A model generated the notes under the pieces. The model saw nothing but the letters and a program-made list of their open reading frames with translations. It made no database searches and had not been told where the DNA came from. Position numbers and translations under genes: made by a program. From Chloroflexota bacterium (GTDB lineage Bacteria > Chloroflexota > Anaerolineae > Aggregatilineales > Phototrophicaceae), in contig JACRPS010000003.1 of the NCBI GenBank assembly GCA_016223085.1, positions 372,001 to 436,000 on the forward strand: a stretch of DNA of 64,000 nt, written 5' to 3'. Below, one piece after another: positions 1 through 64,000 of the stretch (its first letter is position 1; each line of letters opens with the position of its first letter).

Positions 1-557
1 GCTGCCGCGTAGTAGTGGATGTTGATGAAGCCCAGTTCGGCATTCACTTCATCGGGGGCTTCCGCCAGTCCCGCTTCCGTCAGCGCAGCGTTGACCTGAT
101 CGGTCGAAGCGCGCCCCTGATGGCACTGCATACAGCGGGCCGTGCCGCTGCTATCCACCACTTCCACCCCGGACGGGAAGACAACGTTGGTCATGGCCGA
201 GGCGACGCTGTTGTGGCAGGCATCGCAGGTGATGACCGTGCCGATGGGGGCAGGGTTATCCACCGTACCAAAGGCCGTTTCGTCCACGCCCAGGAAGTCC
301 CGATAGCCAGGTGTGGAATGGCACTTGGCGCATTCGGGCGGGATTTCGCCCTCAGCGTCCCAGTGGACAAAGGCTTCGGCGCTGGCATCTGCGTGGGCCG
401 ACCCCAGCCAGGCATGGTAGAACTCGGCCAGGAACGGCGGTTCTCCCATTGGCTCAGGGGTCGCTTCCTGCGCGACCACCGGCGCCTGAACGAGCAGCGC
501 GAACCCTGCTGCCAGGAGCAGGAGTCCGACTGCGGCGAGATAATGGTAACTTCGCAT
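1..557 (-). CDS. Multihaem cytochrome c, N-terminal part (cut by window edge)
   Basis: Reading leftward from the ATG at 557 gives an open frame that runs off the window after about 185 codons. It begins with a signal peptide (MRSYHYLAAVGLLLLAAGFA, ending near VVAQEA). Three haem c attachment motifs follow: CAKCH, CDACH and CMQCH. This marks an exported multihaem c-type cytochrome for periplasmic or extracytoplasmic electron transfer. An AGGAGAGCG ribosome site lies directly upstream (561-569). The spacing of the CxxCH motifs fits a cytochrome c3/c554-like module, but the fold and partner cannot be told from the fragment. The other window edge also carries a cytochrome c fragment. Confidence 0.85.
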   Translation of the reverse strand, partial: MRSYHYLAAVGLLLLAAGFALLVQAPVVAQEATPEPMGEPPFLAEFYHAWLGSAHADASAEAFVHWDAEGEIPPECAKCHSTPGYRDFLGVDETAFGTVDNPAPIGTVITCDACHNSVASAMTNVVFPSGVEVVDSSGTARCMQCHQGRASTDQVNAALTEAGLAEAPDEVNAELGFINIHYYAA

Positions 558-915
558 AAACGCTCTCCTGTTAATAGGCACTTTTCTGCCGTGTGAATGT
601 TCGCCACCGTGAGGCCTCTACAACGGAGCGTTCCCCCGGCGCGCCGTGACTGTCCTTGCTCACAGATGAACGCCATGCAGCATCATCCATGAGACAGCCT
701 GATCCCACCCTTTATTGTGACACAGGGCGCGGGGAACGTAGTCATCCGCGAGGGTGATTTCTCATCATCCTCTGGAATGATCGCTTACCGTCGTGGTGTT
801 CAGGGTGACAACACTTGTGGTTATCGAGGATTCATTTATACATTTTTCGTCCGGGCAATGCTCCATGTGCAATCAGTTCGTGGTATGATCGGGAAAAAGT
901 GCCGCTGATGGATTG
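558..915. other. Divergent intergenic region between cytochrome c and STAND gene
   Basis: This 358-base stretch holds the leader of the leftward cytochrome gene and that of the rightward STAND ATPase gene. Apart from one candidate rightward promoter (815-842) I see no repeat, RNA gene or conserved small frame in it. Confidence 0.5.
815..842 (+). promoter_or_regulatory. Candidate sigma-70-like promoter for STAND gene
   Basis: TTGTGG (815-820) and TATACA (837-842) are separated by 16 bases and lie about 75 bases before the ATG of the NB-ARC gene. This is by-eye matching only. Confidence 0.3.
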
Positions 916-2442
916 ATGGAACCGGACGACATTACCCCCAAGCTGGTGGAGCAGGCGCTGCGGGCGCTGCGTTACCATGAAGACCCACCCGCACGCTTTG
1001 CCGATCTTGACTTTGTCGCCGCGCTCAGCCATTCCCGCGCCGAGCGTATCTATCACTTTGAGCGATTTTTGATCGAGACGGTGGAACAGCGTCTGGCGCA
1101 CTACCGCCGCGAAGCCAAGCTGCCACCGGTCGCCGGCCATGCCAGCCGAGAAGCGGTCAAAGCGGCGCTGGCCGCCGACTTTGAACCCCAGCGCAGCAGC
1201 CTGGAAATGTGGAGCGCCCTGTATTACCGCTACATCGAGGCGGACGCACAGCTGGAGGTCAGCGAACTGGAGGCTGCTTCCGGGCAGCACGAACGTCAGT
1301 TCCGCCGCCGGGTGGAAGCTGCCATTCGCCAGTTGACGCGCCTCATCCGCGATCAGGAGATCCAGGCGCACCGCACTCACCGCAGTGCCTACCTGCGCGC
1401 CGGGCTGGAAAGCCCGGATTACCGCCAGCTTTACGGCGTGCACGGCCTGCGGCAGCAGTTGGTTCAGCTGTTGCGGCGCGAGGACGGGCCGCGGTTTGTC
1501 AGCCTGGAAGGGATTGGCGGCATCGGCAAAACGGCGCTGGCACGGGCGACGGTCGAGGCGCTGGCCGGGGATAGCGATCTGACGGGTATCATCTGGATCA
1601 GCGCCCGGCAGGAAAAACTGCACGCCAGCGGCGAACTGGAACAACAGAACGAGGCGGCGCGATCGCTGGATGACGTGGTTAACCGGCTGTGGCTGAAGTT
1701 GGGTTACGATACCGGAGCCAGCGTACCAGCCGCCGACAGGCTGCTGCGGCTGGCGCCACTGCTGGCGAACACCCGCTATCTGATTGTGATTGACAACCTG
1801 GAAACAGTGGCGGACAGCCGCCTGCTGATCCCAAAACTGTATCCGCTGGCAGGCGCCACGCGCTTTCTCCTCACCAGCCGGGAAAGTCTGGGCGAGTTTG
1901 ATTTTGTTGAAACGCGGGGCGTGCCAGAACTTTCCCCGGAAGACAGCGCGGCGCTGGTGGGCAGCGAAGTTGAACGGTTGAGTCGTGGCAGCGTGATGCT
2001 CCCGCAAACCGATCTCGACCGAATTTATGCCGTTATTGGCGGCGTTCCCCTGGCGCTGAAACTGATAGCGGCGCAGGCGGCGGTGCTGCCGGTGGATCGC
2101 TGTCTGGACGGGTTGCGCGCCGCGGAACGCCAGCCGGAACGGCTGTTTAATTACATCTACCGCCATACCTGGCGGCTGCTGGATGAGACGGCGCGGCGCT
2201 TGCTGTTTGCCGTTCATGATGTGATTGGGCCGGAAGGCGCGCGCCTGCTGTGGCTGGAACGGATGGGTGCGGGCGTCGGACTGACGCCGGCTGAATTTCA
2301 GGCGGCCTTGGCGCAACTTCACCGCTATTCGCTGCTGGAAGTGACACGGACAGGCGACGACAGCCTGTACCGGCTGCACCGGCTGACCATCACTTTCCTC
2401 CAGCACGAATTTGCTGGCAGCGCTTCCGGGGGACAGCCGTGA
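916..2442 (+). CDS. STAND (NB-ARC) P-loop ATPase with N-terminal HTH-like region
   Basis: 508 aa. Residues about 100-150 look like a helix-turn-helix. The NTPase core has Walker A GIGGIGKTA (199-207), Walker B LIVIDNLE (289-296), the LLTSRE sensor-type motif and GVPLALKL, matching the GLPLA motif of NB-ARC proteins. Such ATPases are signal-transducing switches that oligomerise on ligand binding. The usual C-terminal repeat sensor is missing here and is instead encoded by the next gene, whose GTG start overlaps this stop (GTGA, 2439-2442). ATG at 916 is preferred; an in-frame TTG lies just before it at 913. Neither has a strong ribosome site. The effector and trigger are unknown. Confidence 0.85.
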   Translation: MEPDDITPKLVEQALRALRYHEDPPARFADLDFVAALSHSRAERIYHFERFLIETVEQRLAHYRREAKLPPVAGHASREAVKAALAADFEPQRSSLEMWSALYYRYIEADAQLEVSELEAASGQHERQFRRRVEAAIRQLTRLIRDQEIQAHRTHRSAYLRAGLESPDYRQLYGVHGLRQQLVQLLRREDGPRFVSLEGIGGIGKTALARATVEALAGDSDLTGIIWISARQEKLHASGELEQQNEAARSLDDVVNRLWLKLGYDTGASVPAADRLLRLAPLLANTRYLIVIDNLETVADSRLLIPKLYPLAGATRFLLTSRESLGEFDFVETRGVPELSPEDSAALVGSEVERLSRGSVMLPQTDLDRIYAVIGGVPLALKLIAAQAAVLPVDRCLDGLRAAERQPERLFNYIYRHTWRLLDETARRLLFAVHDVIGPEGARLLWLERMGAGVGLTPAEFQAALAQLHRYSLLEVTRTGDDSLYRLHRLTITFLQHEFAGSASGGQP

Positions 2443-4013
2443 GCGCGGCAGCCGACTCCGACTGGGTGGCCTACCGCCGCGCCGGCGCGGCGCTGTATGG
2501 CACGGTGCGCGCCGGGCGGGGGCGACTGCAGGCGGCCATCGAACTGGTGGGCGGTCTGCGGTCGCAGCCGCTGGAACTGAAGCGTGAACTGCCCCAGATT
2601 CTGCTGCTGCTGGAAGGCGCGCTGGATTATCCTGAACTTCATGAACCGACCATTCAGTTGGTGCTGCTACTCGAACCCTGGGCGGAAGCGATGGCCGACT
2701 GGCAGCGGTGGGAGCGCGTGCTGGGGCTGGCGGCGGTCGCGGCGGCGCGGCTGGGACAGTGGCAGGCGTGCGCCGTATTTCGCCGCGCGCTGGCGGCCAT
2801 CTTCATGCACACGGGGCGGGTGGACAGCGCGCTTGCCGCGATGATGATGGCGCTGGAGACGGCCCGGCGCTCCGGCTCGCCGGTGCTTATCGCGCGCGCT
2901 GTGACCGGCGCGGTTGACATTATGATGAAGCAGGGTACGGTTGACCGCGCCCGTGAACTGCTGCTGTCTGTCGAGAATGACCCGGTAGTTGTCGCGGCGG
3001 AAGGGGTTGATCGAGCCGACGCGTGGGGGCATCTCGATCTGGCACTGGCGAATGTGTCGCGCCGCGCCGGTCTGCTGGAACAGGCGGTTATCTATGCCGA
3101 CCGCGCGGTGCGCCGCCTGGACGACTATCCCGATACCGATCCTCATTTGCGGGCGCTGGCGTACCGCGTGCGCGGTGTGTTTGAATGGGCAAAAGGGTTG
3201 AACGACGATGCGTTGCGCGATCTGCGCGAGGCCGCGCGCCTGTACACCCGCCTGGGCGACCCGTTTGGCCGGGCGCTGGCGCTGGGGAACCTGGGGCTGG
3301 TCTACCGTACCACCGGTGAACTGGACGCGGCTGAAACCGCAACACGCCGCGCCGTGCAGGCAGCCAGACAGATGAACCTGGCCTGGCTGCTGACCCGCGA
3401 AATCGGCAATCTGGGACTGGTGAGCCTGTTCCAGGGGCGGCTGAAAGAAGCGGAACGGCTGGTGAACCGCCATCTCAAGCTGGCGTCCCGGCTGGGTATC
3501 GAGTCTGAGGTCGGGCGGGCAAAGGGCAATCTGGGAGTGATTAAGCTGCACCAGGGACAGTACGAAACCGCGCGGGACCTGCTGGAATGGGATCGCGCTG
3601 TGTCTGAAGCGAAGGGGCTGCTGGAAGGGCTGGCGGTGGTATGTACCAATCTCGGTCGGTGTTATGGCTGCCTGGGTGACGGAAAACGCGCCTTGGACGA
3701 GGCGGAGCGGGCGCTGGCACTGGCGCGCCAGTTGGGGTCACGGGCGCTGGAGATTATGGCGCTGCGGGTGCTGGCGGAATGCGTGCCGCCGGAACGTGGC
3801 AAATCACTGCTGCGCCGCGCCCACGGTCTGGCGGAGGGCCGGCGGTTTGACCGCGCCGCCTGTCTGCTGGCGCTGGCCGCGCTGGAAGACGATACCAGTC
3901 GGCGCGCCCGGCTGTGGGAGGTGGGCCGCCGGCACCTTGTATTGATGGGCGCGGGCACGTGGCTGTCCGGTCACTCGCCGGAGGACCCGCCGCGTCTGCC
4001 GGCGCTGGTCTAG
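2439..4013 (+). CDS. TPR-repeat protein coupled to the STAND ATPase
   Basis: 524 aa, almost wholly alpha-helical. From about residue 90 it contains repeated TPR-type helix pairs, for example the segments around ALALGNLGLVYRTTGELDAA, GNLGLVSLFQGRLKEAERL, GNLGVIKLHQGQYETARDL and TNLGRCYGCLGDGKRALDEA. TPR superhelices bind peptides or proteins and are the common C-terminal sensor of MalT-like STAND proteins. The GTG start overlaps the stop of the ATPase gene by four bases, so translation is probably coupled and the two proteins probably work together. The stop shares a CTAG with the convergent DUF427 gene. Confidence 0.85.
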   Translation: MSAAADSDWVAYRRAGAALYGTVRAGRGRLQAAIELVGGLRSQPLELKRELPQILLLLEGALDYPELHEPTIQLVLLLEPWAEAMADWQRWERVLGLAAVAAARLGQWQACAVFRRALAAIFMHTGRVDSALAAMMMALETARRSGSPVLIARAVTGAVDIMMKQGTVDRARELLLSVENDPVVVAAEGVDRADAWGHLDLALANVSRRAGLLEQAVIYADRAVRRLDDYPDTDPHLRALAYRVRGVFEWAKGLNDDALRDLREAARLYTRLGDPFGRALALGNLGLVYRTTGELDAAETATRRAVQAARQMNLAWLLTREIGNLGLVSLFQGRLKEAERLVNRHLKLASRLGIESEVGRAKGNLGVIKLHQGQYETARDLLEWDRAVSEAKGLLEGLAVVCTNLGRCYGCLGDGKRALDEAERALALARQLGSRALEIMALRVLAECVPPERGKSLLRRAHGLAEGRRFDRAACLLALAALEDDTSRRARLWEVGRRHLVLMGAGTWLSGHSPEDPPRLPALV

Positions 4014-4330
4014 CCGCGTTCCGCCACCGTGCCCGGTGTGCTGCGGGCGTAGAAGCCGATCTGGTCCTTGATAAACTCGTAGCCGGGTTTGGGCTGCCGG
4101 TACACCCAGCCGACATTTTGGGTCCGCACGCCAGAAGGCGGTTCCAGATCAATCCAGAAGCAGGTGCCCTTGTAGGGGCAGGTGTAGGTGCGGTCGCTGA
4201 TTTTGAGGTGCGCCATGTTCACGGCTTCGGGCGCGAAGTACCAGTTCCCCTCAAATACGCGCGCGCTGTCATCTTCGCTGCCGGCGGCGATCACCATGCC
4301 GGAGACTCGTTCCTTAATGATGAGAGACAC
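4010..4330 (-). CDS. DUF427 family protein
   Basis: 106 aa, full length for DUF427. The family pattern is visible: FEGNWYFAPEAVNMAHLKIS, then TYTCPYKGTCFWIDL and a C-terminal DQIGFYA. Members are small single-domain proteins of unknown biochemical role with a beta-tent type fold. The gene converges on the TPR gene, sharing the CTAG at its stop. It stands alone. Confidence 0.85.
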   Translation of the reverse strand: MSLIIKERVSGMVIAAGSEDDSARVFEGNWYFAPEAVNMAHLKISDRTYTCPYKGTCFWIDLEPPSGVRTQNVGWVYRQPKPGYEFIKDQIGFYARSTPGTVAERG

Positions 4331-4424
4331 CGTTCATCCTCGCAGGTTATGCAGGCTCATCCCTGAGATACAGCAGCGAGATAAGAACCGGCTTACAACG
4401 GGTTTAATGCTTGCTCATGAAAAC

Positions 4425-4454
4425 AAAAAAGCCGGGAGCCTGCGCCCCCGGCTT
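4425..4454 (-). terminator. Rho-independent terminator of the LysM gene
   Basis: An 8-bp perfect stem (AAGCCGGG at 4429-4436 pairing with CCCGGCTT at 4447-4454) is followed on the minus strand by a T-run. It lies 12 bases after the stop of the LysM protein. Confidence 0.85.
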
Positions 4455-4465
4455 GTGTGCCAGGT

Positions 4466-4888
4466 CTACTGGATGGTGAAGTCCGGGATGGACAGCACCT
4501 GGCCGGCGTAAATCCGGTTCACGTTGAGGATGTTGTTCACGCGCGCCAGAACATCCATGTTGACACCGAAAGCGCGGGCGATGCGGGACAGGGTATCACC
4601 GTACTGGACGACGTAGGTTTTGCCTCCCACCGGGTCGGACACCACGTCAGCCTTCACGCACAATGACGTGCCGGCATAAATGCGGGTGCTGCTGCCCAGT
4701 CCATTAATCCGCTGGAGTTCTGCGACGGTTGTGCCGTACCAGCGCGAGATGCGGAACAGGGTTTCACCCGGCTGAACGTAATGGTACTGCGCGCATGTTG
4801 CCGCGTTGGCCGCCTGCGCCGGAATGCTGACCAGGAGCGCCGCCAGAACCAGTATGACAACGACAATCGAGATACGTTTGGTGGACAT
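4466..4888 (-). CDS. Secreted protein with two LysM domains
   Basis: 140 aa. The signal peptide runs to about residue 30 (IVVVILVLAALLVSIPAQA). LysM 1 spans about residues 36-80 (YHYVQPGETLFRISRWYG...) and LysM 2 about 91-136 (YVVQYGDTLSRIARAFG...). LysM modules bind N-acetylglucosamine-containing glycans such as peptidoglycan. No catalytic domain is present, so this is probably a wall-binding or carbohydrate-tethering protein. AAGGAAG precedes the ATG at 4888. A strong terminator follows at 4425-4454, so this is a single-gene unit. Confidence 0.9.
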   Translation of the reverse strand: MSTKRISIVVVILVLAALLVSIPAQAANAATCAQYHYVQPGETLFRISRWYGTTVAELQRINGLGSSTRIYAGTSLCVKADVVSDPVGGKTYVVQYGDTLSRIARAFGVNMDVLARVNNILNVNRIYAGQVLSIPDFTIQ

Positions 4889-5050
4889 CGTGAACTTCCT
4901 TTCGCGTTCGAACAGGTGATGCCCTGATGAGTTGTCTGTATTGTCGGCGAAAGCGGGTTTTCTGCCATCCGGTCTTCGGCGGAATCCGGCATCGGCAAAG
5001 GGATGGATTATCCTCTCCGTCGAAAGTCGGAGATGGGGTATTTGTTAATC

Positions 5051-5078
5051 GTAGGGACGAGGCAGACCGCTTCCTTAC
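5051..5078. repeat. GTAGGGRC palindrome, degenerate copy
   Basis: Left arm GTAGGGACGAGG is intact; the right arm is decayed (CTTCCTTAC). See the palindrome family finding. Confidence 0.5.
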
Positions 5079-5200
5079 AGGGTGGCGAATTATTTTGTAA
5101 ATCCATCAACCGGTGGCATTTTGTGATTGCCAAATACCTGAGCCTCCGGCGCACCTTTGCGCCTCAATCTGAAATATGCAAAAATGTGATACGATAATTC

Positions 5201-5230
5201 GTAGGGGCGACCCGGTGTGGTCGTGCCTGT
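5201..5230. repeat. GTAGGGRC palindrome, degenerate copy
   Basis: Left arm GTAGGGGCGACC is intact; the right arm has diverged (GGTCGTGCCTGT). Confidence 0.5.
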
Positions 5231-5273
5231 ATGAACATTATCCGGTTCACGGTGTTTATTGGACGATTGGCAT

Positions 5274-6995
5274 ATGGACGTTTACGAACCGAGGCAAAAA
5301 CGCATCAGTAAAGCCCGCGAACGCCACGCGGCGCGGCAGACCCGGCGGCTGACGGTGCAGGAAGGCGCGGCCCGGCTGCGCCATGCGGCGGAATCGCGCC
5401 TGCCGCGTGGTGCCGGGGTGTGGCAGCGCGCGCAGGTGATCGCGCAGGATGCACTGTGGTACGCCCGCAACGCGCAGCAGGTGCGGCTGGGGCTGGCGGC
5501 GGTCGCGGCGGTGCTGCTGCTGCTGTTTGTGGGAACGCATCTCGTTCAGGGGCGCATCTTCCCCAACGTATGGGCGCTCGGCGTGAACATTGGTGATATG
5601 ACGATTGAGGAAGCCGAGGCCGCGCTGCTGGACGCCTGGCACAACCGGCTGCAAATCCAACTGGTGGATGGCAGCCGCGCGTGGCCGGTATCACCCGCCG
5701 ACCTGGGCTTCAAACTGGACGCGAAACAGGTGGCCGAATCGGCGCGGGGTGTAGGGCTGGCGGGCGTTCCGCTGGGTTACGAAGTGCCGCCGATTGTCAG
5801 CGTGGATTTTGACACCGCACAGAATTACCTGCTGGATATGACGGCGCAGACCGACATTGCACCCTACAACGCCGGCTACGCCTGGCAAGATGGGCAGGTC
5901 GTCGGCCTGCCGGGGCGGGATGGCCGGATGCTGGACGTACCGCAGATGGTGGACCGGCTGATGCTTGACCCGGCGACGATTGTCCGCGTCGGGCGGGTGG
6001 ATTTGCTGATGTCGAAGCTGCCGCCGCTGGCCGCTGACCCCGAACCGTATCTGGAGGACGCCACCGCCGTCGTCAGCCAGCCGCCCGCGCTCACCGGCTA
6101 CGACCCGTTCCGCGATGAGACGATCACCTGGTCCACCACGCCGGAAGTGTTTGCCTCCTGGCTGGAAGTCACGCAGGCCGGCCTCGACCTGCGCATGGAC
6201 GCGCTTGGCCCGTTTGTTGAGGCGCAAACCCGCTCACTCAACCCGTCCGGTGACCTGCGTTATCTCGACCCGGCGGAAACCCGCGATGCGCTGCGGCAGG
6301 CCATTCGCGACCGAAGCGAAGGGGTAACACTGCGGATTCGTTACCGCCCTGGCACGTATGAAGTGGTCTCCGGCGATACCGGCTATCGCATCGCCCGCAA
6401 GACCGGCCTGCCCTATTACTGGATTGAGAAGGCTAACGAAGGCCGCGACCTTAACCGCCTGTCGGTCGGTGACGTGATCGCGCTCCCCTCGCGCGATCTG
6501 ACGATACCCGAAGCGCCGGTACCGAACAAACGCATCGTCGTGAACCTGGACACGCAGTCGCTGGTGGCGTTTGAAAACGGCCAGCCGGTGTTCCAGTGGC
6601 TCATCTCCTCCGGCCTGTCGGATTATCCCACCTATCCCGGCGTGTACCAGATTCTCAGCCACAACGAGGTAGCGACCGGCGGCAGTTTCACGCTGTGCAG
6701 CAGCGCCGGCTGCGGTCAGTGGGAAATGTACTGGTTTATGGGCATTTACGAGGTGGTGCCGGGGCTGATGAACGGTTTTCACGGCGCAGTACTGCTGCCC
6801 AATGGTGCGTACCTGGGCGGCGGCAATGTCGGCGCGCCGTACACCTTCGGCTGTGTCATGTCGCAGAACGACAACGCGAAGCTGCTCTACGACTGGGCCG
6901 ACACAGGCACTATAGTTGAGATCATCTCCAGCGAATACCCGCCGCAAAGTCCGCTGGGACAGCTGGCGCTCACCGGCCTGTCGAGCACCAGCTAA
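5274..6995 (+). CDS. Membrane-anchored L,D-transpeptidase (YkuD) with VanW-type and LysM-like domains
   Basis: 573 aa from the ATG at 5274 (an in-frame TTG at 5259 is an alternative). The basic cytoplasmic N-terminus is followed by one membrane helix (LGLAAVAAVLLLLFVGTHLV, about residues 71-90). Next come peptidoglycan-binding segments of the kind found in VanW/PG_binding_4 proteins and a LysM-like stretch (YEVVSGDTGYRIARKTGLPY). The C-terminal YkuD domain starts near KRIVVNLDTQSLVAFENGQP and has HGAVLLPNG and the catalytic Cys in FGCVM. YkuD enzymes make 3-3 peptidoglycan cross-links or anchor proteins. The usual SHGC(V/I)R is replaced by TFGCVM, but the catalytic Cys is kept. Confidence 0.88.
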   Translation: MDVYEPRQKRISKARERHAARQTRRLTVQEGAARLRHAAESRLPRGAGVWQRAQVIAQDALWYARNAQQVRLGLAAVAAVLLLLFVGTHLVQGRIFPNVWALGVNIGDMTIEEAEAALLDAWHNRLQIQLVDGSRAWPVSPADLGFKLDAKQVAESARGVGLAGVPLGYEVPPIVSVDFDTAQNYLLDMTAQTDIAPYNAGYAWQDGQVVGLPGRDGRMLDVPQMVDRLMLDPATIVRVGRVDLLMSKLPPLAADPEPYLEDATAVVSQPPALTGYDPFRDETITWSTTPEVFASWLEVTQAGLDLRMDALGPFVEAQTRSLNPSGDLRYLDPAETRDALRQAIRDRSEGVTLRIRYRPGTYEVVSGDTGYRIARKTGLPYYWIEKANEGRDLNRLSVGDVIALPSRDLTIPEAPVPNKRIVVNLDTQSLVAFENGQPVFQWLISSGLSDYPTYPGVYQILSHNEVATGGSFTLCSSAGCGQWEMYWFMGIYEVVPGLMNGFHGAVLLPNGAYLGGGNVGAPYTFGCVMSQNDNAKLLYDWADTGTIVEIISSEYPPQSPLGQLALTGLSSTS

Positions 6996-7005
6996 CGAAC
7001 GCCCC

Positions 7006-7039
7006 GGATAGGGACATGGGAAAGCCATGTTCCCTATCC
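7006..7039. repeat. Long hairpin after the YkuD gene, related to the GTAGGGRC palindrome
   Basis: GGATAGGGACATGG pairs with CCATG(T)TCCCTATCC across a short GAAAG loop. It lies 10 bases after the transpeptidase stop and may act as its terminator, though no T-run follows. Confidence 0.55.
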
Positions 7040-7085
7040 ACCATGATCAGTGTTGGGCTGCGCTAGGGGTTGGAGTGGCTAGTCC

Positions 7086-7184
7086 GGCATTGGCCTCCAG
7101 CGGAGTTACGAACAGCATAACCTGCTTTGCCAGCCACCTTCCAGGTGGCTTTTTCATTCAGCCGTCCGGCTTTCAGCGTCCGGC
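7086..7184 (-). repeat. Three-hairpin repeat element, copy 1
   Basis: Read on the minus strand, this segment has the same order of parts as 9641-9743 and 37951-38053. A GCCGGACGCTGAAAGCCGGACGG stem-loop (written here as two arms around CTGAAAG) comes first, then GAAAAAGCCACC/GGTGGC. The third hairpin is the most diverged. It lies inverted relative to copy 2, on the other side of the S9 peptidase gene. Confidence 0.75.
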
Positions 7185-7267
7185 ACAGCAAATCACAATC
7201 CTGTCTCCATATCCGTAGTAAATAACAATATTACAGCGACGGCCATAAGACAGCTTGAGGCGTTTTA

Positions 7268-7465
7268 TCATTGTGCAGAGTATACGAATTTGAGTGGGCG
7301 TAACTTGCCAATCGCAAAGGTGTAAAAATTGAGAATTGACACATCTGTTTTGCTGCTATCAATGCTGTGGGGATTTTCACAATTTAATGACCGGCTCTTA
7401 ATGAGTTTTTCACAATTCCAGCGGCATTTGTGACCATTCAAACTAGCGATAATGAAAATTGCCAC
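7268..7465 (-). CDS. Possible small orphan protein in the AT-rich island
   Basis: 65 codons from GTG at 7465, preceded by AGGAGGGG at good spacing. The predicted protein (MAIFIIASLNGHKCRW...) has no recognisable domain. The only support is the ribosome site and the open frame in AT-rich DNA, where chance frames are less likely to be long. It could equally be spurious. Confidence 0.22.
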   Translation of the reverse strand: MAIFIIASLNGHKCRWNCEKLIKSRSLNCENPHSIDSSKTDVSILNFYTFAIGKLRPLKFVYSAQ

Positions 7466-7617
7466 AAGCCACCCCTCCTACTTTGGAACTAGGTCAGGTG
7501 GTTGACTCCGGCTAGGAATGCTCATATACTGACAATTAGAAATTTAAAGTTTGGTGTGGAGCAGTCTGAAATAAAGGTTATTAAATACATTTTTGAGCCT
7601 CCACACCCGACAACCAG

Positions 7618-7644
7618 CGCCCCGCCCAGCGGGGCGTTTTTTTT
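7618..7644 (+). terminator. Strong terminator-like hairpin upstream of the S9 peptidase
   Basis: A perfect 7-bp GC stem (CGCCCCG/CGGGGCG, loop CCCAG) is followed by eight T residues. It ends about 10 bases before the AGAGGAG ribosome site of the peptidase, so it either ends an upstream transcript or works as an attenuator. Confidence 0.8.
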
Positions 7645-7669
7645 GCGTGTGGCAGAGGAGTACAGCAAC

Positions 7670-9616
7670 ATGACCAAACAGGTACGACAGTTCGGCACGT
7701 GGAGCAGCCCCATCTCCCCCCGGTCACTGGCCGGGGCGCTGCGCCTTGATGATGTGCAGTGGGACGGCACGACGCTGGTCTGGCTGGAAGGCCGGGGCGC
7801 GCAGGGGGTGCTGGTCGCTCAGTCCGGCGTGGACGCCCCGCGCGACCTGACCAGCGATCTATCGGTGCGCGCCCGCGTGGGTTACGGCGGCGGTGATTTT
7901 ACGGTATCCGGCGGGCAGGTGTACTTCGCCGGGCCGGGTGGACGGCTGTACCGGCTACCATTGGCCGGCGGCAGCGCCCACGCCATCACGCCCGGTTTTG
8001 GCGAAGCCGCCGCCCCGCGCGTCTCGCCGGATGGCCGCTGGCTGGCGTTTGTCCACACCTACGAGCGGGATGATGTACTGGCGCTGGTCGACACCGAAGG
8101 CCACCTCTGGCCGCGTAAGCTGGCCTCAGGCACCGATTTTGTGATGCAGCCCGCCTGGCATCCGCAGGGTACACACCTCGCTTATATCGCCTGGAATCAC
8201 CCGCAGATGCCCTGGGACGGCACGGAACTGCGCCTGCTGACGCTGGAAATGAGCCACGATCAGCCATTGGTAGCCACAACGGGAACGATAGCGGGCAGCA
8301 GCACCGTCGCCATCTTCCAGCCGGAGTTTTCGCCGGATGGCCGCTATCTGTCCTACGTCAGCGATGAAACCGGCTGGAATCAACTGTACCTGTACGACCT
8401 GACCGACCGGACTCACCGCCAACTGACAACCGACGAGGCCGATCACGGCGCGCCGGCCTGGGTGCAGGGCGTCCGCACTTACGGCTGGTCGGGCGACAGC
8501 AGGTCGCTGGTTTACATCAAAAACGTGCAGGGTTTTGAAGGGCTGTGGCGCTATGACCTGCGCAGCAGTCAGTCGTCGCGGGTGAAAGGGCTGGAAGACT
8601 ATACTGATCTGGCACAGGTGGCGGTGTCGCCGGAAGAAAATCTGGTCGCGGTCATCGCCGCCTCGACCCGCATCCCGCCGCGCATCGTAACGACCGTGTT
8701 TGGCGAACCCGATCTGCCGCCGCGCCTCGCGTCCGACCCGACCGAGCCACCCACCATCCAGGTCCTCGTGGACGAGGGGGCGCGTATTCACCGCCGTTCC
8801 GCTGCCGAAAATGTGCCCCTGGCGCAGCTTGCCGAAGGCCAGCCGGTCAGTTGGGCGGGACACGACGGCGAAACCGTCTACGGCCTGTATTATCCCCCGG
8901 CCAGCGACCGCTTCACCGGCACGGGTGCGCCGCCACTGATCGTGCATGTTCACGGCGGGCCGACGTCGCAGGCGCGCGCCGGTTATTCCGCCGCCGCGCA
9001 GTTTTTTGCCACGCGCGGTTACGGCTTCCTCATGGTGAATTACCGGGGCAGCACCGGTTATGGCAAGGATTACATGAACAAGCTGCGCGGCCACTGGGGC
9101 ATTTACGACGTGGAAGATGCCGCCACCGGCGCCTCCGCGCTGGCGCAGCAGGGCAAAGCCGACCCGTCACGGCTGGTCATCATGGGCGGCAGCGCCGGTG
9201 GTTTCACCGTGCTGCAATCGCTGGTGCAAAAACCCGGCTTTTACAAGGCCGCCGTGTGCGCCTTCGGTGTCAGCAACCAGTTCGCGCTGGCGTCCGACAC
9301 ACACAAGTTCGAGGAACGCTACACCGACTCACTGCTCGGCCCGCTGCCGGACGCCGCTGCCCTGTACCGCGAACGGTCACCCATCTTCCACGCCAGCAAG
9401 ATCGTTGACCCGATCGCCGTCTTTCAGGGTGAGGACGACCAGGTGGTGCCCCGCAACCAGTCCGACAGCATCGTGGAATCGCTGCGGGCGCGCGGCGTGC
9501 CGCACATTTACCACGTCTACTCCGGTGAAGGGCACGGCTGGCGCAAGCCAGAAACCATCGAACACTATTACAACACCGTGCTGGCGTTCCTCAAGCAGTA
9601 CGTGCTGTACGCCTGA
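7670..9616 (+). CDS. S9 family prolyl oligopeptidase-type serine peptidase
   Basis: 648 aa from the ATG at 7670, chosen because AGAGGAG (7654-7660) sits 9 bases upstream; the longer open frame from 7502 crosses a terminator hairpin. Residues about 1-380 form a WD40/beta-propeller-like region with repeated SPDGRWLAF and SPDGRYLSY motifs. The C-terminal alpha/beta hydrolase domain carries HVHGGPTSQ, the nucleophile Ser508 in GGSAGG, Asp590 in GEDDQVVP and His622 in GEGHGW. This is the layout of acylaminoacyl-peptidase/dipeptidyl-peptidase enzymes that trim short peptides. No signal peptide is seen, so it is probably cytoplasmic. The gene lies between two inverted copies of the three-hairpin repeat. 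Confidence 0.92.
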   Translation: MTKQVRQFGTWSSPISPRSLAGALRLDDVQWDGTTLVWLEGRGAQGVLVAQSGVDAPRDLTSDLSVRARVGYGGGDFTVSGGQVYFAGPGGRLYRLPLAGGSAHAITPGFGEAAAPRVSPDGRWLAFVHTYERDDVLALVDTEGHLWPRKLASGTDFVMQPAWHPQGTHLAYIAWNHPQMPWDGTELRLLTLEMSHDQPLVATTGTIAGSSTVAIFQPEFSPDGRYLSYVSDETGWNQLYLYDLTDRTHRQLTTDEADHGAPAWVQGVRTYGWSGDSRSLVYIKNVQGFEGLWRYDLRSSQSSRVKGLEDYTDLAQVAVSPEENLVAVIAASTRIPPRIVTTVFGEPDLPPRLASDPTEPPTIQVLVDEGARIHRRSAAENVPLAQLAEGQPVSWAGHDGETVYGLYYPPASDRFTGTGAPPLIVHVHGGPTSQARAGYSAAAQFFATRGYGFLMVNYRGSTGYGKDYMNKLRGHWGIYDVEDAATGASALAQQGKADPSRLVIMGGSAGGFTVLQSLVQKPGFYKAAVCAFGVSNQFALASDTHKFEERYTDSLLGPLPDAAALYRERSPIFHASKIVDPIAVFQGEDDQVVPRNQSDSIVESLRARGVPHIYHVYSGEGHGWRKPETIEHYYNTVLAFLKQYVLYA

Positions 9617-9640
9617 TGCCGGTCATTCTGTAGGAGGCCG

Positions 9641-9743
9641 CGCCGGACGCTGAAAGCCGGACGGTTCAAGGAAAAACCCACCTGGAAGGTGGCTGGACAG
9701 ATGCGTGAGCCACGTTCTTCAGCCCGCTTCCAGTGCGCTTACC
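9641..9743 (+). repeat. Three-hairpin repeat element, copy 2
   Basis: Same order of parts as 37951-38053: CCGGACGCTGAAAG.. stem-loop, CCACCTGGAAGGTGGCTGG stem-loop, then TTCTTCAGCCCGCTTCCAG with GCGCTTACC. Sequence identity to copy 3 is high in the first two hairpins. Confidence 0.8.
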
Positions 9744-9778
9744 TTAAGAACCTATCCGTAAACCTCTTTTATTTGTCG

Positions 9779-9806
9779 GTAGGGGCACGGCATGCCGTGC
9801 CCCTGC
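9779..9806. repeat. GTAGGGRC palindrome
   Basis: Arms GTAGGGGC and GCCCCTGC around the inner palindrome ACGGCATGCCGT. Confidence 0.85.
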
Positions 9807-9986
9807 TGTACCGGATCGCGTTTTCATGGCGCACCCGTTACCTTACCCCTCAATCTCCTATTCCCCTGATCGAAGTATCTTATTAAAGATAACGGCGTTG
9901 GCTACAATTCGTATAAAAAATGCGTTATAGTGTGGACGATTGTGTTTTACTGTTCACTTCGGTCCGAGGAAGCGTTCTCACCGAGC

Positions 9987-12662
9987 ATGAGCTATTTCCG
10001 CTCTCTGCATCAGGCGTTGGCAAAACCGGTCGTGACCTCGCCCCTATCCCCGCTGCGACCGCGCTGGCAGCAGCTTGTCCTGGCGGGGGTAGCGGCGGCT
10101 GTGCCGCTGCTGCTGGTGACGGTTTTCCGTGACCTGCTTGCCGCCAGCGCCTTTTTGCTGTTCTGGAGCGGAGTGACGCTGGCGGCCTGGTATGGCGGTC
10201 CGTTGGCCGGCACGCTGGCCGGGGTGCTGGTTTTTCTAGGTGCGAACTTTTTGCTCAAGCCGGCCCTGCCCACCTTTAACGGGACCCCTTCCGGGCTGAT
10301 CCACACCGGCGCGCTGGCGCTGTCGGTGCTGCTGGTTGCCACCCGCCGCAACCGTGAAGACCAGTTGTGGCAGCAGCGGGAATGGTTTCAAACCACGCTC
10401 TCCAGCATTGACGAAGGAGTCATCACCACCGATCTGAACGGCACCATTCTGTACGCCAATGCCGCTGCTGCCGCGCTCACCGGCTGCCCGCCGGCCAGCC
10501 TGCTCGGCCAGCCGGTCCAGAGGGTGCTGGCGCTGGTCAGCGCGGACAGCGGCCATCCGGTCGAAAATCCGGTGCAGAAGGTGCTGCGTGCCAATGCCGC
10601 GTTTGTCATTCCGGAGGATACGGTGCTGATCGCCTCTGGCGGGCAGGAAAAAGCTGTCGCTGGCACCGCCTCGCCGATTCGCAGCCGGCAGGACAGGCTG
10701 ATCGGCGCGGCGCTCGTCCTGCGTGACGTGACCGAACAACGCCGCGTTGAGAGCGCCCGGCGCGCCAGCGAAACCTATGCTCGCCGCGTGCTGGACTCGC
10801 TGGCCGCGTTTGTTGGCGTGATGACGCCGGACGGCATCCTGATCGAGGCTAACCGCGCCGCGCTGCAGGCAGCCAACCTGACGCCGGATGATGTGCTGGG
10901 CAAACCCTTTGAAGAAACGTACTGGTGGTCGTATGCGCCGGAAGTCCAGTCCCGGCTGCGGGAGGCGATCACCCGCGCGGCGCAGGGCGAGATCGTGCGC
11001 TATGACGTAAATGTGCGCGCGGCGGAAGGCCGCTTGATCACCATTGACTTTATGATCGTGCCGATGTTCGACCCGGACGGGCGGATTACCTACCTCGTGC
11101 CATCCGCCATCGAGATCACGGCGCGCAAGCAGATTGAGCAGCAGTTACAGGCGCAGGCCAACATCCTCACGCAAATCAAGGACGCCATCATCACGATTGA
11201 TACCGAGCAGCGGGTGACGTATCTCAACGAGGCCGCCGCCGAGCAGTATCGCGTTGAACGGCAGGTGGCGCTGGGGCAGAGGTTGGCTGACATCTACCAG
11301 AATGTCTGGGACAGCGCCGGGCAGGAACAGCAGGCCGACCGGGAGCTGGCGACCACCGGCGTCTGGAAAGGCCGCACCGTCCACATCCGGCACGATGGTT
11401 CTTCCCTCCATGTTGAGTCAACCGTCAGTGTGCTGCGGGATACCGCCGGCAGACCGATTGGCCGGCTGGGCATCATCCGCGACATCACGCCCTATGTCGA
11501 GGCCGAGGAAGCCCTGCGCCAGAGCAAGGAACGTGAGCGTGAGCAGCGTATCTTCGCCGAAGCCCTGCGCGACATCACCATGACAATCAACCGCAATCTG
11601 GCACTGGATACCGTGCTGGACAGCATCCTCGATAATGTCAGCCGGGTCGTGCCGCACGACGCCAGCCTGATTCTGCTGGCGGACGGACATATCGCCAGCG
11701 TGCGCCGCATCCGGGGTTTCCAGGGCGAACTGGCGCGGGCCGCGATTGAAACACTCGAATTCACCATCGCGCAAACGCCCATCCTCCACCAGATGCAGGC
11801 GTCCCGGCAGCCGCTGATTGTGCCGAATATCCGCACCTATTCGCGCTGGCAGGGCGTTCCCCACGCCGACGAAATTCAGGCTTACGTCGGCGTGCCGATT
11901 GTCCTGCAGGATGAAACCATTGGCTTCCTGAACCTGCTCAGTGAAACGCCGGATTTCTTTAACGAGGAAGACGCCGAACGCCTGCGGGTGTTTGCCGAAC
12001 CAATCGCCATCGCCATTCAGAACGCCCGCCTGTACGAGCAGGCGCGGGCGCTGGCGGCACTGGAAGAACGGCAGCGGCTGGCGCGCGACCTGCACGACGC
12101 CATCAGCCAGACGCTGTTTTCCACCAGCCTGATCGCCCAATCGCTGCCGCGTCTGTGGGCGCGCAGCCCGGAGCGCGCCTTGTCACAGCTTGAGGAAATC
12201 GAACGCCTGACACGCGGCGCGCAGGCGGAAATGCGTGTCCTGCTGCTGGAACTGCGCCCCGACCAGCTCTTAAAAACCACCCTGCGCGAGCAGTACAGCC
12301 AACTGGTGAAAGTGCTGCAGGGCCGAAAACGCGTGAAGGTCAACCTGACCATCGAAGAAGCGGTTCCCATCCCGCCGGACATTCAGATCGCGCTGTACCG
12401 CATCACGCAGGAGGCGCTCAACAACATCATCAAACACGCCAGGGCCACCGAGGTGGATATTGTCCTGTCCAGCCAGAACGGCAGGGTGACGCTGACAGTG
12501 CGGGACAACGGTCAGGGCTTCGACCCGTCGCAGGCGGCATCCGGCCTGGGCATCACCTCCATGCATGAACGCGCTGCCAAAATCGGCGCGGACCTGACGG
12601 TTGTCAGCCAGCCCGGCAGCGGCACGACGATCACCCTCACCTGGCAGGGGGACGCGGAGTAA
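9987..12662 (+). CDS. Multi-PAS/GAF sensor histidine kinase, NarL/DesK type
   Basis: 891 aa from the ATG at 9987 (an in-frame GTG at 9930 is possible). An N-terminal membrane domain with about four helices resembles DUF4118 of KdpD-type sensors. Three PAS-like domains follow (starting near WFQTTLSSIDEGVITTDLNG, VLDSLAAFVGVMTPDG and QIKDAIITIDTEQRVTYL), then a GAF domain. A HisKA_3 domain has His703 in LARDLHDAISQ. The HATPase_c has QEALNNIIKHA, VRDNGQGFD and GLGITSMHERA. This is a two-component sensor that would phosphorylate a NarL-type regulator, but no response regulator is encoded nearby, so it is an orphan. The signal is unknown; PAS and GAF domains can bind haem, flavin or small ligands. 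Confidence 0.9.
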   Translation: MSYFRSLHQALAKPVVTSPLSPLRPRWQQLVLAGVAAAVPLLLVTVFRDLLAASAFLLFWSGVTLAAWYGGPLAGTLAGVLVFLGANFLLKPALPTFNGTPSGLIHTGALALSVLLVATRRNREDQLWQQREWFQTTLSSIDEGVITTDLNGTILYANAAAAALTGCPPASLLGQPVQRVLALVSADSGHPVENPVQKVLRANAAFVIPEDTVLIASGGQEKAVAGTASPIRSRQDRLIGAALVLRDVTEQRRVESARRASETYARRVLDSLAAFVGVMTPDGILIEANRAALQAANLTPDDVLGKPFEETYWWSYAPEVQSRLREAITRAAQGEIVRYDVNVRAAEGRLITIDFMIVPMFDPDGRITYLVPSAIEITARKQIEQQLQAQANILTQIKDAIITIDTEQRVTYLNEAAAEQYRVERQVALGQRLADIYQNVWDSAGQEQQADRELATTGVWKGRTVHIRHDGSSLHVESTVSVLRDTAGRPIGRLGIIRDITPYVEAEEALRQSKEREREQRIFAEALRDITMTINRNLALDTVLDSILDNVSRVVPHDASLILLADGHIASVRRIRGFQGELARAAIETLEFTIAQTPILHQMQASRQPLIVPNIRTYSRWQGVPHADEIQAYVGVPIVLQDETIGFLNLLSETPDFFNEEDAERLRVFAEPIAIAIQNARLYEQARALAALEERQRLARDLHDAISQTLFSTSLIAQSLPRLWARSPERALSQLEEIERLTRGAQAEMRVLLLELRPDQLLKTTLREQYSQLVKVLQGRKRVKVNLTIEEAVPIPPDIQIALYRITQEALNNIIKHARATEVDIVLSSQNGRVTLTVRDNGQGFDPSQAASGLGITSMHERAAKIGADLTVVSQPGSGTTITLTWQGDAE

Positions 12663-12783
12663 ATCCTCCCCGGCAGGCTTAATTTGTCTTTCATACCACC
12701 GGCATTCCTCACCCTTCACCCCGGCGGACATGTCTGGTAACGTTATCAGCGGCCTCTACGGTAACATCGTGAAAGGACCGCGA

Positions 12784-13743
12784 ATGCTGGATGTCGTGTA
12801 CGTCCTGCTGGGATTGATTGGCCTGTTTTTGGGCGGGAACTGGCTGGTGCTGGGTGCATCCCGGCTGGCGGCGTCGCTGGGTGTGCCACCGGTGGTCATC
12901 GGCCTGACGGTCGTCGCCTTTGGCACCTCCATGCCGGAACTGCTGGTCTGCCTGGACGCAGCCCTGCGCGGCGCGAGTGACATCGCTATCGGCAACGTCG
13001 TCGGCTCAAACATCGCCAACATCGGCCTGATACTGGGCGTCAGCGGCGTGATAATGACCATCCCCATCCACATCCAGCTTATCAGGCGCGAAATCCCGAT
13101 CATGATTCTGGCGTCGCTGGTGGTTTATGCGCTGGCGCTGGATGGCACGATCAGCGGCGTGGATGGCCTGCTGCTGGTCGCGGGGCTGCTGGCCTTCATG
13201 GCCGCGTTGATCGTTCTCAGCCGCCACGAACGCCTGAAACCCGCCGAAGAACGCGAACTGGCGGAAGAAGAACACATCACCGGCAGCATCAACCGCCTGT
13301 TTGAAATCGGGCGTCTGCTGGCGGGGATGGTGGTGCTGCTGACCGGCGCGAACCTGCTGGTGACAGGCGCGGTCAACCTGGCGCGGGCGCTGGGTGTGAG
13401 CGAAATCGTTATCGGTCTGACGCTGGTAGCGTTCGGCACGTCGCTGCCGGAGCTGGTCACGGCGATTATCGCTGCCGTCAAGCGTCACGACGACATTCTG
13501 TTTGGCAACGTCATTGGCTCGAACATTTTTAATCTGTTGGGTATTCTGGGCATCACGGCGCTGGCCCGCCCCGTGCCGGTCGCGGTTTCCGTGCTGCAAT
13601 TTGATTTGCTGGTGATGATCGCCTTCGCGCTGCTGGTACTACCGTTTTCGCTCAACCGGCTGCTGCTGCGCCGGGAAGCAGCGGTGCTGCTGGCCGGTTA
13701 CGGCGGTTTTATCGCCCTGACGGTGCTGGCGGCTGGCTCGTAA
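12784..13743 (+). CDS. CaCA-family Na+/Ca2+ exchanger-type membrane protein (YrbG-like)
   Basis: 319 aa from the ATG at 12784, with AAAGGA at 12772-12777. It has the two inverted alpha repeats of the Ca2+:cation antiporter family: GLTVVAFGTSMPEL with VVGSNIANIGLILGV, and GLTLVAFGTSLPEL with VIGSNIFNLLGILGI. About ten hydrophobic helices are present. The acidic residues in the two PEL motifs and the GSN motifs form the ion-binding site in this family. It probably extrudes Ca2+ or a related cation using a Na+ or H+ gradient. It stands alone after the sensor kinase, about 120 bases downstream. Confidence 0.92.
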   Translation: MLDVVYVLLGLIGLFLGGNWLVLGASRLAASLGVPPVVIGLTVVAFGTSMPELLVCLDAALRGASDIAIGNVVGSNIANIGLILGVSGVIMTIPIHIQLIRREIPIMILASLVVYALALDGTISGVDGLLLVAGLLAFMAALIVLSRHERLKPAEERELAEEEHITGSINRLFEIGRLLAGMVVLLTGANLLVTGAVNLARALGVSEIVIGLTLVAFGTSLPELVTAIIAAVKRHDDILFGNVIGSNIFNLLGILGITALARPVPVAVSVLQFDLLVMIAFALLVLPFSLNRLLLRREAAVLLAGYGGFIALTVLAAGS

Positions 13744-13749
13744 AAGCCT

Positions 13750-14316
13750 TCATTCATCAGCGCCCAGCGCGATACCCAGTGGCGTCGGCAGGCCATCGAG
13801 GCTTTGTGCGTTTTTCTCGCGCTGGTAGGCCGCCAATCCATCCGCGCCTTTGGCGTCCGACCAGCGCTGCATCGTATCGCGCTCCTGCACGAAGTCCATC
13901 AACGGCACGCCGTAGCCGCACGATGTCTGCACCAGCGTAATGTCGGCAGCGATGATCTGCCGCGCGTTCAGGTACTGGGGGAAAAGCGGACTCATCTCCG
14001 CCCATTCCGGCGCGGACGGCAGCACGACGCGCCCCTGCCCGAACAGCCGCAGGATGCGCGGCGCGCCATCGAACGCGCAGAACATAAACGTGATCCGCCC
14101 ATTTTCGAGCAGGTGCGCCGAGGTTTCGTTGCCGCTGCCGACAAAATCCAGATAGGCGACCCGGTTGGGTGACAGCACGCGGAAGCTGTCCAGCCCCTTC
14201 GGTGACAGATTGACGTGTCCCTCGGCGCTCAACGGCGCGGTCGCCACAAAAAAGACGTGCTGCTTTTCGATAAACGTTTGTATTTCGTCGCTGATGCTCT
14301 CGTAGAATGTTGCCAT
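13750..14316 (-). CDS. Pyridoxamine 5'-phosphate oxidase-family flavin/F420-type protein
   Basis: 188 aa. The split-barrel pattern is visible: FIEKQHVFFVATAPLSAEGHVNLSPKGLDSF, YLDFVGSGNETSAHLLENGRITFMF and RILRLFGQGRVV. Family members bind FMN or F420 and reduce or oxidise small substrates, but most homologues of this length are uncharacterised. ATG at 14316 (MATFY) is preferred because GCGAGGA sits before it; an ATG three codons earlier is possible. It converges with the exchanger gene, 6 bases apart. Confidence 0.85.
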   Translation of the reverse strand: MATFYESISDEIQTFIEKQHVFFVATAPLSAEGHVNLSPKGLDSFRVLSPNRVAYLDFVGSGNETSAHLLENGRITFMFCAFDGAPRILRLFGQGRVVLPSAPEWAEMSPLFPQYLNARQIIAADITLVQTSCGYGVPLMDFVQERDTMQRWSDAKGADGLAAYQREKNAQSLDGLPTPLGIALGADE

Positions 14317-14399
14317 GCTGTGCATCCTCGCTTGGTGATCAATATAATCATTTAATGCAAGACCGACTTGATTCTGATATTTGCAAAGTCAGTAGTCGA

Positions 14400-14482
14400 A
14401 GAAAATCCGCGAACAACCTCACTCCCTAACCCCCTCTGCACAGAATGGAGAGGGGAAACGGGCGGAGCGAGTGGGGTGAGGT
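14400..14482. repeat. Imperfect intergenic dyad
   Basis: CCTCACTCCCTAACCCCCTC near the left end is matched by GAGAGGGG and GAGTGGGGTGAGG further right, giving a long imperfect hairpin in the gap between two minus-strand genes. It may be a decayed intergenic repeat; I see no other copy in this window. Confidence 0.5.
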
Positions 14483-14543
14483 GAATGAAAACTTTTGGTT
14501 ACTGGCCTAGATTGCCTATCCCTAAGCTCCTTTTTTCGGTCAC

Positions 14544-14897
14544 TTACTTGCTCAGTCCTACGCGAAACTCCATTGCTTCATAGTGATTAACCTCGTATTG
14601 CTTGAATCCAGTAAGCAGTTGGTAGAGAAACACGAGCCCAAAAGTTAGGAACCAAGCAAGTACATCTATGAACGAGAGACCCCGCTTCGCCTTTCGTTCG
14701 TACCTAACTTTGAACGCTGCCGGACCTACTTCAGTAATCGGTTTCCACCCGTCTTCAATTTCATTCTGAAGTTCCTTGAGCAGACGCACCTGTGTAGAAT
14801 TCCAGAAATAAACGCGTGCTTCATACTCGGTAACAAGTCCCCCTTCCAACCACATTTCCCCGATGCCATAGGTTCGAACAAAATCTTTGCGAGCCAT
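14544..14897 (-). CDS. Small orphan membrane protein, low GC
   Basis: 117 aa with a strong AGGAGG ribosome site before the ATG at 14897. The soluble N-terminal region (MARKDFVRTYGIGEMWLEGG...) is followed by one membrane helix (FIDVLAWFLTFGLVFLYQLL, about residues 75-95). I recognise no family. Its GC content is far below that of neighbouring genes and its codon use differs, which suggests recent acquisition. It stands alone between the flavin-type protein and PBP1C. Confidence 0.7.
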   Translation of the reverse strand: MARKDFVRTYGIGEMWLEGGLVTEYEARVYFWNSTQVRLLKELQNEIEDGWKPITEVGPAAFKVRYERKAKRGLSFIDVLAWFLTFGLVFLYQLLTGFKQYEVNHYEAMEFRVGLSK

Positions 14898-15062
14898 GTT
14901 ATCCTCCTAAAAAGAAATTGTATACTTAAAATTATAACTCTAATCTAACTCTGTAACCAAGAGTTTTCATATACCTCAGTTCCATTGGATAGTAGGCTTA
15001 AGCCCATTATCCACCCTGTTAGAATCAAAAAATGTCTACTACTTTTCTTAGAGATTTGGCGA

Positions 15063-17594
15063 TTAATTCCCCCCGAATCGCATCTCCGGCGGGACGTAGG
15101 TTGTCACGCGGAACGGAATCGTGGCGCTGGTCTGCGTCGTGCCGTCGGCCATCTGCGCCCGCGCCACTAACTCATGGTCGCCGAGTTCCAGCGGCCACCA
15201 CAGCGCCCAGGGCGCAGCCGTCACTGTGCCCAGTTCCGCGCCATCCATCAGGTACGTCACGGCCAGCGTGCCCGGCGGCGCGCCCACCGTCAGCCGCAAA
15301 CGCTGCGTCTCCGGCGGCGTGATCGGCGATAGCTGGAACACGGTGTACGGGTCGGGTTCGAGCAGGCGCAGGCCGGTCTTTTCGTCCGGCAGCCGGACCG
15401 CCGCTTGGGACGGCGGTGGTAGAATACCATTGCGGATGCCCCAATCGCGTGCTTCCTGCGGCAGCACCAGGTACACCCGCTGTACGCGGTCTGCCGGCGG
15501 TGTGGTGTCGTCCGCCAGCAGGCCGGTCTGTCGGTTGATCTCAAACGTCTGGTACAGGTTGTCCGGTTTGGTCGGTACTGTTCCCGCAACGAATAATTCG
15601 GTTTTACGCAGGGGACATTCCGGCGTCGGCAGCAGGCCGCTGAGGGCGCAGACTTCGTGCCGCACAATGCCCGGCGGTTCAGGGAACGCCAGTTCCGGTT
15701 GGCCGAGCAGCACCCGCCGCATGAACGCGTTCCAGGCCGGGGCCGCGCCGCTAACGCCGGTCACGTTGGTCATCGGCGTGTTGTCCGCGTTGCCGACCCA
15801 AACGCCTACGACGAGATTCGGCGTGTAGCCGACAATCCAGTTGTCGCGGAAATCGGTGGTCGTGCCGGTCTTGGCTGCCGCCGGTCGCCCGATGTTGAGC
15901 GCGCTGTTGCGGCCAAAGCCGGCAATACGCGCGTTGTCGTCGCTCAGGATGTCAGTGATGATGTAGGCCACGCGCTCGTCAATCACGCGGGTATCCAGGC
16001 GCGGCGGCTTCCACTCGTACAGCACGTTGCCGGCGTGGTCAGACACTTTCAGAATCATCGTCGGCTGCACCCGGTAGCCGCCGTTGGCGAAGATGCTGTA
16101 GGCCTGCGCCAGATCAAGCAGCCGCACTTCCCCGCCGCCGAGCGTGATCGCCAGATCAACGCCGGTGTTGTCTGCCAGCGTTTCCACGCCCGCGTTTTTC
16201 AGCAGCCCGACCAGCGCCGGCAGCCCCACGTCTGCCAGCGCCACCACCGCCGGGATATTCATGGACGACGCCAGCGCCTCGCGCACCAGCACCGGCCCGT
16301 GTTCGACCAGTCCGAAGTTGGCCGGCGTGTAGCTTTCCAGCTTGCGCGTGACAAACGGCGTTTCCACGTCCAGCACCATCGTTGCCGCCGTCCAGGGCTG
16401 GTCACGCAGTGGGTTCATCGCTGCCGCGTAGGTGAATGGCTTAAGGGCGCTGCCTGGCTGGCGGGGCGCCAGCGCCGCGTTCACCGCGCCGTCAATCGTT
16501 TCATCGAAATAATCCGGGCTGCCGAGCATCGTTAACACCTGTCCGGTGTGCGGGTCAAGCGCCACCAGCGCGGCATTGCGGGCGTTGGCCGGGACTCTAC
16601 CCGCTACGACCGGGTTGTTCAGCCGGTAAAGCTGCTGCTGCACGATCTCCTGCGCGATGGTCTGCCAGTTGAGGTCAACCGTCGTCACCACCTCCAGCCC
16701 GCCCTGGTAAACCTGTTCGGGAAACTGGCGCTGAAGCTGCGTCCACACTGCCATCACGAAATGCGGCGCGTTGATCGGGAACGGTGTAGCCGCGAACTGC
16801 AATGCGTCCAGCTTGGCGGTTTCCGCTTGTTCCTGGCTCAGATAGCCGTTCTGCGCCATCAAATCTAGCACCGCGGCCTGCCGCGTTTTTGCCGCTTCCA
16901 GATTCGCCAGCGGGTCGTAGACGGCGGGCGCTTGAATCAGCCCGGCCAGCAGCGCGCATTCCGCCAGCGACAGTTCCGGCGCGCTTTTGCCGAAGTACGC
17001 CCGGGCCGCGCCTTCGATGCCGTAGGCCAGGTTGCCGTAATAGCTCTGATTCAGATACAGCGCCAGCACGTCATCCTTGCTGTAGGCGTTTTGCAGCCGG
17101 ATCGCCAGGATGCTTTCGCGCAGCTTGCGGCGCAGGCTGCGTTCGGCGCGCTGCTCCGGGTCGAGCAGCAGATTACGCGCCACCTGCTGCGTGATCGTGC
17201 TGCCGCCCGCCAGCACTTCGCCGCCGCGCAGGTTAATCCATAGCGCACGGGCGATGCCAACCACGTCCACGCCGGGATGGCTGTAGAAATTGGCGTCCTC
17301 GGTGGCAATCGTCGCCTGGATGCAATGCTGGGGGATTTCGTTCAGCGCCAGCGCCGTGTTGCGTCCCCCTTCCGGCGGCAGAATTTCGTACAGCAGTTGG
17401 CCGTTGCGGTCATAAATGCGCGTGGACGGCAGCGCCAGCCCGGCCTGCAGGCGATCAATCGAGGGCAAGTCCGAGACCAGCCAGGCGTACAGCCACGCGC
17501 CGAACGCCAGCAGCAGCACCGCGCCGATCAGCGCGAGCTTGCGGCGGGGTGAGAGGCGACGAATATGCTTTAATAATAGTAGAAATTTTTTCAC
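15063..17594 (-). CDS. pbpC: Penicillin-binding protein 1C (bifunctional transglycosylase/transpeptidase)
   Basis: 843 aa. One N-terminal membrane anchor (about residues 20-40) leads into a GT51 glycosyltransferase domain with Glu99 in EDANFYSHPGVD, GGSTITQQVARNLLL and a QSYYGNLAYGIEGAA segment. The transpeptidase domain has Ser382-x-x-Lys385 (GSALKPF), SMN and Lys575-Thr-Gly (KTGT). A C-terminal BiPBP_C-like beta domain follows after CALSGLLPTPECP. The enzyme polymerises and cross-links peptidoglycan outside the membrane. It starts with GTG, overlapping the VanZ-like gene by four bases (GTGA), so the two are translationally coupled. Confidence 0.93.
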   Translation of the reverse strand: MKKFLLLLKHIRRLSPRRKLALIGAVLLLAFGAWLYAWLVSDLPSIDRLQAGLALPSTRIYDRNGQLLYEILPPEGGRNTALALNEIPQHCIQATIATEDANFYSHPGVDVVGIARALWINLRGGEVLAGGSTITQQVARNLLLDPEQRAERSLRRKLRESILAIRLQNAYSKDDVLALYLNQSYYGNLAYGIEGAARAYFGKSAPELSLAECALLAGLIQAPAVYDPLANLEAAKTRQAAVLDLMAQNGYLSQEQAETAKLDALQFAATPFPINAPHFVMAVWTQLQRQFPEQVYQGGLEVVTTVDLNWQTIAQEIVQQQLYRLNNPVVAGRVPANARNAALVALDPHTGQVLTMLGSPDYFDETIDGAVNAALAPRQPGSALKPFTYAAAMNPLRDQPWTAATMVLDVETPFVTRKLESYTPANFGLVEHGPVLVREALASSMNIPAVVALADVGLPALVGLLKNAGVETLADNTGVDLAITLGGGEVRLLDLAQAYSIFANGGYRVQPTMILKVSDHAGNVLYEWKPPRLDTRVIDERVAYIITDILSDDNARIAGFGRNSALNIGRPAAAKTGTTTDFRDNWIVGYTPNLVVGVWVGNADNTPMTNVTGVSGAAPAWNAFMRRVLLGQPELAFPEPPGIVRHEVCALSGLLPTPECPLRKTELFVAGTVPTKPDNLYQTFEINRQTGLLADDTTPPADRVQRVYLVLPQEARDWGIRNGILPPPSQAAVRLPDEKTGLRLLEPDPYTVFQLSPITPPETQRLRLTVGAPPGTLAVTYLMDGAELGTVTAAPWALWWPLELGDHELVARAQMADGTTQTSATIPFRVTTYVPPEMRFGGN

Positions 17595-18001
17595 AACCTA
17601 GACCTGCTACACAGTTTTCTGCAAAAGAGGCCTTGCCAGTACACCACCCCAAACGCCACCACGAACACGCCGAGCCAGTTCGCCAGCAGATCGGCCAGAC
17701 TCGCCGTGCGGCCAGCAACCACCTGCTGGTAAAACTCGGTTGCCGTACCAAGCGCCAGCGCGAGTCCCATCGCCAGCAGCAGCGCGTTCCGGCGCGGCAG
17801 CCGCAGCGCCGCGTAAGCGATGGCCGTCAGCAGCCCGAACAGCGCCGCATGGCCGATGGTCGCGCCCAGTTCGGTGCGGCCAATCAGCGCGATCATCAGG
17901 TGCACCACCGGCACGCGGTCGGTCTGGGTGGTCAGCGTCAGCACAAACAGCGCCCACACCAGCATCACCAGCGTTCGTAAGGACAGATATTGGTTTTTCA
18001 T
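17591..18001 (-). CDS. VanZ-like family membrane protein
   Basis: 136 aa from ATG at 18001 (MKNQYLSLR). Four hydrophobic helices are visible, with the VanZ-like signature region HAALFGLLTAIAY and GTATEFYQQVVAGRTASLADLLANWLG (only the parts around TEFYQ and DLLANWLG are diagnostic). VanZ-like proteins occur widely and are linked to low-level teicoplanin resistance in some species, by an unknown mechanism. Coupling to pbpC through a GTGA overlap supports a role at the cell wall. Confidence 0.85.
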   Translation of the reverse strand: MKNQYLSLRTLVMLVWALFVLTLTTQTDRVPVVHLMIALIGRTELGATIGHAALFGLLTAIAYAALRLPRRNALLLAMGLALALGTATEFYQQVVAGRTASLADLLANWLGVFVVAFGVVYWQGLFCRKLCSRSRL

Positions 18002-18236
18002 GACATCGATTGTAACAGAAACAGGGGTCGGTGCGCGGCGGGCAGGCAACGGTTTGCCTACGGGGTGCGCTCGATTAACGTGCGCGGTGCAGGGGCACGG
18101 CGACGCTATATCCCTACTGCAACTCCCATTTTAACCGGCTTTAAACCCTGAGCATTTGCCGAATCTCTACCTCCAGCAACCCCAAAATCGGGTATCCTGT
18201 AGCTGGCACAGTCTCCCAACTACCGACTCTGCTTTG

Positions 18237-18268
18237 TCTGGTAACTGGTAACTGGTGACTGGAAACTA
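18237..18268. repeat. Short heptad-like tandem repeat
   Basis: CTGGTAACTGGTAACTGGTG followed by ACTGGAAACT, a 7-base unit (CTGGTAA) repeated about four times, in the leader of the signal peptidase gene. Confidence 0.75.
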
Positions 18269-18294
18269 TCCTGAATTTTCTCGGAGTTATATCC

Positions 18295-18849
18295 ATGCTC
18301 TATCGTCCCGGGCCGCTGTTCACGCCGGAAACCGCCTCGCTACTGGTGGCGGCAGGCGAATGGGTGAAAACCATTCTCGTCGGTGTGGTGCTGGTGGTGG
18401 TGATTAACCTGTTTTTCCCGCGTTACGTGGTGGACGGGCGCAGCATGGAGCCGCAGCTCCATAGCTGGGATTTGCTGTTTGCGACCAGTCTGGACGTGAT
18501 GACCAACCAGCTTCAGCGCGGCGACGTGGTGGCGCTGATTTCCCCGCGTGATGGCGTGCGAGTGGTGAAGCGTATCATCGGCCTGCCTGGTGAACGGGTC
18601 GAAGTGCAGGATGGGCAGGTATACATTAACGGCGAGGCGCTGCCGGAAAATTACATTAACGAGCCGCCGCGTTACACCGGCATGTGGCAGGTGGGTGAAG
18701 ATCAGTATTTTGTGTTGGGGGACAACCGCAACCACAGCCTGGATTCTCACGTCTACGGCCCGGTTGACCGCGACCGCATTCAGGGCGTGGTGAAGTTCCG
18801 CTACTGGCCGTTGAACCAGATCAGCCTCATGCCTGTGCCGGAGTATTAG
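18295..18849 (+). CDS. lepB: Signal peptidase I
   Basis: 184 aa. It has an N-terminal membrane helix (about residues 25-42), the catalytic Ser50 in RSMEP, the general base Lys92 in VVKRIIGLPGE, and the box E motif GDNRNHSLDSH. It cleaves signal peptides from Sec/Tat-exported proteins on the outer face of the membrane, of which this window encodes many. The length is typical for Gram-positive-type LepB. CGGAG lies 11 bases before the ATG. Confidence 0.95.
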   Translation: MLYRPGPLFTPETASLLVAAGEWVKTILVGVVLVVVINLFFPRYVVDGRSMEPQLHSWDLLFATSLDVMTNQLQRGDVVALISPRDGVRVVKRIIGLPGERVEVQDGQVYINGEALPENYINEPPRYTGMWQVGEDQYFVLGDNRNHSLDSHVYGPVDRDRIQGVVKFRYWPLNQISLMPVPEY

Positions 18850-18858
18850 ATAAAAATC

Positions 18859-18887
18859 GTAGGGACACGGTGGCGCCATGTCCCTAC
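18859..18887. repeat. GTAGGGRC palindrome
   Basis: Arms GTAGGGACA and TGTCCCTAC; inner CGGTGGCGCCA. It lies 10 bases after the lepB stop. Confidence 0.85.
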
Positions 18888-18904
18888 AAGCGTTCGACAA
18901 AAAT

Positions 18905-18932
18905 GTAGGGGAGGTCTGACGCACTCCCCCAC
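18905..18932. repeat. GTAGGGRC palindrome, variant copy
   Basis: Arms GTAGGGGAG and CTCCCCCAC; a second copy in the short gap between lepB and the coiled-coil gene. Confidence 0.6.
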
Positions 18933-18960
18933 AAGCGGGACAACCGTTTTGCAACGGTGT

Positions 18961-19338
18961 TTATTTCACCTTGACCGTGCCGCGCACGACCGATTCGCGG
19001 CGGAACGTCTTCAGCCAGCCGTGCTGGTCCGGGTCCTTCAGCAGCATGTCGTCCAGCGCCCGCGTGTCGTAGCTGAAACGCACGCTGTCCTGCGTCAGCG
19101 CCGCGTAACCTTCGTCGTCCTTCCAGTTCGACCCTTTTTCTTCCAGCAGAACGCGCAGTTCATCCTTGATGGTCTGGATTTTGTCGCTCAGCGACTCAAT
19201 GCGCTCCTGCAGCGAGCGCACGATGTCCACGCGCTCGGCGATTTCCATATCCAGCAAATCGGGCTTCTTCAGACCGTTCTTGCCGTGTTTTCCGTTAGTG
19301 CCCGTGCTTACTACGAACAGTTCTTCTCGTGCCACCAT
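18961..19338 (-). CDS. Coiled-coil protein of unknown function, possibly phage Gp157/Gam-like
   Basis: 125 aa from ATG at 19338 with GAGGAG upstream. Residues about 30-70 form a charged coiled coil (RVDIVRSLQERIESLSDKIQ and the following stretch). The C-terminal part has a beta-rich, aromatic segment (SVRFSYDTRALDDMLLKDPD) ending in RRESVVRGTVKVK. The layout (coiled coil then a small basic C-terminal strand region) resembles phage Gp157 or Gam-type proteins, but I cannot confirm this. No phage genes lie around it. Confidence 0.65.
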   Translation of the reverse strand: MVAREELFVVSTGTNGKHGKNGLKKPDLLDMEIAERVDIVRSLQERIESLSDKIQTIKDELRVLLEEKGSNWKDDEGYAALTQDSVRFSYDTRALDDMLLKDPDQHGWLKTFRRESVVRGTVKVK

Positions 19339-19541
19339 GTCTTATGGCTCCTCGTACTCTGTGGCCTGCTGCCACCGTTACAAGTATCTGATAGTCAGAT
19401 TAAAAGGAAGCGTTGTCTATATCAGAAGTATATCAGAAAACTTGTTCTATGTCCAGAGTCAATTAGAACATTCGTGCGGTTAGCGCGCCGGTCTGAATTG
19501 ATTTATCTTATACGTACTGTCTTACTGAATCAGGACCTGTT

Positions 19542-21038
19542 ATGGCACGTATCTTCATCAGCTACAGCCGCACCGATGAACCGTTTGCCCGCCGTCTGGC
19601 AACGTCGCTCTCCAACATGGGTGCGGACATCTGGATTGATGTGGAGGACATCCCGGCAGGCATGAAGTGGAGCAGCGCCATTCAGCAGGGGCTGGACAGC
19701 GGCGATCTGCTGATTGTCATTATCAGCCCGGAATCCATGTCCTCACGTAATGTCGAAGACGAGTGGCAGTATTACCTGGACAACGGCAAGCCGGTCATCC
19801 CGGTGCTGCTCAAACCCGCCAAAATCCACTTCCAGTTGAACCGCATCCAGTATATTGATTTCCACCGTCAGCCTTATGACACTGCACTGTACCAGCTTTA
19901 CGCCGAACTACGCCGCAAAGGCGTTTATGTCAACCCCAACATGGCCGACCCGGCTGCCGCCTACCAGCCTTCACCGCATCAATTTCCGCCAGTGACCGCG
20001 CCTACCCCTAAACCGCGCCGCCTGCCGCTGCTGGCTGTTGGTGTGGTCGGTGTGCTGGGTCTGGTGCTGGTAGGGATCGTCGTCGTGCTGGCCTTGCTGG
20101 CAAGCACTAACCAGCAGAACAACATCGCGGCCACCGCTACCACTCCCCTAAATGTCGTCGTTGAACCCACGAATACCCGCCAGGCAGCTCCTACCAACAC
20201 ACCGACTGCCGCGCCCACCAACGCGCCCCGCCCCGGCCTTGATGCGCCTGTCACTCGTAACGCCGACTGGTCGCCTGTACTGCGCGACCGAAATGGCATC
20301 CAGATGGCGCTGGTGCCTATCGGCTGCTTTACGATGGGCAGCAGTGATGAACAAATCCGTTTTGAGCATGATCTGTGCCGTACCGTGCTCGGCACTTGTA
20401 CCGGGAATGCGGACGAAGCGCCGCCGATACAAATCTGCTTCCAGCAGCCGTTCTGGATTGGCCGCACCGAAGTGACCAATGCCCAGTACGGTTCGCACGG
20501 CGCGTTCGCGGGCGACAATCTTCCGCGCACCAACATCACCTGGGAACAGGCGGCAGCCTTTTGTGACAGCCGGGGGATGCGCCTGCCGACCGAAGCCGAA
20601 TGGGAATACGCCGCGCGTGGCCCGGACGGGCTGATTTTCCCCTGGGGCAACCGCCCGGATTCAACGCGGCTCAACTACTGTGACCGCAACTGCGAGTTTA
20701 ACTGGCGTGACACCGGCGGCAACGATGGTTACGCTGAACCCGCGCCGGTCGGTTCCTATCCCACCGGCGCCTCGTGGGTTGGCGCGCTGGATATGAGCGG
20801 CAACGTGTGGGAATGGACGAGCACGATTTACACGGCTTATCCGTACCAGGCGAACGATGGACGCGAAGACCGGAGCAACGTGAATGCCAAACGCACCCTG
20901 CGCGGCAGTTCGTGGAACTGGATTGCGTCCGACGCCACCACCACCGCCCGCGACGACTACGCCGGCGATTTCGCCAGCAGCGACTGGTACGGCTTCCGCT
21001 GCGCCCGTGATTTCCAGCCCGGCGACCTGAACGGCTGA
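19542..21038 (+). CDS. TIR domain fused through a membrane helix to a formylglycine-generating-enzyme-like domain
   Basis: 498 aa. The TIR domain (residues 1 to about 127) starts ARIFISYSRTDEPFARRL. It keeps a Glu in NVEDEW (Glu74) at the place of the NAD-cleaving Glu of active TIR domains. A Pro-rich linker leads to one membrane helix (about residues 162-187), then a Thr/Pro-rich stalk. An FGE-sulfatase/SUMF1-like domain follows from about 245, with MALVPIGCFTMGSS, RLPTEAEWEYAARG, DMSGNVWEWT and a C-terminal YGFRCAR. TIR would be cytoplasmic and the FGE-like lectin-type domain outside. No sulfatase is nearby; in conflict systems FGE-like domains may be binding modules. Confidence 0.88.
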   Translation: MARIFISYSRTDEPFARRLATSLSNMGADIWIDVEDIPAGMKWSSAIQQGLDSGDLLIVIISPESMSSRNVEDEWQYYLDNGKPVIPVLLKPAKIHFQLNRIQYIDFHRQPYDTALYQLYAELRRKGVYVNPNMADPAAAYQPSPHQFPPVTAPTPKPRRLPLLAVGVVGVLGLVLVGIVVVLALLASTNQQNNIAATATTPLNVVVEPTNTRQAAPTNTPTAAPTNAPRPGLDAPVTRNADWSPVLRDRNGIQMALVPIGCFTMGSSDEQIRFEHDLCRTVLGTCTGNADEAPPIQICFQQPFWIGRTEVTNAQYGSHGAFAGDNLPRTNITWEQAAAFCDSRGMRLPTEAEWEYAARGPDGLIFPWGNRPDSTRLNYCDRNCEFNWRDTGGNDGYAEPAPVGSYPTGASWVGALDMSGNVWEWTSTIYTAYPYQANDGREDRSNVNAKRTLRGSSWNWIASDATTTARDDYAGDFASSDWYGFRCARDFQPGDLNG

Positions 21039-21074
21039 TAAACGCGCGGGTAATTAAACGCCTTCGGTTATGCT

Positions 21075-21101
21075 GTAGGGACACGGCATGCCGTTCCCTA
21101 C
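21075..21101. repeat. GTAGGGRC palindrome
   Basis: GTAGGGACACGGCATGCCGT followed by TCCCTAC, between convergent genes. Confidence 0.8.
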
Positions 21102-21107
21102 GGGCGG

Positions 21108-21126
21108 ACAACTGACAACTGTCAAC
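21108..21126. repeat. Short tandem repeat
   Basis: ACAACTG repeated (ACAACTGACAACTGTCAAC), directly after the palindrome at 21075-21101. Confidence 0.5.
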
Positions 21127-21130
21127 GCCT

Positions 21131-22525
21131 CTACGCCGGCCTGACCGTATTCAGAATCGTGTTATACACGCTCAGGTCGCCGAAGCCGCGCAGCACCATG
21201 TTCCGGTTGCTGATGATCGTAAACACGTAGACCGCCGGGCCGAGTCCCTTCACCGGGTCGCCGCTGAGGTCCAGCCGGTAACCGGTCAGTCCACTGGGCA
21301 GGGTCACGGCGCTCTCGTTTGTCACCGTCCGGTTGCCGATGCACAGCGACGCGCTCTTGCACTCGGCGGCGGCATCCTGCGGCGGGCGCGTCTGCCCCGT
21401 CTCGCCGAAGATCACCTCGAACGCGCTGCCGTCCGTTCCGCTCAGGGTGATGGTACTGCCCTGCATCACCGCCGACCAGCCCATCGGATAATCAATGGCA
21501 ATGCCGGCAATCGTGTTGGTGAAGGTTGCCATCTGCCCCGGCTGTGGCGCGGGCGGAATTCCGGCACACAGACCGCGCCCGTACAGCACCGACTGCGGTG
21601 GCACGTACTTCAGCCGCTGGAACGGCGGCACGTTGGGAATACCGGGCGCGTTGATCGCGTACCAGCCGTGCAGTGTCCGCCCCAGCACCTCGAAATATTC
21701 GCCTGACGCGGCGTTGAGGAACACGCCGGAATTGGCATCCGGCTGGTTGTAGGCCGCCAGCGTGTGCCCCTGCGCCGCCGTGATCTCGCAGTTCTGTCCC
21801 TGCGGCGGCGCGGACGAGACATTCACCGGGAAGCTGGAGGCGGTGATGTTGTTCGGGAAGCGTCCGGTCGCCATCAACTGCTGGCCGTTTAGGCCGGCGG
21901 GCACCACCCAGTTCAGGGTCAGGCCGTCCATCGGGCTGTTGTCATCGCCAATCGTCTGCATGATGCCGCCGGTGCTGTACAGCACAAATGAAGCCGACGC
22001 CAGACCAACGGGCGGGTTCTGCCAGGACAGGCTGATGGTATCCCCCCGCAGCAGCGAGAAGAAGCCAGCGTCGCCGGAGATGGATGAGCTGATGCCGATG
22101 CTGCCCTGCTGTACCGGCCCGGTGGGCACGGTCGGCGGCGGGGGCGACTGCGGCGCACGCGGCAGCCGGAGCTGCTGCCCGGCGGTGATCGCGTTCGGGT
22201 TGCTCAGACAGTTGCCGGCCACCAGTTCGGCGACGCTGCTGTTGGTGCGCGCGGCCAGGCTGCTCACCGTATCGCCGGCAACGACCGTGTACACAATTGC
22301 CCAGTCTGAACGCGGGGTACACGGGCGTGTCCCGCCGTTATTGCCGCCGGTCGGCGTGTTGGTCGGCTGCGGCGTGAACGTCGCCGAGCGCGTCGGCAGC
22401 GGCAGCGGCGTGTTAATCTGCCCGATGCGGGTTGGCACAGGCGTTTTGGCCGGCGTTGCGTTTAAGTTACACGCTGCCGCCAGCAGCGCCACCAGACCCG
22501 CCAGAAGCAGCAGTTTGCGCGGCAT
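21131..22525 (-). CDS. LysM-containing lipoprotein
   Basis: 464 aa. The lipoprotein signal ends in the lipobox LAAAC (Cys19). A Thr/Pro-rich linker (TFTPQPTNTPTGG) precedes one LysM domain (VYTVVAGDTVSSLAARTNSS, about residues 78-122). A large region of likely beta structure with SH3-like character (NCEITAAQGHTLAAYNQPDA) follows, then a C-terminal domain of unknown type (AIDYPMGWSAVMQGSTITLS). It is probably tethered to the membrane and reaches into the wall. AAAGGCGG precedes the ATG. No enzyme motif is seen. Confidence 0.85.
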   Translation of the reverse strand: MPRKLLLLAGLVALLAAACNLNATPAKTPVPTRIGQINTPLPLPTRSATFTPQPTNTPTGGNNGGTRPCTPRSDWAIVYTVVAGDTVSSLAARTNSSVAELVAGNCLSNPNAITAGQQLRLPRAPQSPPPPTVPTGPVQQGSIGISSSISGDAGFFSLLRGDTISLSWQNPPVGLASASFVLYSTGGIMQTIGDDNSPMDGLTLNWVVPAGLNGQQLMATGRFPNNITASSFPVNVSSAPPQGQNCEITAAQGHTLAAYNQPDANSGVFLNAASGEYFEVLGRTLHGWYAINAPGIPNVPPFQRLKYVPPQSVLYGRGLCAGIPPAPQPGQMATFTNTIAGIAIDYPMGWSAVMQGSTITLSGTDGSAFEVIFGETGQTRPPQDAAAECKSASLCIGNRTVTNESAVTLPSGLTGYRLDLSGDPVKGLGPAVYVFTIISNRNMVLRGFGDLSVYNTILNTVRPA

Positions 22526-22660
22526 AATTTCCGCCTTTCAGTTCCGGTTAAGGATGTCTTTGTTCAGTATATTTTTTTAGATGGGGGGATTGTCAACGGA
22601 CTTTTGGCGTATTCCCGACGGCCAACCGACGGAGGGGTTAGAAAACAGCAACCATACAGG

Positions 22661-22703
22661 CGTTTCCAGTTTCCAGTCACAGTTGCCAGAAAAAACTGAC
22701 AAC
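22661..22703. repeat. Short tandem repeat remnants
   Basis: GTTTCCAGTTTCCAGTCACA and a following AGTTGCCAG...CTGACAACT, decayed heptad units next to the 96-base element. Confidence 0.5.
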
Positions 22704-22717
22704 TATCTCTTGGCAGC

Positions 22718-22813
22718 TTAAGTAAGTTCTCGAAACAAATCAACGAAAAACGTGCAATCCGTAGGGGCGCGGCATGCCGTGCCCCTACCAAAACATTCGA
22801 TAACTTACTTTAA
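22718..22813. mobile_element. MITE-like 96-base element, copy A
   Basis: The ends are inverted repeats: TTAAGTAAGTTCTCGAA at the left and TTCGATAACTTACTTTAA at the right. The centre is the GTAGGGRC palindrome (22762-22789). It is nearly identical along its length to 30041-30138. The right end supplies the TAA stop codon of the TVP38-like gene. No coding capacity. Confidence 0.8.
22762..22789. repeat. GTAGGGRC palindrome inside the 96-base element
   Basis: Arms GTAGGGGC and GCCCCTAC, inner GCGGCATGCCGT. Confidence 0.9.
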
Positions 22814-23499
22814 GTATTCTGCGTCGTGGTTGTATCCAGCTTCAGCAGCCGCCGGATGCGCCGGTAAAACAGCAGCGGAATCACACACAGCAGCCCCAGC
22901 GCGGCATACAGCGCGATCAACTGCCCGCTGTCGCCTGTCAGCGTCGTGCCGACGGCAACGGCGGCGAACGTCGGCACGATGCCGACCAGCACCGTAATCA
23001 GCACGTACTGGCGGTACTTCATGGGCGTAAAACCCGCCGCGTAGCTGATAAAATCGTAGATGGCAAACAGGAACAGCCGCGCGTACACCAGAGTCCAGGC
23101 CTCGCCGACCTGCCGGTAAAACTTCTCGACCCGCGCCATGCCGTCCGGCCCGATCAGCCGCGCTACCACCGGCCTGCCCAGCAGCCGCGCAATCCAGAAG
23201 TTGGCGCTGCCGCCGATCACCTCCCCGATCAGCGAATAAATCGTGCCCGGCCACAGCCCGAACAGGATGCCTGCCGCGAATTGAATCGGCCCGCTGCTGA
23301 GAGGCGCGGCGATAAACGTGGAGGCGCGCAGCAGAATGTAGACCAGCGGCGCGACCGGCCCGGCGTCTACAATTGTCCGCTGCAATCGTTCCAGTCCCAC
23401 CAGTTGAATCCCGACGGTGAGCGCCAGCGTGATGCCAATAAACGACAGCACGGCCAGCGCCAGCCCGCGCCACGAAATCCGGTCGGCTTCAAAGTCCAT
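22810..23499 (-). CDS. TVP38/TMEM64-family (VTT/DedA-type) membrane protein
   Basis: 229 aa, about six hydrophobic segments. The VTT signature region is visible around AAPLSSGPIQFAAGILFGLWPGT (characteristic F-G-x-x-x-G), followed by IGEVIGGSANFWIARLLGR and a YDFISYAAGFTPMKYRQY segment. Family members move lipids or carriers across membranes; the exact substrate is unknown. The stop codon comes from the end of the repeat element at 22718-22813, so the original C-terminus may have been altered. No clear ribosome site at ATG 23499. Confidence 0.85.
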   Translation of the reverse strand: MDFEADRISWRGLALAVLSFIGITLALTVGIQLVGLERLQRTIVDAGPVAPLVYILLRASTFIAAPLSSGPIQFAAGILFGLWPGTIYSLIGEVIGGSANFWIARLLGRPVVARLIGPDGMARVEKFYRQVGEAWTLVYARLFLFAIYDFISYAAGFTPMKYRQYVLITVLVGIVPTFAAVAVGTTLTGDSGQLIALYAALGLLCVIPLLFYRRIRRLLKLDTTTTQNT

Positions 23500-23608
23500 G
23501 GGGTGTGTTACTGCCCTGTCTGGTTACGGACACAATGCCATTTTACTGTTAAAATCGCCGGGATTGAGAGTCTTTTTACGGGATACTCATACAAGGAGGT
23601 TGTTCCTG

Positions 23609-24187
23609 ATGGGACACTGGACACGACTCGCCGCCCTGTTCGCTGTGCTGCTACTGTTGCTGCTGGCCGGTGCGGTCGCCGCGCAGGAAGCCACCCCGGA
23701 AGCCACGCCCGCCCCGGTCACCACACCAGCGGCAGCCGACACCACGCCCGGTAGCAGCGGCCTGCTCACCGGCCTGCGCCATCTGCATTCGCTCGTCCGC
23801 TGGATTCTGGTACTGGTGGTGGTCGCCGCGCTGGTGAAACTGGTAATGGGGCTGACGCAGAATACCCCCTATGACCGCCAGACCGAACGCCTGATGCGCG
23901 CCTTCAGCATTGCCACCGGCGTACAATGGCTGATTGGGCTGGTGTTTTTTATCGTGTTGGCGTCACAAATTGGCGGATTTGGCAACCTGCAGCCGTATAA
24001 CTGGCTGCATCTGATCGTGATGACTGTTGGCACCGGCCTGGCAGAAATGCACCGCCGCTTTAAGGACGCGCCTGACCGTAGCCGCTACCGTTCCAGCCTG
24101 ATAATCGTGGTTATGGTGCTGGTGCTGGTCTTCATCGGCGTGGCGCTGCTGCCCTACGGCTGGCGCGCCTTCCCGCCAACGCCGTAG
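23609..24187 (+). CDS. Small exported membrane protein with conserved histidines (LHSLxRW type)
   Basis: 192 aa from the ATG at 23609, after a strong AAGGAGG. A signal peptide (FAVLLLLLLAGAVAAQ) and a Thr/Pro linker precede four membrane helices. HLHSLVRW opens the first helix and WLHLIVMTVGTGLAEMHRR the third. This pattern resembles small four-helix proteins often labelled cytochrome B-like, where His residues could bind haem, but haem binding is unproven. The frame extends upstream to 23417 but the ribosome site fixes the start. Confidence 0.75.
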   Translation: MGHWTRLAALFAVLLLLLLAGAVAAQEATPEATPAPVTTPAAADTTPGSSGLLTGLRHLHSLVRWILVLVVVAALVKLVMGLTQNTPYDRQTERLMRAFSIATGVQWLIGLVFFIVLASQIGGFGNLQPYNWLHLIVMTVGTGLAEMHRRFKDAPDRSRYRSSLIIVVMVLVLVFIGVALLPYGWRAFPPTP

Positions 24188-24219
24188 CGGCATAGAGGAA
24201 ACTTTTCCCATCAATGCGT

Positions 24220-24249
24220 GTAGGGACATGGCGGTGTCATGTCCCTGCT
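24220..24249. repeat. GTAGGGRC palindrome
   Basis: GTAGGGACATGGCGGTGTCA then TGTCCCTGC; the two arms keep pairing with one changed base pair. Confidence 0.75.
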
Positions 24250-24340
24250 GAAACGTGATTATCAAAATTCATCAATCACAAGGGCCGTTACCATCGGGAG
24301 CAAACAAAACAGACTGAGGAATACGTCAAAGCTCCGCCGG

Positions 24341-24679
24341 TCACCGGCCTTTGCGCGCCGGCTGCGACCGCACATAGGCCAGCGATTTTTCCAGCCAGGG
24401 CACAAGCAAATCCGGGTCGTCTACAAACGCGCCCGGCACCTCAATGTACTGCGCGCTCTGCGTTGGTTTGGCACCTGCCAGCGTCCGCAGTTCGCGGCGC
24501 GCGTCGTCCGGCAGTTTCAGCGCCAGCCCTCCGCCAAACCACGCCGCCACCATCCGCCCGTCTATAAAAAAGCCCGCGCCGCCAAACATGCTCCGGGACA
24601 GTACCACCTTATCCGGTTCCAGGCTCATCAGCGCGTCCTGCAGCGCCCGTTCCAATCGCTCAACCGTTTCCGCTTTCAT
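24341..24679 (-). CDS. TfoX N-terminal domain protein
   Basis: 112 aa from ATG at 24679. The TfoX_N pattern is clear: SRSMFGGAGFFIDGRMVAAW, then LALKLPDDARREL and a C-terminal VPWLEKSLAYVRS. It has only the N-terminal domain, as in many stand-alone homologues, and lacks the C-terminal domain of the Haemophilus competence regulator. Its role is unknown. AAGGA lies 11 bases upstream. Isolated gene. Confidence 0.85.
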   Translation of the reverse strand: MKAETVERLERALQDALMSLEPDKVVLSRSMFGGAGFFIDGRMVAAWFGGGLALKLPDDARRELRTLAGAKPTQSAQYIEVPGAFVDDPDLLVPWLEKSLAYVRSQPARKGR

Positions 24680-24883
24680 GACCGCGCCTATCCTTTTCCG
24701 CGCTACAGCGCCCCAATAACTGAACATCTGTTCTATTTCTGGTATTATACCACAGACTGGATGGGCTGGGCAATTCCGCCGCCAAACCTCTATCAAGCGA
24801 TATTGTCAGTAATAACGTAAATTCACGCAGTTAAAAAACAGTATACAATAGATTCGGACAGCGTTGGGGAGAGGGGGCTGACC

Positions 24884-25333
24884 ATGACTGACAATAATCT
24901 GGACCGGCGGGTGCAGGCCAACGTGCCGGTTGAACTCAAGGAGCGCGTGCGTGACCTGGTGGAGCATCAGTTGTTTGAGAGCGAAGCGGAGGTTGTACGG
25001 GCGGCGCTGTGGCAGTTTTTTGACGGTGAAAACAGCTTTGCGCTGCCCCAGCAACCCGCCGCCGGCGGCGAAGCCAGCCTGGAGCTGCACCGCGACCTGA
25101 AGGAGCGCCTCGATCTGCTGGCCTGGCTGCACACCGTCACCCTGCTCCTGCTGGCCGCGATTGCCAGCCGCCTGCTGGAAGCGATGACCCATCAGAAGGT
25201 CGAACCAAACCAGTTGATCGAACAGGCGCTGCGCAGTTCGGCAGACGAACGCGACAGCACTCGCCGCCAGTTGGCTGCCGGATGGCGGGCGTTTCGTGAC
25301 GTTAAGGCGCATAACAGCAAAACGCAGGCGTAG
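24884..25333 (+). CDS. Ribbon-helix-helix-like protein with a membrane-like segment
   Basis: 149 aa. Residues about 8-46 (RVQANVPVELKERVRDLVEH, then FESEAEVVRAALWQFFD) fit a MetJ/Arc/CopG-type ribbon-helix-helix DNA-binding or dimerisation fold, as in ParD-like antitoxins. The middle holds a hydrophobic helix (WLHTVTLLLLAAIASRLL). The tail is charged. GAGAGGGGG precedes the ATG. No toxin gene is adjacent. It could be a membrane-bound regulator or a stand-alone antitoxin-like protein. Confidence 0.65.
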   Translation: MTDNNLDRRVQANVPVELKERVRDLVEHQLFESEAEVVRAALWQFFDGENSFALPQQPAAGGEASLELHRDLKERLDLLAWLHTVTLLLLAAIASRLLEAMTHQKVEPNQLIEQALRSSADERDSTRRQLAAGWRAFRDVKAHNSKTQA

Positions 25334-25428
25334 TGCCCGAATCGATTTTTATCGAATTAATACTTGCGAAAATTTCACTGTTGCGGACTGCTGCTCAAGA
25401 TTATGGCGAGTGTTTCTCACAGCCTCGC

Positions 25429-26220
25429 TTAGCCAAGCCCGTACCCACATTCGATCAACTGTTTGAGGCGACTGGCGAAGCGAGCAGCAGGCGCGCCATC
25501 CACGATGTCGTGGTCAAAGCTAATCGTCAGGCTGAGGTACTCGCGCGGTTCAATACGCCCATCCACGATGCCCGGTTTCTCCGTAATACCGCCGAGCGTC
25601 AGCAGCGTCAGAGGGCCAGCCGTAGGGATACCCCAACCGCCCCCGTCGCCAAACATGCCGACCGCAGTTACAGCCACCGTTCCGGCGAAATGCTGTACAC
25701 GGTGTGGGTTGCCGAAGAGAAAGCGCATGAAGAACTGGCGCAGAAATCCGGGCAGCATGAATCCGATGTCGGTCAGGACTTTCGTTTCCTGGGGCATCAC
25801 TTTGTCTGCCGGGCGAGACTGCACCTCCTGTATTTCTCGATTGATGTCCTGGTAGATTCTTTTGTCTACCGACCGGATAACATGCACTCTCACCACCTTC
25901 TCGCCCTCGACGGTGGTGCGCTCTACCATCGTACTCACGTCCACGTCATCAAACACGATCAACTTGCGGCTGCCCAGACGGAAAGCCTGCACCATTTTGT
26001 CTTCGCTGACAGCTTTGCTCAGGCAGACGATGATAAACGCCGTGAACGAAAGCTGCTCACCAGTGCGAGCTTCGTACTCCCGAACGAAACGCCGCGCATC
26101 CGTGACATCCACGTCCAGCAGACCGTGAATGATGTGTTTGCGTTCGGCCACGCGCAGCGACTCGGCTATAATTTGACGCGATCTGGAAAAGGGGATGATC
26201 TCATAACCCGTTTCGCTCAT
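25429..26220 (-). CDS. Stand-alone 2-oxoacid dehydrogenase acyltransferase catalytic-domain (E2-like) protein
   Basis: 263 aa from ATG at 26220, chosen for its AGGAGGTGGG ribosome site; the frame continues open to 26298. The sequence matches the catalytic domain of E2 subunits: YEIIPFSRSRQIIAESL, then SFTAFIIVCLSKAV and the C-terminal SLTISFDHDIVDGAPAARF. The active-site pair is present as His237 and Asp241 (DHDIVDG), although the usual DHRxxDG Arg is an Asp. There is no lipoyl or E1/E3-binding domain and no E1 or E3 gene nearby, so it is unlikely to serve a normal dehydrogenase complex. It may transfer acyl groups in another pathway. Confidence 0.85.
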   Translation of the reverse strand: MSETGYEIIPFSRSRQIIAESLRVAERKHIIHGLLDVDVTDARRFVREYEARTGEQLSFTAFIIVCLSKAVSEDKMVQAFRLGSRKLIVFDDVDVSTMVERTTVEGEKVVRVHVIRSVDKRIYQDINREIQEVQSRPADKVMPQETKVLTDIGFMLPGFLRQFFMRFLFGNPHRVQHFAGTVAVTAVGMFGDGGGWGIPTAGPLTLLTLGGITEKPGIVDGRIEPREYLSLTISFDHDIVDGAPAARFASRLKQLIECGYGLG

Positions 26221-26363
26221 GTCGCCCACCTCCTGGCCCTGACCCCCACTGGCATTTGTTTCCATCGTAAGGGCTGTCAGATCGGAAGATAGTGACATTT
26301 ATCATCAGATAGGCATGACAATTATCTTATAGGCGGGCGAGAACAGATTTATAGGGTTTCTCG

Positions 26364-26391
26364 CGGGGACATAGTGCTGCCATGTTCCGAC
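26364..26391. repeat. GTAGGGRC palindrome, degenerate copy
   Basis: CGGGGACATAGTGCTGCCAT followed by GTTCCGAC; weak match to the family. Confidence 0.4.
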
Positions 26392-26416
26392 ATTCGTGGA
26401 ATAGAGGCAAGTGGTG

Positions 26417-26629
26417 TTATACGAAGCGCAGGCCGCCCCAGAACGCGATGATTCCCAGGTAAACGAGGAAATACCCCTGCAATGTTATCAGCCGTTCCCA
26501 GCGGCGGGAGCGTTGCGCTGTCGTCCCCAGCAGGCGGTTGTCATACTCGTACAGCATCCACACCAGGTCCTGCTCAAACACACACGCCAAACCCAGCGCA
26601 ATCGCAATAATTCCTAAGGAAAACAGCAT
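26417..26629 (-). CDS. Small two-helix membrane protein
   Basis: 70 aa from ATG at 26629 (MLFSLGIIAIALGLACVFEQ), preceded by AGGGGACAAG. Helix 1 is at the N-terminus; helix 2 is GYFLVYLGIIAFWGGLRFV at the C-terminus. No family recognised. The frame extends 19 codons further upstream but without a ribosome site. Confidence 0.6.
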   Translation of the reverse strand: MLFSLGIIAIALGLACVFEQDLVWMLYEYDNRLLGTTAQRSRRWERLITLQGYFLVYLGIIAFWGGLRFV

Positions 26630-26760
26630 CTTGTCCCCTGAATGAGTCTGCTGTAGGCCGCTCCCCCCCTTGAAGAAGGAACGCACTACAGCCCGGCATT
26701 GTGCAACAATCCTACAGTATCACAGATTTTTCGTGAAAAGCGTAAAGACTTGTTAAAAAT

Positions 26761-28272
26761 TCAGTTGGTGGATGGTGTCGGCGTGGGCGCGACCGGCCAG
26801 TTGAAGCGGCACTCGCTGTTGCCGCCGCGCGGCACGGTTGGGCACGTAACCAGCACCCGCCCCTGGTACACCACGCTGAAGCTGCTGACCGCGCTGCCGT
26901 TTTTCGTCTCCGTCCGCCAGAAGAAGCGGGTCGGGTCGGCCAACTGCTCCAGGCTGTGTTCAGCGCCGCAGCCCGGCGGGGCGCTCACCTGGCGCTCCAT
27001 CAGCACGATCCGGGCGCATGCGCCCGGCGGCAGAACGTCACGCTTGATGCGGTCGCCGTAATAATCGTCAGCGGCGTCGTCCTCGCCCCGGATGAACTTC
27101 AGCGTTGCGACCTCCAGCGTATAATCGCCGCCGTTGAGCATGGCAAACGTCGAGTCGCTGTAGATCAGCGTGATCGGCGCGCCGGGGATGCTGCCGCTGC
27201 CCCCCCCGCCGCCCAGCGCAATCAAAGCGCCGACGATCACCAGCAACCCTACCAGAGTGGCGACCAGCAGAACCGGCTTTCGGCTCAGTCGCCCGCGTTC
27301 CTTCGTTGCTCGTGGCGCGGGCGGTGGCACAGCGGCAGGAGGTGGCGCGGGTGGCGGCTCAACTGGCGCGATCACCGGCACTTCCAGCGTCGTTACGCCG
27401 TAGCCCTTCTTGACCGCCTGAATGAACGCCGTCGCCGACCGGTGGCGCTTCTCCGGCTCCTTGTCCAGCGCCTTCAGCAGTTCACGTTCCACCGCCGGCG
27501 GAATGTCGGGGTTTTTGGAGCGCGGCGCCGGCGGCGCATCGCTGATGTGGCTCAGCGCGATCTCCATCGGCGATTCGCCGTTAAACGGCGTGTCGCCGCA
27601 CAGCACTTCGTACAGGATGATTCCCAGCGAATAGATATCGCTCTGCGGCACAGCCTTGTTGGACGAAATGGCCTGCTCCGGCGCGATGTAACGCGGCGTG
27701 CCAAATGCCGTCCCCAGCGTTGTTTCCGAGGATGCCCGCAGCACCAGTCCGAAGTCGGTCAGGATGGCGCGGTCGTTTTCATCCAGCAGGATGTTGGAGG
27801 GTTTGATGTCGCGGTGCACCACTCCGGCGGCGTGGGCGTAATCCAGCGCGGACGCGACCTGTTCCATGATGTGCAGCGCGCGGCGCACGTCCATCCGCTG
27901 GCCGGCGCGTTTCAGGCGTTTCAGTTCCTGCGCCAAATCCTTGCCCTTGATGAGCTTCATCGCCAGGAAGTACACGCCATCCTGTTCGCCGTACTGGTAA
28001 ATCGTGATGATGTTATCGTGTTCCAGCGCGGCAATCGCGCGGGCTTCCCGCTGGAAGCGTTTAGTCAGCGTCTTGTCGAGGTCTATGTCCTCCTGCGACA
28101 GCACCTTTACCGCCGCCTGTCGCTGGAGCTGGTAGTCCATCGCCCGGTAAATCTTCGCCATGCCGCCGGTCGCCAGGACGCTGGTTAAACGGTAATCGCC
28201 CAGTTGTCTGCCGATCATCGGGTCTTTGCTGGCGTCGCTCACCGTCATCGTCGCCTTCTTGTTCACGCTCAT
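26761..28272 (-). CDS. PknB-type Ser/Thr protein kinase with extracytoplasmic domain
   Basis: 503 aa from ATG at 28272. The kinase domain spans about residues 20-290. It has a glycine-rich loop (LATGGMAKIYRA), Lys56 (AAVKVL), the catalytic loop VVHRDIKPSN with Asp155, DFG as TDFGLV, and APE as YIAPEQA. A Pro-rich juxtamembrane stretch precedes one membrane helix (LLVATLVGLLVIVGALIALG). The outer domain of about 125 aa has Cys residues and ends PTPTPSTN; it carries no PASTA motif. This is a Hanks-type signalling kinase. Its substrates are unknown; no phosphatase or FHA gene is next to it. Confidence 0.92.
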   Translation of the reverse strand: MSVNKKATMTVSDASKDPMIGRQLGDYRLTSVLATGGMAKIYRAMDYQLQRQAAVKVLSQEDIDLDKTLTKRFQREARAIAALEHDNIITIYQYGEQDGVYFLAMKLIKGKDLAQELKRLKRAGQRMDVRRALHIMEQVASALDYAHAAGVVHRDIKPSNILLDENDRAILTDFGLVLRASSETTLGTAFGTPRYIAPEQAISSNKAVPQSDIYSLGIILYEVLCGDTPFNGESPMEIALSHISDAPPAPRSKNPDIPPAVERELLKALDKEPEKRHRSATAFIQAVKKGYGVTTLEVPVIAPVEPPPAPPPAAVPPPAPRATKERGRLSRKPVLLVATLVGLLVIVGALIALGGGGGSGSIPGAPITLIYSDSTFAMLNGGDYTLEVATLKFIRGEDDAADDYYGDRIKRDVLPPGACARIVLMERQVSAPPGCGAEHSLEQLADPTRFFWRTETKNGSAVSSFSVVYQGRVLVTCPTVPRGGNSECRFNWPVAPTPTPSTN

Positions 28273-28459
28273 ACCGCTTTCACCCTGCGCATCATGCCGG
28301 TCACATCCATTATAATCTGCCTCGCGGGAATGGTGAGAAAAGGTTTTTGCCAATCGGTTTGATTAATGGTCGTTTTTGGTTAGCGTCGCCTCCCGCTATC
28401 AATGTCCACCTTCCACCTTACAGCCAACCAAACGCCCCGGAACGTTCACCAGGCGAATC

Positions 28460-28494
28460 AAAAAGCGGGCACGGCGCTGTGAACCGTGCCCGCT
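28460..28494 (-). terminator. Rho-independent terminator of the FAD oxidase gene
   Basis: An 11-bp perfect stem (AGCGGGCACGG/CCGTGCCCGCT) is followed on the minus strand by a T-run, 13 bases after the stop at 28507. Confidence 0.88.
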
Positions 28495-28506
28495 GCCGGA
28501 AGGGGC

Positions 28507-29910
28507 TTAACCCGCTTTCGGCGCGATATTCTGATTGCGGCGGAACAGGTTGGTCGGGTCGTACTTGGCTTTGATCGCGGTCAGCCGTTCCCAGGTTGCG
28601 GCAGGATAGGCGTCGCGCACGCGTGCCTGCCCCTCGTCCGCCACGAAGTTGACGTACACCGCGCCCTCGCCCTGGTCCAGGGCAGCGATAGCCTGGCTCA
28701 CCCAGGCGTTATGAATGGCAGCCTCGTCGTGATTGCCGTACTCGACAATGAAGGTTACCATCGCGCGGTTCGAACGGTGCGCGAACGCGGTCGCGTCGGC
28801 AGGCACACGGGCCATCGCGCCACCCAGCACGCGATATTGCGCGATTCGCACCGGGGCGGTTGAGGCGTTCAGTTGATCGAGCAGCACCTGCGCGGTGCGC
28901 TTGTCAACCGCGTCAATAAACTTCGACCGCACTGCCGCTGCCGGGCGGAAATTGGGGTCTTCCGGCAGATAGATTTGCGGATACGGCATCGGCCCGATCA
29001 TGTCCACAATGGGGTCCGCCAGTTGCCGGAAGGGCGCTACCACGCGCAGACCTTCCTCCACATCACCCGTGTAGACCATCATCGCCAGTGTAATCAACTG
29101 CCCATGATATTCCGCTGGAATGAAGGGCAGCGGCGGCGCGGGCATGATGTTGACAATCGTCGAAAGTTCTTCCGGCGCGGCCTCGGCCTGGGCTGCAAAC
29201 GCGGCAATCACGTCCGCTGTGGCCGGCAGGATGAGCATCCCGCCAACGATGGTATCCACCGGATGCAGCCGGTACTTGAAGTGTGTCACCACGCCGAAGT
29301 TGCCGCCGCCGCCCCGGATCGCCCAGAACAGATCGGCATGATTGTCCGCATCCACGTAGCGAATCTGCCCATCGGCGGTGACAACCCGCGCGGCCAGCAC
29401 GTTGTCAATCGTCAGGCCGTACTTGCGGACGAGATAACCGATACCGCCGCCGGTAGTCAACCCACCCAGGCCGACCGATGCCGCGTCGCCGAACCCGGTC
29501 GCCAGACCGTACTTCGCCGCCGCAAGCGTGTACTCACCCGCCGTCAGCCCCATTTCGGCCCAGGCGGTCCGCTCCTCAGCATTGATCTCTAACCCTTTCA
29601 TCTGCGACAGGTCCAGCACAATGCCACCGTCGGTTGTACTGTGCCCGGCCAGACTGTGGCCGCCGCTGCGGATCGCCAGTTCCATGCCTGTCTCGCGCGC
29701 CAGCGATACCACCTGTGCCACGTCGCTGGCGTCTATCGGGCGCACAATCAGCGCCGGACGGCGTACTGCTTCACGGCTCAGGCCGGTGCGCGCGGCGTCG
29801 TAATCGGCATCCTCCGGGGTAATCACCCGGCCTTTCACATCGGCGAGTAGCCGCGAGATGACCTGTGCATCCACCTGCGTTTCAACGAAACGGCTGCTGA
29901 CGAGGGACAT
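28507..29910 (-). CDS. FAD-linked oxidoreductase of the BBE/GOOX family
   Basis: 467 aa from ATG at 29910, with AAGGAG upstream. The FAD_binding_4 domain contains AIRSGGHSLAGHS, where His85 matches the covalent flavin-binding His, and VGLGGLTTGGGIGYLVRKYG. The C-terminal BBE motif is YDPTNLFRRNQNI. The second covalent Cys found in bicovalent enzymes is absent, so a single covalent bond is expected. Family members oxidise sugars, alcohols or alkaloid-like compounds with O2 or another acceptor. No signal peptide is seen. It is a single gene ended by a strong terminator. Confidence 0.9.
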   Translation of the reverse strand: MSLVSSRFVETQVDAQVISRLLADVKGRVITPEDADYDAARTGLSREAVRRPALIVRPIDASDVAQVVSLARETGMELAIRSGGHSLAGHSTTDGGIVLDLSQMKGLEINAEERTAWAEMGLTAGEYTLAAAKYGLATGFGDAASVGLGGLTTGGGIGYLVRKYGLTIDNVLAARVVTADGQIRYVDADNHADLFWAIRGGGGNFGVVTHFKYRLHPVDTIVGGMLILPATADVIAAFAAQAEAAPEELSTIVNIMPAPPLPFIPAEYHGQLITLAMMVYTGDVEEGLRVVAPFRQLADPIVDMIGPMPYPQIYLPEDPNFRPAAAVRSKFIDAVDKRTAQVLLDQLNASTAPVRIAQYRVLGGAMARVPADATAFAHRSNRAMVTFIVEYGNHDEAAIHNAWVSQAIAALDQGEGAVYVNFVADEGQARVRDAYPAATWERLTAIKAKYDPTNLFRRNQNIAPKAG

Positions 29911-30040
29911 GTTCACCTTCTCCTTGACTGTCCAGCACACTGACCATTGTCCGGCGAAACCGCCCCTGGAGGAAGAAACGAAAGACCGAATCGGTCGCCG
30001 TGAAAATGGCGGGGGTAAAATCAGCCTTTTGTCGGATGGC

Positions 30041-30138
30041 TTAAAGTAGGTTCTCGAAAGAAATCATCGAAGAAACGTGCAACCCGTAGGGGCACGGCGT
30101 GCCGTGCCCCTACCAAAACATTCGATAACTCACTTTAG
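30041..30138. mobile_element. MITE-like 98-base element, copy B
   Basis: The left end TTAAAGTAGGTTCTCGAA and right end TTCGATAACTCACTTTA are inverted repeats. The centre is a GTAGGGRC palindrome (30086-30113). Between the parts the sequence matches copy A at 22718-22813 almost base for base. Confidence 0.8.
30086..30113. repeat. GTAGGGRC palindrome inside the 98-base element
   Basis: Arms GTAGGGGC and GCCCCTAC; inner ACGGCGTGCCGT. Confidence 0.9.
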
Positions 30139-30297
30139 CCAGGTTGCCGGTTGTAATCGAGGCCGGGCGAGGGTGAGGAGGCCAGTGCCCATTGGCAGCA
30201 CCGGAAACGGGGATGGATTTTCGCGGATGATACCTTTACGCTTCTGGCCTGTTGGCGGAAGTGCAGTCCACCTGTCCTGAGGAAAGGAAGCTACAGC

Positions 30298-30870
30298 ATG
30301 GCCGGCGAACGCGACAGGATGCTCCGGGGCGACCTGTACAATGCCGCCGACCCCGAACTGGTGGCCGTGCTGCGGCGCGCTCGCGCCCTGCTCCGGGCGC
30401 TGAACACCGGCGCGGACGAAACCCAGAGGCCGCAGCTTATTGCGCAGTTGTTTGGTGCTGTCGGTTAAGGCGTCTGGATTGAGCCGCCGTTTTTCTGTGA
30501 CTACGGGCAGAACATTACGCTGGGCAGCAACGTCTTTTTTAACTTCAACTGCGTCATTCTCGACCCGGCGCCGGTCGAGATCGGCAGTAACGCCTTATTT
30601 GGCCCGAACGTGCAAATCTACACGGCAACCCACCCTATCGAAGCCGCTATCCGCCGTACCGGCCTCGAGCTGGGCAAGGCAATTCGCATCGGTTCGGATG
30701 TATGGGTAGGTGGCAGCGCGATTACTTGTCCGGGGGTGACGGTCGGTTCGAGAACGGTGATCGGGGCAGGCAGCGTCGTCACGCGCGACTTGCCCGACGG
30801 CGTATTTGCCGCCGGCAATCCCTGCCGCGTCATTCAGCGGCTGGCATTGTCCAGCAACGGCTGTACACAC
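30298..30870 (+). pseudogene. Maltose/galactoside O-acetyltransferase-type gene with an internal stop
   Basis: From ATG at 30298 (GGAAAGGAAG upstream) the frame encodes a Mac-domain N-terminus (MLRGDLYNAADPELVAVLRR) and then meets TAA at codon 57 (30466-30468). In the same frame it continues with the left-handed beta-helix: IEPPFFCDYGQNITLGSNVF, then GPNVQIYTATHP, IRIGSDVWVGGSAI and GAGSVVTRDLPDG ending GNPCRVIQ. The stop falls where the family normally has Glu, so a single base change would explain it. The frame has no natural stop at the family's usual end and runs into a palindromic repeat (30871-30898) and the antisense of the next gene. Probably a pseudogene; readthrough or a sequencing error is possible. 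Confidence 0.82.
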
Positions 30871-30898
30871 GTAGGGATGAGGTATACCTCGTCCCTAC
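30871..30898. repeat. GTAGGGRC palindrome
   Basis: Arms GTAGGGA and TCCCTAC; inner TGAGGTATACCTCG. It sits at the 3' end of the acetyltransferase pseudogene and overlaps the stop of the methyltransferase. Confidence 0.9.
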
Positions 30899-31716
30899 AC
30901 CCGTTGCAGCAGGCTGTAACGGTTGGCCTGACCGCCTTCGCCGTCGGCGCGGAAGGTGAGAAGCTCGCGCAGACCAGTCGCGGCGACCAGCGCCGCGTGT
31001 TCGGCATCGTCCACGTAATGGCAGTAACGCAGCGCCGTTTGGCCGCGCCGCCAGTCCAGCAGATAATCGTTTGGCTCAGCCGGAACATCGTCCGGCCAGG
31101 GCGCGATGCGCTCCCGAAAGCGTTCGTATTCATAAAAGAGCCAGGCAGCGAAAGCCAGCAGCCCGCCAGGTTTTACGCGCTCCGCCAGCCGCCGCAGCAA
31201 CTCCTGCCGCTGCGTATACCCGGGTACGTGGTGGATGACACCGAACAGCGCCACCAGATCGTAGTCGCCCGCGTCCGGCGGGTTTTCCACGATGTCGCGT
31301 TCTTCCAGCATAATCGTCAATCCCGGCAGCCCACTTAGCGCCGCGCGTGCCCGTTCCAGCAGCGCCGCGCTGCTGTCGACGCCCTGATAGAATAGTCTCC
31401 AGTCTTCAGAAAGTTCCGGGTTCCGAGTTCCGAGTTCCGAGTTAGAAGTGCTGAGTGCTGAGTACTGAGTGCTGAGTTCAGACGACTGATGACTGATGAC
31501 TGATGACTTTGATCTGGTAACTTTCTCGTGCAAAAATACGCCAAAGCGCCCGTTGCCGCAGCCGACATCCAGCACGGACAGCGGCGCGCGCAGGTACGGT
31601 AGCAGCCGTTCCCAGCCGGGCCAGGCAGTGCCGCGCGTCTGGTCGAATTCAGGGGCAGTGATGCGGTAAAATTCGCGGTTGATGGCGTTCAAGCGCCGGA
31701 TGGTTTCTGGGTTCAC
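30895..31716 (-). CDS. Class I SAM methyltransferase, Trm9/ALKBH8-like, with repeat-encoded insertion
   Basis: 273 aa. The N-terminus INREFYRITAPEFDQTRGTA followed by WP resembles that of Trm9-type tRNA wobble-uridine methyltransferases. The SAM motif is VLDVGCGNGRFG (48-59), followed by YQGVDSSAALLERA and FGVIHHVPGYTQRQELLRRL, with a C-terminal LRYCHYVDDAEHAAL. Trm9 methylates cm5U34 to mcm5U34; the substrate of Elp3, encoded 0.8 kb away, is the same uridine. Residues about 66-104 are translated from short tandem repeats (31405-31521) lying between SAM motifs. The fold may tolerate this as a surface loop. Other small-molecule methyltransferases cannot be excluded. Confidence 0.75.
   Translation of the reverse strand: MNPETIRRLNAINREFYRITAPEFDQTRGTAWPGWERLLPYLRAPLSVLDVGCGNGRFGVFLHEKVTRSKSSVISHQSSELSTQYSALSTSNSELGTRNPELSEDWRLFYQGVDSSAALLERARAALSGLPGLTIMLEERDIVENPPDAGDYDLVALFGVIHHVPGYTQRQELLRRLAERVKPGGLLAFAAWLFYEYERFRERIAPWPDDVPAEPNDYLLDWRRGQTALRYCHYVDDAEHAALVAATGLRELLTFRADGEGGQANRYSLLQRV
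31405..31521. repeat. Short tandem repeats translated inside the methyltransferase
   Basis: Three arrays lie side by side: TTCCGAG units, TGCTGAG/TACTGAG units and ACTGATG units. One array, read on the minus strand, contains a 24-base string beginning ACTCAGCACTCAGTACTCAG that also occurs at the start of the gene at 39257. Length is compatible with the reading frame. Confidence 0.85.
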
Positions 31717-31780
31717 AGACGCATTGGTGTCCTACTTTGTGTTGTTGCGCGTGTTTATCTTAACAGAAGGAGGAGATTGA

Positions 31781-32434
31781 ATGAAGCGGATTGTTTGTGG
31801 TTTAGGGGTGCTGCTGGTGATGGTAGCAGCCGTAACAACCGTGCTGGCGGACGAGCAGGCGGAAGGGCGCGCCGGGCGGGCCGAGATGCGTTTTATGCAG
31901 GGCATGATTGACCATCACCAGATGGCACTCGATATGGCGGAGGACTGTCTGGCGAACGCGGCGGGAGATGAACTCAAAACGCTGTGTCAGGCCGTGATTG
32001 ATGCCCAGAGCGCAGAAATCCGCCAGATGCAGGCCTGGCTGAAGGACTGGTACGGCATTGTTTACAACCCGGTTTCGATGGCGACGATGATGCAGTTTAT
32101 GCCGGAAGACATGACCGTTGATGGCGTGATGCTGGGCGGCATGGTGGAAAACGCCGGTCATGGCGCGATGGGGCACGGCGGGATGCCGGAAGGCATGGAC
32201 CCGCCGATGATGATGGGCATGATGGCGGGCCTCAGCCGGTTGGAAGGCCAGGAGTACAACGTCGCCTGGATGGAAGCGATGATTGACCACCACGACGATG
32301 CGCTGAACATGGCCGAACGCCTGCTGCAACGCGGCCAGCACGACGAGCTGCTGGCGCTGGCGCGGCAGATCATCGCCGACCAGACCGCTGAAATCAAAAC
32401 GCTGGAAGGGATGATCGAAAAACAGTCCGGGTAG
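31781..32434 (+). CDS. Exported DUF305 protein, His/Met-rich
   Basis: 217 aa with AAGGAGGAG before the ATG. A signal peptide (about residues 1-23) is followed by two DUF305 four-helix halves. Each has the FMQGMIDHHQMALDMAE or MEAMIDHHDDALNMAE motif and a Q-x-x-EI-x-x-M/L motif. Between them is a Met/His/Gly-rich linker (GHGAMGHGGMPEGMDPPMMM). The fold is ferritin-like, and the HH and Met pattern suggests copper or silver binding outside the membrane. It lies between the methyltransferase and Elp3 genes but is followed by its own terminator (32487-32520). Confidence 0.88.
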   Translation: MKRIVCGLGVLLVMVAAVTTVLADEQAEGRAGRAEMRFMQGMIDHHQMALDMAEDCLANAAGDELKTLCQAVIDAQSAEIRQMQAWLKDWYGIVYNPVSMATMMQFMPEDMTVDGVMLGGMVENAGHGAMGHGGMPEGMDPPMMMGMMAGLSRLEGQEYNVAWMEAMIDHHDDALNMAERLLQRGQHDELLALARQIIADQTAEIKTLEGMIEKQSG

Positions 32435-32486
32435 CTGGCAGACAGGTATTCCGCCCTACGGATCGGTGTTTGAATCTGATAGAATG

Positions 32487-32520
32487 AAAGGGGGCGCAGT
32501 ATGCTGCCCCCTTCGTCATT
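32487..32520 (+). terminator. Rho-independent terminator of the DUF305 gene
   Basis: Perfect stem AAGGGGGC/GCCCCCTT (32488-32495 and 32506-32513), followed by CGTCATTTT. It separates the DUF305 gene from elp3. Confidence 0.75.
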
Positions 32521-32547
32521 TTGGGAACAATCTTTACTGTAAACCGC

Positions 32548-34368
32548 ATGGGACACCGAACGACACTGGATTTAGATAACCACCGCGAACCGCTGCTCGC
32601 CATCCTGCGAACGGTGATCGCGCAGCCCGATTTAACGCGCGCCCAACTGGATACGCTGCTGCGGCGTTATCCCAAAGGCCGCGACGGCACGTACAGCCGC
32701 GACGAACTCATCAGCGCCTACCGCACGTTCGCCGGGGCGGAACTGCCGCCATTTGATGCGGCCATCGTCGAGCGGTTGCGCCGCAAGCCGGTACGCACCA
32801 GTTCCGGCGTCACGCCCGTCACCGTGTTGACCAAGCCGTTCCCGTGCCCCGGCGAGTGTATCTTCTGCCCGAACGACGTGCGAATGCCCAAGAGTTATCT
32901 CTCCGACGAGCCGGGCGCGCAGCGGGCGGAGCAAAACAGCTTCGACCCGTACCTGCAAACCTACACGCGCCTGTTGAGCTACCACAACACCGGCCACCCG
33001 ACCGACAAGATCGAAGTGATTATCCTGGGCGGCACATGGTCGTTTTACCCGGAAACCTACCAAATCTGGTTCATCAAACGTATTTTCGACGCGCTCCACG
33101 ACTTTGGCAGCGGCCTTGACCGCCGCGCCGAAGTTGAGGCCGCACTGCGTGAGGTGTCGCAGCTACACCCGGAGCGCAACGTGACCAGCGTGACGATTGA
33201 CGGGCGGCGGCTGGACGAACGGTACAACGCGGTGGTGCAGCGCGTGTACCGGGACGAAATGGCCCGGTCGCGTGATCTGGCACAGGCCATCGCGGCGGGT
33301 GAGCGCCCCCGGTCGCCGGTGGATGAATATGCCACCTGGGACGAACTGGAAGCGGCGCATCGCCGCAACGAAACGGCGGCCTGCCGCTGTGTCGGGCTGG
33401 TGATTGAAACGCGCCCCGACCACATCAGCGAGGAAGAAGTGCTGCGCGTGCGGCGGTTGGGCTGCACGAAGGTGCAGATCGGTTTCCAGAGTTTGAACGA
33501 TACGGTGCTGCGCCTGAACAAACGCGGCCATACTGTCGCCGCCACACGCCGCGCCGTCAAACTGCTGCGGCAGGCGGGCTTCAAGATTCACGCTCACTGG
33601 ATGCCGAACCTGTACGGCTCGTCGCCCGAAGCCGACATTGACGATTACCGGCTGATGTTCGCTGACCCCGACTTTCGCCCCGACGAACTGAAGGTGTATC
33701 CCTGTTCATTGATCGAAAGCGCCGAACTGATGCAGCGGTACGAGGACGGCTCGTGGCGGCCTTACACGCATGATGAACTGCTGCGCGTGCTGGTCGAGTG
33801 CTTCCGCCTGACGCCAGAGTACTGCCGCCTGACGCGCGTCGTGCGTGATATTCCGTCTACCGATATTGTCGTCGGCAACCAGATGACCAACTTCCGGCAG
33901 GTGGTGGAAAACGAGCTGGCGAAACGCGGCGAACGCAGCCCGGACATCCGCGCCCGCGAAGTGCGCTTCCGCCAGGTGGAAGCGGCGGAACTGCATCTCG
34001 ATGAACTGTGGTACACGTCCAGTTGCAGCGACGAGGTGTTTTTGCAGTTCATCACCGACGAGCGTGACATCGCCGGCTTTTTGCGCCTGTCACTACCGAC
34101 CGAACCGCCGATCACAGATGAGCTGGCGGGCGCGGCCATGATCCGCGAAGTCCACGTGTACGGCCAGGCGCTCGAACTGGGCGAGTCCGCGCCGGGGCGG
34201 GCGCAGCACCTGGGGCTGGGTAAGCAGCTTATTGAACGGGCGGCGGCGATTGCCCGTGACCGGGGTTATCGCCGTCTGGCCGTGATTTCCGCCATCGGCA
34301 CGCGCGAGTATTACCGCAAGCGCGGCTTCGACGACGGTCTGTTGTACCAAATCCGAAAACTCGAATAA
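32548..34368 (+). CDS. elp3: Elp3-type tRNA uridine(34) carboxymethyltransferase (radical SAM + GNAT)
   Basis: 606 aa from ATG at 32548 (an in-frame TTG at 32521 is less likely). The radical SAM domain has Cys100, Cys104 and Cys107 in CPGECIFCPND, followed by MPKSYLSDEPGAQRA, IEVIILGGTWSFYP, CVGLVIETRPDHI and VQIGFQSLNDTVL. The C-terminal GNAT domain has HLGLGKQLIERAAAI and IGTREYYRKRGF. Elp3 uses SAM and acetyl-CoA to form cm5U at wobble position 34. Bacterial Elp3 proteins occur in Chloroflexota, for example Dehalococcoides, and act without the other Elongator subunits. A Trm9-like methyltransferase is encoded 0.8 kb upstream on the opposite strand. Confidence 0.93.
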   Translation: MGHRTTLDLDNHREPLLAILRTVIAQPDLTRAQLDTLLRRYPKGRDGTYSRDELISAYRTFAGAELPPFDAAIVERLRRKPVRTSSGVTPVTVLTKPFPCPGECIFCPNDVRMPKSYLSDEPGAQRAEQNSFDPYLQTYTRLLSYHNTGHPTDKIEVIILGGTWSFYPETYQIWFIKRIFDALHDFGSGLDRRAEVEAALREVSQLHPERNVTSVTIDGRRLDERYNAVVQRVYRDEMARSRDLAQAIAAGERPRSPVDEYATWDELEAAHRRNETAACRCVGLVIETRPDHISEEEVLRVRRLGCTKVQIGFQSLNDTVLRLNKRGHTVAATRRAVKLLRQAGFKIHAHWMPNLYGSSPEADIDDYRLMFADPDFRPDELKVYPCSLIESAELMQRYEDGSWRPYTHDELLRVLVECFRLTPEYCRLTRVVRDIPSTDIVVGNQMTNFRQVVENELAKRGERSPDIRAREVRFRQVEAAELHLDELWYTSSCSDEVFLQFITDERDIAGFLRLSLPTEPPITDELAGAAMIREVHVYGQALELGESAPGRAQHLGLGKQLIERAAAIARDRGYRRLAVISAIGTREYYRKRGFDDGLLYQIRKLE

Positions 34369-34404
34369 TAGAAGGTAGACTCAACAGCGGGAAAGGTGAA
34401 GCTG

Positions 34405-36129
34405 ATGGTTCTACCGCCGTCGCTGGCCGCCGACCTCAACGACCCGAACCGGCGGATAGCGGCTATTTTGATGATCCGGCAGCGCCAACTGGTCGCCGCG
34501 CTGCCGCGTCTGTTCGATTTGCTTGCCGATGACGATGACGGTGTGCGCTGGGCGGCTGCCGATGCGCTCGGTTACTTCCAGCAGCCGGAGGTGATACCGG
34601 CGCTGATTCCCGCCTGCGCTGACCCGAACAAATGGGTACGGGCGGCAGCAGTCCGTTCACTGGGGCGGCTGGCTGCGGGTGAAGCCATGCCCGCCCTGCT
34701 CGAACGCCTGTATGACCCCGAACCAGCAGTGCGTATCGCTGCTGTTCGGGCGCTGACCATTCTGGCCGACCCCGCCGCCATCCCCGCTTTGACGGCGCTG
34801 CTGGCGGACTCGGCCTATGATTGGGCTGGCAGCGGTGAGCGCGTCCGCGACGTAGCGGCGCAGGCGATTGCCATCATCCGGCAGCGCGCCGAAGTGCCGC
34901 CGCTGGTGCCGCCAGTGCCGACCAAGAGTGCCACACAGGAAATTGTCCCGGTCACCGGCGTGGTGGTCGAGCCTGAACGCAGCCCGGTTGATCGCACCAC
35001 CGAGGCAGCCGCTGTGCGCGTTGGCGAGGACGAAGCCGCCGACGAGCCTGTGACAGAGGACGAGGAGATGCCCGACTGGTTGCAGGTAGACGCTGCCGGA
35101 CCACCTTCTGCCGCCGATCTACCGGATTGGTTGAAGGCGCTGGATACGGATGAGGCGCTGGATTGGTTGGGCGACTCGTTCGCGGCTGCCGCGCCCGAAG
35201 CCGAGCCGCCGCCTGCTCCGGCGTCACCCCCTCCCCAGGCTGTGCCGGTGCCTGCCGCGCCACCCACGCCGCATCCGCTGTCAGAAGTGAATTTTTCAGC
35301 CTATTATCCCCATGCAGTGCAGCCGGAACGCCGCTATGGCCTGTACGTCTACGCGCATCTGCCAGATGTGGCGGACGCGGTGCAGCAGGATGCCGCGCAG
35401 TTCCGGGCCGCGCTTGGCGGTCAGCTCCCGCCGCCGAAACTGGCCCGCCAGCCGGCGCGCCTGGAAGCCGGCACGCCTGTCACCGTGATGCTGGAGTGTG
35501 ACGACCTGGAGTTTGAGCCGGTGGCGCTGACCAAACGCTGGAAACCGGACTGGGTGCGGTACGACTTCGCCTTTACCGCCCCGGCGCGTCTGGCGGGGGA
35601 TACGCTGTTCGCCCGTGTGTCGGTGATGGTCGGCGGCTTGGAGATCACCGCGATCAAATGCCCGATTGACATCACCCCCGCGCCGGTGATGCAGGCCAAT
35701 GCTAATCCGCTGGCTGCCGCGCGGCTGTCCCACACGACGGCGAAACTGTACCAGCGCATCTTCGTGTCGTATTCACGGCGCGATCAGGAAGTGGCGGAAA
35801 CCTACCGGCTGGCACAGATGGCGCTGGGCAATGACGTATTTATGGATTCGTATTCCATCCGTGTGGGGGAAGACTGGCGCGCGGCGCTGGCGCGGGCGAT
35901 TGACGAGGCCGACACGTTCCAGTTGTTCTGGTCGCCCAACGCTGCCGAGTCGGAAAATGTCCGGCACGAGTGGGATTACGCGCTGCGCTACCGCTGCCCG
36001 GACACGCGCTGCGAGTCGTTCATCCGGCCTGTATACTGGAACCAGCCTATGCCCGCGCCACCGTCGGAACTGGCGCATCTGCACTTCCGATATGTTCCGT
36101 TTACCACCGCGCCGGTGATTGACGACTAA
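34405..36129 (+). CDS. HEAT-repeat, beta-domain and TIR-domain fusion
   Basis: 574 aa from ATG at 34405 with AAAGG at 34392-34396; GTG at 34396 is an alternative. HEAT/PBS-lyase-like repeats cover residues 1 to about 170 (VRWAAADALGYFQQPEVIPA and similar). An acidic Pro-rich linker with DWL motifs (MPDWLQV, LPDWLKAL, LDWLGDSF) leads to a beta-rich domain (about 294-430, starting VNFSAYYPH). The C-terminal TIR domain (about 450-574) starts RIFVSYSRRDQEVAETY and has Glu522 in NVRHEW where active TIRs have the NAD-cleaving Glu. The layout suggests an adaptor or immune-like effector. It follows elp3 by 36 bases, probably in the same transcript. Confidence 0.85.
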   Translation: MVLPPSLAADLNDPNRRIAAILMIRQRQLVAALPRLFDLLADDDDGVRWAAADALGYFQQPEVIPALIPACADPNKWVRAAAVRSLGRLAAGEAMPALLERLYDPEPAVRIAAVRALTILADPAAIPALTALLADSAYDWAGSGERVRDVAAQAIAIIRQRAEVPPLVPPVPTKSATQEIVPVTGVVVEPERSPVDRTTEAAAVRVGEDEAADEPVTEDEEMPDWLQVDAAGPPSAADLPDWLKALDTDEALDWLGDSFAAAAPEAEPPPAPASPPPQAVPVPAAPPTPHPLSEVNFSAYYPHAVQPERRYGLYVYAHLPDVADAVQQDAAQFRAALGGQLPPPKLARQPARLEAGTPVTVMLECDDLEFEPVALTKRWKPDWVRYDFAFTAPARLAGDTLFARVSVMVGGLEITAIKCPIDITPAPVMQANANPLAAARLSHTTAKLYQRIFVSYSRRDQEVAETYRLAQMALGNDVFMDSYSIRVGEDWRAALARAIDEADTFQLFWSPNAAESENVRHEWDYALRYRCPDTRCESFIRPVYWNQPMPAPPSELAHLHFRYVPFTTAPVIDD

Positions 36130-36149
36130 ATCACCACCCGGAAATCTAC

Positions 36150-36177
36150 GTAGGGACGAGGCTTGCTTCGTCCCTAC
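36150..36177. repeat. GTAGGGRC palindrome
   Basis: Arms GTAGGGACGA and TCGTCCCTAC; inner GGCTTGCT. Confidence 0.9.
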
Positions 36178-36238
36178 GCTGTAACAAAATAGGTGTACAG
36201 ATCAATTCAGAGGGGCCTGTCTGGACAAGGGGAGCAGC

Positions 36239-36673
36239 ATGTCCGTTACAATCGAGTGGGACAACGACAACCACACCATCGTGCGGATGGAGATGGTTGG
36301 TTCGTGGACGTGGGACGAAGCCTATGCCGGCGCGGAGCGTGGTTACACCATGCTGGAAAGTGTGGGGTACGAGGTTGGCGTCATCATGGATTTCAGCCGC
36401 AGCGCCGGCCTCCCACCGGGCGCGCTGGCGAATGCGCGCCGGATGATTCAGCGGCGGCATCCGCGCACCGGCCTGACCGTTTTTGTCGGCGCGAATACGC
36501 TGTTTATATCACTGTGGAACGTGTTTGCGAAGGTGTATACGCTGTTCGCCCAGAAGCAGAACTCGGTGTTTGCTCCCACCGTCGAAGAAGCACGCCGGAT
36601 GCTGGCGCAACGCTATCCACGTGTCGCGCAGGAGTCGGGTGCACAACCCGGCGATGAGGCCGGCGTGGTTTAA
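36239..36673 (+). CDS. STAS/SpoIIAA-like domain protein
   Basis: 144 aa, AGGGGAG before the ATG. The pattern TIVRMEMVGSWTWDEAYAG, then VGVIMDFSRSAGLPPGALAN and GLTVFVGANTLFISLWNVFA fits a SpoIIAA-like/STAS fold, with alternating strands and helices and a DFS motif after the central strand. Similar single-domain proteins are common in Chloroflexota. Its role is unknown; STAS domains usually bind nucleotides or regulate partner proteins. It stands downstream of the HEAT-TIR gene after a palindrome. Confidence 0.6.
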   Translation: MSVTIEWDNDNHTIVRMEMVGSWTWDEAYAGAERGYTMLESVGYEVGVIMDFSRSAGLPPGALANARRMIQRRHPRTGLTVFVGANTLFISLWNVFAKVYTLFAQKQNSVFAPTVEEARRMLAQRYPRVAQESGAQPGDEAGVV

Positions 36674-36778
36674 GCCGCAGGCGCGAACGAAAGCGCCCTG
36701 CGATGGCTGCGCCAATCGGCAAATTCAGGGTCAGCGTGGTATCATTAACGCTGGTTCGGCGCGGAGAGGGCAAACACG

Positions 36779-37222
36779 ATGCAGCAGTACCGGATGCAGG
36801 TTGAACGGCGGCGGCGCAATATCCGTCTGATTCTGGGCGCGATTATCGTTATCACGCTGCCGTTTTACTGTGCGGGAGTTATCCTGTGGGGCACAGCTCC
36901 CCGACGCGGTGCGCAGCTAACCCCGGTTGTCCGGGCGACCAATACGGCGATTGTGGTGCCAACCGTCGTCACCAGTGCCACCGCGACCTTTATCGCCGTC
37001 CCGACGATTACCTCTTTACCCATCACCGTTGGCGTGCCGCCGGTTACGATCAGCTTTCCGACGCTGCCGCCGACGATTGTGCTGCCCACGCGCATTCTCT
37101 CGCCCACGCCGACGTTTCTGCCGCTGCCGACGGCCATCCCAACACAGGTGCCGCCCACCAATCCTCCGCCGCCCACCGATACACCCGTGCCGCTGCCGTT
37201 TGATACGCCCCTGCCGCCGTAA
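36779..37222 (+). CDS. Single-pass membrane protein with Thr/Pro-rich stalk, paralogue 1
   Basis: 147 aa. A basic N-terminus (VERRRRNIRLILG) is followed by one membrane helix ending in TLPFYCAGVILWGTA, then an extracellular region almost wholly of T, P, V and I, ending in PPTNPPPPTDTPVP. No folded domain is visible. The next gene (37309) encodes a second protein of the same plan with the same LPFYCAG signature. Function unknown; perhaps a surface spacer. Confidence 0.75.
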   Translation: MQQYRMQVERRRRNIRLILGAIIVITLPFYCAGVILWGTAPRRGAQLTPVVRATNTAIVVPTVVTSATATFIAVPTITSLPITVGVPPVTISFPTLPPTIVLPTRILSPTPTFLPLPTAIPTQVPPTNPPPPTDTPVPLPFDTPLPP

Positions 37223-37308
37223 CGTTGCCCAGGCGTGGGGATACTGTCTCTCTCCGCCGGATAGGGGGGTGTGGTATAGTTGCCCCAGTGACAATATGTG
37301 GATGAAGC

Positions 37309-37872
37309 ATGAACAGTTTTGATTTTACTGACATCGAACGACGGCGGCGCATCCTGCGCATCGTCCTGTTTGTGATTATCCTGGGAACGCTGCCGTTTTA
37401 CTGCGCCGGCTTTCTGCTATTAGGGACAGCGCGGCAGGCGCGGGTGCGGGACGTAACGCCGCCGCCTACGTCTACCCTGTTCCAGAACGTCCGCCCGACA
37501 CTGACGCCATTCCCGACGCTGCGGCTGGCCGTAACGGTAACACAGCTCAGCCCCTTGCGGCCCACGCCGCTGCAATTTAATCCTGGCCCGGTTATCCCGA
37601 TTGTGCCCACGTCGCCGGTGATTATCCTGCCGCCGACGCAGGTGTTTATCCCCACCAGCACACCCGCGCCGACGCTGACGCCGTTCCCGACGCCGGTGCC
37701 GCCGACCAACCCCCCGCCAGCCACCTGGACGCCACTGCCGACCGATGTGCCGCTGCCGACGGACGTACCTCCGCCGCCGACCGATGTTCCGCCCCCGACA
37801 GATGCGCCCCCGCCGACCGACGCACCGCTGCCCACCGAGGCCGCACCTGCTGAACCGCCGCCGGGGTCGTGA
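37309..37872 (+). CDS. Single-pass membrane protein with Thr/Pro-rich stalk, paralogue 2
   Basis: 187 aa. It shares with its upstream neighbour the order basic N-terminus (DIERRRRILRIVLF), a membrane helix with TLPFYCAGFLLLGTAR and a long Pro/Thr stalk. The stalk ends in tandem PTDVPLP, PTDVPPP and PTDAPPP units, encoded by short in-frame DNA repeats that can expand or contract. It is 87 bases downstream of paralogue 1 and likely arose by duplication. No enzymatic motif. Confidence 0.75.
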   Translation: MNSFDFTDIERRRRILRIVLFVIILGTLPFYCAGFLLLGTARQARVRDVTPPPTSTLFQNVRPTLTPFPTLRLAVTVTQLSPLRPTPLQFNPGPVIPIVPTSPVIILPPTQVFIPTSTPAPTLTPFPTPVPPTNPPPATWTPLPTDVPLPTDVPPPPTDVPPPTDAPPPTDAPLPTEAAPAEPPPGS

Positions 37873-37894
37873 GGTAGAATCACGGAATGATGCT

Positions 37895-37920
37895 GTAGGG
37901 ACACGGCCTGCCGTGTCCCG
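37895..37920. repeat. GTAGGGRC palindrome
   Basis: GTAGGGACACGG then CCTGCCGTGTCCCGC; the last bases of the right arm are changed. Confidence 0.75.
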
Positions 37921-37950
37921 CTTGTACCAGCCTAACGCTTTGGTTGGCGT

Positions 37951-38053
37951 CGCCGGACGCTGGAAGCCGTCCGGCTGAACGAAAAAGCCACCTGGAAGGT
38001 GGCTGGAAAGATGAGTTAGTCGAGTTCTTCAGCCCGTATCCAGCGGGCTTGCC
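37951..38053 (+). repeat. Three-hairpin repeat element, copy 3
   Basis: Best preserved copy. Hairpin 1: CCGGACG, loop CTGGAAG, CCGTCCGG. Hairpin 2: GCCACCT, loop GGA, AGGTGGC. Hairpin 3: AGCCCG, loop TATCCAG, CGGGCT. Copies 1 and 2 lie at 7086-7184 and 9641-9743. Confidence 0.85.
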
Positions 38054-38110
38054 GTAAAGCGACCGCCAGAGGCTGGAATCCCCCTGGTGGCGTTAATGAC
38101 TAAACCTGGT

Positions 38111-38141
38111 GCGCACGGGGCGCACCGACATGCGCCCCTAC
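38111..38141. repeat. GTAGGGRC palindrome, variant copy
   Basis: ACGGGGCGCA at the left pairs with TGCGCCCCTA at the right, 12 bases before the ribosome site of the first M42 gene. Confidence 0.6.
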
Positions 38142-38166
38142 ATGAATTGTTCAGGAGAAAATCGGT

Positions 38167-39246
38167 TTGCTCGACCTGAAAACCCATTTAAAAACGCTGA
38201 CCGAAACCCATGCGCCTTCCGGCCACGAAGGCCCTATCCGCGACGTGGTGCGCGAAGCCTGGCGCGGCCTGACCGACCGGATGGAATATGACAAACTGGG
38301 CAGCCTGATCGGTATTAAGTCTGCGACGCAGCCGCTTGACCCGCCGCGCCGGGTGATGCTGGCGGCGCACATGGACGAAATCGGCCTGATGGTGCGCGAC
38401 ATCGTGGATGGGTTTATTTACGTGCATTGCATCAGCGGGGTGGATGCCCGCCTCATGCTGGCGCAGCCGGTGATGGTGCATGGCCGCCGCCCGCTGCCCG
38501 GCGTGGTCGCCAGTGTGCCGCCGCACCTGCTGCCGAACAACGCGCGCGGCAAATACCCCAGCTTTGATGATCTCATCATTGATGTGGGGCTGCCCGCCGC
38601 TGAACTAGCTGATCTGGTGCGGCTTGGCGACCTGATTACACCGGACGCGCCGCTGGTGGAACTGAACGGCCAGCGCGTAGCCGGCAAGGCGATGGACGAC
38701 CGTGCCTGTGTTGCGGCGGTGACGGTCTGCCTGGACGCGCTAAAGGGAATGCACCACCGTTGGGACGTGTATGCCGCTGCAACGGTGCAGGAAGAAACCG
38801 GGCTGTATGGCGCGGCGACGGCAGCCTACCACATCCAGCCGGACATCGCCATCGCGCTCGACGTGACTTTCGCGCCCCAACCGGGCGTGGACGGTGACGA
38901 CACTGCCGAGATGAACGGCGGCCCGGCCATTGGCATTGGTCCGAATTTCCACCCGAAACTGGTGGAGAAGATCAAGGACACGGCCAAAAAATACGAGATC
39001 AAATTGCAGGATGATATTCTGCCGGGCGCGAGTGGGACGGATGCCTGGGCGATTCAGGTAGCGCAAGAAGGCGTGCCGACGGCGCTCTTGAGCATCCCGA
39101 TTCGCAACATGCACTCGCCGGTGGAAACGGTTGACCTGCGTGACATCGAACGCACCGGCAGGCTGCTGGCGCATTTCATCGCCGGTCTGGACGGCGACTT
39201 TCTGGCGGCGATTGACTGGGATGAGCTTAAAAGTAACGAGGGATGA
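38167..39246 (+). CDS. M42 family metallopeptidase, paralogue 1
   Basis: 359 aa starting with TTG at 38167; AGGAG at 38153-38157 sits 9 bases upstream. M42 signatures are present: VMLAAHMDEIGLMV with metal-binding His and Asp, KAMDDRACVAAV, the catalytic Glu in VQEETGLYGA, and ALDVTFAPQPG. M42 enzymes are large self-compartmentalising aminopeptidases (TET-like), binding two metal ions and trimming short peptides. It is followed by the large membrane protein at 39257, and two further M42 genes lie within 7 kb. Confidence 0.92.
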   Translation: MLDLKTHLKTLTETHAPSGHEGPIRDVVREAWRGLTDRMEYDKLGSLIGIKSATQPLDPPRRVMLAAHMDEIGLMVRDIVDGFIYVHCISGVDARLMLAQPVMVHGRRPLPGVVASVPPHLLPNNARGKYPSFDDLIIDVGLPAAELADLVRLGDLITPDAPLVELNGQRVAGKAMDDRACVAAVTVCLDALKGMHHRWDVYAAATVQEETGLYGAATAAYHIQPDIAIALDVTFAPQPGVDGDDTAEMNGGPAIGIGPNFHPKLVEKIKDTAKKYEIKLQDDILPGASGTDAWAIQVAQEGVPTALLSIPIRNMHSPVETVDLRDIERTGRLLAHFIAGLDGDFLAAIDWDELKSNEG

Positions 39247-39310
39247 GGAATGAGGGATGAGTAAAGAGAATACTCGCCCCTCGATACTCAGCACTCAGTA
39301 CTCAGCACTT
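39231..39310. repeat. Short tandem repeats spanning a gene junction
   Basis: GAGGGATGAGGAATGAGGGA and ATGAGTAAAGAG units cover the stop of the M42 gene and the start of the next; then TACTCAGCACTCAGTACTCA codes for residues LSTQYSAL of the next protein. Confidence 0.85.
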
Positions 39311-41869
39311 GTCCTGCTGGCGCTGATCGTCGCGCTGGCGCTGGTACTACGGCTGACCGCGCTGGACGTAATTCCGGCGGGCAGCGATGGCGACGCGGCC
39401 TGGTTCGGCTTCAACGCGCTCGATTGGCTTGACCGGGGCGTGTGGCCGTATTACGTCCACGAACTCTACAGCCCGGAGCCGGTCACGGTCGTGCTGCTGG
39501 GGTTGACCATTCCGCTGGTTGGTATTGCCAATGTCACCACGCGCGTCGTTTCGGCGCTGGGCGGCGCGGCATTTGTGGCACTGTTGTACCCGGCAGCCTG
39601 GTGGCTGCTGGCGGATTCTCCCCGACCGCTGCGGGCGCGCGCCGGACTGCTGGCAGCGCTGGCCGCTGCCGTCAGCCTGCATGTGATTCACGTCAGCCGC
39701 ACCGGGTTACAGGGGTCGCAAATCCCGATGGTCGTGGCGCTGACGCTGCTGGTGGCGTTGACCGCCTGGGCCTGGACATGCGGCGGCTTCTGGCGTTGGG
39801 CGCTGGCCGGTGTCGCGCTGGCGCTGACGCAGTACGTGTATCTGGCAGCGCGGGTAACGCCGCTCGCCGTTCTGCTGTGGGTTGGATTTACCGCGCTGAC
39901 ACAGCGGCAGCAGTTCCGCCAACAGCGGCGCGGCTGGCTGGTGATGGCCGTGACCGCCTTTGTGCTGGTGCTGCCCAACATCCTCTTTTTTCTGACCACG
40001 CCCGAAGCGTTTGCGGGACGTGCCAGCGCCGGAACCGAATTTTCCGGCGGGTTGATCTGGAACTTCGACACCGCCCGTTATGGCGGGCCGCTGGGGCTGG
40101 TACTGCAAAAACTGCGCCGAAACACGCTGGCGGTCGCGGTCGAATGGGACGGGCCATATACGTCCGGCCTCGATCAGCCGATTCTGACGCCGCTGCTGGT
40201 CGTTGGCCTGCTGTGGACAGTGTGGCTGCTGGTTCGTCAGCCGTGCCGCATTGGTCTGGCCTGGCCCTGGCTGGCTATTCCGGTGCTGCTCATCCCGGAC
40301 TTGATCGCCAGCGTCAACACCCAGCCCCACGCCATGCGGCAGATTGGCGTGCTGCCGTTCCTGTTTCTGCTGGCCGGTATTGGACTAGCCTCGTTGTGGG
40401 AGCAGCTCGAACGGCGTACCCCTTCCGGTGTTGTGCGTGGGGCTATTGCCGCCGGTGTTGTCCTGCTGGTGCTGCTGCCGTCAGCGTGGGATATTTACCG
40501 TTACGTGTTTCAGGTGACGCCGGCGCGGTACACGAACCCCGAAACAGCATGGCGCTTGCAGCAGACCGACCGCGACATCGCCGAACGGCTGGTTAGTCAG
40601 CCGGATAAGGCTTATCTGATTCCGGCGACCGAATACGAGCGCCCGGTGCTGGCATGGATCGCCGCCGGTGCTTTCCGCAACCGGCGCAGCGCCCTGAGTG
40701 CCGATGGCACTCTGGCGCTGCCAAACCTGCCGGATACGGTGATGCTGATGCAGCCTGCTGACCCGTTCCGCGCCCGCCACGACGCCAAAGCGGCGCAGGT
40801 GGATAACCGCCTGTGGGTGCTGCTATATGACGGACGGGTATGGTTTCTACCGCCGTTTTCAGCAGAGGCAGCCAACGCGCTGACCTGCGGCGCGAACAGC
40901 GACATCCAGCGCGACCGCAGCGGGACGGTGATCGCCCGATACTGCGCCATCCCCCCGCCCGACAGCCTATCCGCGCCGTATACTATCCTGCGCCGGCTGG
41001 ATGTGACCATCGGCGATCAACTCCAGTTGGTCGGCTATGACGTAGCCAGTGATGATTTAATCCCCGGCCAGCCGTTTTTTGTCACCCTGTTCTGGAAGCC
41101 GCTTCGCCCGCCGCACGACGATTATGAGGTGTTTGTGCAGTTGTGGAATGACGCGGGCGAGTCGCTGGCTCTGTGGCAGGGCAAGCCGTTTAACGGTGCG
41201 TACCGGATGCCCATCTGGCGACCAGATGAAATCGTGCCAACACATCACTGGCTAACGCTGCCGCCGGACGCCCCACCAGGGCGCTATTCGCTGGCAGTCG
41301 GGGTTTTTGACTCCTTACGCAGCCAGACGCTTCCGGCCTCCGACAGCGGCGTTCAGGCTGATATGGGTATATTGGTGCTGCCGGATTTACGCTACGCTCC
41401 CCCTTCTACAGAAGCCAGCGTCCAACCGCTTCCGGCTGCGGTGCGGTTTGGCGACGCGCTGGCGTTAGGCGGAATCGAAGCCCGGCAGGCCAATACGCTG
41501 CTGTCGCTGTATCAGTCATGGATGGTGAACCCCGGCACGGTGCTGTCAGTAGAGTTACAATGGGAAACGCTGCAACGTCCCGCAGCCGATTATTCGGTGT
41601 TCCTGCACCTGACTCCCGCCGATGACGCACCGCCTATCGCGCAGCAGGACCGGCTCATGGGCGGTGCGCTGCCAACCGGCGCATGGCGCGCCGGGGACGA
41701 GTGGCTCGATCACCTGGAACTGGCGTTGCCGCCGGATTTACCCGCCGGGGTGTATACGCTGTGGCTGGGGGTGTATTACTGGCAGACCGGCGAACGGCTG
41801 CTGGTGATTCAGGATGGCGTGGAACTGCCTGACCGACGCTTGCGGCTTGGTACCGTAATGGTTGAATAG
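39257..41869 (+). CDS. Large polytopic membrane protein, glycosyltransferase-family-39/PMT-like
   Basis: 870 aa. The N-terminal half has about 10-12 membrane helices. The first outside loop has the acidic sequence IPAGSDGDAAWFGFNALDWL, resembling the Asp-containing loop of GT-C (PMT/ArnT-like) glycosyltransferases. The C-terminal half is soluble and beta-rich, with two similar segments (PFFVTLFWKPLRPPHDDYEV with RYSLAVGVFD, and VLSVELQWETLQRPAADYSV with VYTLWLGVYY). A typical partner would be a polyprenyl-phosphate sugar. Residues about 8-19 (SILSTQYSALVL) are encoded by a short tandem repeat, so the true start may be downstream of ATG 39257. Confidence 0.8.
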   Translation: MSKENTRPSILSTQYSALVLLALIVALALVLRLTALDVIPAGSDGDAAWFGFNALDWLDRGVWPYYVHELYSPEPVTVVLLGLTIPLVGIANVTTRVVSALGGAAFVALLYPAAWWLLADSPRPLRARAGLLAALAAAVSLHVIHVSRTGLQGSQIPMVVALTLLVALTAWAWTCGGFWRWALAGVALALTQYVYLAARVTPLAVLLWVGFTALTQRQQFRQQRRGWLVMAVTAFVLVLPNILFFLTTPEAFAGRASAGTEFSGGLIWNFDTARYGGPLGLVLQKLRRNTLAVAVEWDGPYTSGLDQPILTPLLVVGLLWTVWLLVRQPCRIGLAWPWLAIPVLLIPDLIASVNTQPHAMRQIGVLPFLFLLAGIGLASLWEQLERRTPSGVVRGAIAAGVVLLVLLPSAWDIYRYVFQVTPARYTNPETAWRLQQTDRDIAERLVSQPDKAYLIPATEYERPVLAWIAAGAFRNRRSALSADGTLALPNLPDTVMLMQPADPFRARHDAKAAQVDNRLWVLLYDGRVWFLPPFSAEAANALTCGANSDIQRDRSGTVIARYCAIPPPDSLSAPYTILRRLDVTIGDQLQLVGYDVASDDLIPGQPFFVTLFWKPLRPPHDDYEVFVQLWNDAGESLALWQGKPFNGAYRMPIWRPDEIVPTHHWLTLPPDAPPGRYSLAVGVFDSLRSQTLPASDSGVQADMGILVLPDLRYAPPSTEASVQPLPAAVRFGDALALGGIEARQANTLLSLYQSWMVNPGTVLSVELQWETLQRPAADYSVFLHLTPADDAPPIAQQDRLMGGALPTGAWRAGDEWLDHLELALPPDLPAGVYTLWLGVYYWQTGERLLVIQDGVELPDRRLRLGTVMVE

Positions 41870-41932
41870 TGATGAGTAACGAGGTATGAGGAATGAGTAA
41901 AAGAAGCGCTGTAACTCGTTACTCATACCTTT
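41868..41932. repeat. Short tandem repeats between membrane protein and M42 gene
   Basis: GATGAGTAACGAGGTATGAG and GAATGAGTAAAAG units, then the reverse-complement type TAACTCGTTACTCATACC, giving a potential hairpin. Confidence 0.8.
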
Positions 41933-41953
41933 TGACTGGTTCGCGGAGGGAAA

Positions 41954-43003
41954 ATGCTGTTACAACAACTATCGGAAGCCATCGGCGTTTCCGGCCAGGA
42001 AGATGCCGTGCGGAAGCTGATTGTGCCGGCGATCAAAGATCACGTGACCAATATCCGCGTGGACGCGATGGGCAACGTCACGGCGGTGAAACCGGGCACG
42101 AACCCGGATGCGCCGCGCCTGATGCTGTCAGCACATATGGACGAAGTGGGCTTTATGGTCACGGGCTTTGACGGCGACGGCCTGATTCACTTTGCGGCGG
42201 TCGGCGGTGTGGACGAGCGCATTCTGCCCGGCCTGCGGGTGAAAATCGGCGACAAACTGGTGCCGGGGGTGGTGATCTGGACACCGATACACAAAAGTCA
42301 TGGCAAGAACGACACGGCCAAGATTAACACGTTGCGGATTGACATCGGCGCGTCCAGCAAGGATGAAGCCAGCGGCAAGGTCAAACGCGGCGACCGCGTG
42401 GCCTTCGACAGCCGGTTTATGGAACTGAGCGATAAAATCCTGCGCGGCAAATCGTTTGATAACCGCGTCGGCTGTTCACTGCTGGTGGATATTTTACAGG
42501 GCGGGCCGTACCCGGTGACGGTGCTGGCGGCCTTCACGGTGCAGGAGGAAATCGGCCTGCGCGGGGCGCGGGTGGCGGCGCGCATCCTGAAGCCGGACGC
42601 GGCGATCGCGCTGGAAGGCACGACCGCCAACGACGTGCCAAACCCCAACGCCGACCCGGACGGTGACACCGACGATAACCCGACCTGCGGTCTGGGCGAC
42701 GGCCCGGCGCTGACGATCATGGATCGCAGCCTGATTACACACCCGCGTCTGCTGGCGTTCCTACGCGAAACAGCCGAAGCTGAGGGGATACCGTATCAAT
42801 ACAAAACGCATCTCGGCGGGGGCACGGACGCGGGCGCGATTCATCAGGCCAACGAAGGCGTGCCGTCGGCGGTGGTGAGTGTGCCGTGTCGTTATATCCA
42901 CAGCCCGGCGGCCTACCTGCACCGCGACGATTACGCCAACACGCTCAGGCTGCTGCAAGCCGCGCTGAACCGCCTGACGTGGGATGCCCTCAGGAGGCCA
43001 TAA
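41954..43003 (+). CDS. M42 family metallopeptidase, paralogue 2
   Basis: 349 aa, GGAGGG before ATG. Motifs: RLMLSAHMDEVGFMV, GKSFDNRVGCSLL, the catalytic Glu in VQEEIGLRGA, AIALEGTTANDVP and HLGGGTDAGAIHQ near the C-terminus. This is the canonical glucanase/endoglucanase-M-type M42 sequence; the family acts as aminopeptidases. The PhzF gene begins directly after its stop (TAA then ATG), so they share a transcript. Confidence 0.93.
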   Translation: MLLQQLSEAIGVSGQEDAVRKLIVPAIKDHVTNIRVDAMGNVTAVKPGTNPDAPRLMLSAHMDEVGFMVTGFDGDGLIHFAAVGGVDERILPGLRVKIGDKLVPGVVIWTPIHKSHGKNDTAKINTLRIDIGASSKDEASGKVKRGDRVAFDSRFMELSDKILRGKSFDNRVGCSLLVDILQGGPYPVTVLAAFTVQEEIGLRGARVAARILKPDAAIALEGTTANDVPNPNADPDGDTDDNPTCGLGDGPALTIMDRSLITHPRLLAFLRETAEAEGIPYQYKTHLGGGTDAGAIHQANEGVPSAVVSVPCRYIHSPAAYLHRDDYANTLRLLQAALNRLTWDALRRP

Positions 43004-43912
43004 ATGCGCAAACTCCATTATCATCTGGTAGATGTGTTCACCGACCAGCGGTTTGGCGGCAATCCGCTGGCCGTGTTCACCAACGGGCGCGGCCTGACCA
43101 CCGAGACGATGCAGGCCATCGCCAAAGAGTTCAATCTGTCGGAAACGACGTTTGTGTTGCCGCCAGAAGACCCCGCCAATGACTGGCGCGTGCGCATCTT
43201 CACCCCTGCCAGCGAACTGCCGATGGCGGGACATCCTACTGTCGGCACGTCATTTGTGCTGGCGACGGAGAAGCTGGTTGATGTATCCGAGCAGCAGCCG
43301 ACGATTCGCCTGGAAGAATTGGTCGGGGTCATTCCGGTGACGTTCACGTTCGACGGCGGCCAACCGGTGATGGCGACCATGCAGCAGCTTCCACCGCGCT
43401 TCGGGCCGGTGTTTGAAGACCGGCGGGCGGTGGCCGATATGTTGTGCTTGGATGTGTCGGCGCTGGATGATGGCCCGGTAGAAGTGATATCGTGTGGTAC
43501 GCCGTTTTTGCTGGTGCCGGTCAAAACGCTGGCCGCCGTACAAAACATCCGGCTGCGGATTGACATCTGGGAACGCGCGCTGGCGAATTACGAATCGTCC
43601 AAGCTGTTTGTGTTCACCCGCGAGACAATTTACCCCGGCTCCACCGTCCATTCGCGTATGTTCGCGCCCAGCCTCGGCATCCGCGAAGACCCGGCGACAG
43701 GCGCGGCCAGCGGGCCGCTGGGCTGCTATCTGGTGAAATACGGCTGGGTGAAGGCTAATCCCGCCGTCATCGTCAGCGAACAGGGCATCGAAATCGGTCG
43801 TCCCAGTTTCATCCACATCCGCATCGAGCAGACGGGCGGCCAGATCAACGGCGTGTTTGTCGGCGGGCAGTGTGTGTACATTGGTAAAGGTTATATCGAA
43901 GTTCCGTTGTAG
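43004..43912 (+). CDS. PhzF family isomerase-like protein
   Basis: 302 aa. PhzF hallmarks: LVDVFTDQRFGGNPLAVF at the N-terminus, AKEFNLSETTFVLPP with the conserved Glu, FTPASELPMAGHPTVGT, and FAPSLGIREDPATGAASGPL. The fold is a diaminopimelate-epimerase-like duplicate; PhzF isomerises dihydrohydroxyanthranilate in phenazine synthesis, but no phenazine genes are here and most homologues have other, unknown substrates. AGGAGG lies before the M42 stop. Its TAG stop lies in the palindrome at 43909-43937. Confidence 0.92.
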   Translation: MRKLHYHLVDVFTDQRFGGNPLAVFTNGRGLTTETMQAIAKEFNLSETTFVLPPEDPANDWRVRIFTPASELPMAGHPTVGTSFVLATEKLVDVSEQQPTIRLEELVGVIPVTFTFDGGQPVMATMQQLPPRFGPVFEDRRAVADMLCLDVSALDDGPVEVISCGTPFLLVPVKTLAAVQNIRLRIDIWERALANYESSKLFVFTRETIYPGSTVHSRMFAPSLGIREDPATGAASGPLGCYLVKYGWVKANPAVIVSEQGIEIGRPSFIHIRIEQTGGQINGVFVGGQCVYIGKGYIEVPL

Positions 43913-43937
43913 GGACACGGATATATCGTGTCCCTAC
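43909..43937. repeat. GTAGGGRC palindrome providing a stop codon
   Basis: GTAGGGACACGGATATATCG then TGTCCCTAC. The TAG in its first arm (43910-43912) is the stop codon of the PhzF gene. Confidence 0.9.
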
Positions 43938-43952
43938 ATCGTAAGGAGACAA

Positions 43953-44951
43953 ATGATCATGCAGGAATTGATTCGTAAACTGGTCGAGGCATGGGGGCCG
44001 TCCGGCTACGAGCACCATGTCCGCGAGTTGATTCAGAGCGAAGTGACCGGGCTGGCTGACAGTGTGACCGTAGACCCGCTGGGCAATCTGATCTGCCGGG
44101 TGGGGCAAGGTGGCAAAAAGGTGATGGTCGCCGCCCACATGGATGAGATCGGCCTGATGCCAACCTTTGTTGAGAAAAGCGGTTATCTCCGCTTTGCGCC
44201 CATCGGCGGTCTGCTGCACAGCACCCTGCTGGGCAGCCGCGTCCGGTTTGAAGACGGTACGATTGGCGTGATCGGCGTGCATGACGTGTGGGGCGAAAGC
44301 CGCACTAAAGTGCCCGACCTCGACGCCTTTTTTATTGACGTGAGTGACGGCAATGGCAACGGCAGTATCCAACCCGGCTGTCCGGCGACCTTCTGGCGCA
44401 GCATGGAAGAACGCGGCACGCGCCTGATCGCCAAGTCCATGGACGACCGCATCGGCTGCGCGGTAGCGATTGAGGCCATGCGTCGCCTCAATAAAACCAC
44501 GCCCAACGAAGTTTATTTTGTGTTTACGGTGCAGGAAGAAGTGGGCCTGCGCGGCGCGCGTCCGGCAGCTTATGGCATCAGTCCCGATGTTGCCATTGCG
44601 CTGGACGTGACCGCAACCGGCGATGAACCCAGAAACGCCAGGATGGCCGTCAGGCTGGGCAGCGGCGCGGCTATCAAACTGCACGATACTGGATTAGTCG
44701 TGCCGCCCGCCGTGCGCGACTGGATGGTAGAACGGGCGAAGGCCGACGGTATTCCGTATCAACTGGAACTGCTGACGCTCGGCTCGACCGACGCCGCCGG
44801 TATCCAGACGGCGCGGGCCGGCGTGCCCAGCGGCTGCATCTCGATCCCGTGCCGGTTTGTCCACACCGTCAGCGAAACGGTTGATAGCAACGACGTGGAG
44901 GCGTGTGTCCGGCTGCTGGTTGGTCTGTTAAGCCATCCGGTGCCGGTGTAG
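43953..44951 (+). CDS. M42 family metallopeptidase, paralogue 3
   Basis: 332 aa from ATG at 43953; ATG at 43959 is also possible behind AAGGAG (43943-43948). Motifs: VMVAAHMDEIGLMPTF, KSMDDRIGCAVA, the catalytic Glu in VQEEVGLRGA, and AIALDVTATGDEP. It is closer to paralogue 2 than to paralogue 1 in the VQEExGLRGA region. The frame is open upstream to 43857 but crosses a palindrome. A terminator follows at 44976-45004. Confidence 0.92.
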   Translation: MIMQELIRKLVEAWGPSGYEHHVRELIQSEVTGLADSVTVDPLGNLICRVGQGGKKVMVAAHMDEIGLMPTFVEKSGYLRFAPIGGLLHSTLLGSRVRFEDGTIGVIGVHDVWGESRTKVPDLDAFFIDVSDGNGNGSIQPGCPATFWRSMEERGTRLIAKSMDDRIGCAVAIEAMRRLNKTTPNEVYFVFTVQEEVGLRGARPAAYGISPDVAIALDVTATGDEPRNARMAVRLGSGAAIKLHDTGLVVPPAVRDWMVERAKADGIPYQLELLTLGSTDAAGIQTARAGVPSGCISIPCRFVHTVSETVDSNDVEACVRLLVGLLSHPVPV

Positions 44952-44975
44952 GTACGGTGATGTGCGTGGCTGGAG

Positions 44976-45004
44976 AACCGGGTGCGGCTGTCACCCGGTT
45001 TTTG
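44976..45004 (+). terminator. Rho-independent terminator of the M42/PhzF cluster
   Basis: Perfect stem AACCGGGTG/CACCCGGTT with loop CGGCTGT and a following TTTG T-run. Confidence 0.85.
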
Positions 45005-45087
45005 TTTGGTCTCAGGCTTAACTCAACGAATGTGCCAGTCCGGGACTATAATTTTTAACAGGATACGTAACCGGAAAAGGTTGTGGA

Positions 45088-46137
45088 ATGTCAAACACAA
45101 AACGCGGCTCCGGCGCTTTCAACCCCGACTGGCTGGTGGCGGCCTTTCATGCACTGCCGGACGCGATACTGGTGCTCGATGGCAACGGACGGGTACGGCT
45201 GGCTAATGCAGCGGCAACCGAATTTTTTGGCGCGGTCCTAACGGAGTGGACGCTGGAAGACCTGGCGAAAACGGAACCGGACTTCGGGCTGGTGCCGATT
45301 GGCCTGCCCGGTGATATCACCAATGTGCGGCAAACCCTGAAAATTCATTCCGAACGGCTGTCCCGCGACTACCTGCTGACACTGGTGGGGTATATCCAGG
45401 GCTACGTGGTGCTGCTGCGCGATTTGACCGACGCGCATGATCAGGAAGATTTTAAGCATGATATGCTGCGGCTGGCGACCCACGATCTGCGGTCGCCGCT
45501 GGCACTGATTATCAGCTACTGCGAACTGATGCTGCTGGAAATCCCGGAAGCGCTGCCCGATCTGACGCAGTACGTGTCCATCATCCACGAGGCTGCCGAC
45601 AGGATGAAACTGCTGCTGGACGCGGTGCTGCACGTGGAACGCTTCCGCACCGTGCCGCTGGACCTGCGACGCACGGTTAACCCGGTTGACCTGATCGGGG
45701 CGGCGGTTGATAATATGCGGGCGCTGGCTGCGCAAAAGAACCAGCAGTTGCTGGTTGCGTTGAGGCCGGACCTGGGGCTGCTGACGGTGGATGTGCTGTT
45801 TATTCAGGAGGCGATGGAGAACCTGATCGGGAACGCCATCAAATACACACCGGAAGGGGGACAGATCACCGTTCGCGCCTATACCGGGGACGAGCGCTTC
45901 CAGTTTGTGGTGGAAGACACCGGCATCGGTATTGGCGCGGAACACCTGCCGCATGTCTTCGAGGCGTTTTACCGGGCGAAGCAGCCGGGTACGGAAAACA
46001 TCGAGGGCACCGGCCTCGGTCTCAGCCTCGTGAAAGCTGCCGTCGAACGTCACCAGGGCAGCGTCTGGGTTGAAAGCAGTGTAGGCAAGGGCAGCCGCTT
46101 TGGCTTCTGGCTGCCGCTGCAAGCAGAAAAGGAATAG
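45088..46137 (+). CDS. Soluble PAS sensor histidine kinase
   Basis: 349 aa, no membrane helix. A PAS-like domain (about residues 13-110, beginning LVAAFHALPDAILVLDGNGR) is followed by HisKA with His132 in LATHDLRSPLALI. The HATPase_c domain has the N box ENLIGNAIKYTPEGG, the G1 box VEDTGIGIG, VFEAFYRAKQ and GTGLGLSLVKAAVERHQG. It would autophosphorylate and pass phosphate to an unlinked response regulator; none is nearby. AAAGG precedes the ATG. Confidence 0.92.
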   Translation: MSNTKRGSGAFNPDWLVAAFHALPDAILVLDGNGRVRLANAAATEFFGAVLTEWTLEDLAKTEPDFGLVPIGLPGDITNVRQTLKIHSERLSRDYLLTLVGYIQGYVVLLRDLTDAHDQEDFKHDMLRLATHDLRSPLALIISYCELMLLEIPEALPDLTQYVSIIHEAADRMKLLLDAVLHVERFRTVPLDLRRTVNPVDLIGAAVDNMRALAAQKNQQLLVALRPDLGLLTVDVLFIQEAMENLIGNAIKYTPEGGQITVRAYTGDERFQFVVEDTGIGIGAEHLPHVFEAFYRAKQPGTENIEGTGLGLSLVKAAVERHQGSVWVESSVGKGSRFGFWLPLQAEKE

Positions 46138-46142
46138 GCATT

Positions 46143-46802
46143 TTGACACAAAGCGCACAGATGTTTGAACGGCAGGTGACCAAAACGGTCGGCCTGAAGT
46201 ATTTACTGCACCTGCCACCCGGCTATGAAGCCGTGAGGCGGTGGCCGCTGATTCTGTTCCTGCACGGGATGGGCGAACGCGGTGACAATCTGGAACTGGT
46301 CAAGAAACATGGGCTGGCCCGCGTGGCGGAAGAAACGCCGGAACTGCTGGCGCGGTTTGTGGCGCTTTCACCGCAGTGCCCGCTGGAAACCTACTGGACG
46401 CACGAACTGGATGCGCTCCATGCGCTGCTGGACCATGCGCTGGAACAGTACGTGGTTGACCCTAAGCGCATTTATCTGACCGGCCTGAGCATGGGCGGGT
46501 TCGGGACATGGTTTCTGGGCATGTCGCGCCCGGAACGGTTTGCGGCGATGGCGCCGATCTGTGGCGGCGGTGAACCTTACGGCGCGGCACGACTGAAGGA
46601 TGTGCCAGTATGGGCGTTTCATGGCGCAAAAGACCGGATTGTGCCGCCGTCCGAATCGCGGCGGATGGTTCGGGCGCTGAAGGCCGTTGGCGGCAACGTC
46701 CGGCTGACGATCTACCCGGAAGCCGATCATGACTCCTGGACGGTGACGTACAATAATCCCGAATTGTACGACTGGTTCCTGCAACACCAACTGCCGCGTT
46801 AG
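46143..46802 (+). CDS. Alpha/beta hydrolase (esterase/phospholipase-type)
   Basis: 219 aa starting TTG at 46143, five bases after the kinase stop; ATG at 46161 is an alternative. The oxyanion region is LILFLHGMGERGDN, the nucleophile Ser is in GLSMGGFGTW, the acid is in HGAKDRIVPP, and the His is in PEADHDSW. This arrangement matches dienelactone-hydrolase/PHB-depolymerase-like esterases. Its substrate is unknown. Close spacing suggests co-transcription with the sensor kinase. Confidence 0.9.
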   Translation: MTQSAQMFERQVTKTVGLKYLLHLPPGYEAVRRWPLILFLHGMGERGDNLELVKKHGLARVAEETPELLARFVALSPQCPLETYWTHELDALHALLDHALEQYVVDPKRIYLTGLSMGGFGTWFLGMSRPERFAAMAPICGGGEPYGAARLKDVPVWAFHGAKDRIVPPSESRRMVRALKAVGGNVRLTIYPEADHDSWTVTYNNPELYDWFLQHQLPR

Positions 46803-46830
46803 TAGGGACATGGCGGCGCCATGCCCCTAC
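46802..46830. repeat. GTAGGGRC palindrome
   Basis: GTAGGGACATGGCGGCGCCA then TGCCCCTAC; its first base is the last base of the hydrolase TAG stop. Confidence 0.85.
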
Positions 46831-46866
46831 GGGCCGTGTCCATTATTTCTCATCTCAATAATGTAA

Positions 46867-46894
46867 GTAGGGGCGAACCGCCGGTTCTCCCTAC
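46867..46894. repeat. GTAGGGRC palindrome
   Basis: GTAGGGGCGAACCGCCGGTT then CTCCCTAC; second copy in a 108-base gap. Confidence 0.85.
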
Positions 46895-46910
46895 AGAACA
46901 TGGTCATGCT

Positions 46911-47462
46911 ATGGACATTGTTGACCTGCATCTGTATGACGAAACGGCCATCCAGCAGGCGGCGGAACTGCTGGTGCTCGGTTTCCGCGAACACTGGCCG
47001 GACTCGTGGACGACGCTGGAGTCGGCGCTGGATGAAGTGCGCGGGCTGCTGACGGCGGATTACATTTGCCGGATTGCGCTGGACGACGCCGGCAACGTGG
47101 TTGGCTGGATCGGCGGGCTGCCGTCGTACGACGGCAACGTCTGGGAACTGCATCCGCTGGTCGTGCATCCTGACTATCAGCGACAGGGCATCGGGCGGGC
47201 GCTGGTTCTCGATCTGGAGGCGCGCGTCCGCGAGCGCGGCGGGCTAACGCTGCATCTCGGTTCGGATGATGTGGACGGTTCGACCAGCCTGTCCGACGTG
47301 GATTTATACACCGAGCTGTGGGAGAAAATTCGGACGATCCGCAATCTCAAAGGGCATCCTTACGAGTTTTACCAGAAGCTCGGTTACACGATTATCGGCG
47401 TGATGCCGGACGCCAACGGGCGCGGCAAGCCGGACATCTACATGGCGAAACGGATTGGATAG
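46911..47462 (+). CDS. GNAT acetyltransferase, AAC(6')-like
   Basis: 183 aa from ATG at 46911. The acetyl-CoA-binding motif is VVHPDYQRQGIGRALVLDLE. It is followed by GGLTLHLGSDDVDGSTSLSD, HPYEFYQKLGYTIIGVMPD and ANGRGKPDIYMAKRI. This C-terminal pattern is that of one group of aminoglycoside 6'-N-acetyltransferases, which inactivate kanamycin-type drugs. Whether this protein acts on aminoglycosides is untested; chromosomal homologues may have other amine substrates. No mobile element or resistance cluster surrounds it. Confidence 0.85.
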   Translation: MDIVDLHLYDETAIQQAAELLVLGFREHWPDSWTTLESALDEVRGLLTADYICRIALDDAGNVVGWIGGLPSYDGNVWELHPLVVHPDYQRQGIGRALVLDLEARVRERGGLTLHLGSDDVDGSTSLSDVDLYTELWEKIRTIRNLKGHPYEFYQKLGYTIIGVMPDANGRGKPDIYMAKRIG

Positions 47463-47492
47463 ACATCCTATGACACCAGATTTTCGGGGTGC

Positions 47493-47522
47493 TACCAGCT
47501 AATGGCTGCCAGTTACCAGCTT
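47493..47522. repeat. Short tandem repeat at a gene start
   Basis: TACCAGCTAATGGCTGCCAG then TTACCAGCTT; the units cover the start codon and first codons of the HAD phosphatase gene. Confidence 0.6.
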
Positions 47523-48200
47523 GTTCTGTTTGACATTGACGGCACGCTGCTGTGGCCGAAAGGTGCGGGGCGGGAATCCACACGGCGGGCGATGCGGGAA
47601 GTCTTTGGCACGGAAGCGGCAATTGATAATCACAGCTTTGGCGGCAAAACCGACTGGTTCACGCTACACGAACTGCTGGCCGAGCAGGGTTATACCGAAG
47701 ACCGCATCGGCCAGCTTATGCCCATTTATGAACAGACCGTTGCTCGCCACCTGGCGGAGATCATCGGCAGTTTCCCGGTGCAGCCCTGTCCCGGTGCGCT
47801 GGAACTGGTAGCGGACCTGCGGCAGCGCGGCCCGCTGCTGGGCGTGCTGACCGGCAACGTGTCCACCACCGCGCCGATCAAGCTGCGCGCGGCGGGTTTT
47901 GACCCGGCGTGGTTCGCGGTTGGCGCTTATGGCAGCGAAGCCGCCGACCGGAATTTGCTGCCGTTCCTGGCCCTGGAACGGGCGCGGCAACTGCTGCGGC
48001 AGCCGGTTGTCCCGGAACAGGTTGTCATTGTTGGCGATACTCCGGCAGATGTGGCCTGCGCGCGGGCGCTGGGCGGCGTGGCCGTCGCCGTGCTGACCGG
48101 CTTCAGCACGCGCGAGGCCATCACTGAGGCCGCGCCGGATTACGTGCTGGACGATTTGACGCAGTTTGTCGGAGTGGTGCTCCAACCTTCACGCGGCTGA
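47502..48200 (+). CDS. HAD-superfamily hydrolase (phosphoglycolate phosphatase-like)
   Basis: 232 aa. HAD motif I is FDIDGTLL with the nucleophile Asp, motif II is LTGN, and motif IV is VVIVGDTPADVACARALGG. The helical cap domain (GKTDWFTLHELLAEQGY) is of the type seen in phosphoglycolate-type phosphatases. Substrate unknown. The N-terminal MAASYQLV is partly encoded by a short tandem repeat, and no clear ribosome site is seen. Confidence 0.92.
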   Translation: MAASYQLVLFDIDGTLLWPKGAGRESTRRAMREVFGTEAAIDNHSFGGKTDWFTLHELLAEQGYTEDRIGQLMPIYEQTVARHLAEIIGSFPVQPCPGALELVADLRQRGPLLGVLTGNVSTTAPIKLRAAGFDPAWFAVGAYGSEAADRNLLPFLALERARQLLRQPVVPEQVVIVGDTPADVACARALGGVAVAVLTGFSTREAITEAAPDYVLDDLTQFVGVVLQPSRG

Positions 48201-48302
48201 CCGGTACAACAGGGTAACCTGATAGATGCCGCTGCCTGCTAACACCCGGCAGGCATTACGAACAATTTTGTCCGGTATAAAGCCTGTGCCTCGCAGTGGT
48301 GT

Positions 48303-50222
48303 CTATTCCACCTTTGTACTCGCCTGCGGCTGAAGCTCCACGTTCAGCGACCAGTTGCCCGCCAGATCAACCGCCCAGGCGGCAAAATCGTAAGTCGCGC
48401 CCGTTTGTCCCCGGTAAACGGCAGATGTATCGGCGGTTTCCAGCCACTTCTGCCACGTGCCGCCGTTCTCGCGCACAAAAATCACATACATCTGGATACC
48501 GCTGTCGTCCCGCGCCGACCACGCTACGGTGAACTCCGGCGGGGTGGCAGTGGGCAGCGGTGCCATAGTTGTAACCGGTGGCGTGGTATCCAGCGCGGGG
48601 TCAACGGTCGGGCGCGGCGTGGGGGTGAAATCGGGCACAGTTTCAGGTGTGGCGGGTTGCAGCACCGAATTTGCTTCGATGCGCTCTACCAGAAACAGCG
48701 GCTGGCCGCCGATGCCGGTGAGGTCGCCAGCCACCCGATGCGGATAATCGTCCTGAGTCGCCGGGGGTAATTCCAGTGTATATGCGCCGTCCAGTGGCGT
48801 CAGCGTCGACTCCTCGTTTTCAATCGAATACAGCCGCGCTGCGCCGCCCGCCGCCGGGATGCTAGCCGTCACCGGCTGGAGCGTTCGATTCCAGATCACG
48901 GTGATGCGCTGGTTCACTGCCGGCTCCTCAAACACCGCCCGCACGCTTCGCGCCGATTCGATGATTTGCGGGCTGGCGAACGGCGTGGCGCCGAACACCT
49001 GTGCCAGCCGGTAAAAGGCGCTGGCCGCCGGGCGCGGCGTGCCGGGCAGGGGATGCTGGCTGAAGCAGGCGGCATCGCGGTCGTTACGGTACAGGCCGTG
49101 CGCGTCGCCCCAGCACAGCCCGCCGCCAGCGCACAGCGAACCGTCGTTGGGCGGAAAGTTTGTGCCAAACGGCTGGTTGCCGCAGTCGTCAAACAACTGG
49201 TGGAAAAAGACCGTTTCGGCGCCTTCCGCCCAGGCATAAACCGTGCTCTGCACCACGAAGGCTGCCTGCTGTACGGTGGTGGCGCGCAGCACCCGCGCCG
49301 CCGGCGTGGCTGCCGTCCAGGTTGGGCCGGGGTAATCATCCCATACCGGCACGCCGCTTTCGTTCAGCCAGATGGGGCGCTGCAAGCCGTAGGCCGCCAG
49401 GTTTTCCCGCGCCCGGCGAACCAGCAGACCGCTACGGCGCGGATAGGTGTAGTTGTGGACGGCTACCGCGTCCATGTACCAACCGTTGCTCGCGCGCGCC
49501 GGGTCCTGCGCGATGATCGCCAGCGTTTTCGCCAGCCAGTCGTCGGCGTCCGGGTTGTTGTAGGCTAGCCCGCCAAACATGACGCGGGTGTCCGGGTCGG
49601 CGGCGTGGGCGGCGAGATAGGTCACTTGCAGCAGGCGGGTGTAATCCTCAACCGTGCCGTTCCAGAACAGGCCGATGTCCGGCTCGTTCCACGCCTCCCA
49701 CACCCGGACACCGGCGCCACGCGGCCAGCCTTCCTGCGCCGCCAGCAGCCCGCCCGGTTTGTAGCGGGTTACCGCCAGGTAAACAAACGTCGCCCAGGGA
49801 TTCGCCGGATTAGGCGCTTTGCCGGGGGCAAGGGTGTCGCTGCCGTCGGCAAACACCGGATTGCGCAGCCCCGCGATGCTACCGCCATCCTGAAAGAAGG
49901 CGGGGCGTCCCAGCAGAATGGCGTTGATCTGCAAGCCGTGCCGCACATCGTCGCGTACCAGCGCGTCGTAGCGGCTCCAGTCGTAGCCGCCCGGCGCCGT
50001 TTCCACCAGATTCCAGTACAGCGGCCAGCGGTTCCAGCCGACGCCGATCAGCAGGGCGCGCTGGTAGCGGTGCTCGTTGCGCGGGTAATCCAGCGAACTG
50101 ATGAAGGTGATGCCCAGTCGCGGCGAACGAATGTACCCATCCTGCGCGGCGCTGGCCGATACCAGCAGCAGGAATACAACCAGCAGGGCAGCGCGGCGCA
50201 GGTTATAACGGGTGAGCCGCAT
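48303..50222 (-). CDS. Secreted glycoside-hydrolase-like protein (clan A, GH39-like)
   Basis: 639 aa from ATG at 50222. A basic N-terminus and signal peptide (ALLVVFLLLVSASAAQ) precede a TIM-barrel domain. The acid/base Glu180 is in VWEAWNEPD and the nucleophile Glu288 is in PIWLNESGV, as in clan GH-A. A beta-rich region follows, then a Thr/Pro linker (PDFTPTPRPTVDPA) and a C-terminal beta domain (FTVAWSARDDSGIQMYV) that may bind carbohydrate. It probably acts on extracellular polysaccharide; the substrate cannot be read. The start overlaps the end of the upstream membrane protein gene by 20 bases, so they are co-transcribed. Confidence 0.88.
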   Translation of the reverse strand: MRLTRYNLRRAALLVVFLLLVSASAAQDGYIRSPRLGITFISSLDYPRNEHRYQRALLIGVGWNRWPLYWNLVETAPGGYDWSRYDALVRDDVRHGLQINAILLGRPAFFQDGGSIAGLRNPVFADGSDTLAPGKAPNPANPWATFVYLAVTRYKPGGLLAAQEGWPRGAGVRVWEAWNEPDIGLFWNGTVEDYTRLLQVTYLAAHAADPDTRVMFGGLAYNNPDADDWLAKTLAIIAQDPARASNGWYMDAVAVHNYTYPRRSGLLVRRARENLAAYGLQRPIWLNESGVPVWDDYPGPTWTAATPAARVLRATTVQQAAFVVQSTVYAWAEGAETVFFHQLFDDCGNQPFGTNFPPNDGSLCAGGGLCWGDAHGLYRNDRDAACFSQHPLPGTPRPAASAFYRLAQVFGATPFASPQIIESARSVRAVFEEPAVNQRITVIWNRTLQPVTASIPAAGGAARLYSIENEESTLTPLDGAYTLELPPATQDDYPHRVAGDLTGIGGQPLFLVERIEANSVLQPATPETVPDFTPTPRPTVDPALDTTPPVTTMAPLPTATPPEFTVAWSARDDSGIQMYVIFVRENGGTWQKWLETADTSAVYRGQTGATYDFAAWAVDLAGNWSLNVELQPQASTKVE

Positions 50223-50934
50223 CCCACATCCGTTGGTACTGCGCCAGCCAGTGATCGAACCAGCGCGGCGATTCCGAGCGCCGGATGGTGAGGTGCATCC
50301 GCTGTTTGACGTGCTCGTAGCGGAAGCCCAGGAATTCCACGATGATCTGCCCGTCGCGGCTGTCCGGGTCAACGATGACCATGCTGAAGCCCGGGCTGTA
50401 GGGCAGCAGCCGGCATTGCAGCTTGCCGTTGGGCGTGGCGACCAGCAGATGGCGCAGCAGCCGCAGCGACGATTCCAGGTCGCCTTTGAGATTGGCGCGC
50501 GGGTCGCGGGTGTCTAGCTGGTCACGCAGGTAGTCAATCGCCGGGCTGTCCGGGTCTTGCAGCATGATTCGCACCTCGCCGCCCTTGTCCAGCACCTCGC
50601 GCTCGATATCTTCCCGCAGCGCGTTCACCGACGATGGGCCGTAAATCCATACCCGCCGCCGCCCGCGCACCGTTTCGCGGAACGGGCCGAAGTCGTTACG
50701 GTCTTGCAGTACGGAGTCAATGTCCACGATGGCTTTTTCCGGCGTGGTGGTTTTAAACACCAGCAGCGCCAGCGCCGCGATGATGACGGTCAGGCTCAGT
50801 TCGATGTTGACGGTCCCCAGGATGCCCAACACCACCAGCGCCGCGCCGATGACGGTCACGACGTAGGCTTCCAGGTTGCGCCCGGCGAGGATGTCCCCCC
50901 AGATGCGCTTGAACGCGGCGGTCAAACGATTCAT
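50203..50934 (-). CDS. Two-helix membrane protein with a soluble PLD-like or unknown domain
   Basis: 243 aa. Two membrane helices (about 24-42 and 45-62: VVTVIGAALVVLGILGTV and SLTVIIAALALLVF) are followed by a cytoplasmic domain of about 175 aa. It contains RRRVWIYGPSSVNALREDIE and GGEVRIMLQDPDSPAIDYL, a pattern seen in proteins related to phospholipase-D-like or DUF5919-type folds, but no HKD motif is present. Role unknown. It overlaps the start of the glycosidase gene. Confidence 0.75.
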   Translation of the reverse strand: MNRLTAAFKRIWGDILAGRNLEAYVVTVIGAALVVLGILGTVNIELSLTVIIAALALLVFKTTTPEKAIVDIDSVLQDRNDFGPFRETVRGRRRVWIYGPSSVNALREDIEREVLDKGGEVRIMLQDPDSPAIDYLRDQLDTRDPRANLKGDLESSLRLLRHLLVATPNGKLQCRLLPYSPGFSMVIVDPDSRDGQIIVEFLGFRYEHVKQRMHLTIRRSESPRWFDHWLAQYQRMWDAAHPL

Positions 50935-51091
50935 GCCCCCACCTGCTCCTTGCGGCTCGAATGTCCCCAGTTCAGTTTTACCGCATATTCTGTCAAAGTG
51001 CCTACAATCTCTTTGGAGTCTGCAAGAGCGAAGATTCTATCCCGCGTTACAATGGACTCAAGACTGACCACACCACCGAAAGGATACCCAC

Positions 51092-52111
51092 ATGCGGCAA
51101 AAGGTCATCTTGATTACCGGCGCGAACGGCGAGGTCGGGCACGGCCTGATTCAGCAGCTTTCCGAAATGCGGAACATGCCGCCCGTGATCGTGCTCGACA
51201 TTCGCGGGCTCGACGAGAGTATGCGCCCGCGCGTGTATGAAACCATCGTCGGCGATATCCTGGACGGCGCGCTGCTCGACAAGCTGATTAATGAATACGA
51301 GATCGAAACGATTTATCACCTGGCGGCGCTGCTTTCGACGCACTCCGAGTTTAACCCGGAAACAGCGCATAAAGTGAACGTGCAGGGTACGGTCAACCTG
51401 CTGCATATGGCAACCGAACAGTCACGGCTGCGCGGCGAGCCGGTGAAGTTCGTGTTCCCCAGTTCGATTGCCGTCTACGGCCTGCCTGACCTGCCGACCA
51501 AAGCGGAAGCCGGCGCGGTCAACGAGGAACAGTACCTCAACCCGACCACGATGTACGGCTGCAACAAACTGTACTGCGAACACCTGGGGCGCTACTACGC
51601 TTTCCACTATCGCCAGTTGGCCGTGACCGACGAGCCGTACCGGATTGATTTCCGCGCCGTGCGTTTCCCCGGCCTCATCAGCGTCCTGACGCTGCCGACC
51701 GGCGGCACCAGCGACTACGCGCCGGAGATGCTCCACGCCGCCGCCCAGGGCAAACCCTATGCCTGCTTTGTGCGGGAAGACTCGCGCATTCCGTTTATGG
51801 CAATGCCGGATGCGATCACGGCGCTGCTGACACTGGCGCAAACCCCGGCGGAACGGCTGTCGCGGCGGGTGTACAACGTGACCAGCTTCAGCCCGACAGC
51901 GGGCGAAATCTGCGATCTGACGCTGGCGGCGTTTCCCCAGGCGCGAATCAGCTACGAGCCGCATCTCAAGCGGCAGGCGATTGTAGACTCGTGGCCGGGC
52001 GATCTGGACGATTCGGCGGCGCGGCAGGACTGGGGCTGGCAGCCGAAATACGACCTGCGGGCGGCGTTCGAGGAGTATCTGATACCGACGATTGTGCAGC
52101 GATACCGTTAG
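51092..52111 (+). CDS. NAD-dependent epimerase/dehydratase, L-threonine 3-dehydrogenase-like
   Basis: 339 aa. It has the Rossmann motif LITGANGEVGHGL, catalytic Ser in FVFPSSIAVYG and Tyr-x-x-x-Lys as YGCNKLYCEHL. RFPGLIS, the GGTSDYAPEM segment and the C-terminal SWPGDLDDSAARQDWGW are typical of the short-chain type of L-threonine 3-dehydrogenase, which oxidises threonine to 2-amino-3-oxobutyrate. No 2-amino-3-ketobutyrate ligase gene is seen adjacent. Single gene, read towards tsaE. Confidence 0.88.
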   Translation: MRQKVILITGANGEVGHGLIQQLSEMRNMPPVIVLDIRGLDESMRPRVYETIVGDILDGALLDKLINEYEIETIYHLAALLSTHSEFNPETAHKVNVQGTVNLLHMATEQSRLRGEPVKFVFPSSIAVYGLPDLPTKAEAGAVNEEQYLNPTTMYGCNKLYCEHLGRYYAFHYRQLAVTDEPYRIDFRAVRFPGLISVLTLPTGGTSDYAPEMLHAAAQGKPYACFVREDSRIPFMAMPDAITALLTLAQTPAERLSRRVYNVTSFSPTAGEICDLTLAAFPQARISYEPHLKRQAIVDSWPGDLDDSAARQDWGWQPKYDLRAAFEEYLIPTIVQRYR

Positions 52112-52153
52112 AACAGTCCATCAATTCCGCATAGACATCTTCTGACTCGGCAC

Positions 52154-52182
52154 GATAGGGGCAGGGCAGCGTCCTGCCCCCA
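52154..52182. repeat. GTAGGGRC palindrome, variant copy
   Basis: GATAGGGGCAGGGCAGCGTC then CTGCCCCCA; upstream of tsaE. Confidence 0.65.
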
Positions 52183-52262
52183 CCGGCGTGCCCGCCGCCC
52201 TTTTGAGTTCAGGGCGGAAGTTGTATAATGCCCGATAGTTTCGTTCACTTCGGGAGCCGGAC

Positions 52263-52763
52263 GTGCCCATCTTGAAGGAAGGCCAACTGGATATTATCAG
52301 CCACAGCCCGGAGCAAACGCAGCGGCTGGGTGTGCGGCTGGGCACGCTGCTCCGTCCCGGTGATGTCCTGTGCCTGTCCGGCGATATGGGCGCGGGCAAA
52401 ACGGTGTTTGCCGCCGGTATTGGCAAAGGCTGGGGCGCACAAACGCCGTTAACCAGCCCCACCTTCAACCTCGTCCACGAACACACTCGCGAAGCTGATG
52501 CACAGCGCCTGTTTCATCTGGACTGCTACCGGCTGGATAGCGTGGACGACATAGATGCCATCGGCTTTGACGAGATTCTCAATGGACGGGGACCGGTCAT
52601 CATCGAATGGCCGGAGCGCATCGCTGCCGCGCTGCCGCGCCAGCGGCTGTGGATTGAACTCCGCGTCCTCGAACCCACCCGGCGCAACTTTATCTTTGAA
52701 GGGGTGGGCAAGCGGTACGAAGAACTGATTGCGAAATTTCGGGAATCCACTTTTGGAGTGTAG
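52263..52763 (+). CDS. tsaE: tRNA t6A biosynthesis ATPase TsaE
   Basis: 166 aa starting with GTG at 52263, with GGGAG upstream. Walker A GDMGAGKT is at residues 40-47. The family motifs SPTFNLVHEH, HLDCYRLD and the C-terminal IEWPERI are present. TsaE hydrolyses ATP to support TsaB-TsaD in adding threonylcarbamoyl to A37 of ANN-decoding tRNAs. It is followed by tsaB and rimI, the usual bacterial cluster; tsaD is not in this window. Confidence 0.95.
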   Translation: MPILKEGQLDIISHSPEQTQRLGVRLGTLLRPGDVLCLSGDMGAGKTVFAAGIGKGWGAQTPLTSPTFNLVHEHTREADAQRLFHLDCYRLDSVDDIDAIGFDEILNGRGPVIIEWPERIAAALPRQRLWIELRVLEPTRRNFIFEGVGKRYEELIAKFRESTFGV

Positions 52764-52765
52764 GG

Positions 52766-52874
52766 CGATTGGCATTTCGCGATTGGCATTTGGAAACCGA
52801 ACGATGAGTTGACTTGCATCATTTCGGTTGAACAGCTAACAGCCAAGAGCTAACAGCCAAGAGCCAACAGCCAT
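52766..52874. repeat. Two short tandem repeats between tsaE and tsaB
   Basis: CGATTGGCATTTCGCGATTG units begin just after the tsaE stop. AACAGCTAACAGCCAAGAGC units then run up to the tsaB start, so the leader of tsaB is made of repeat DNA. Confidence 0.85.
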
Positions 52875-53556
52875 GATGCTACTAGCGATTGACACCGCCA
52901 CCCAGATCATGAGCCTGGCGCTGCACGATGGCCGCAAACTGCTGGCCGAGCAGACCTGGCATACCGCCAATAACCACACCATCGAACTCGCGCCGGCGAT
53001 TCAGGCGATGCTGGAACGCTGCGAACTGAAGTTCACGGACCTGAACGCCCTGGCGGTTTCCATCGGGCCGGGGTCGTATTCCGGGCTGCGGGTGGGTGTG
53101 GCGCTGGCGAAGGGCCTGGCATCGGCTTACAGCCTGCCGCTGGTGGGTGTGTCCACGCTGGATACGATTGCCGCCGGGCAGCCGTATTACCAGGGTGGGC
53201 TGATCGTGGTTATCCAGGCTGGACGCGGGCGCATCATCGTCGCCCGCTACCAGTGGCGCAAGGGGCGCTGGGGCAGCCGGGGCGAGCCGCAGTTGATGGA
53301 ATGGGACTCACTGTTCGCCAGTGTGGACGGTACGGCTTATTTGACCGGCGAAATCAACGATGACGGTTATGACGCGCTGGCGCGGGCGGAAGCCAGCGGC
53401 GTTCCGGTCACGCTCGTGCCCTCGGCTTACCGGCTGCGCCGCGCCGGTTTCCTGGCGGAAGAAGCGCTCTCCCGCCTGAAGGATGGCAAAGCGGGTTTTG
53501 AAGCGGCGAAGGTCGTCCCGATCTACGTCAAGACGCAGGATTCGCCTGAACCATGA
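52873..53556 (+). CDS. tsaB: tRNA t6A biosynthesis protein TsaB
   Basis: 227 aa. It has the ASKHA-fold N-terminus MLLAIDTATQIMSLALHDG, NNHTIELAPAIQAML, the motif SIGPGSYSGLRVGVALAKGL and GVSTLDTIAAG. TsaB is the inactive partner that activates TsaD in t6A37 synthesis. The ATG follows directly on a tandem repeat, with no clear ribosome site. The stop overlaps the ATG of rimI by four bases. Confidence 0.95.
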   Translation: MMLLAIDTATQIMSLALHDGRKLLAEQTWHTANNHTIELAPAIQAMLERCELKFTDLNALAVSIGPGSYSGLRVGVALAKGLASAYSLPLVGVSTLDTIAAGQPYYQGGLIVVIQAGRGRIIVARYQWRKGRWGSRGEPQLMEWDSLFASVDGTAYLTGEINDDGYDALARAEASGVPVTLVPSAYRLRRAGFLAEEALSRLKDGKAGFEAAKVVPIYVKTQDSPEP

Positions 53557-54179
53557 ACCTCATTCTACGCTACATGACTCTCGCCGATGTGAGTCAGGTC
53601 GCTGCCATTGACCGCCTCGCCTTCGATCTCCCCTGGTCGGAACGTTCCTACGCCTACGAAGTCACCGAATCAACCTACAGCTACATGGTCGTGCTGGAAG
53701 CGGCCACCGAGTCCAGCACGCAGGGCTGGCGGCGCTGGCTGCTGCCAGTGAATGGCCGTTCCAGCGGTCGGCGGGTCGTAGGTTACGGCGGGTTGTGGAA
53801 CATCATGAGCGAGGCGCATATCAGCACGATTGCGGTTCACCCGAATTATCAGGGACGGGGCTGGGGCGAAATCCTGCTGGCCGGTATGGTGCGCCGGTCG
53901 CTGGCGCTGAACGCCGGTTACGTGGCGCTGGAAGTGCGCGTGAGCAACGTGCGGGCACAAAACCTGTACCGCAAGTATGAGTTTGAAACGACCAGCGTCA
54001 AGCCGAAGTACTACCGCAACAACAACGAAGACGCTTACGACATGCGCCTGGCGCTGACGGCGGGCGCGCGCGCCCGCTTTAACGACCGTTACGCCGCGCT
54101 CCAAGTCCGGCACGGCTTTGTGGATGCCTACAGCGACCACGAACCACCGCGCCGCCATCCGGTTGAGCCGGAATATTAG
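53553..54179 (+). CDS. rimI: Ribosomal-protein-alanine N-acetyltransferase RimI-like
   Basis: 208 aa, overlapping tsaB by ATGA. The GNAT motifs are HISTIAVHPNYQGRGWGEIL and ALEVRVSNVRAQNLYRKYEF, with the RimI-type YYRNNNEDAYDM near the end of the domain. RimI acetylates the N-terminal Ala of ribosomal protein S18 in E. coli; the family commonly lies with tsaB. The N-terminal half carries an extra segment (ATESSTQGWRRWLLPVNGRS) and the C-terminal tail is longer than in E. coli. Confidence 0.9.
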   Translation: MNLILRYMTLADVSQVAAIDRLAFDLPWSERSYAYEVTESTYSYMVVLEAATESSTQGWRRWLLPVNGRSSGRRVVGYGGLWNIMSEAHISTIAVHPNYQGRGWGEILLAGMVRRSLALNAGYVALEVRVSNVRAQNLYRKYEFETTSVKPKYYRNNNEDAYDMRLALTAGARARFNDRYAALQVRHGFVDAYSDHEPPRRHPVEPEY

Positions 54180-54180
54180 C

Positions 54181-54206
54181 GGAGGCGTTCGTACGAACGC
54201 CTCCTT
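54181..54206. terminator. Perfect 24-base palindrome between convergent genes
   Basis: GGAGGCGTTCGT pairs with ACGAACGCCTCC, directly after the rimI stop (54181-54204) and followed by TT. Lying between the converging rimI and secreted-protein genes, it probably acts as a two-way transcript end, although the T-run is short. Confidence 0.6.
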
Positions 54207-54251
54207 GATCGCTGTGATGAGCGAAGGTTTTGTCGCCCCGTTCCGATTCGC

Positions 54252-56327
54252 TTACGGCGCGGCAGCGAAGGTGATGAAAGTGTAGGCGTAGTAGCTGCCC
54301 GACACGTCATTGACGATGTGGTTGCCGATGAACTGGTGGCGAATGGCGGCATCACGCACGACCATTTCCAGCAGGTAGCAGCAGTCGGTGAACGAATCAC
54401 CCAGGTCGGTCATGTCAATGTCCCGCACATGGACGGTCGTCGCGTTGGGCACGGTGCCGGTGTCGTCGGTTGCTTTGAAGCCTGAACCGTCGTCGGGATT
54501 GTAGAAGTAGTGGGGGCCATAGCTGGCGGTCGCGGGTGGCAGGCCGCCCTTCACGGCCAGGCTGTAGTTCAGGTAGTAGCGATCATCGAACTGCGCCCAC
54601 ACCTGGAACTGGCTGGTGCCTTTGGGCGCTTCACCGCAGGCCGGCACGGGGGTGGTGCCGTCGGTTAGCCGCACCTGCAAACCATCGGGGAAGGGCGCGA
54701 TGCGCGGCACGGTGTTGTCCAGTTGCAGGTGATGCTCAACCGGCTCGCGGTGCAGCGTACCGCCGCTGTCTTCCCACTCCAGCCAGACGACATAATGATC
54801 TTCCCGATCATGCCCGGCCACCGGGTCGCCTGCCGGCGTGCCTGAAGGCAGGCTGAGTGTGTCCCAGACCGCCAGCCGCAGTTCGGCATTTACACAGCCA
54901 TCGGTGTACTCGATGCCATCGCTGTTTACGTCGTTGCCTGTCTTGGCTTCGAGGTAGCTGACCGCATCCATCCAGCCGTTGGCGTCGGTGCTGAGCGTGG
55001 TGTTGATCTCGCAGAACCCGCTGATGAAGTTATAGCCCAACAGATTCCAGCTTGTCTGAATGCCCGGCGCGGTGCCGACAGCCGGCACCGGTTCGCTGAC
55101 TTCCCGGTACGCCACGCGGAATTTGGTCACGCCGGCCAGCGGCAAAGGGAGGTAGCCGTCAATCGGCACGTAAGCGCCACAGGGCTGTTCCAGCGTGTCG
55201 GTCAGTTCGGGGGGCGAAGCCAGCGGCGACTCGCGCAGGCCGGTGCCGGTGGTATCGCCGATGCTGACCAGTCCGCCGTTAAACTCGCCGATGGAATAGC
55301 CGCACAGCGTTTGAATCTGGGGGTCGCGGATGCGCCCGCCGAAACTCACCGACAGCGCGTCCAGACCGAGGAAGTTGGCCGCCGGGTGGAAGTTCTTGAT
55401 GAGCGCCTCGTTGTACAGCACCACGCCGCCGCGCATTTGCAGCACATCGCCATCGGTAAAACTCAGCCCGCCAATGGGCGCGCCAGTGGGTGAGATCACC
55501 CGCCGTCCACGATAGAGAATCTCGGTGGAGAAATAGATTTGCCGCCGTTCCAGGATTTCGCCGGCGGGCATATCGCGCGGGACGGCAAAGGCATCCAGAC
55601 CGAAGTCCACACCATCGTTTGGCAGTCCCGCCGGGACAGAGGGGTGCAGCAGATCGCGGTTGGTGGCGATTACGCTGCCGCTGGCGGAGAGCAGGTCGCC
55701 GTCGAGGATAGGCCGGTCCGTATTCCATACCGTGCCTTCAATCGTGAACCAGATGTCAATGTTGAACTCCTTGAGCGTCTCCTGAAGGCGTCCATTCAGC
55801 CACTCTTCGGGTCGAGTCTGCCGCGCGAGTTCGACAAAGCGCAGGATGCGGTTGATGTCGCCCATGAATTTCACTTCATCCAGGCCGACGGTGTAATCAA
55901 TCCCGTAGGGCGCGACGAGCGCCAGATTTGGGATGATCGCGCCGTTGGTGATGAGCACATCCCCGGCGGAAAACGTGCCAAACGGACTGTCGAGTTCGGT
56001 GGAGAACGCTACCAGTCGGCGCTCCACGTTGAGGATGTCGAGCGCGTCCAGCCCCAGATCGGCTTTGACATCGAAGCGACGCAGCAGATCGGCGTTGCGG
56101 GCGCAGACCTGCCCGGTGATACTGAGCACATCGCCGTCCGAGATGTACGGATTTCCGTCGTAGGGTTCGCCCTGGGTCATCATGAAGTCTTCTTCGGTGG
56201 AGAAGGCGATCCGCGAACACCGTTCCAGTGGATAATCATCCTGGGCGTAGGTAGTCGCCCAGGTCGCCGTAAGGATCAGCGCCAAGAGAACCAGCGCCAT
56301 AACCCGATAAAACCCTTTCCTGCTCAT
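54252..56327 (-). CDS. Large secreted protein with repeated beta modules, unknown function
   Basis: 691 aa from ATG at 56327 with AAGGAG upstream. The signal peptide is MSRKGFYRVMALVLLALILT to about TYAQ. Residues about 20-370 contain at least three similar modules with the order F-S-T-E, G-D-V-L/I, I-x-x-N-x-x-L and GLDAL/GLDAF (for example FSTELDSPFGTFSAGDVLIT, then NLALVAPYG). The C-terminal half has Cys pairs (CGYS, PCGAY, CEINT, DGCVNAE) and ends in a beta-rich part. No catalytic motif. It looks like a surface or matrix protein, perhaps binding a ligand through the repeated modules. It lies just before the glycosyltransferase genes but on the opposite strand. Confidence 0.7.
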   Translation of the reverse strand: MSRKGFYRVMALVLLALILTATWATTYAQDDYPLERCSRIAFSTEEDFMMTQGEPYDGNPYISDGDVLSITGQVCARNADLLRRFDVKADLGLDALDILNVERRLVAFSTELDSPFGTFSAGDVLITNGAIIPNLALVAPYGIDYTVGLDEVKFMGDINRILRFVELARQTRPEEWLNGRLQETLKEFNIDIWFTIEGTVWNTDRPILDGDLLSASGSVIATNRDLLHPSVPAGLPNDGVDFGLDAFAVPRDMPAGEILERRQIYFSTEILYRGRRVISPTGAPIGGLSFTDGDVLQMRGGVVLYNEALIKNFHPAANFLGLDALSVSFGGRIRDPQIQTLCGYSIGEFNGGLVSIGDTTGTGLRESPLASPPELTDTLEQPCGAYVPIDGYLPLPLAGVTKFRVAYREVSEPVPAVGTAPGIQTSWNLLGYNFISGFCEINTTLSTDANGWMDAVSYLEAKTGNDVNSDGIEYTDGCVNAELRLAVWDTLSLPSGTPAGDPVAGHDREDHYVVWLEWEDSGGTLHREPVEHHLQLDNTVPRIAPFPDGLQVRLTDGTTPVPACGEAPKGTSQFQVWAQFDDRYYLNYSLAVKGGLPPATASYGPHYFYNPDDGSGFKATDDTGTVPNATTVHVRDIDMTDLGDSFTDCCYLLEMVVRDAAIRHQFIGNHIVNDVSGSYYAYTFITFAAAP

Positions 56328-56581
56328 CCCTTGCTCCTTGGTCTGCCCCACTTGTTGGTTGCTGTCCCGGCACACTACAGATAAAGGCGGTTGTCACCAG
56401 CTTTATCACGGTTGTAATGGTTAGAGTTTTCCAACCGGCAGCGGGAGCAGGCACGATCAGCCCGGAACGGAGCGACCTGTTTTAACCATGCAGGGGAACA
56501 CCGGACTGTGCTAGGATAAACCGGGGACGCCGCGATCAGCGGCGCCCGGCGCGATTTTGTCTACCCGGAGCGAAACCAGTT

Positions 56582-57841
56582 ATGCGGATTTTACTCGTCA
56601 CCAGCTACTACGAACCTGACCAGGGCGCGGCAGCTATCATTCTGACGCGGTTGGCAAAGAAACTGCACCAGCGCGGGCATCAAGTCACCGTGTTAACCAG
56701 CCTGCCCAACTATCCCCATGGTCGCATTCTGGATGGCTATCGAGGCAGGTTCGTGGTTGTTGAGGAGCGCGACGGCATCCGCGTGATTCAAACCTGGCTC
56801 TGGGCGACTCCCAGCCCGCGCATCAGTCGAAAATTCATCAGTCAAATTACTTTTGCAATTACGGCTATTCTACGCGGACTGGTCATTCCCCGGCCTGACG
56901 TGATGCTCATCGTCGCGCAGCCGATTTTTACCAACCTGGGTGGTGTTCTGCTCAGCCGTTTAAAACGTGTCCCTTACGTGCTGGATGTGCATGATCTGTG
57001 GCCGGATCACATGCTGTCAATCGGTGCGCTGACCGAAAGGCATCCGGTCTATCGTCTGTTCCGCTGGCTGGTGGATCAGACGTATAAAGGAGCATCGGCG
57101 ATTATAGCCCTTACCCCCCATCTGGAAAAAGTGATACGTAGTTACCTCCCGCCGGCAGACAAGGTGCAGACCATCTACAGCGGTGTTGACCTGGAACGTT
57201 TCCAGCCTGGATTGGATGCAGCCGCTTTTCGCGCGAAGTACGAACTGGGCAATGCACGGTTGGTCGCATATATTGGCACACTCGGCACCGCTTATGATTG
57301 TATGACGATGCTGGAAACCGCCAAGCGATTCGTGAATCGGAAGGATGCGATCTTCGCCATCATCGGAACAGGCACACAGAAAGAGGTGGTTCGGTCAAGG
57401 TTAGCACAGGGCGATCTACCGAACGTGCGCTGGATTGAGTGGGTGGACTACGCGGAGATTCCACAGGCCTGGGCTGCGACTCATATTGCCTACTGGGCAT
57501 TGCACAACCATCCCCTCCATCGCGGCGCAATCGGCACCAAGATGTATGAAGCAATGGCGAGCGGTGTACCGGTAGCCGTTGCTCTGGAGGGTGTGGTAGC
57601 CGATGTTTTACACGAAAGCGGCGGTGGTTTTTCCGTAGCCTTTGGGGACGTTGATGGTCTGAGTGAGGTGATCCGCCGTCTGCTGGATGATCCAGAGTTA
57701 CACCGACGAACCAGTCAGGCCGCGCGTGCCTATGCCGAACAGCACTTCGATGCGGAACGCACGGCAGCCGCCTATGAACAGACGCTTCAACGAGCGGCAA
57801 ACCGTTCAACGAGCACGACCACGGGTTTACCATTACGGTAA
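56582..57841 (+). CDS. Glycosyltransferase family 4 (WbuB-like)
   Basis: 419 aa. The GT-B fold is visible: MRILLVTSYYEPDQGAAAI, VLTSLPNYPHGRI and DVHDLWPDH in the N-terminal domain, then YSGVDLERFQPG, VAYIGTLGTAYDC and the C-terminal GTKMYEAMASGVPVAVAL with the E-x(7)-E region. This matches WbuB-type fucosamine or related amino-sugar transferases. It would add sugars to a lipid-linked surface glycan in the cytoplasm. The next gene, also a glycosyltransferase, is in the same direction. Confidence 0.9.
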   Translation: MRILLVTSYYEPDQGAAAIILTRLAKKLHQRGHQVTVLTSLPNYPHGRILDGYRGRFVVVEERDGIRVIQTWLWATPSPRISRKFISQITFAITAILRGLVIPRPDVMLIVAQPIFTNLGGVLLSRLKRVPYVLDVHDLWPDHMLSIGALTERHPVYRLFRWLVDQTYKGASAIIALTPHLEKVIRSYLPPADKVQTIYSGVDLERFQPGLDAAAFRAKYELGNARLVAYIGTLGTAYDCMTMLETAKRFVNRKDAIFAIIGTGTQKEVVRSRLAQGDLPNVRWIEWVDYAEIPQAWAATHIAYWALHNHPLHRGAIGTKMYEAMASGVPVAVALEGVVADVLHESGGGFSVAFGDVDGLSEVIRRLLDDPELHRRTSQAARAYAEQHFDAERTAAAYEQTLQRAANRSTSTTTGLPLR

Positions 57842-57956
57842 TCCAAGCAGACATAATATGTTAAGGTGTAGCGCCTAAAGCGAAATCGATTCCTATAGGA
57901 CATATACCAGGCGATCAACTATAATCAGACAGTTTTCAGCATGTAGGAGCCTGTCG

Positions 57957-59201
57957 TTGATTGACTTTCCAGCCCATTCAACTCCCGCTAAAAAAGTCTT
58001 GATGCTGGTCAACTCTTATGCCCGTGATGATTGGCGTGTTATGGCTGAGGCAGGTGCATTGGTTCGCGCAGGATATGAGGTGCATTTAATTGGAGTGGCA
58101 CGTCATTCAAAGGGCGGAGTACGTGTTCGAGAAGTGATAAACGGTATTTACATTACACTTGTTCCGATGCATACAAGCACCTCGTTGAAGGCGTTAGGGA
58201 GGGCATTCTGGCGCTGGTTGCGAGGAGACATTGGAGAGATTACGCTTGACCAGCCGCACCGCCATACTAATCTGGTGTCCCTAATGTTTTTTAATTTGTG
58301 GTGTTTACGACTAGGCTTAGGGATGGAGGCCGATGTTGTCCATGCACATGACCTCTCTCCACTACCTGCGGCCTGGTTGATCGCTCACCTGCGCAGAATG
58401 CGGCTGGTCTATGACGCGCATGAAAGCGCTCCGGATTTTTATCTTGGTCGAAAAGGTAAGATGGCAGGATGGCTTGAGAAAGCACTGATTGGAAAACCGC
58501 AAGTGGTCATCACTGTTGGAGAGCGGCTCGCCCGGGCACTTCAAGATCGCGGGGCAAAACGGGTAGTGGTTATCGGAAACTGGAAACCCTTGAAAAACTA
58601 TCAATTAGAAGATTGGCAGATTGAGCAGGAACGCCAACGGTTCGGCTTAACTAATTACCAGTTAGTGATCGCCTATTTCGGTTTGCTGCATCCCGAACGG
58701 GATATTGAGCCTTTACTACAATCGGTGACTGCATGTCCAGAGGTGACACTACTCATTAGCGGCGAAGGCGTTCTGAAAGAAAGGGTTATGGAAGCAGCGA
58801 CTACAACGTCCAATATCCGTTGGCTTGGGTGGTTAAAAATTGATGAGATTGGGTTTTATACAGCGCTTGCGGATGTGGTCTACTATTCGATAAACCCGGA
58901 TCAGTCTCCCCAGGCCAATTATTCCACGCCAAACAAGCTGTTTGAGGCTTTTGCGGCGGGAAAAGCCATGATCGCACGAAGGGGAGTTGGCGAGATTGGC
59001 GAAATTTTAGAATTGACAGGTGCGGGCCTGTTGCTAGATGAAATAACCCCTGAATCGCTTCAAGCTGCTTTTCAGAAGTTGCAAGAACCGGAAATATTGA
59101 AATATCTTCAGGATTGCTCAAAGGCGGCACGCAAAGTCTACAGTTGGGGTAAAGCTGAGGAACGACTGCTGGCACTATATCGGGAATTGTTTAACGATTG
59201 A
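57957..59201 (+). CDS. Glycosyltransferase family 4-like, lower GC
   Basis: 414 aa starting with TTG at 57957; TAGGAG lies just upstream. GT-B signatures: KKVLMLVNSYARDDWRVMAE, VVHAHDLSPLPAAW, RLVYDAHESAPDFYLG, VITVGERLARAL, LLISGEGVLKERV and NKLFEAFAAGKAMIARRG. The gene has visibly lower GC and different codon use than its neighbours, which suggests horizontal transfer, a common feature of surface polysaccharide genes. The acceptor and donor are unknown. Confidence 0.88.
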   Translation: MIDFPAHSTPAKKVLMLVNSYARDDWRVMAEAGALVRAGYEVHLIGVARHSKGGVRVREVINGIYITLVPMHTSTSLKALGRAFWRWLRGDIGEITLDQPHRHTNLVSLMFFNLWCLRLGLGMEADVVHAHDLSPLPAAWLIAHLRRMRLVYDAHESAPDFYLGRKGKMAGWLEKALIGKPQVVITVGERLARALQDRGAKRVVVIGNWKPLKNYQLEDWQIEQERQRFGLTNYQLVIAYFGLLHPERDIEPLLQSVTACPEVTLLISGEGVLKERVMEAATTTSNIRWLGWLKIDEIGFYTALADVVYYSINPDQSPQANYSTPNKLFEAFAAGKAMIARRGVGEIGEILELTGAGLLLDEITPESLQAAFQKLQEPEILKYLQDCSKAARKVYSWGKAEERLLALYRELFND

Positions 59202-59332
59202 AGGATTCAATTAATGCATTCGACAGAATCGAATACATACGTTTACAAGATCGCAATACCTATCCTTCATCAATGGCTACAGTCATGCCGTCGACAATCG
59301 GTTGGTCGAGTTGTGAAGTGATGAGTCTCAGT

Positions 59333-60418
59333 CTAATAACTTATCCACTTTTCGATCACGTCCGCAATACGCTGGCCAGTATAGCCGTCCCACAAAGGCG
59401 GGCGCTGAACGGTTTTCCACCGACCGGCGAGAATCTGCCCTACGACGGCGGCGATTTTTTGCGCGTCGCTGCCGACCAGTTGATTGGTGCCGTCACTGAT
59501 CGTCACCGGCAGTTCGGTCGTGTCGCGCAGCGTCAGGCAGGGCACATTCAGCACGGTCGTTTCCTGCTGCACCCCGCCCGAATCCGTCAGCACCAGTCTG
59601 GCTTTTGCCATTAATCCCAGAAATTCAAGATATGGCTGTGGTTCGACCAGTATCAGCCGATTCGGGAGCGGAATTTGCCACTCCGCCAGCCGGGCGCGGG
59701 TACGGGGATGCACCGGGAACAGCAGCGGCAGGCGCTCCGTAACGCTGGTCAGCGCAATCAGCAGCGATTGCAGCGTGTCCCGGTCGTCCACGTTGGCCGG
59801 GCGGTGCAGCGTCAGCAGCGCGTAGGCGTTTGGCTGCAAGCCAAAGGTTTCCCAGGGGGTGAGGCTTACGGCCATGTCCGCATGTTTCAGCAGCGTGTCC
59901 ACCATACAGTTGCCGACAAAATGTACTTTGTTGTCGGCAATCCCTTCGCGGCGCAGGTTGTCGTTGCCACTCTGCTCGGTGGTAAATAGCAGATCCGACA
60001 GGTGATCGGTCACGACGCGGTTGATTTCCTCGGGCATGGTGCGGTCAAACGAGCGCAGCCCGGCTTCGACGTGCGCCACCGGGATGGTCAACTTGGCAGC
60101 TACCAGCGCCGCCGCCATTGTGGAGTTGACATCACCAACAGTTACAACCAGGGACGGATGATGCTGCTGGCATACTTCTTCAAACGCGATCATGATACGC
60201 GCTGTCTGCCGGGTGTGGCTATCAGAACCGACGCCTAAATCAATGTCAGGGCGGGGTAGCCCCAACTGGTCAAAAAACACCTGGGACATATTAGCGTCGT
60301 AGTGCTGGCCGGTATGCACCAGGATTTGCGGCAGGCCACGCCGGTTCAACTCCTCCACAATCGGCGCGATTTTCATGAAGTTCGGGCGCGCGCCAACCAC
60401 GTTACAAATCAGCATCAT
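59333..60418 (-). CDS. wecB: UDP-N-acetylglucosamine 2-epimerase (non-hydrolysing)
   Basis: 361 aa from the ATGATG at 60418/60415, behind GAGGGAA. The family motifs are VVGARPNFMKIAPIVEELNR, LVHTGQHYD, VVTVGDVNSTMAAALVAAKL, HVEAGLRSFDRTMPEEINRV, LTLHRPANVD and VLTDSGGVQQE. The enzyme converts UDP-GlcNAc to UDP-ManNAc for surface polysaccharides. The frame is open far upstream to 60721, but that part is antisense to the ATPase. It lies opposite to and just past the two glycosyltransferases. Confidence 0.95.
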   Translation of the reverse strand: MMLICNVVGARPNFMKIAPIVEELNRRGLPQILVHTGQHYDANMSQVFFDQLGLPRPDIDLGVGSDSHTRQTARIMIAFEEVCQQHHPSLVVTVGDVNSTMAAALVAAKLTIPVAHVEAGLRSFDRTMPEEINRVVTDHLSDLLFTTEQSGNDNLRREGIADNKVHFVGNCMVDTLLKHADMAVSLTPWETFGLQPNAYALLTLHRPANVDDRDTLQSLLIALTSVTERLPLLFPVHPRTRARLAEWQIPLPNRLILVEPQPYLEFLGLMAKARLVLTDSGGVQQETTVLNVPCLTLRDTTELPVTISDGTNQLVGSDAQKIAAVVGQILAGRWKTVQRPPLWDGYTGQRIADVIEKWISY

Positions 60419-60457
60419 TTCCCTCTGATAATTGATGACAGATAAACCCTGGTCAGG

Positions 60458-60484
60458 TAGGGGCAACGCGGGCGGTGCCCGGGT
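60458..60484. repeat. GTAGGGRC palindrome, degenerate copy
   Basis: GTAGGGGCAACGCGGGCGGT then GCCCGGG; between wecB and the ATPase. Confidence 0.45.
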
Positions 60485-60494
60485 TAACGGCCTT

Positions 60495-63029
60495 TTATTC
60501 CAGATGCATGAACCGCTGCAACAGGCGCGACCGCCAGATGAAGCGCACGGTAAACAGCCAGACCAGCAGCGCCGCACCGATGAACACAAAATCCTGCGGC
60601 TGGAGCGCGGCCAGTTCAAAAAAGTCGCGCAGCGCCGGGACAAACAGCACAATGATAAACGCCGCCCCCAGCGCAATCGCCAGCAGGGTGGGCCGCCAGT
60701 CGCCACTGTAGTCGTCGCCACCTTCCCAGAAGCGGGTGGGCGGCTCGACCAGCGGCAGCAGCAGCAGCCCTCCCAGCGTGACCAGCGCCGTCAGGATGGT
60801 GCGCGACACGGCCAGGGCTTCCTCGTTGGCCTGCGCTACAATTTCGCTGACCGGCATCCCGCGCAGGGCTTCAAGCTGCGCCGCTTCCTGCGCGGTGTTG
60901 ATCGAAGGCACACCCACGCTGCTGCTGAAGATGCTGACGTAATAAAACGTGTAGGCAGTCAGACCCAGCAACGCCAGCGTCAGCCCTGCCGGAATCACAA
61001 AATGCACCACCGAGCGAATCAGGCCGGTTTTGGGCGGGGCCGGGCGCGCCCAGGCGGCCAGCGCCAATGTCGGGATACCGACCGTCAGCAGCGACAGCAG
61101 CGATGTGTTGACCGGCGTGAACGGGAAACCCACGCCCACCACCGCTGCGCCGATGATGATGAGCGCCTGATATAACACGCGCGTCAGGAACAGGCGCATG
61201 ATGTCCTGCATCCCGTTGAGGATACGCTGGCCTTCGCGGAAGGCGGGCGGCAGCGCCGCGAACGAGTCGTTCATCAGGATAATGTCGGCAACGCCGCGTG
61301 TGGCCTGGCTGCCGCTTTGCATGGCGATGCCGATATGCGCTTTTTTGAGCGATAGTACATCATTCACGCCGTCACCGATCATGGCGACGTAATAGCCGCG
61401 TGCCCGCAGCGCGTCCACCAGCATCTCTTTTTGCTGTGGCGTGATGCGCCCGAAAACGGTCGTTTCCTCGGCAGCCTTCGCCAACTGCGCCTCGTCCATC
61501 TCCTCCAGTTCCGGGCCGGAAATCACGCGGATGTCGCTGGTTAACCCAGCCTGCCGCGCCAGCGCGGCGACCGTGTGCGGGTTATCGCCGGAGATGATCT
61601 TGAGCCGGATGCCTGCCTCGGCAAAGCCTTTCAGCGTTTTGTCGGCTTCCGGGCGCAGTTCATCGCTGAAGCTGATGACGCCCAGCGGAATCAGGTCGGG
61701 CGGAAGCTGCGGCTGGCCGAGCGAATCGTGCAGCGACGACACGTCAGGATGATGAACGAACAGCAGCACACGTAGCCCCTTGTCCGCCCACTCGTGCAGT
61801 TTGCTGCCCAGGTCGGCGCCCGGCTTCAGGTGTGGATGTAACATCTCCGGCGCGCCAAGCACGTACACGCCACGCAGGTCATCGCCGTCAAACGACAGGG
61901 CGCTCCACTTGCGCGCCGACGAAAACGGGATTTCGTCCACGACCGCGCATTTTTCGCCGGGGCAGCCCTCGCTTAACGCCTCGGAAGTGCGGTTGGTGGC
62001 CGTGACCGACGCAGCGAAAATACCCAGGATGCGCCGCAGTTCGGCTTCATCGGTGGTCAGTGGGTCTACCTCGAAGAAGTGGATGCGGTTGGCGGTGAGC
62101 GTGCCCGTTTTGTCCAGGCACAGCACGTTGACGTTGCTCATGGACTCAACTGCATTGGACTGCTGGATGAGCGCCCCACTGCCGGCCATCCGCACCGCGC
62201 CCATCGCATAGGCAATGCTAATCATAAAAAACAGGCCGTTGGGGATGAGGCCGGTCACCACTGCCGCGATGCGGGCGCTCTCGGTGGCAGGCAGGTTGGC
62301 GACGAGGTTCGCCATGCCAAACAGAATACCCATCTGTACCGAGATCAGTACCAGCAGCCGGATGATGAGATCCACATCACGCTGCAGCGGCGTTTTGATC
62401 TGCCGGAAGGCGCGCGCGCCGGACGTGAGCTTGTTTGCCACACTGTCCAGGCCAACCTTCGTCGCTTCGTAGCGGGCACTGCCGTTGACGCAGAATGTCC
62501 CGGAATACACCTCGTCGCCGGCCTGTTTTGGGATAAGATCAGATTCGCCGGTCAGCAGCGACTCGTCCACGTCCATTTTGCCGTCGCCAATCACCACGCC
62601 GTCCACGACAATCTGATCGCCGGGGCGGGCAACCAGGATGTCGCCCAGGACAACTTCGGTCGGGTCAACCACTTTTTCCTGACCATCGCGGATGACTGTC
62701 GCTTTCGGGCGGGTGAGCAGCGCGATTTTGTCGAGCGTATGTTTAGCCTTCATCTCCTGGATGATGCCGATCACGACGTTAAGCATGGCGATACCGACGG
62801 ACATCAGCGCGTCGGTATACAGGCCAAGCGCCACCAGCACCAGGCCGATGCCAAACAGCACCATGTTGATGAACGTAAACACATTCTCGCGCAAAATCTG
62901 GAGGTAAGACCGGCTCGTTTCCAGCCGGACGTTGTTGCCCTGGCCGTTCTGACGACGACGTGCCACCTCAGCTTCCGTGAGGCCGGTCCTGACTGCCACA
63001 TCTGGCATTGGTTCCGATACAAGCTGCAT
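60495..63029 (-). CDS. P-type cation ATPase (CtpE/Ca-type subgroup)
   Basis: 844 aa from ATG at 63029 with AAGGAAC upstream. It has an N-terminal cytoplasmic segment, the actuator motif LLTGES, the phosphorylation motif CLDKTGTLT with Asp306, and MIGDGVNDVLSLKKAHIGIAM in the hinge. About ten membrane helices are expected. The M4 motif reads GLIPNGLFFMISIAYAMG, whereas Ca2+ pumps have PEGL; the acidic residue is replaced by Asn. The subgroup resembles CtpE-like transporters. Direction and ion (Ca2+, Mg2+ or other) cannot be read from the sequence. It is divergent from the Dps gene. Confidence 0.9.
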   Translation of the reverse strand: MQLVSEPMPDVAVRTGLTEAEVARRRQNGQGNNVRLETSRSYLQILRENVFTFINMVLFGIGLVLVALGLYTDALMSVGIAMLNVVIGIIQEMKAKHTLDKIALLTRPKATVIRDGQEKVVDPTEVVLGDILVARPGDQIVVDGVVIGDGKMDVDESLLTGESDLIPKQAGDEVYSGTFCVNGSARYEATKVGLDSVANKLTSGARAFRQIKTPLQRDVDLIIRLLVLISVQMGILFGMANLVANLPATESARIAAVVTGLIPNGLFFMISIAYAMGAVRMAGSGALIQQSNAVESMSNVNVLCLDKTGTLTANRIHFFEVDPLTTDEAELRRILGIFAASVTATNRTSEALSEGCPGEKCAVVDEIPFSSARKWSALSFDGDDLRGVYVLGAPEMLHPHLKPGADLGSKLHEWADKGLRVLLFVHHPDVSSLHDSLGQPQLPPDLIPLGVISFSDELRPEADKTLKGFAEAGIRLKIISGDNPHTVAALARQAGLTSDIRVISGPELEEMDEAQLAKAAEETTVFGRITPQQKEMLVDALRARGYYVAMIGDGVNDVLSLKKAHIGIAMQSGSQATRGVADIILMNDSFAALPPAFREGQRILNGMQDIMRLFLTRVLYQALIIIGAAVVGVGFPFTPVNTSLLSLLTVGIPTLALAAWARPAPPKTGLIRSVVHFVIPAGLTLALLGLTAYTFYYVSIFSSSVGVPSINTAQEAAQLEALRGMPVSEIVAQANEEALAVSRTILTALVTLGGLLLLPLVEPPTRFWEGGDDYSGDWRPTLLAIALGAAFIIVLFVPALRDFFELAALQPQDFVFIGAALLVWLFTVRFIWRSRLLQRFMHLE

Positions 63030-63066
63030 ACAGGTTCCTTGGGTTGCACACTCTACTATATGGTGG

Positions 63067-63083
63067 TGTAGGGACAATCTACA
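63067..63083. repeat. GTAGGGRC palindrome, half copy
   Basis: GTAGGGACAATCTACAC; only the left arm is intact, upstream of the ATPase start. Confidence 0.35.
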
Positions 63084-63220
63084 CTACGTTGATTCTGGTA
63101 TCCGGGTTGCGTCCGGCAAGTCCAGCGACCATTATAATAAAAATCTCATCAAAGCGTGATTTTGGTCTTATGTGGTCGGCCTACCCTGGGCCTGATACCA
63201 GCTATTCAGGAGGTGGTTTG

Positions 63221-63721
63221 ATGGGAAATTCAACGTTAACGCAACCAGGCCCAAACCTGGGTATCTCCCAGACTGGACGCATTGAACTGAATACCACGCT
63301 GAAGGTGCTGCTGGCGGACGAGTTTGTGCTGTACACCAAGCTGCGGAACTATCACTGGAACGTGCGTGGGCCAAACTTTATCGCGCTGCACCGGTTGATG
63401 GAAGAACAATATACCGAACTGGCCGAAATCATTGATGATGTTGCCGAACGCATCCGCCAATACGGCGAATTTGCGCCGGGCACGCTGGAGGAATTTAAGC
63501 AGCTCACCCGCCTGAACGAGCAGCCGGGCGAATACCCGGACTGGCGCACGATGGTAGCGAACCTGGTGGCCGACCACGAAAGCCTGATCCGCTCGCTGCG
63601 CGAGGACATCGAAAACATTGACGAGGATGTGGATGATGACGCTGTCGAAAGTTTCCTGAGCGACCTGATTGACCGGCATCAGAAAATGGCCTGGATGCTG
63701 CGGATGCACCTGGAAGAATAG
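63221..63721 (+). CDS. dps: Dps-family DNA-binding ferritin-like protein
   Basis: 166 aa with AGGAGG 7 bases before the ATG. The ferroxidase region is TKLRNYHWNVRGPNFIALHR, with MEEQYTELAEIIDDVAERIR following, matching Dps. Family members form dodecamers that store iron, use H2O2 to oxidise Fe2+ and protect DNA. The short N-terminal tail lacks many Lys residues, so DNA binding is uncertain. Confidence 0.93.
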   Translation: MGNSTLTQPGPNLGISQTGRIELNTTLKVLLADEFVLYTKLRNYHWNVRGPNFIALHRLMEEQYTELAEIIDDVAERIRQYGEFAPGTLEEFKQLTRLNEQPGEYPDWRTMVANLVADHESLIRSLREDIENIDEDVDDDAVESFLSDLIDRHQKMAWMLRMHLEE

Positions 63722-63730
63722 TCCATTTCT

Positions 63731-63760
63731 GTAGGGGCGGGTTGCTAAACCTGCCCCTAC
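63731..63760. repeat. GTAGGGRC palindrome
   Basis: Arms GTAGGGGC and GCCCCTAC; inner GGGTTGCTAAACCT. It lies 9 bases after the dps stop. Confidence 0.9.
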
Positions 63761-63835
63761 AAAGCAACGGTAACACAGATCGGCAACCCCTGAACCAACC
63801 TGAGTTATGGATAAGTTGTTCGGTGAAGAAGCCGC

Positions 63836-63869
63836 CGTTGAGCAGTCAGCGTTCAGCAGTCACCCATCA
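63836..63869. repeat. Short tandem repeat
   Basis: TTGAGCAGTCAGCGTTCAGC and AGTCACCCATCAG, decayed heptad units between dps and the cytochrome gene. Confidence 0.5.
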
Positions 63870-63896
63870 GCCTGGTTTGTAAAAATCTTCGTCCGT

Positions 63897-64000
63897 CTAC
63901 TGCGCCGCTGACAGCCACGTCCATAGATGCAGCACGTAGGCATCCGGCAGTTCTTCCCGGCTGAAAGCGGGCATCGTTTCGCTGCCGCGCCGCACCTGTT
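63897..64000 (-). CDS. Class I cytochrome c, C-terminal fragment (cut by window edge)
   Basis: The last 33 codons of a minus-strand gene are visible, ending with TAG at 63897-63899. The protein ends with RRGSETMPAFSREELPDAYV followed by LHLWTWLSAAQ. The Met-Pro with a following helix is the pattern of the axial Met ligand and C-terminal helix of class I cytochromes c. The haem-binding CxxCH would be outside the window. Confidence 0.7.
   Translation of the reverse strand, partial: QVRRGSETMPAFSREELPDAYVLHLWTWLSAAQ

What the first reader, a model, noticed from the sequence alone, without database searches (positions are those of the whole stretch)
30895..34368. Elp3 and a Trm9/ALKBH8-like methyltransferase encoded side by side: a candidate two-step wobble-uridine (mcm5U34) pathway in a bacterium
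Seen: an Elp3 homologue with radical SAM Cys (CPGECIFC) and GNAT motifs at 32548-34368, and 0.8 kb away a methyltransferase whose N-terminus (YRITAPEFDQTRGTA), SAM motif (DVGCGNGRFG), HH after motif IV and C-terminal RYCHYVDD match Trm9-type enzymes by eye. Known: in eukaryotes Elongator Elp3 makes cm5U34 and Trm9/ALKBH8 methylates it to mcm5U34; some bacteria, including Chloroflexota, have a stand-alone Elp3. Inference: this organism may make mcm5U34 in a reduced system with no other Elongator subunit and no Trm112 gene in view.
Basis: partly seen in the sequence, partly recalled or inferred. Interest (0 to 1): 0.72.

Follow-up and report, generated by a model that had tools for sequence, protein, structure and literature searches.

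The report
Bacterial Elp3–Trm9 wobble-uridine gene pair
This bacterium carries an Elp3 enzyme and a methyltransferase resembling yeast Trm9, a pair found back-to-back in many little-studied bacteria, usually where the standard bacterial tRNA-modifying enzymes are missing, which suggests that these bacteria finish the first anticodon letter of some tRNAs in the eukaryotic way.

Summary
Observation confirmed, with one correction: the methyltransferase (30895-31716) is on the minus strand, elp3 (32548-34368) on the plus strand, and a DUF305/CopM gene lies between them. Elp3 passes the curated ELP3 cut-off. The methyltransferase's family profile matches Trm9 best of 177,635 PDB sequences, along nearly its whole length, and four of five Trm9 substrate residues are conserved in the window copy. 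In 100 genomes of the same class, all 39 with the methyltransferase have Elp3 (45 have it); MnmE/MnmG occur in 38 others and never with Elp3. In 93 genomes of a candidate-phyla class, 23 of 24 Elp3 genomes have the methyltransferase and 0 of 69 others do. The genes are mostly adjacent and head-to-head, across several phyla. Best reading: a two-gene bacterial Elongator/Trm9-type route, U34 to cm5U34 to mcm5U34 (with MnmA probably mcm5s2U34), in place of MnmEG. The product is not shown. A 2017 review found no bacterial relatives of Trm112-dependent methyltransferases. New variant of a known kind. Weak points: fold comparison does not discriminate, trees shift with long-branch rows, profile margins over other methyltransferases are modest, and the window's methyltransferase carries an in-frame repeat insertion.

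The parts
30895..31716 (-). Trm9-type class I SAM-dependent methyltransferase (273 aa, GTG start); predicted to methylate cm5U34 to mcm5U34
   Evidence: orthologues
31633..31635 (-). codon of Arg28, equivalent of ScTrm9 Arg29 (substrate residue); Arg in 89 of 89 bacterial rows
   Evidence: role of R29 from PMC5372719 (passages)
31412..31508 (.). 7-bp tandem repeats (AGTTCCG, AGTGCTG, GACTGAT) inside the methyltransferase ORF, an in-frame insertion of about 40 residues absent from the other 34 rows of A1
   Evidence: modelled as a low-confidence loop
32548..34368 (+). Elp3 (radical SAM plus GNAT, 606 aa); predicted to make cm5U34
   Evidence: TIGR01211 475.7 bits; 5l7j, E 4.7e-101
31781..32434 (+). 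DUF305/CopM-family gene between the divergent pair; not thought part of the pathway

Best explanation
The window encodes a two-enzyme bacterial version of the eukaryotic/archaeal wobble-uridine pathway. Stand-alone Elp3 uses SAM and acetyl-CoA to put a carboxymethyl group on C5 of U34 (cm5U34). The Trm9-type methyltransferase then methylates the carboxylate with SAM (mcm5U34). Since the genome has MnmA, the Lys/Glu/Gln tRNAs would end as mcm5s2U34. The pair stands in for MnmE/MnmG, which were not found in this genome, and has been inherited and probably transferred as a head-to-head pair among Chloroflexota, Patescibacteria and a few other lineages. Shown: both proteins, family assignment of Elp3, closest profile relationship to Trm9, conserved substrate residues, co-occurrence, adjacency, exclusion of MnmE/MnmG in the class sample, presence of MnmA. 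Inferred: the reactions, the tRNA targets, the transfers and independence from a Trm112 partner.
For: Elp3 over the curated cut-off. Methyltransferase profile: Trm9 best of 177,635 PDB sequences (A2: 112.6 bits, E 1.4e-31, profile positions 26-230 of 233; A1: 61.6 bits). ScTrm9 residues R29, H115, R241, N271 conserved in the window copy; in 89 bacterial rows R29 is R in 89, H115 H in 78, R241 R in 86, N271 N in 72. Own class, 100 genomes: MTase 39, Elp3 45, all 39 inside the 45 (Fisher 9e-22); MnmE or MnmG 38, none with Elp3 (1.2e-14). By taxonomic family (44): 17 with both genes, 3 Elp3 only, 19 MnmE/G only, 5 neither, 0 Elp3 with MnmE/G. Candidate-phyla class, 93 genomes: MTase 23, Elp3 24, 23 shared (Fisher 6e-21). 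Head-to-head within 2 kb (between matched parts): 31 of 39 and 21 of 23; 49 of 71 named loci have Elp3 upstream on the other strand, 47 within 700 bp. The Elp3 tree repeats the cross-phylum clade of the MTase tree. MnmA over cut-off in 97 of 100, own genome included.
Against: No nucleoside data. ScTrm9 Y243 is Cys in the window and Tyr in only 20 of 89 rows. Profile margins are modest: after Trm9 (112.6 bits) come two plant phosphoethanolamine methyltransferases (98.2 and 93.7, each over two domains) and the archaeal methyltransferase 3sm3 (89.1, one stretch, positions 38-231); with A1 61.6 against 56.3, 55.7 and 53.6. Fold search does not single out Trm9 (Foldseek rank 7). Trees: outgroup apart at 98/91, but one long-branch row intruded in each of two reruns. 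Six of 45 Elp3 genomes of the class lack the methyltransferase. Of 50 genomes chosen for the methyltransferase outside Anaerolineae, 3 lack Elp3 and 2 have MnmG, one of these with Elp3 too (G109, Ignavibacteriales MAG). MnmG is absent from all 93 genomes of the candidate-phyla class, so exclusion is untestable there. 22 of 71 named loci show no Elp3 upstream, 14 of them with about 5 kb held. The window's methyltransferase has a repeat-derived insertion. No clear free-standing Trm112 in this genome, though Trm9 works with Trm112 in yeast.
Confidence: 0.8

Rival explanations
1. The methyltransferase acts with Elp3 in U34 modification but makes something other than mcm5U, for example acting on another C5 side chain or another position of the same tRNAs.
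For: Y243 equivalent not conserved; 6 of 45 Elp3 genomes of the class do without it; no product measured.
Against: R29, H115, R241 and N271 equivalents kept in the window; cm5U is the known Elp3 product (PMC13315578, PMC7663514, passages); MnmE and MnmG not found in this genome, so cmnm5U is not expected.
Confidence: 0.12
2. The methyltransferase is an unrelated small-molecule enzyme that only happens to lie near elp3.
For: Generic Pfam domains only; NCBIfam matches are weak and generic; fold search ranks several small-molecule methyltransferases as high as Trm9; profile margin of Trm9 over other methyltransferases is modest.
Against: No NCBIfam cut-off reached for the window protein or L085; co-occurrence and head-to-head adjacency across phyla; Trm9 best by profile and nearly over the whole length; lid and N-terminal motifs in none of 23 outgroup methyltransferases (motifs drawn from the family, so biased).
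Confidence: 0.05
3. The pathway is real in the family, but the window's own methyltransferase copy is inactivated or impaired by the repeat insertion (compatible with the best explanation for the family).
For: About 40 extra residues of repeat origin absent from the other 34 rows of A1; similar repeat-derived matches lie at other places of the genome.
Against: Reading frame kept; conserved motifs kept; the rest of the model stays at high confidence with the insert as a loop after a helix that follows the first SAM motif.
Confidence: 0.15

Closest known systems
Eukaryotic Elongator (Elp3) plus Trm9-Trm112 / ALKBH8
   Same: Elp3 radical SAM/GNAT enzyme followed by a Trm9-type SAM methyltransferase; equivalents of R29, H115, R241, N271 kept
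   Different: Bacterial; other Elongator subunits not searched for genome-wide; no clear free-standing Trm112 in this genome; genes usually adjacent; the stretch between the VPW/LDW motif and RYxH is short here and long in the recalled yeast sequence (short also in 5cm2_Z); Y243 replaced by Cys
Archaeal Elp3 with putative Trm9 (Haloferax, Sulfolobus)
   Same: Stand-alone Elp3 and Trm9 homologue, clustered in S. solfataricus (PMC2584109, passages); mcm5U34 said to be documented in H. volcanii (PMC7663514, passages)
   Different: Here in bacteria, mostly head-to-head, in place of MnmEG and together with bacterial MnmA
Bacterial stand-alone Elp3, e.g. Dehalococcoides mccartyi Elp3
   Same: Bacterial Elp3 without Elongator; 5l7j (DmcElp3, identity of the entry recalled) is the best PDB match of the window Elp3
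   Different: No methyltransferase partner named in the passages seen (PMC7663514, PMC6367351, PMC13315578); window Elp3 has about 79 extra residues (187-265) and lacks the cysteine motif
MnmE/MnmG pathway
   Same: Same position and role, xm5U34 (PMC7663514 passages)
   Different: Unrelated enzymes and chemistry (established knowledge); in 0 of 45 Elp3 genomes of the class sample

Membership tests
Elp3 (TIGR01211) | score over the curated cut-off of 350 bits | tested here: met
   475.7 bits
Elp3 (TIGR01211) | radical SAM cysteines and GNAT domain | tested here: met
   CPGECIFCP; PF04055 52 bits, PF16199 59.1 bits, PF00583 24.8 bits (cut-off 20.7)
Elp3 (TIGR01211) | makes cm5U34 in tRNA | not testable with these tools
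   needs an enzyme assay
Trm9/ALKBH8 methyltransferase | class I SAM methyltransferase fold | tested here: met
   Pfam; models with mean pLDDT 95.2 (L085 protein) and 89.0 (window protein); fold matches of the L085 model
Trm9/ALKBH8 methyltransferase | closest in sequence to Trm9 over nearly the whole length | tested here: met
   best of 177,635 PDB sequences; margins modest (61.6 against 56.3; 112.6 against 98.2 bits)
Trm9/ALKBH8 methyltransferase | substrate residues R29, H115, R241, Y243, N271 | tested here: inconclusive
   four of five in the window copy, Y243 is Cys
Trm9/ALKBH8 methyltransferase | one clade with Trm9 apart from other methyltransferases | tested here: inconclusive
   22 outgroup rows apart at 98/91; one long-branch row intrudes in each rerun
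Trm9/ALKBH8 methyltransferase | Trm112 partner | tested here: inconclusive
   PF03966 in 87 of 100 genomes; own genome three matches of 23-24 bits in frames of 294-507 aa; none in 3 of 39 methyltransferase genomes
Trm9/ALKBH8 methyltransferase | methylates cm5U34 | not testable with these tools
   needs an assay or LC-MS
MnmE/MnmG pathway | MnmE and MnmG present in the genome | tested here: not met
   own genome: no match over either cut-off; one match of 118.9 bits to positions 205-336 of the MnmE model, below its cut-off of 252.6; genome 97.85% complete

The most novel reading that the evidence does not exclude
A large part of the bacterial domain (many Anaerolineae families and many Patescibacteria) decodes with eukaryote-like mcm5U/mcm5s2U at the wobble position, made by a mobile two-gene Elp3-Trm9 cassette that replaces MnmEG and works without Elongator scaffolds and perhaps without Trm112; the eukaryotic pathway would then be an elaboration of such a prokaryotic pair.
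Probability: 0.6. Interest if true: 0.85.

Novelty: new variant of a known kind. Interest (0 to 1): 0.74.

Why it matters
Most bacteria are said to modify U34 with MnmE/MnmG, and a 2020 review names Dehalococcoides as the bacterial clade with Elp3 and says direct evidence for xcm5U34 there is lacking (PMC7663514, passages); a 2026 paper already says that numerous bacteria conserve Elp3 alone (PMC13315578, passages), so the new points are the methyltransferase partner, the conserved gene pair and the exclusion of MnmE/MnmG. If right, a two-gene route replaces MnmEG in many uncultivated bacteria, offers a minimal system for Elongator and Trm9 chemistry, gives a function to a methyltransferase family that the libraries searched describe only in general terms, and bears on how the eukaryotic pathway arose. 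It also makes a direct test possible: mcm5U in a bacterium.

Tried and rejected
Fold comparison as proof of Trm9 identity: rejected, because class I methyltransferases tie (Foldseek: 3sm3 first, Trm9 rank 7, TM by target 0.76; VIA-align: Z 19-21 for all 50 entries listed, Trm9 not among them; absence from that list excludes nothing).

Tree as sole proof: first tree good, but with fewer outgroup rows og_L158 (branch 4.3) joined L116, and without og_L158 and og_L160 the row og_L138 fell among Trm9 and the archaeal rows. Used as support only. The outgroup is a small sample (22 rows), not a survey of methyltransferases; eukaryotic Trm9 is represented by one PDB fragment and, one recalled sequence.

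Trm112 requirement: the domain search is short and unspecific (87 of 100 genomes match). Promoter scan between the genes: nothing above chance (one promoter-like site, shuffle mean 0.7). tRNA genes in the window: none.

MnmG exclusion in candidate phyla: no contrast, 0 of 93 have MnmG; MnmE was not searched there. In 50 genomes outside Anaerolineae, chosen because they carry the methyltransferase, 47 have Elp3 and 2 have MnmG; this sample is selected, and the completeness of these genomes is not told.

Row choices: A1 used 35 proteins (of 37 extracted, one truncated and one with unknown letters left out; the window's own reading stood in for L001). A2 used 55 of 71 family loci (truncated or odd ones left out); 9 of the 80 loci were judged non-members. 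L019 and L068 appear to be the same contig (both 24,051 bases, contig number 425), so the 89 rows hold at least one duplicate. Candidate-phyla methyltransferase hits were counted at 174 bits or more (23 genomes); 13 further genomes matched only at 99.7 bits or less, mostly in the SAM core, and were treated as paralogues. In the gene-order count the G081 pair rests on an Elp3 fragment below the cut-off at a contig end, and distances run between matched parts, not start codons.

Papers seen: passages of PMC13315578, PMC5372719, PMC6367351, PMC2584109, PMC7663514; others only as search listings. In these ten searches of the open-licence library I saw no listed title or abstract start that describes a bacterial Trm9 or an Elp3-Trm9 pair in bacteria; only part of each hit list is shown, I read no paper in full, and subscription papers are not held.

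Full report
What is there. The window lies in a 6.03-Mb draft genome (37 contigs, completeness 97.85, contamination 4.44). Among the rows compared, the highest identity of both proteins is to an Aggregatilineales (Chloroflexota) bacterium, L085 (MTase 65%; Elp3 77%). elp3 is 32548-34368 on the plus strand; the methyltransferase is 30895-31716 on the minus strand; a DUF305/CopM gene (31781-32434, +) lies between them.

Elp3. It scores 475.7 bits against TIGR01211 (cut-off 350), has CPGECIFCP, radical SAM and GNAT domains, and its best PDB match is 5l7j (E 4.7e-101; recalled as Dehalococcoides Elp3). Relative to that chain it has an insertion at about residues 187-265 and lacks the cysteines of RHQKCRCIRCRE (here RGERSPDIRARE), which a paper describes as a zinc site conserved in bacterial and archaeal Elp3 (PMC6367351, passages). 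A text search for the cysteine motif found it in 30 of 39 Elp3 rows and not in the window, L082-L086, L098, L110 and L145; the window and L082-L086 form one clade.

The methyltransferase. Pfam gives only generic methyltransferase domains, and no NCBIfam model reaches its cut-off for the window protein or L085. Its best PDB match is Trm9, 5cm2_Z (26.1 bits). With a profile of 35 orthologues Trm9 is again first (61.6 bits, positions 25-223 of 243; next 56.3, 55.7, 53.6), and with 55 members from several phyla it reaches 112.6 bits, E 1.4e-31, positions 26-230 of 233. The next entries there are two plant phosphoethanolamine methyltransferases (98.2 and 93.7 bits, each over two domains) and the archaeal methyltransferase 3sm3 (89.1 bits, positions 38-231); most of the 60 shown match mainly the SAM-binding core. 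The review PMC5372719 (passages) names ScTrm9 R29, H115, R241, Y243 and N271 as residues whose mutation harms tRNA binding and activity. In my alignment the window has R, H, R, C, N there. In 89 bacterial rows: R 89; H 78; R 86; Y 20 (C 36, V 20); N 72. The numbering rests on a recalled yeast sequence in which all five letters fall right.

Phylogeny. In a tree of 67 rows, 22 other methyltransferases lie on one side of a branch (98/91) and Trm9, three euryarchaeal rows and the bacterial family on the other. Two reruns with changed rows each let one long-branch outgroup row in, so the tree is supporting evidence only. N-terminal and lid motifs taken from the family are found in 93 and 72 of 94 rows (Trm9 and archaeal rows included) and in 0 of 23 outgroup rows; being drawn from the family, they are a biased test.

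Structure. Models are confident (L085 protein: mean pLDDT 95.2; window protein: 89.0, the insert at about residues 71-100 being low), but the fold is shared by class I methyltransferases in general and does not discriminate.

Co-occurrence. In 100 genomes of the same class, evenly drawn, the methyltransferase is in 39, Elp3 over cut-off in 45, MnmE over cut-off in 36, MnmG over cut-off in 35. All 39 methyltransferase genomes have Elp3; 6 Elp3 genomes lack it (G009, G021, G057, G077, G085, G096). MnmE or MnmG is in 38, none of them with Elp3; 17 have neither system. By taxonomic family (44): 17 with both genes, 3 Elp3 only, 19 MnmE/G only, 5 neither, none with Elp3 and MnmE/G (Fisher 1.7e-9 and 3.3e-8). 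In 93 genomes of the class of G119 (the genome of L104, a Portnoybacteria MAG) Elp3 is in 24, the methyltransferase in 23 at 174 bits or more, all with Elp3 (counted), MnmG in none. In 50 further genomes chosen for carrying the methyltransferase outside Anaerolineae, Elp3 is in 47 and MnmG in 2, once together with Elp3.

Gene order. Of 39 class genomes with both genes, 31 (this one included) have them head-to-head within 2 kb, 1 on one contig 762 kb apart, 7 on different contigs; of 23 in the candidate-phyla class 21 are head-to-head within 2 kb, one convergent, one about 10 kb apart. Of 71 named loci of the family, 49 have Elp3 upstream on the opposite strand, 47 within 700 bp; of the other 22, 14 hold about 5 kb upstream without it and the rest end nearer. 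The window keeps this arrangement with one gene in between. The Elp3 tree groups the window and two Chloroflexota relatives with two 'Deltaproteobacteria' MAGs and a Pacebacteria MAG (support 100), and the methyltransferase tree has a clade with the same members and four more rows (100/97), one of them Chloroflexota... the others Dojkabacteria; this suggests that the pair has moved together between phyla.

How it probably works. Elp3 makes cm5U34 (shown in vitro for archaeal Elp3 according to PMC7663514, passages). The methyltransferase would methylate the carboxylate, as Trm9 does. MnmA is over cut-off in 97 of 100 class genomes, this one included, so the end product in Lys, Glu and Gln tRNAs would be mcm5s2U34. 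The need for Trm112 is open: the domain is found in 87 of 100 genomes, but in this genome only as three weak matches inside long frames, and not at all in 3 of 39 methyltransferase genomes.

Known and new. Elp3 and Trm9 homologues, clustered in S. solfataricus, were noted for archaea in 2008 (PMC2584109, passages). [quoted passage not shown] The 2020 review names Dehalococcoides as the specific bacterial clade with Elp3 (PMC7663514, passages), while a 2026 paper says numerous bacteria conserve Elp3 alone (PMC13315578, passages). In ten searches of the open library I saw nothing listed on such a pair in bacteria. I file it as a new variant of the Elongator/Trm9 pathway, with the reaction itself unproven.

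Noticed in passing
window 31412-31508: 7-bp tandem repeats (AGTTCCG, AGTGCTG, GACTGAT) form an in-frame insertion of about 40 residues in the methyltransferase; the AGTGCTG type recurs at 39279-39309, and repeat-like translated matches lie at several other places of the genome.
   Followed up: partly
window 31781-32434: A DUF305/CopM-type gene lies between the divergent pair; the gap in two close relatives is 30 bp (L086) and 680 bp (L085).
   Followed up: partly
window 32548-34368: Elp3 of this clade has about 79 extra residues and no zinc-site cysteine motif, which 30 of 39 Elp3 rows have.
   Followed up: partly
class sample: 17 of 100 genomes have neither Elp3 nor MnmE/MnmG over cut-off, including all sampled members of families f4, f9, f11, f34 and f40 (12 genomes): another U34 enzyme, or none.
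   Followed up: no
candidate-phyla class: 69 of 93 genomes have no Elp3 and none of the 93 has MnmG, so most of this class may lack a known C5-U34 pathway (MnmE not searched; completeness not told).
   Followed up: no
window 34396-36129: Protein with HEAT repeats and a C-terminal TIR domain directly downstream of elp3.
   Followed up: no
L090: The 'Omnitrophota' MAG contig carries a methyltransferase that looks like Patescibacteria ones (L091, L094), while its genome has MnmG and no Elp3; perhaps a misbinned contig.
   Followed up: no
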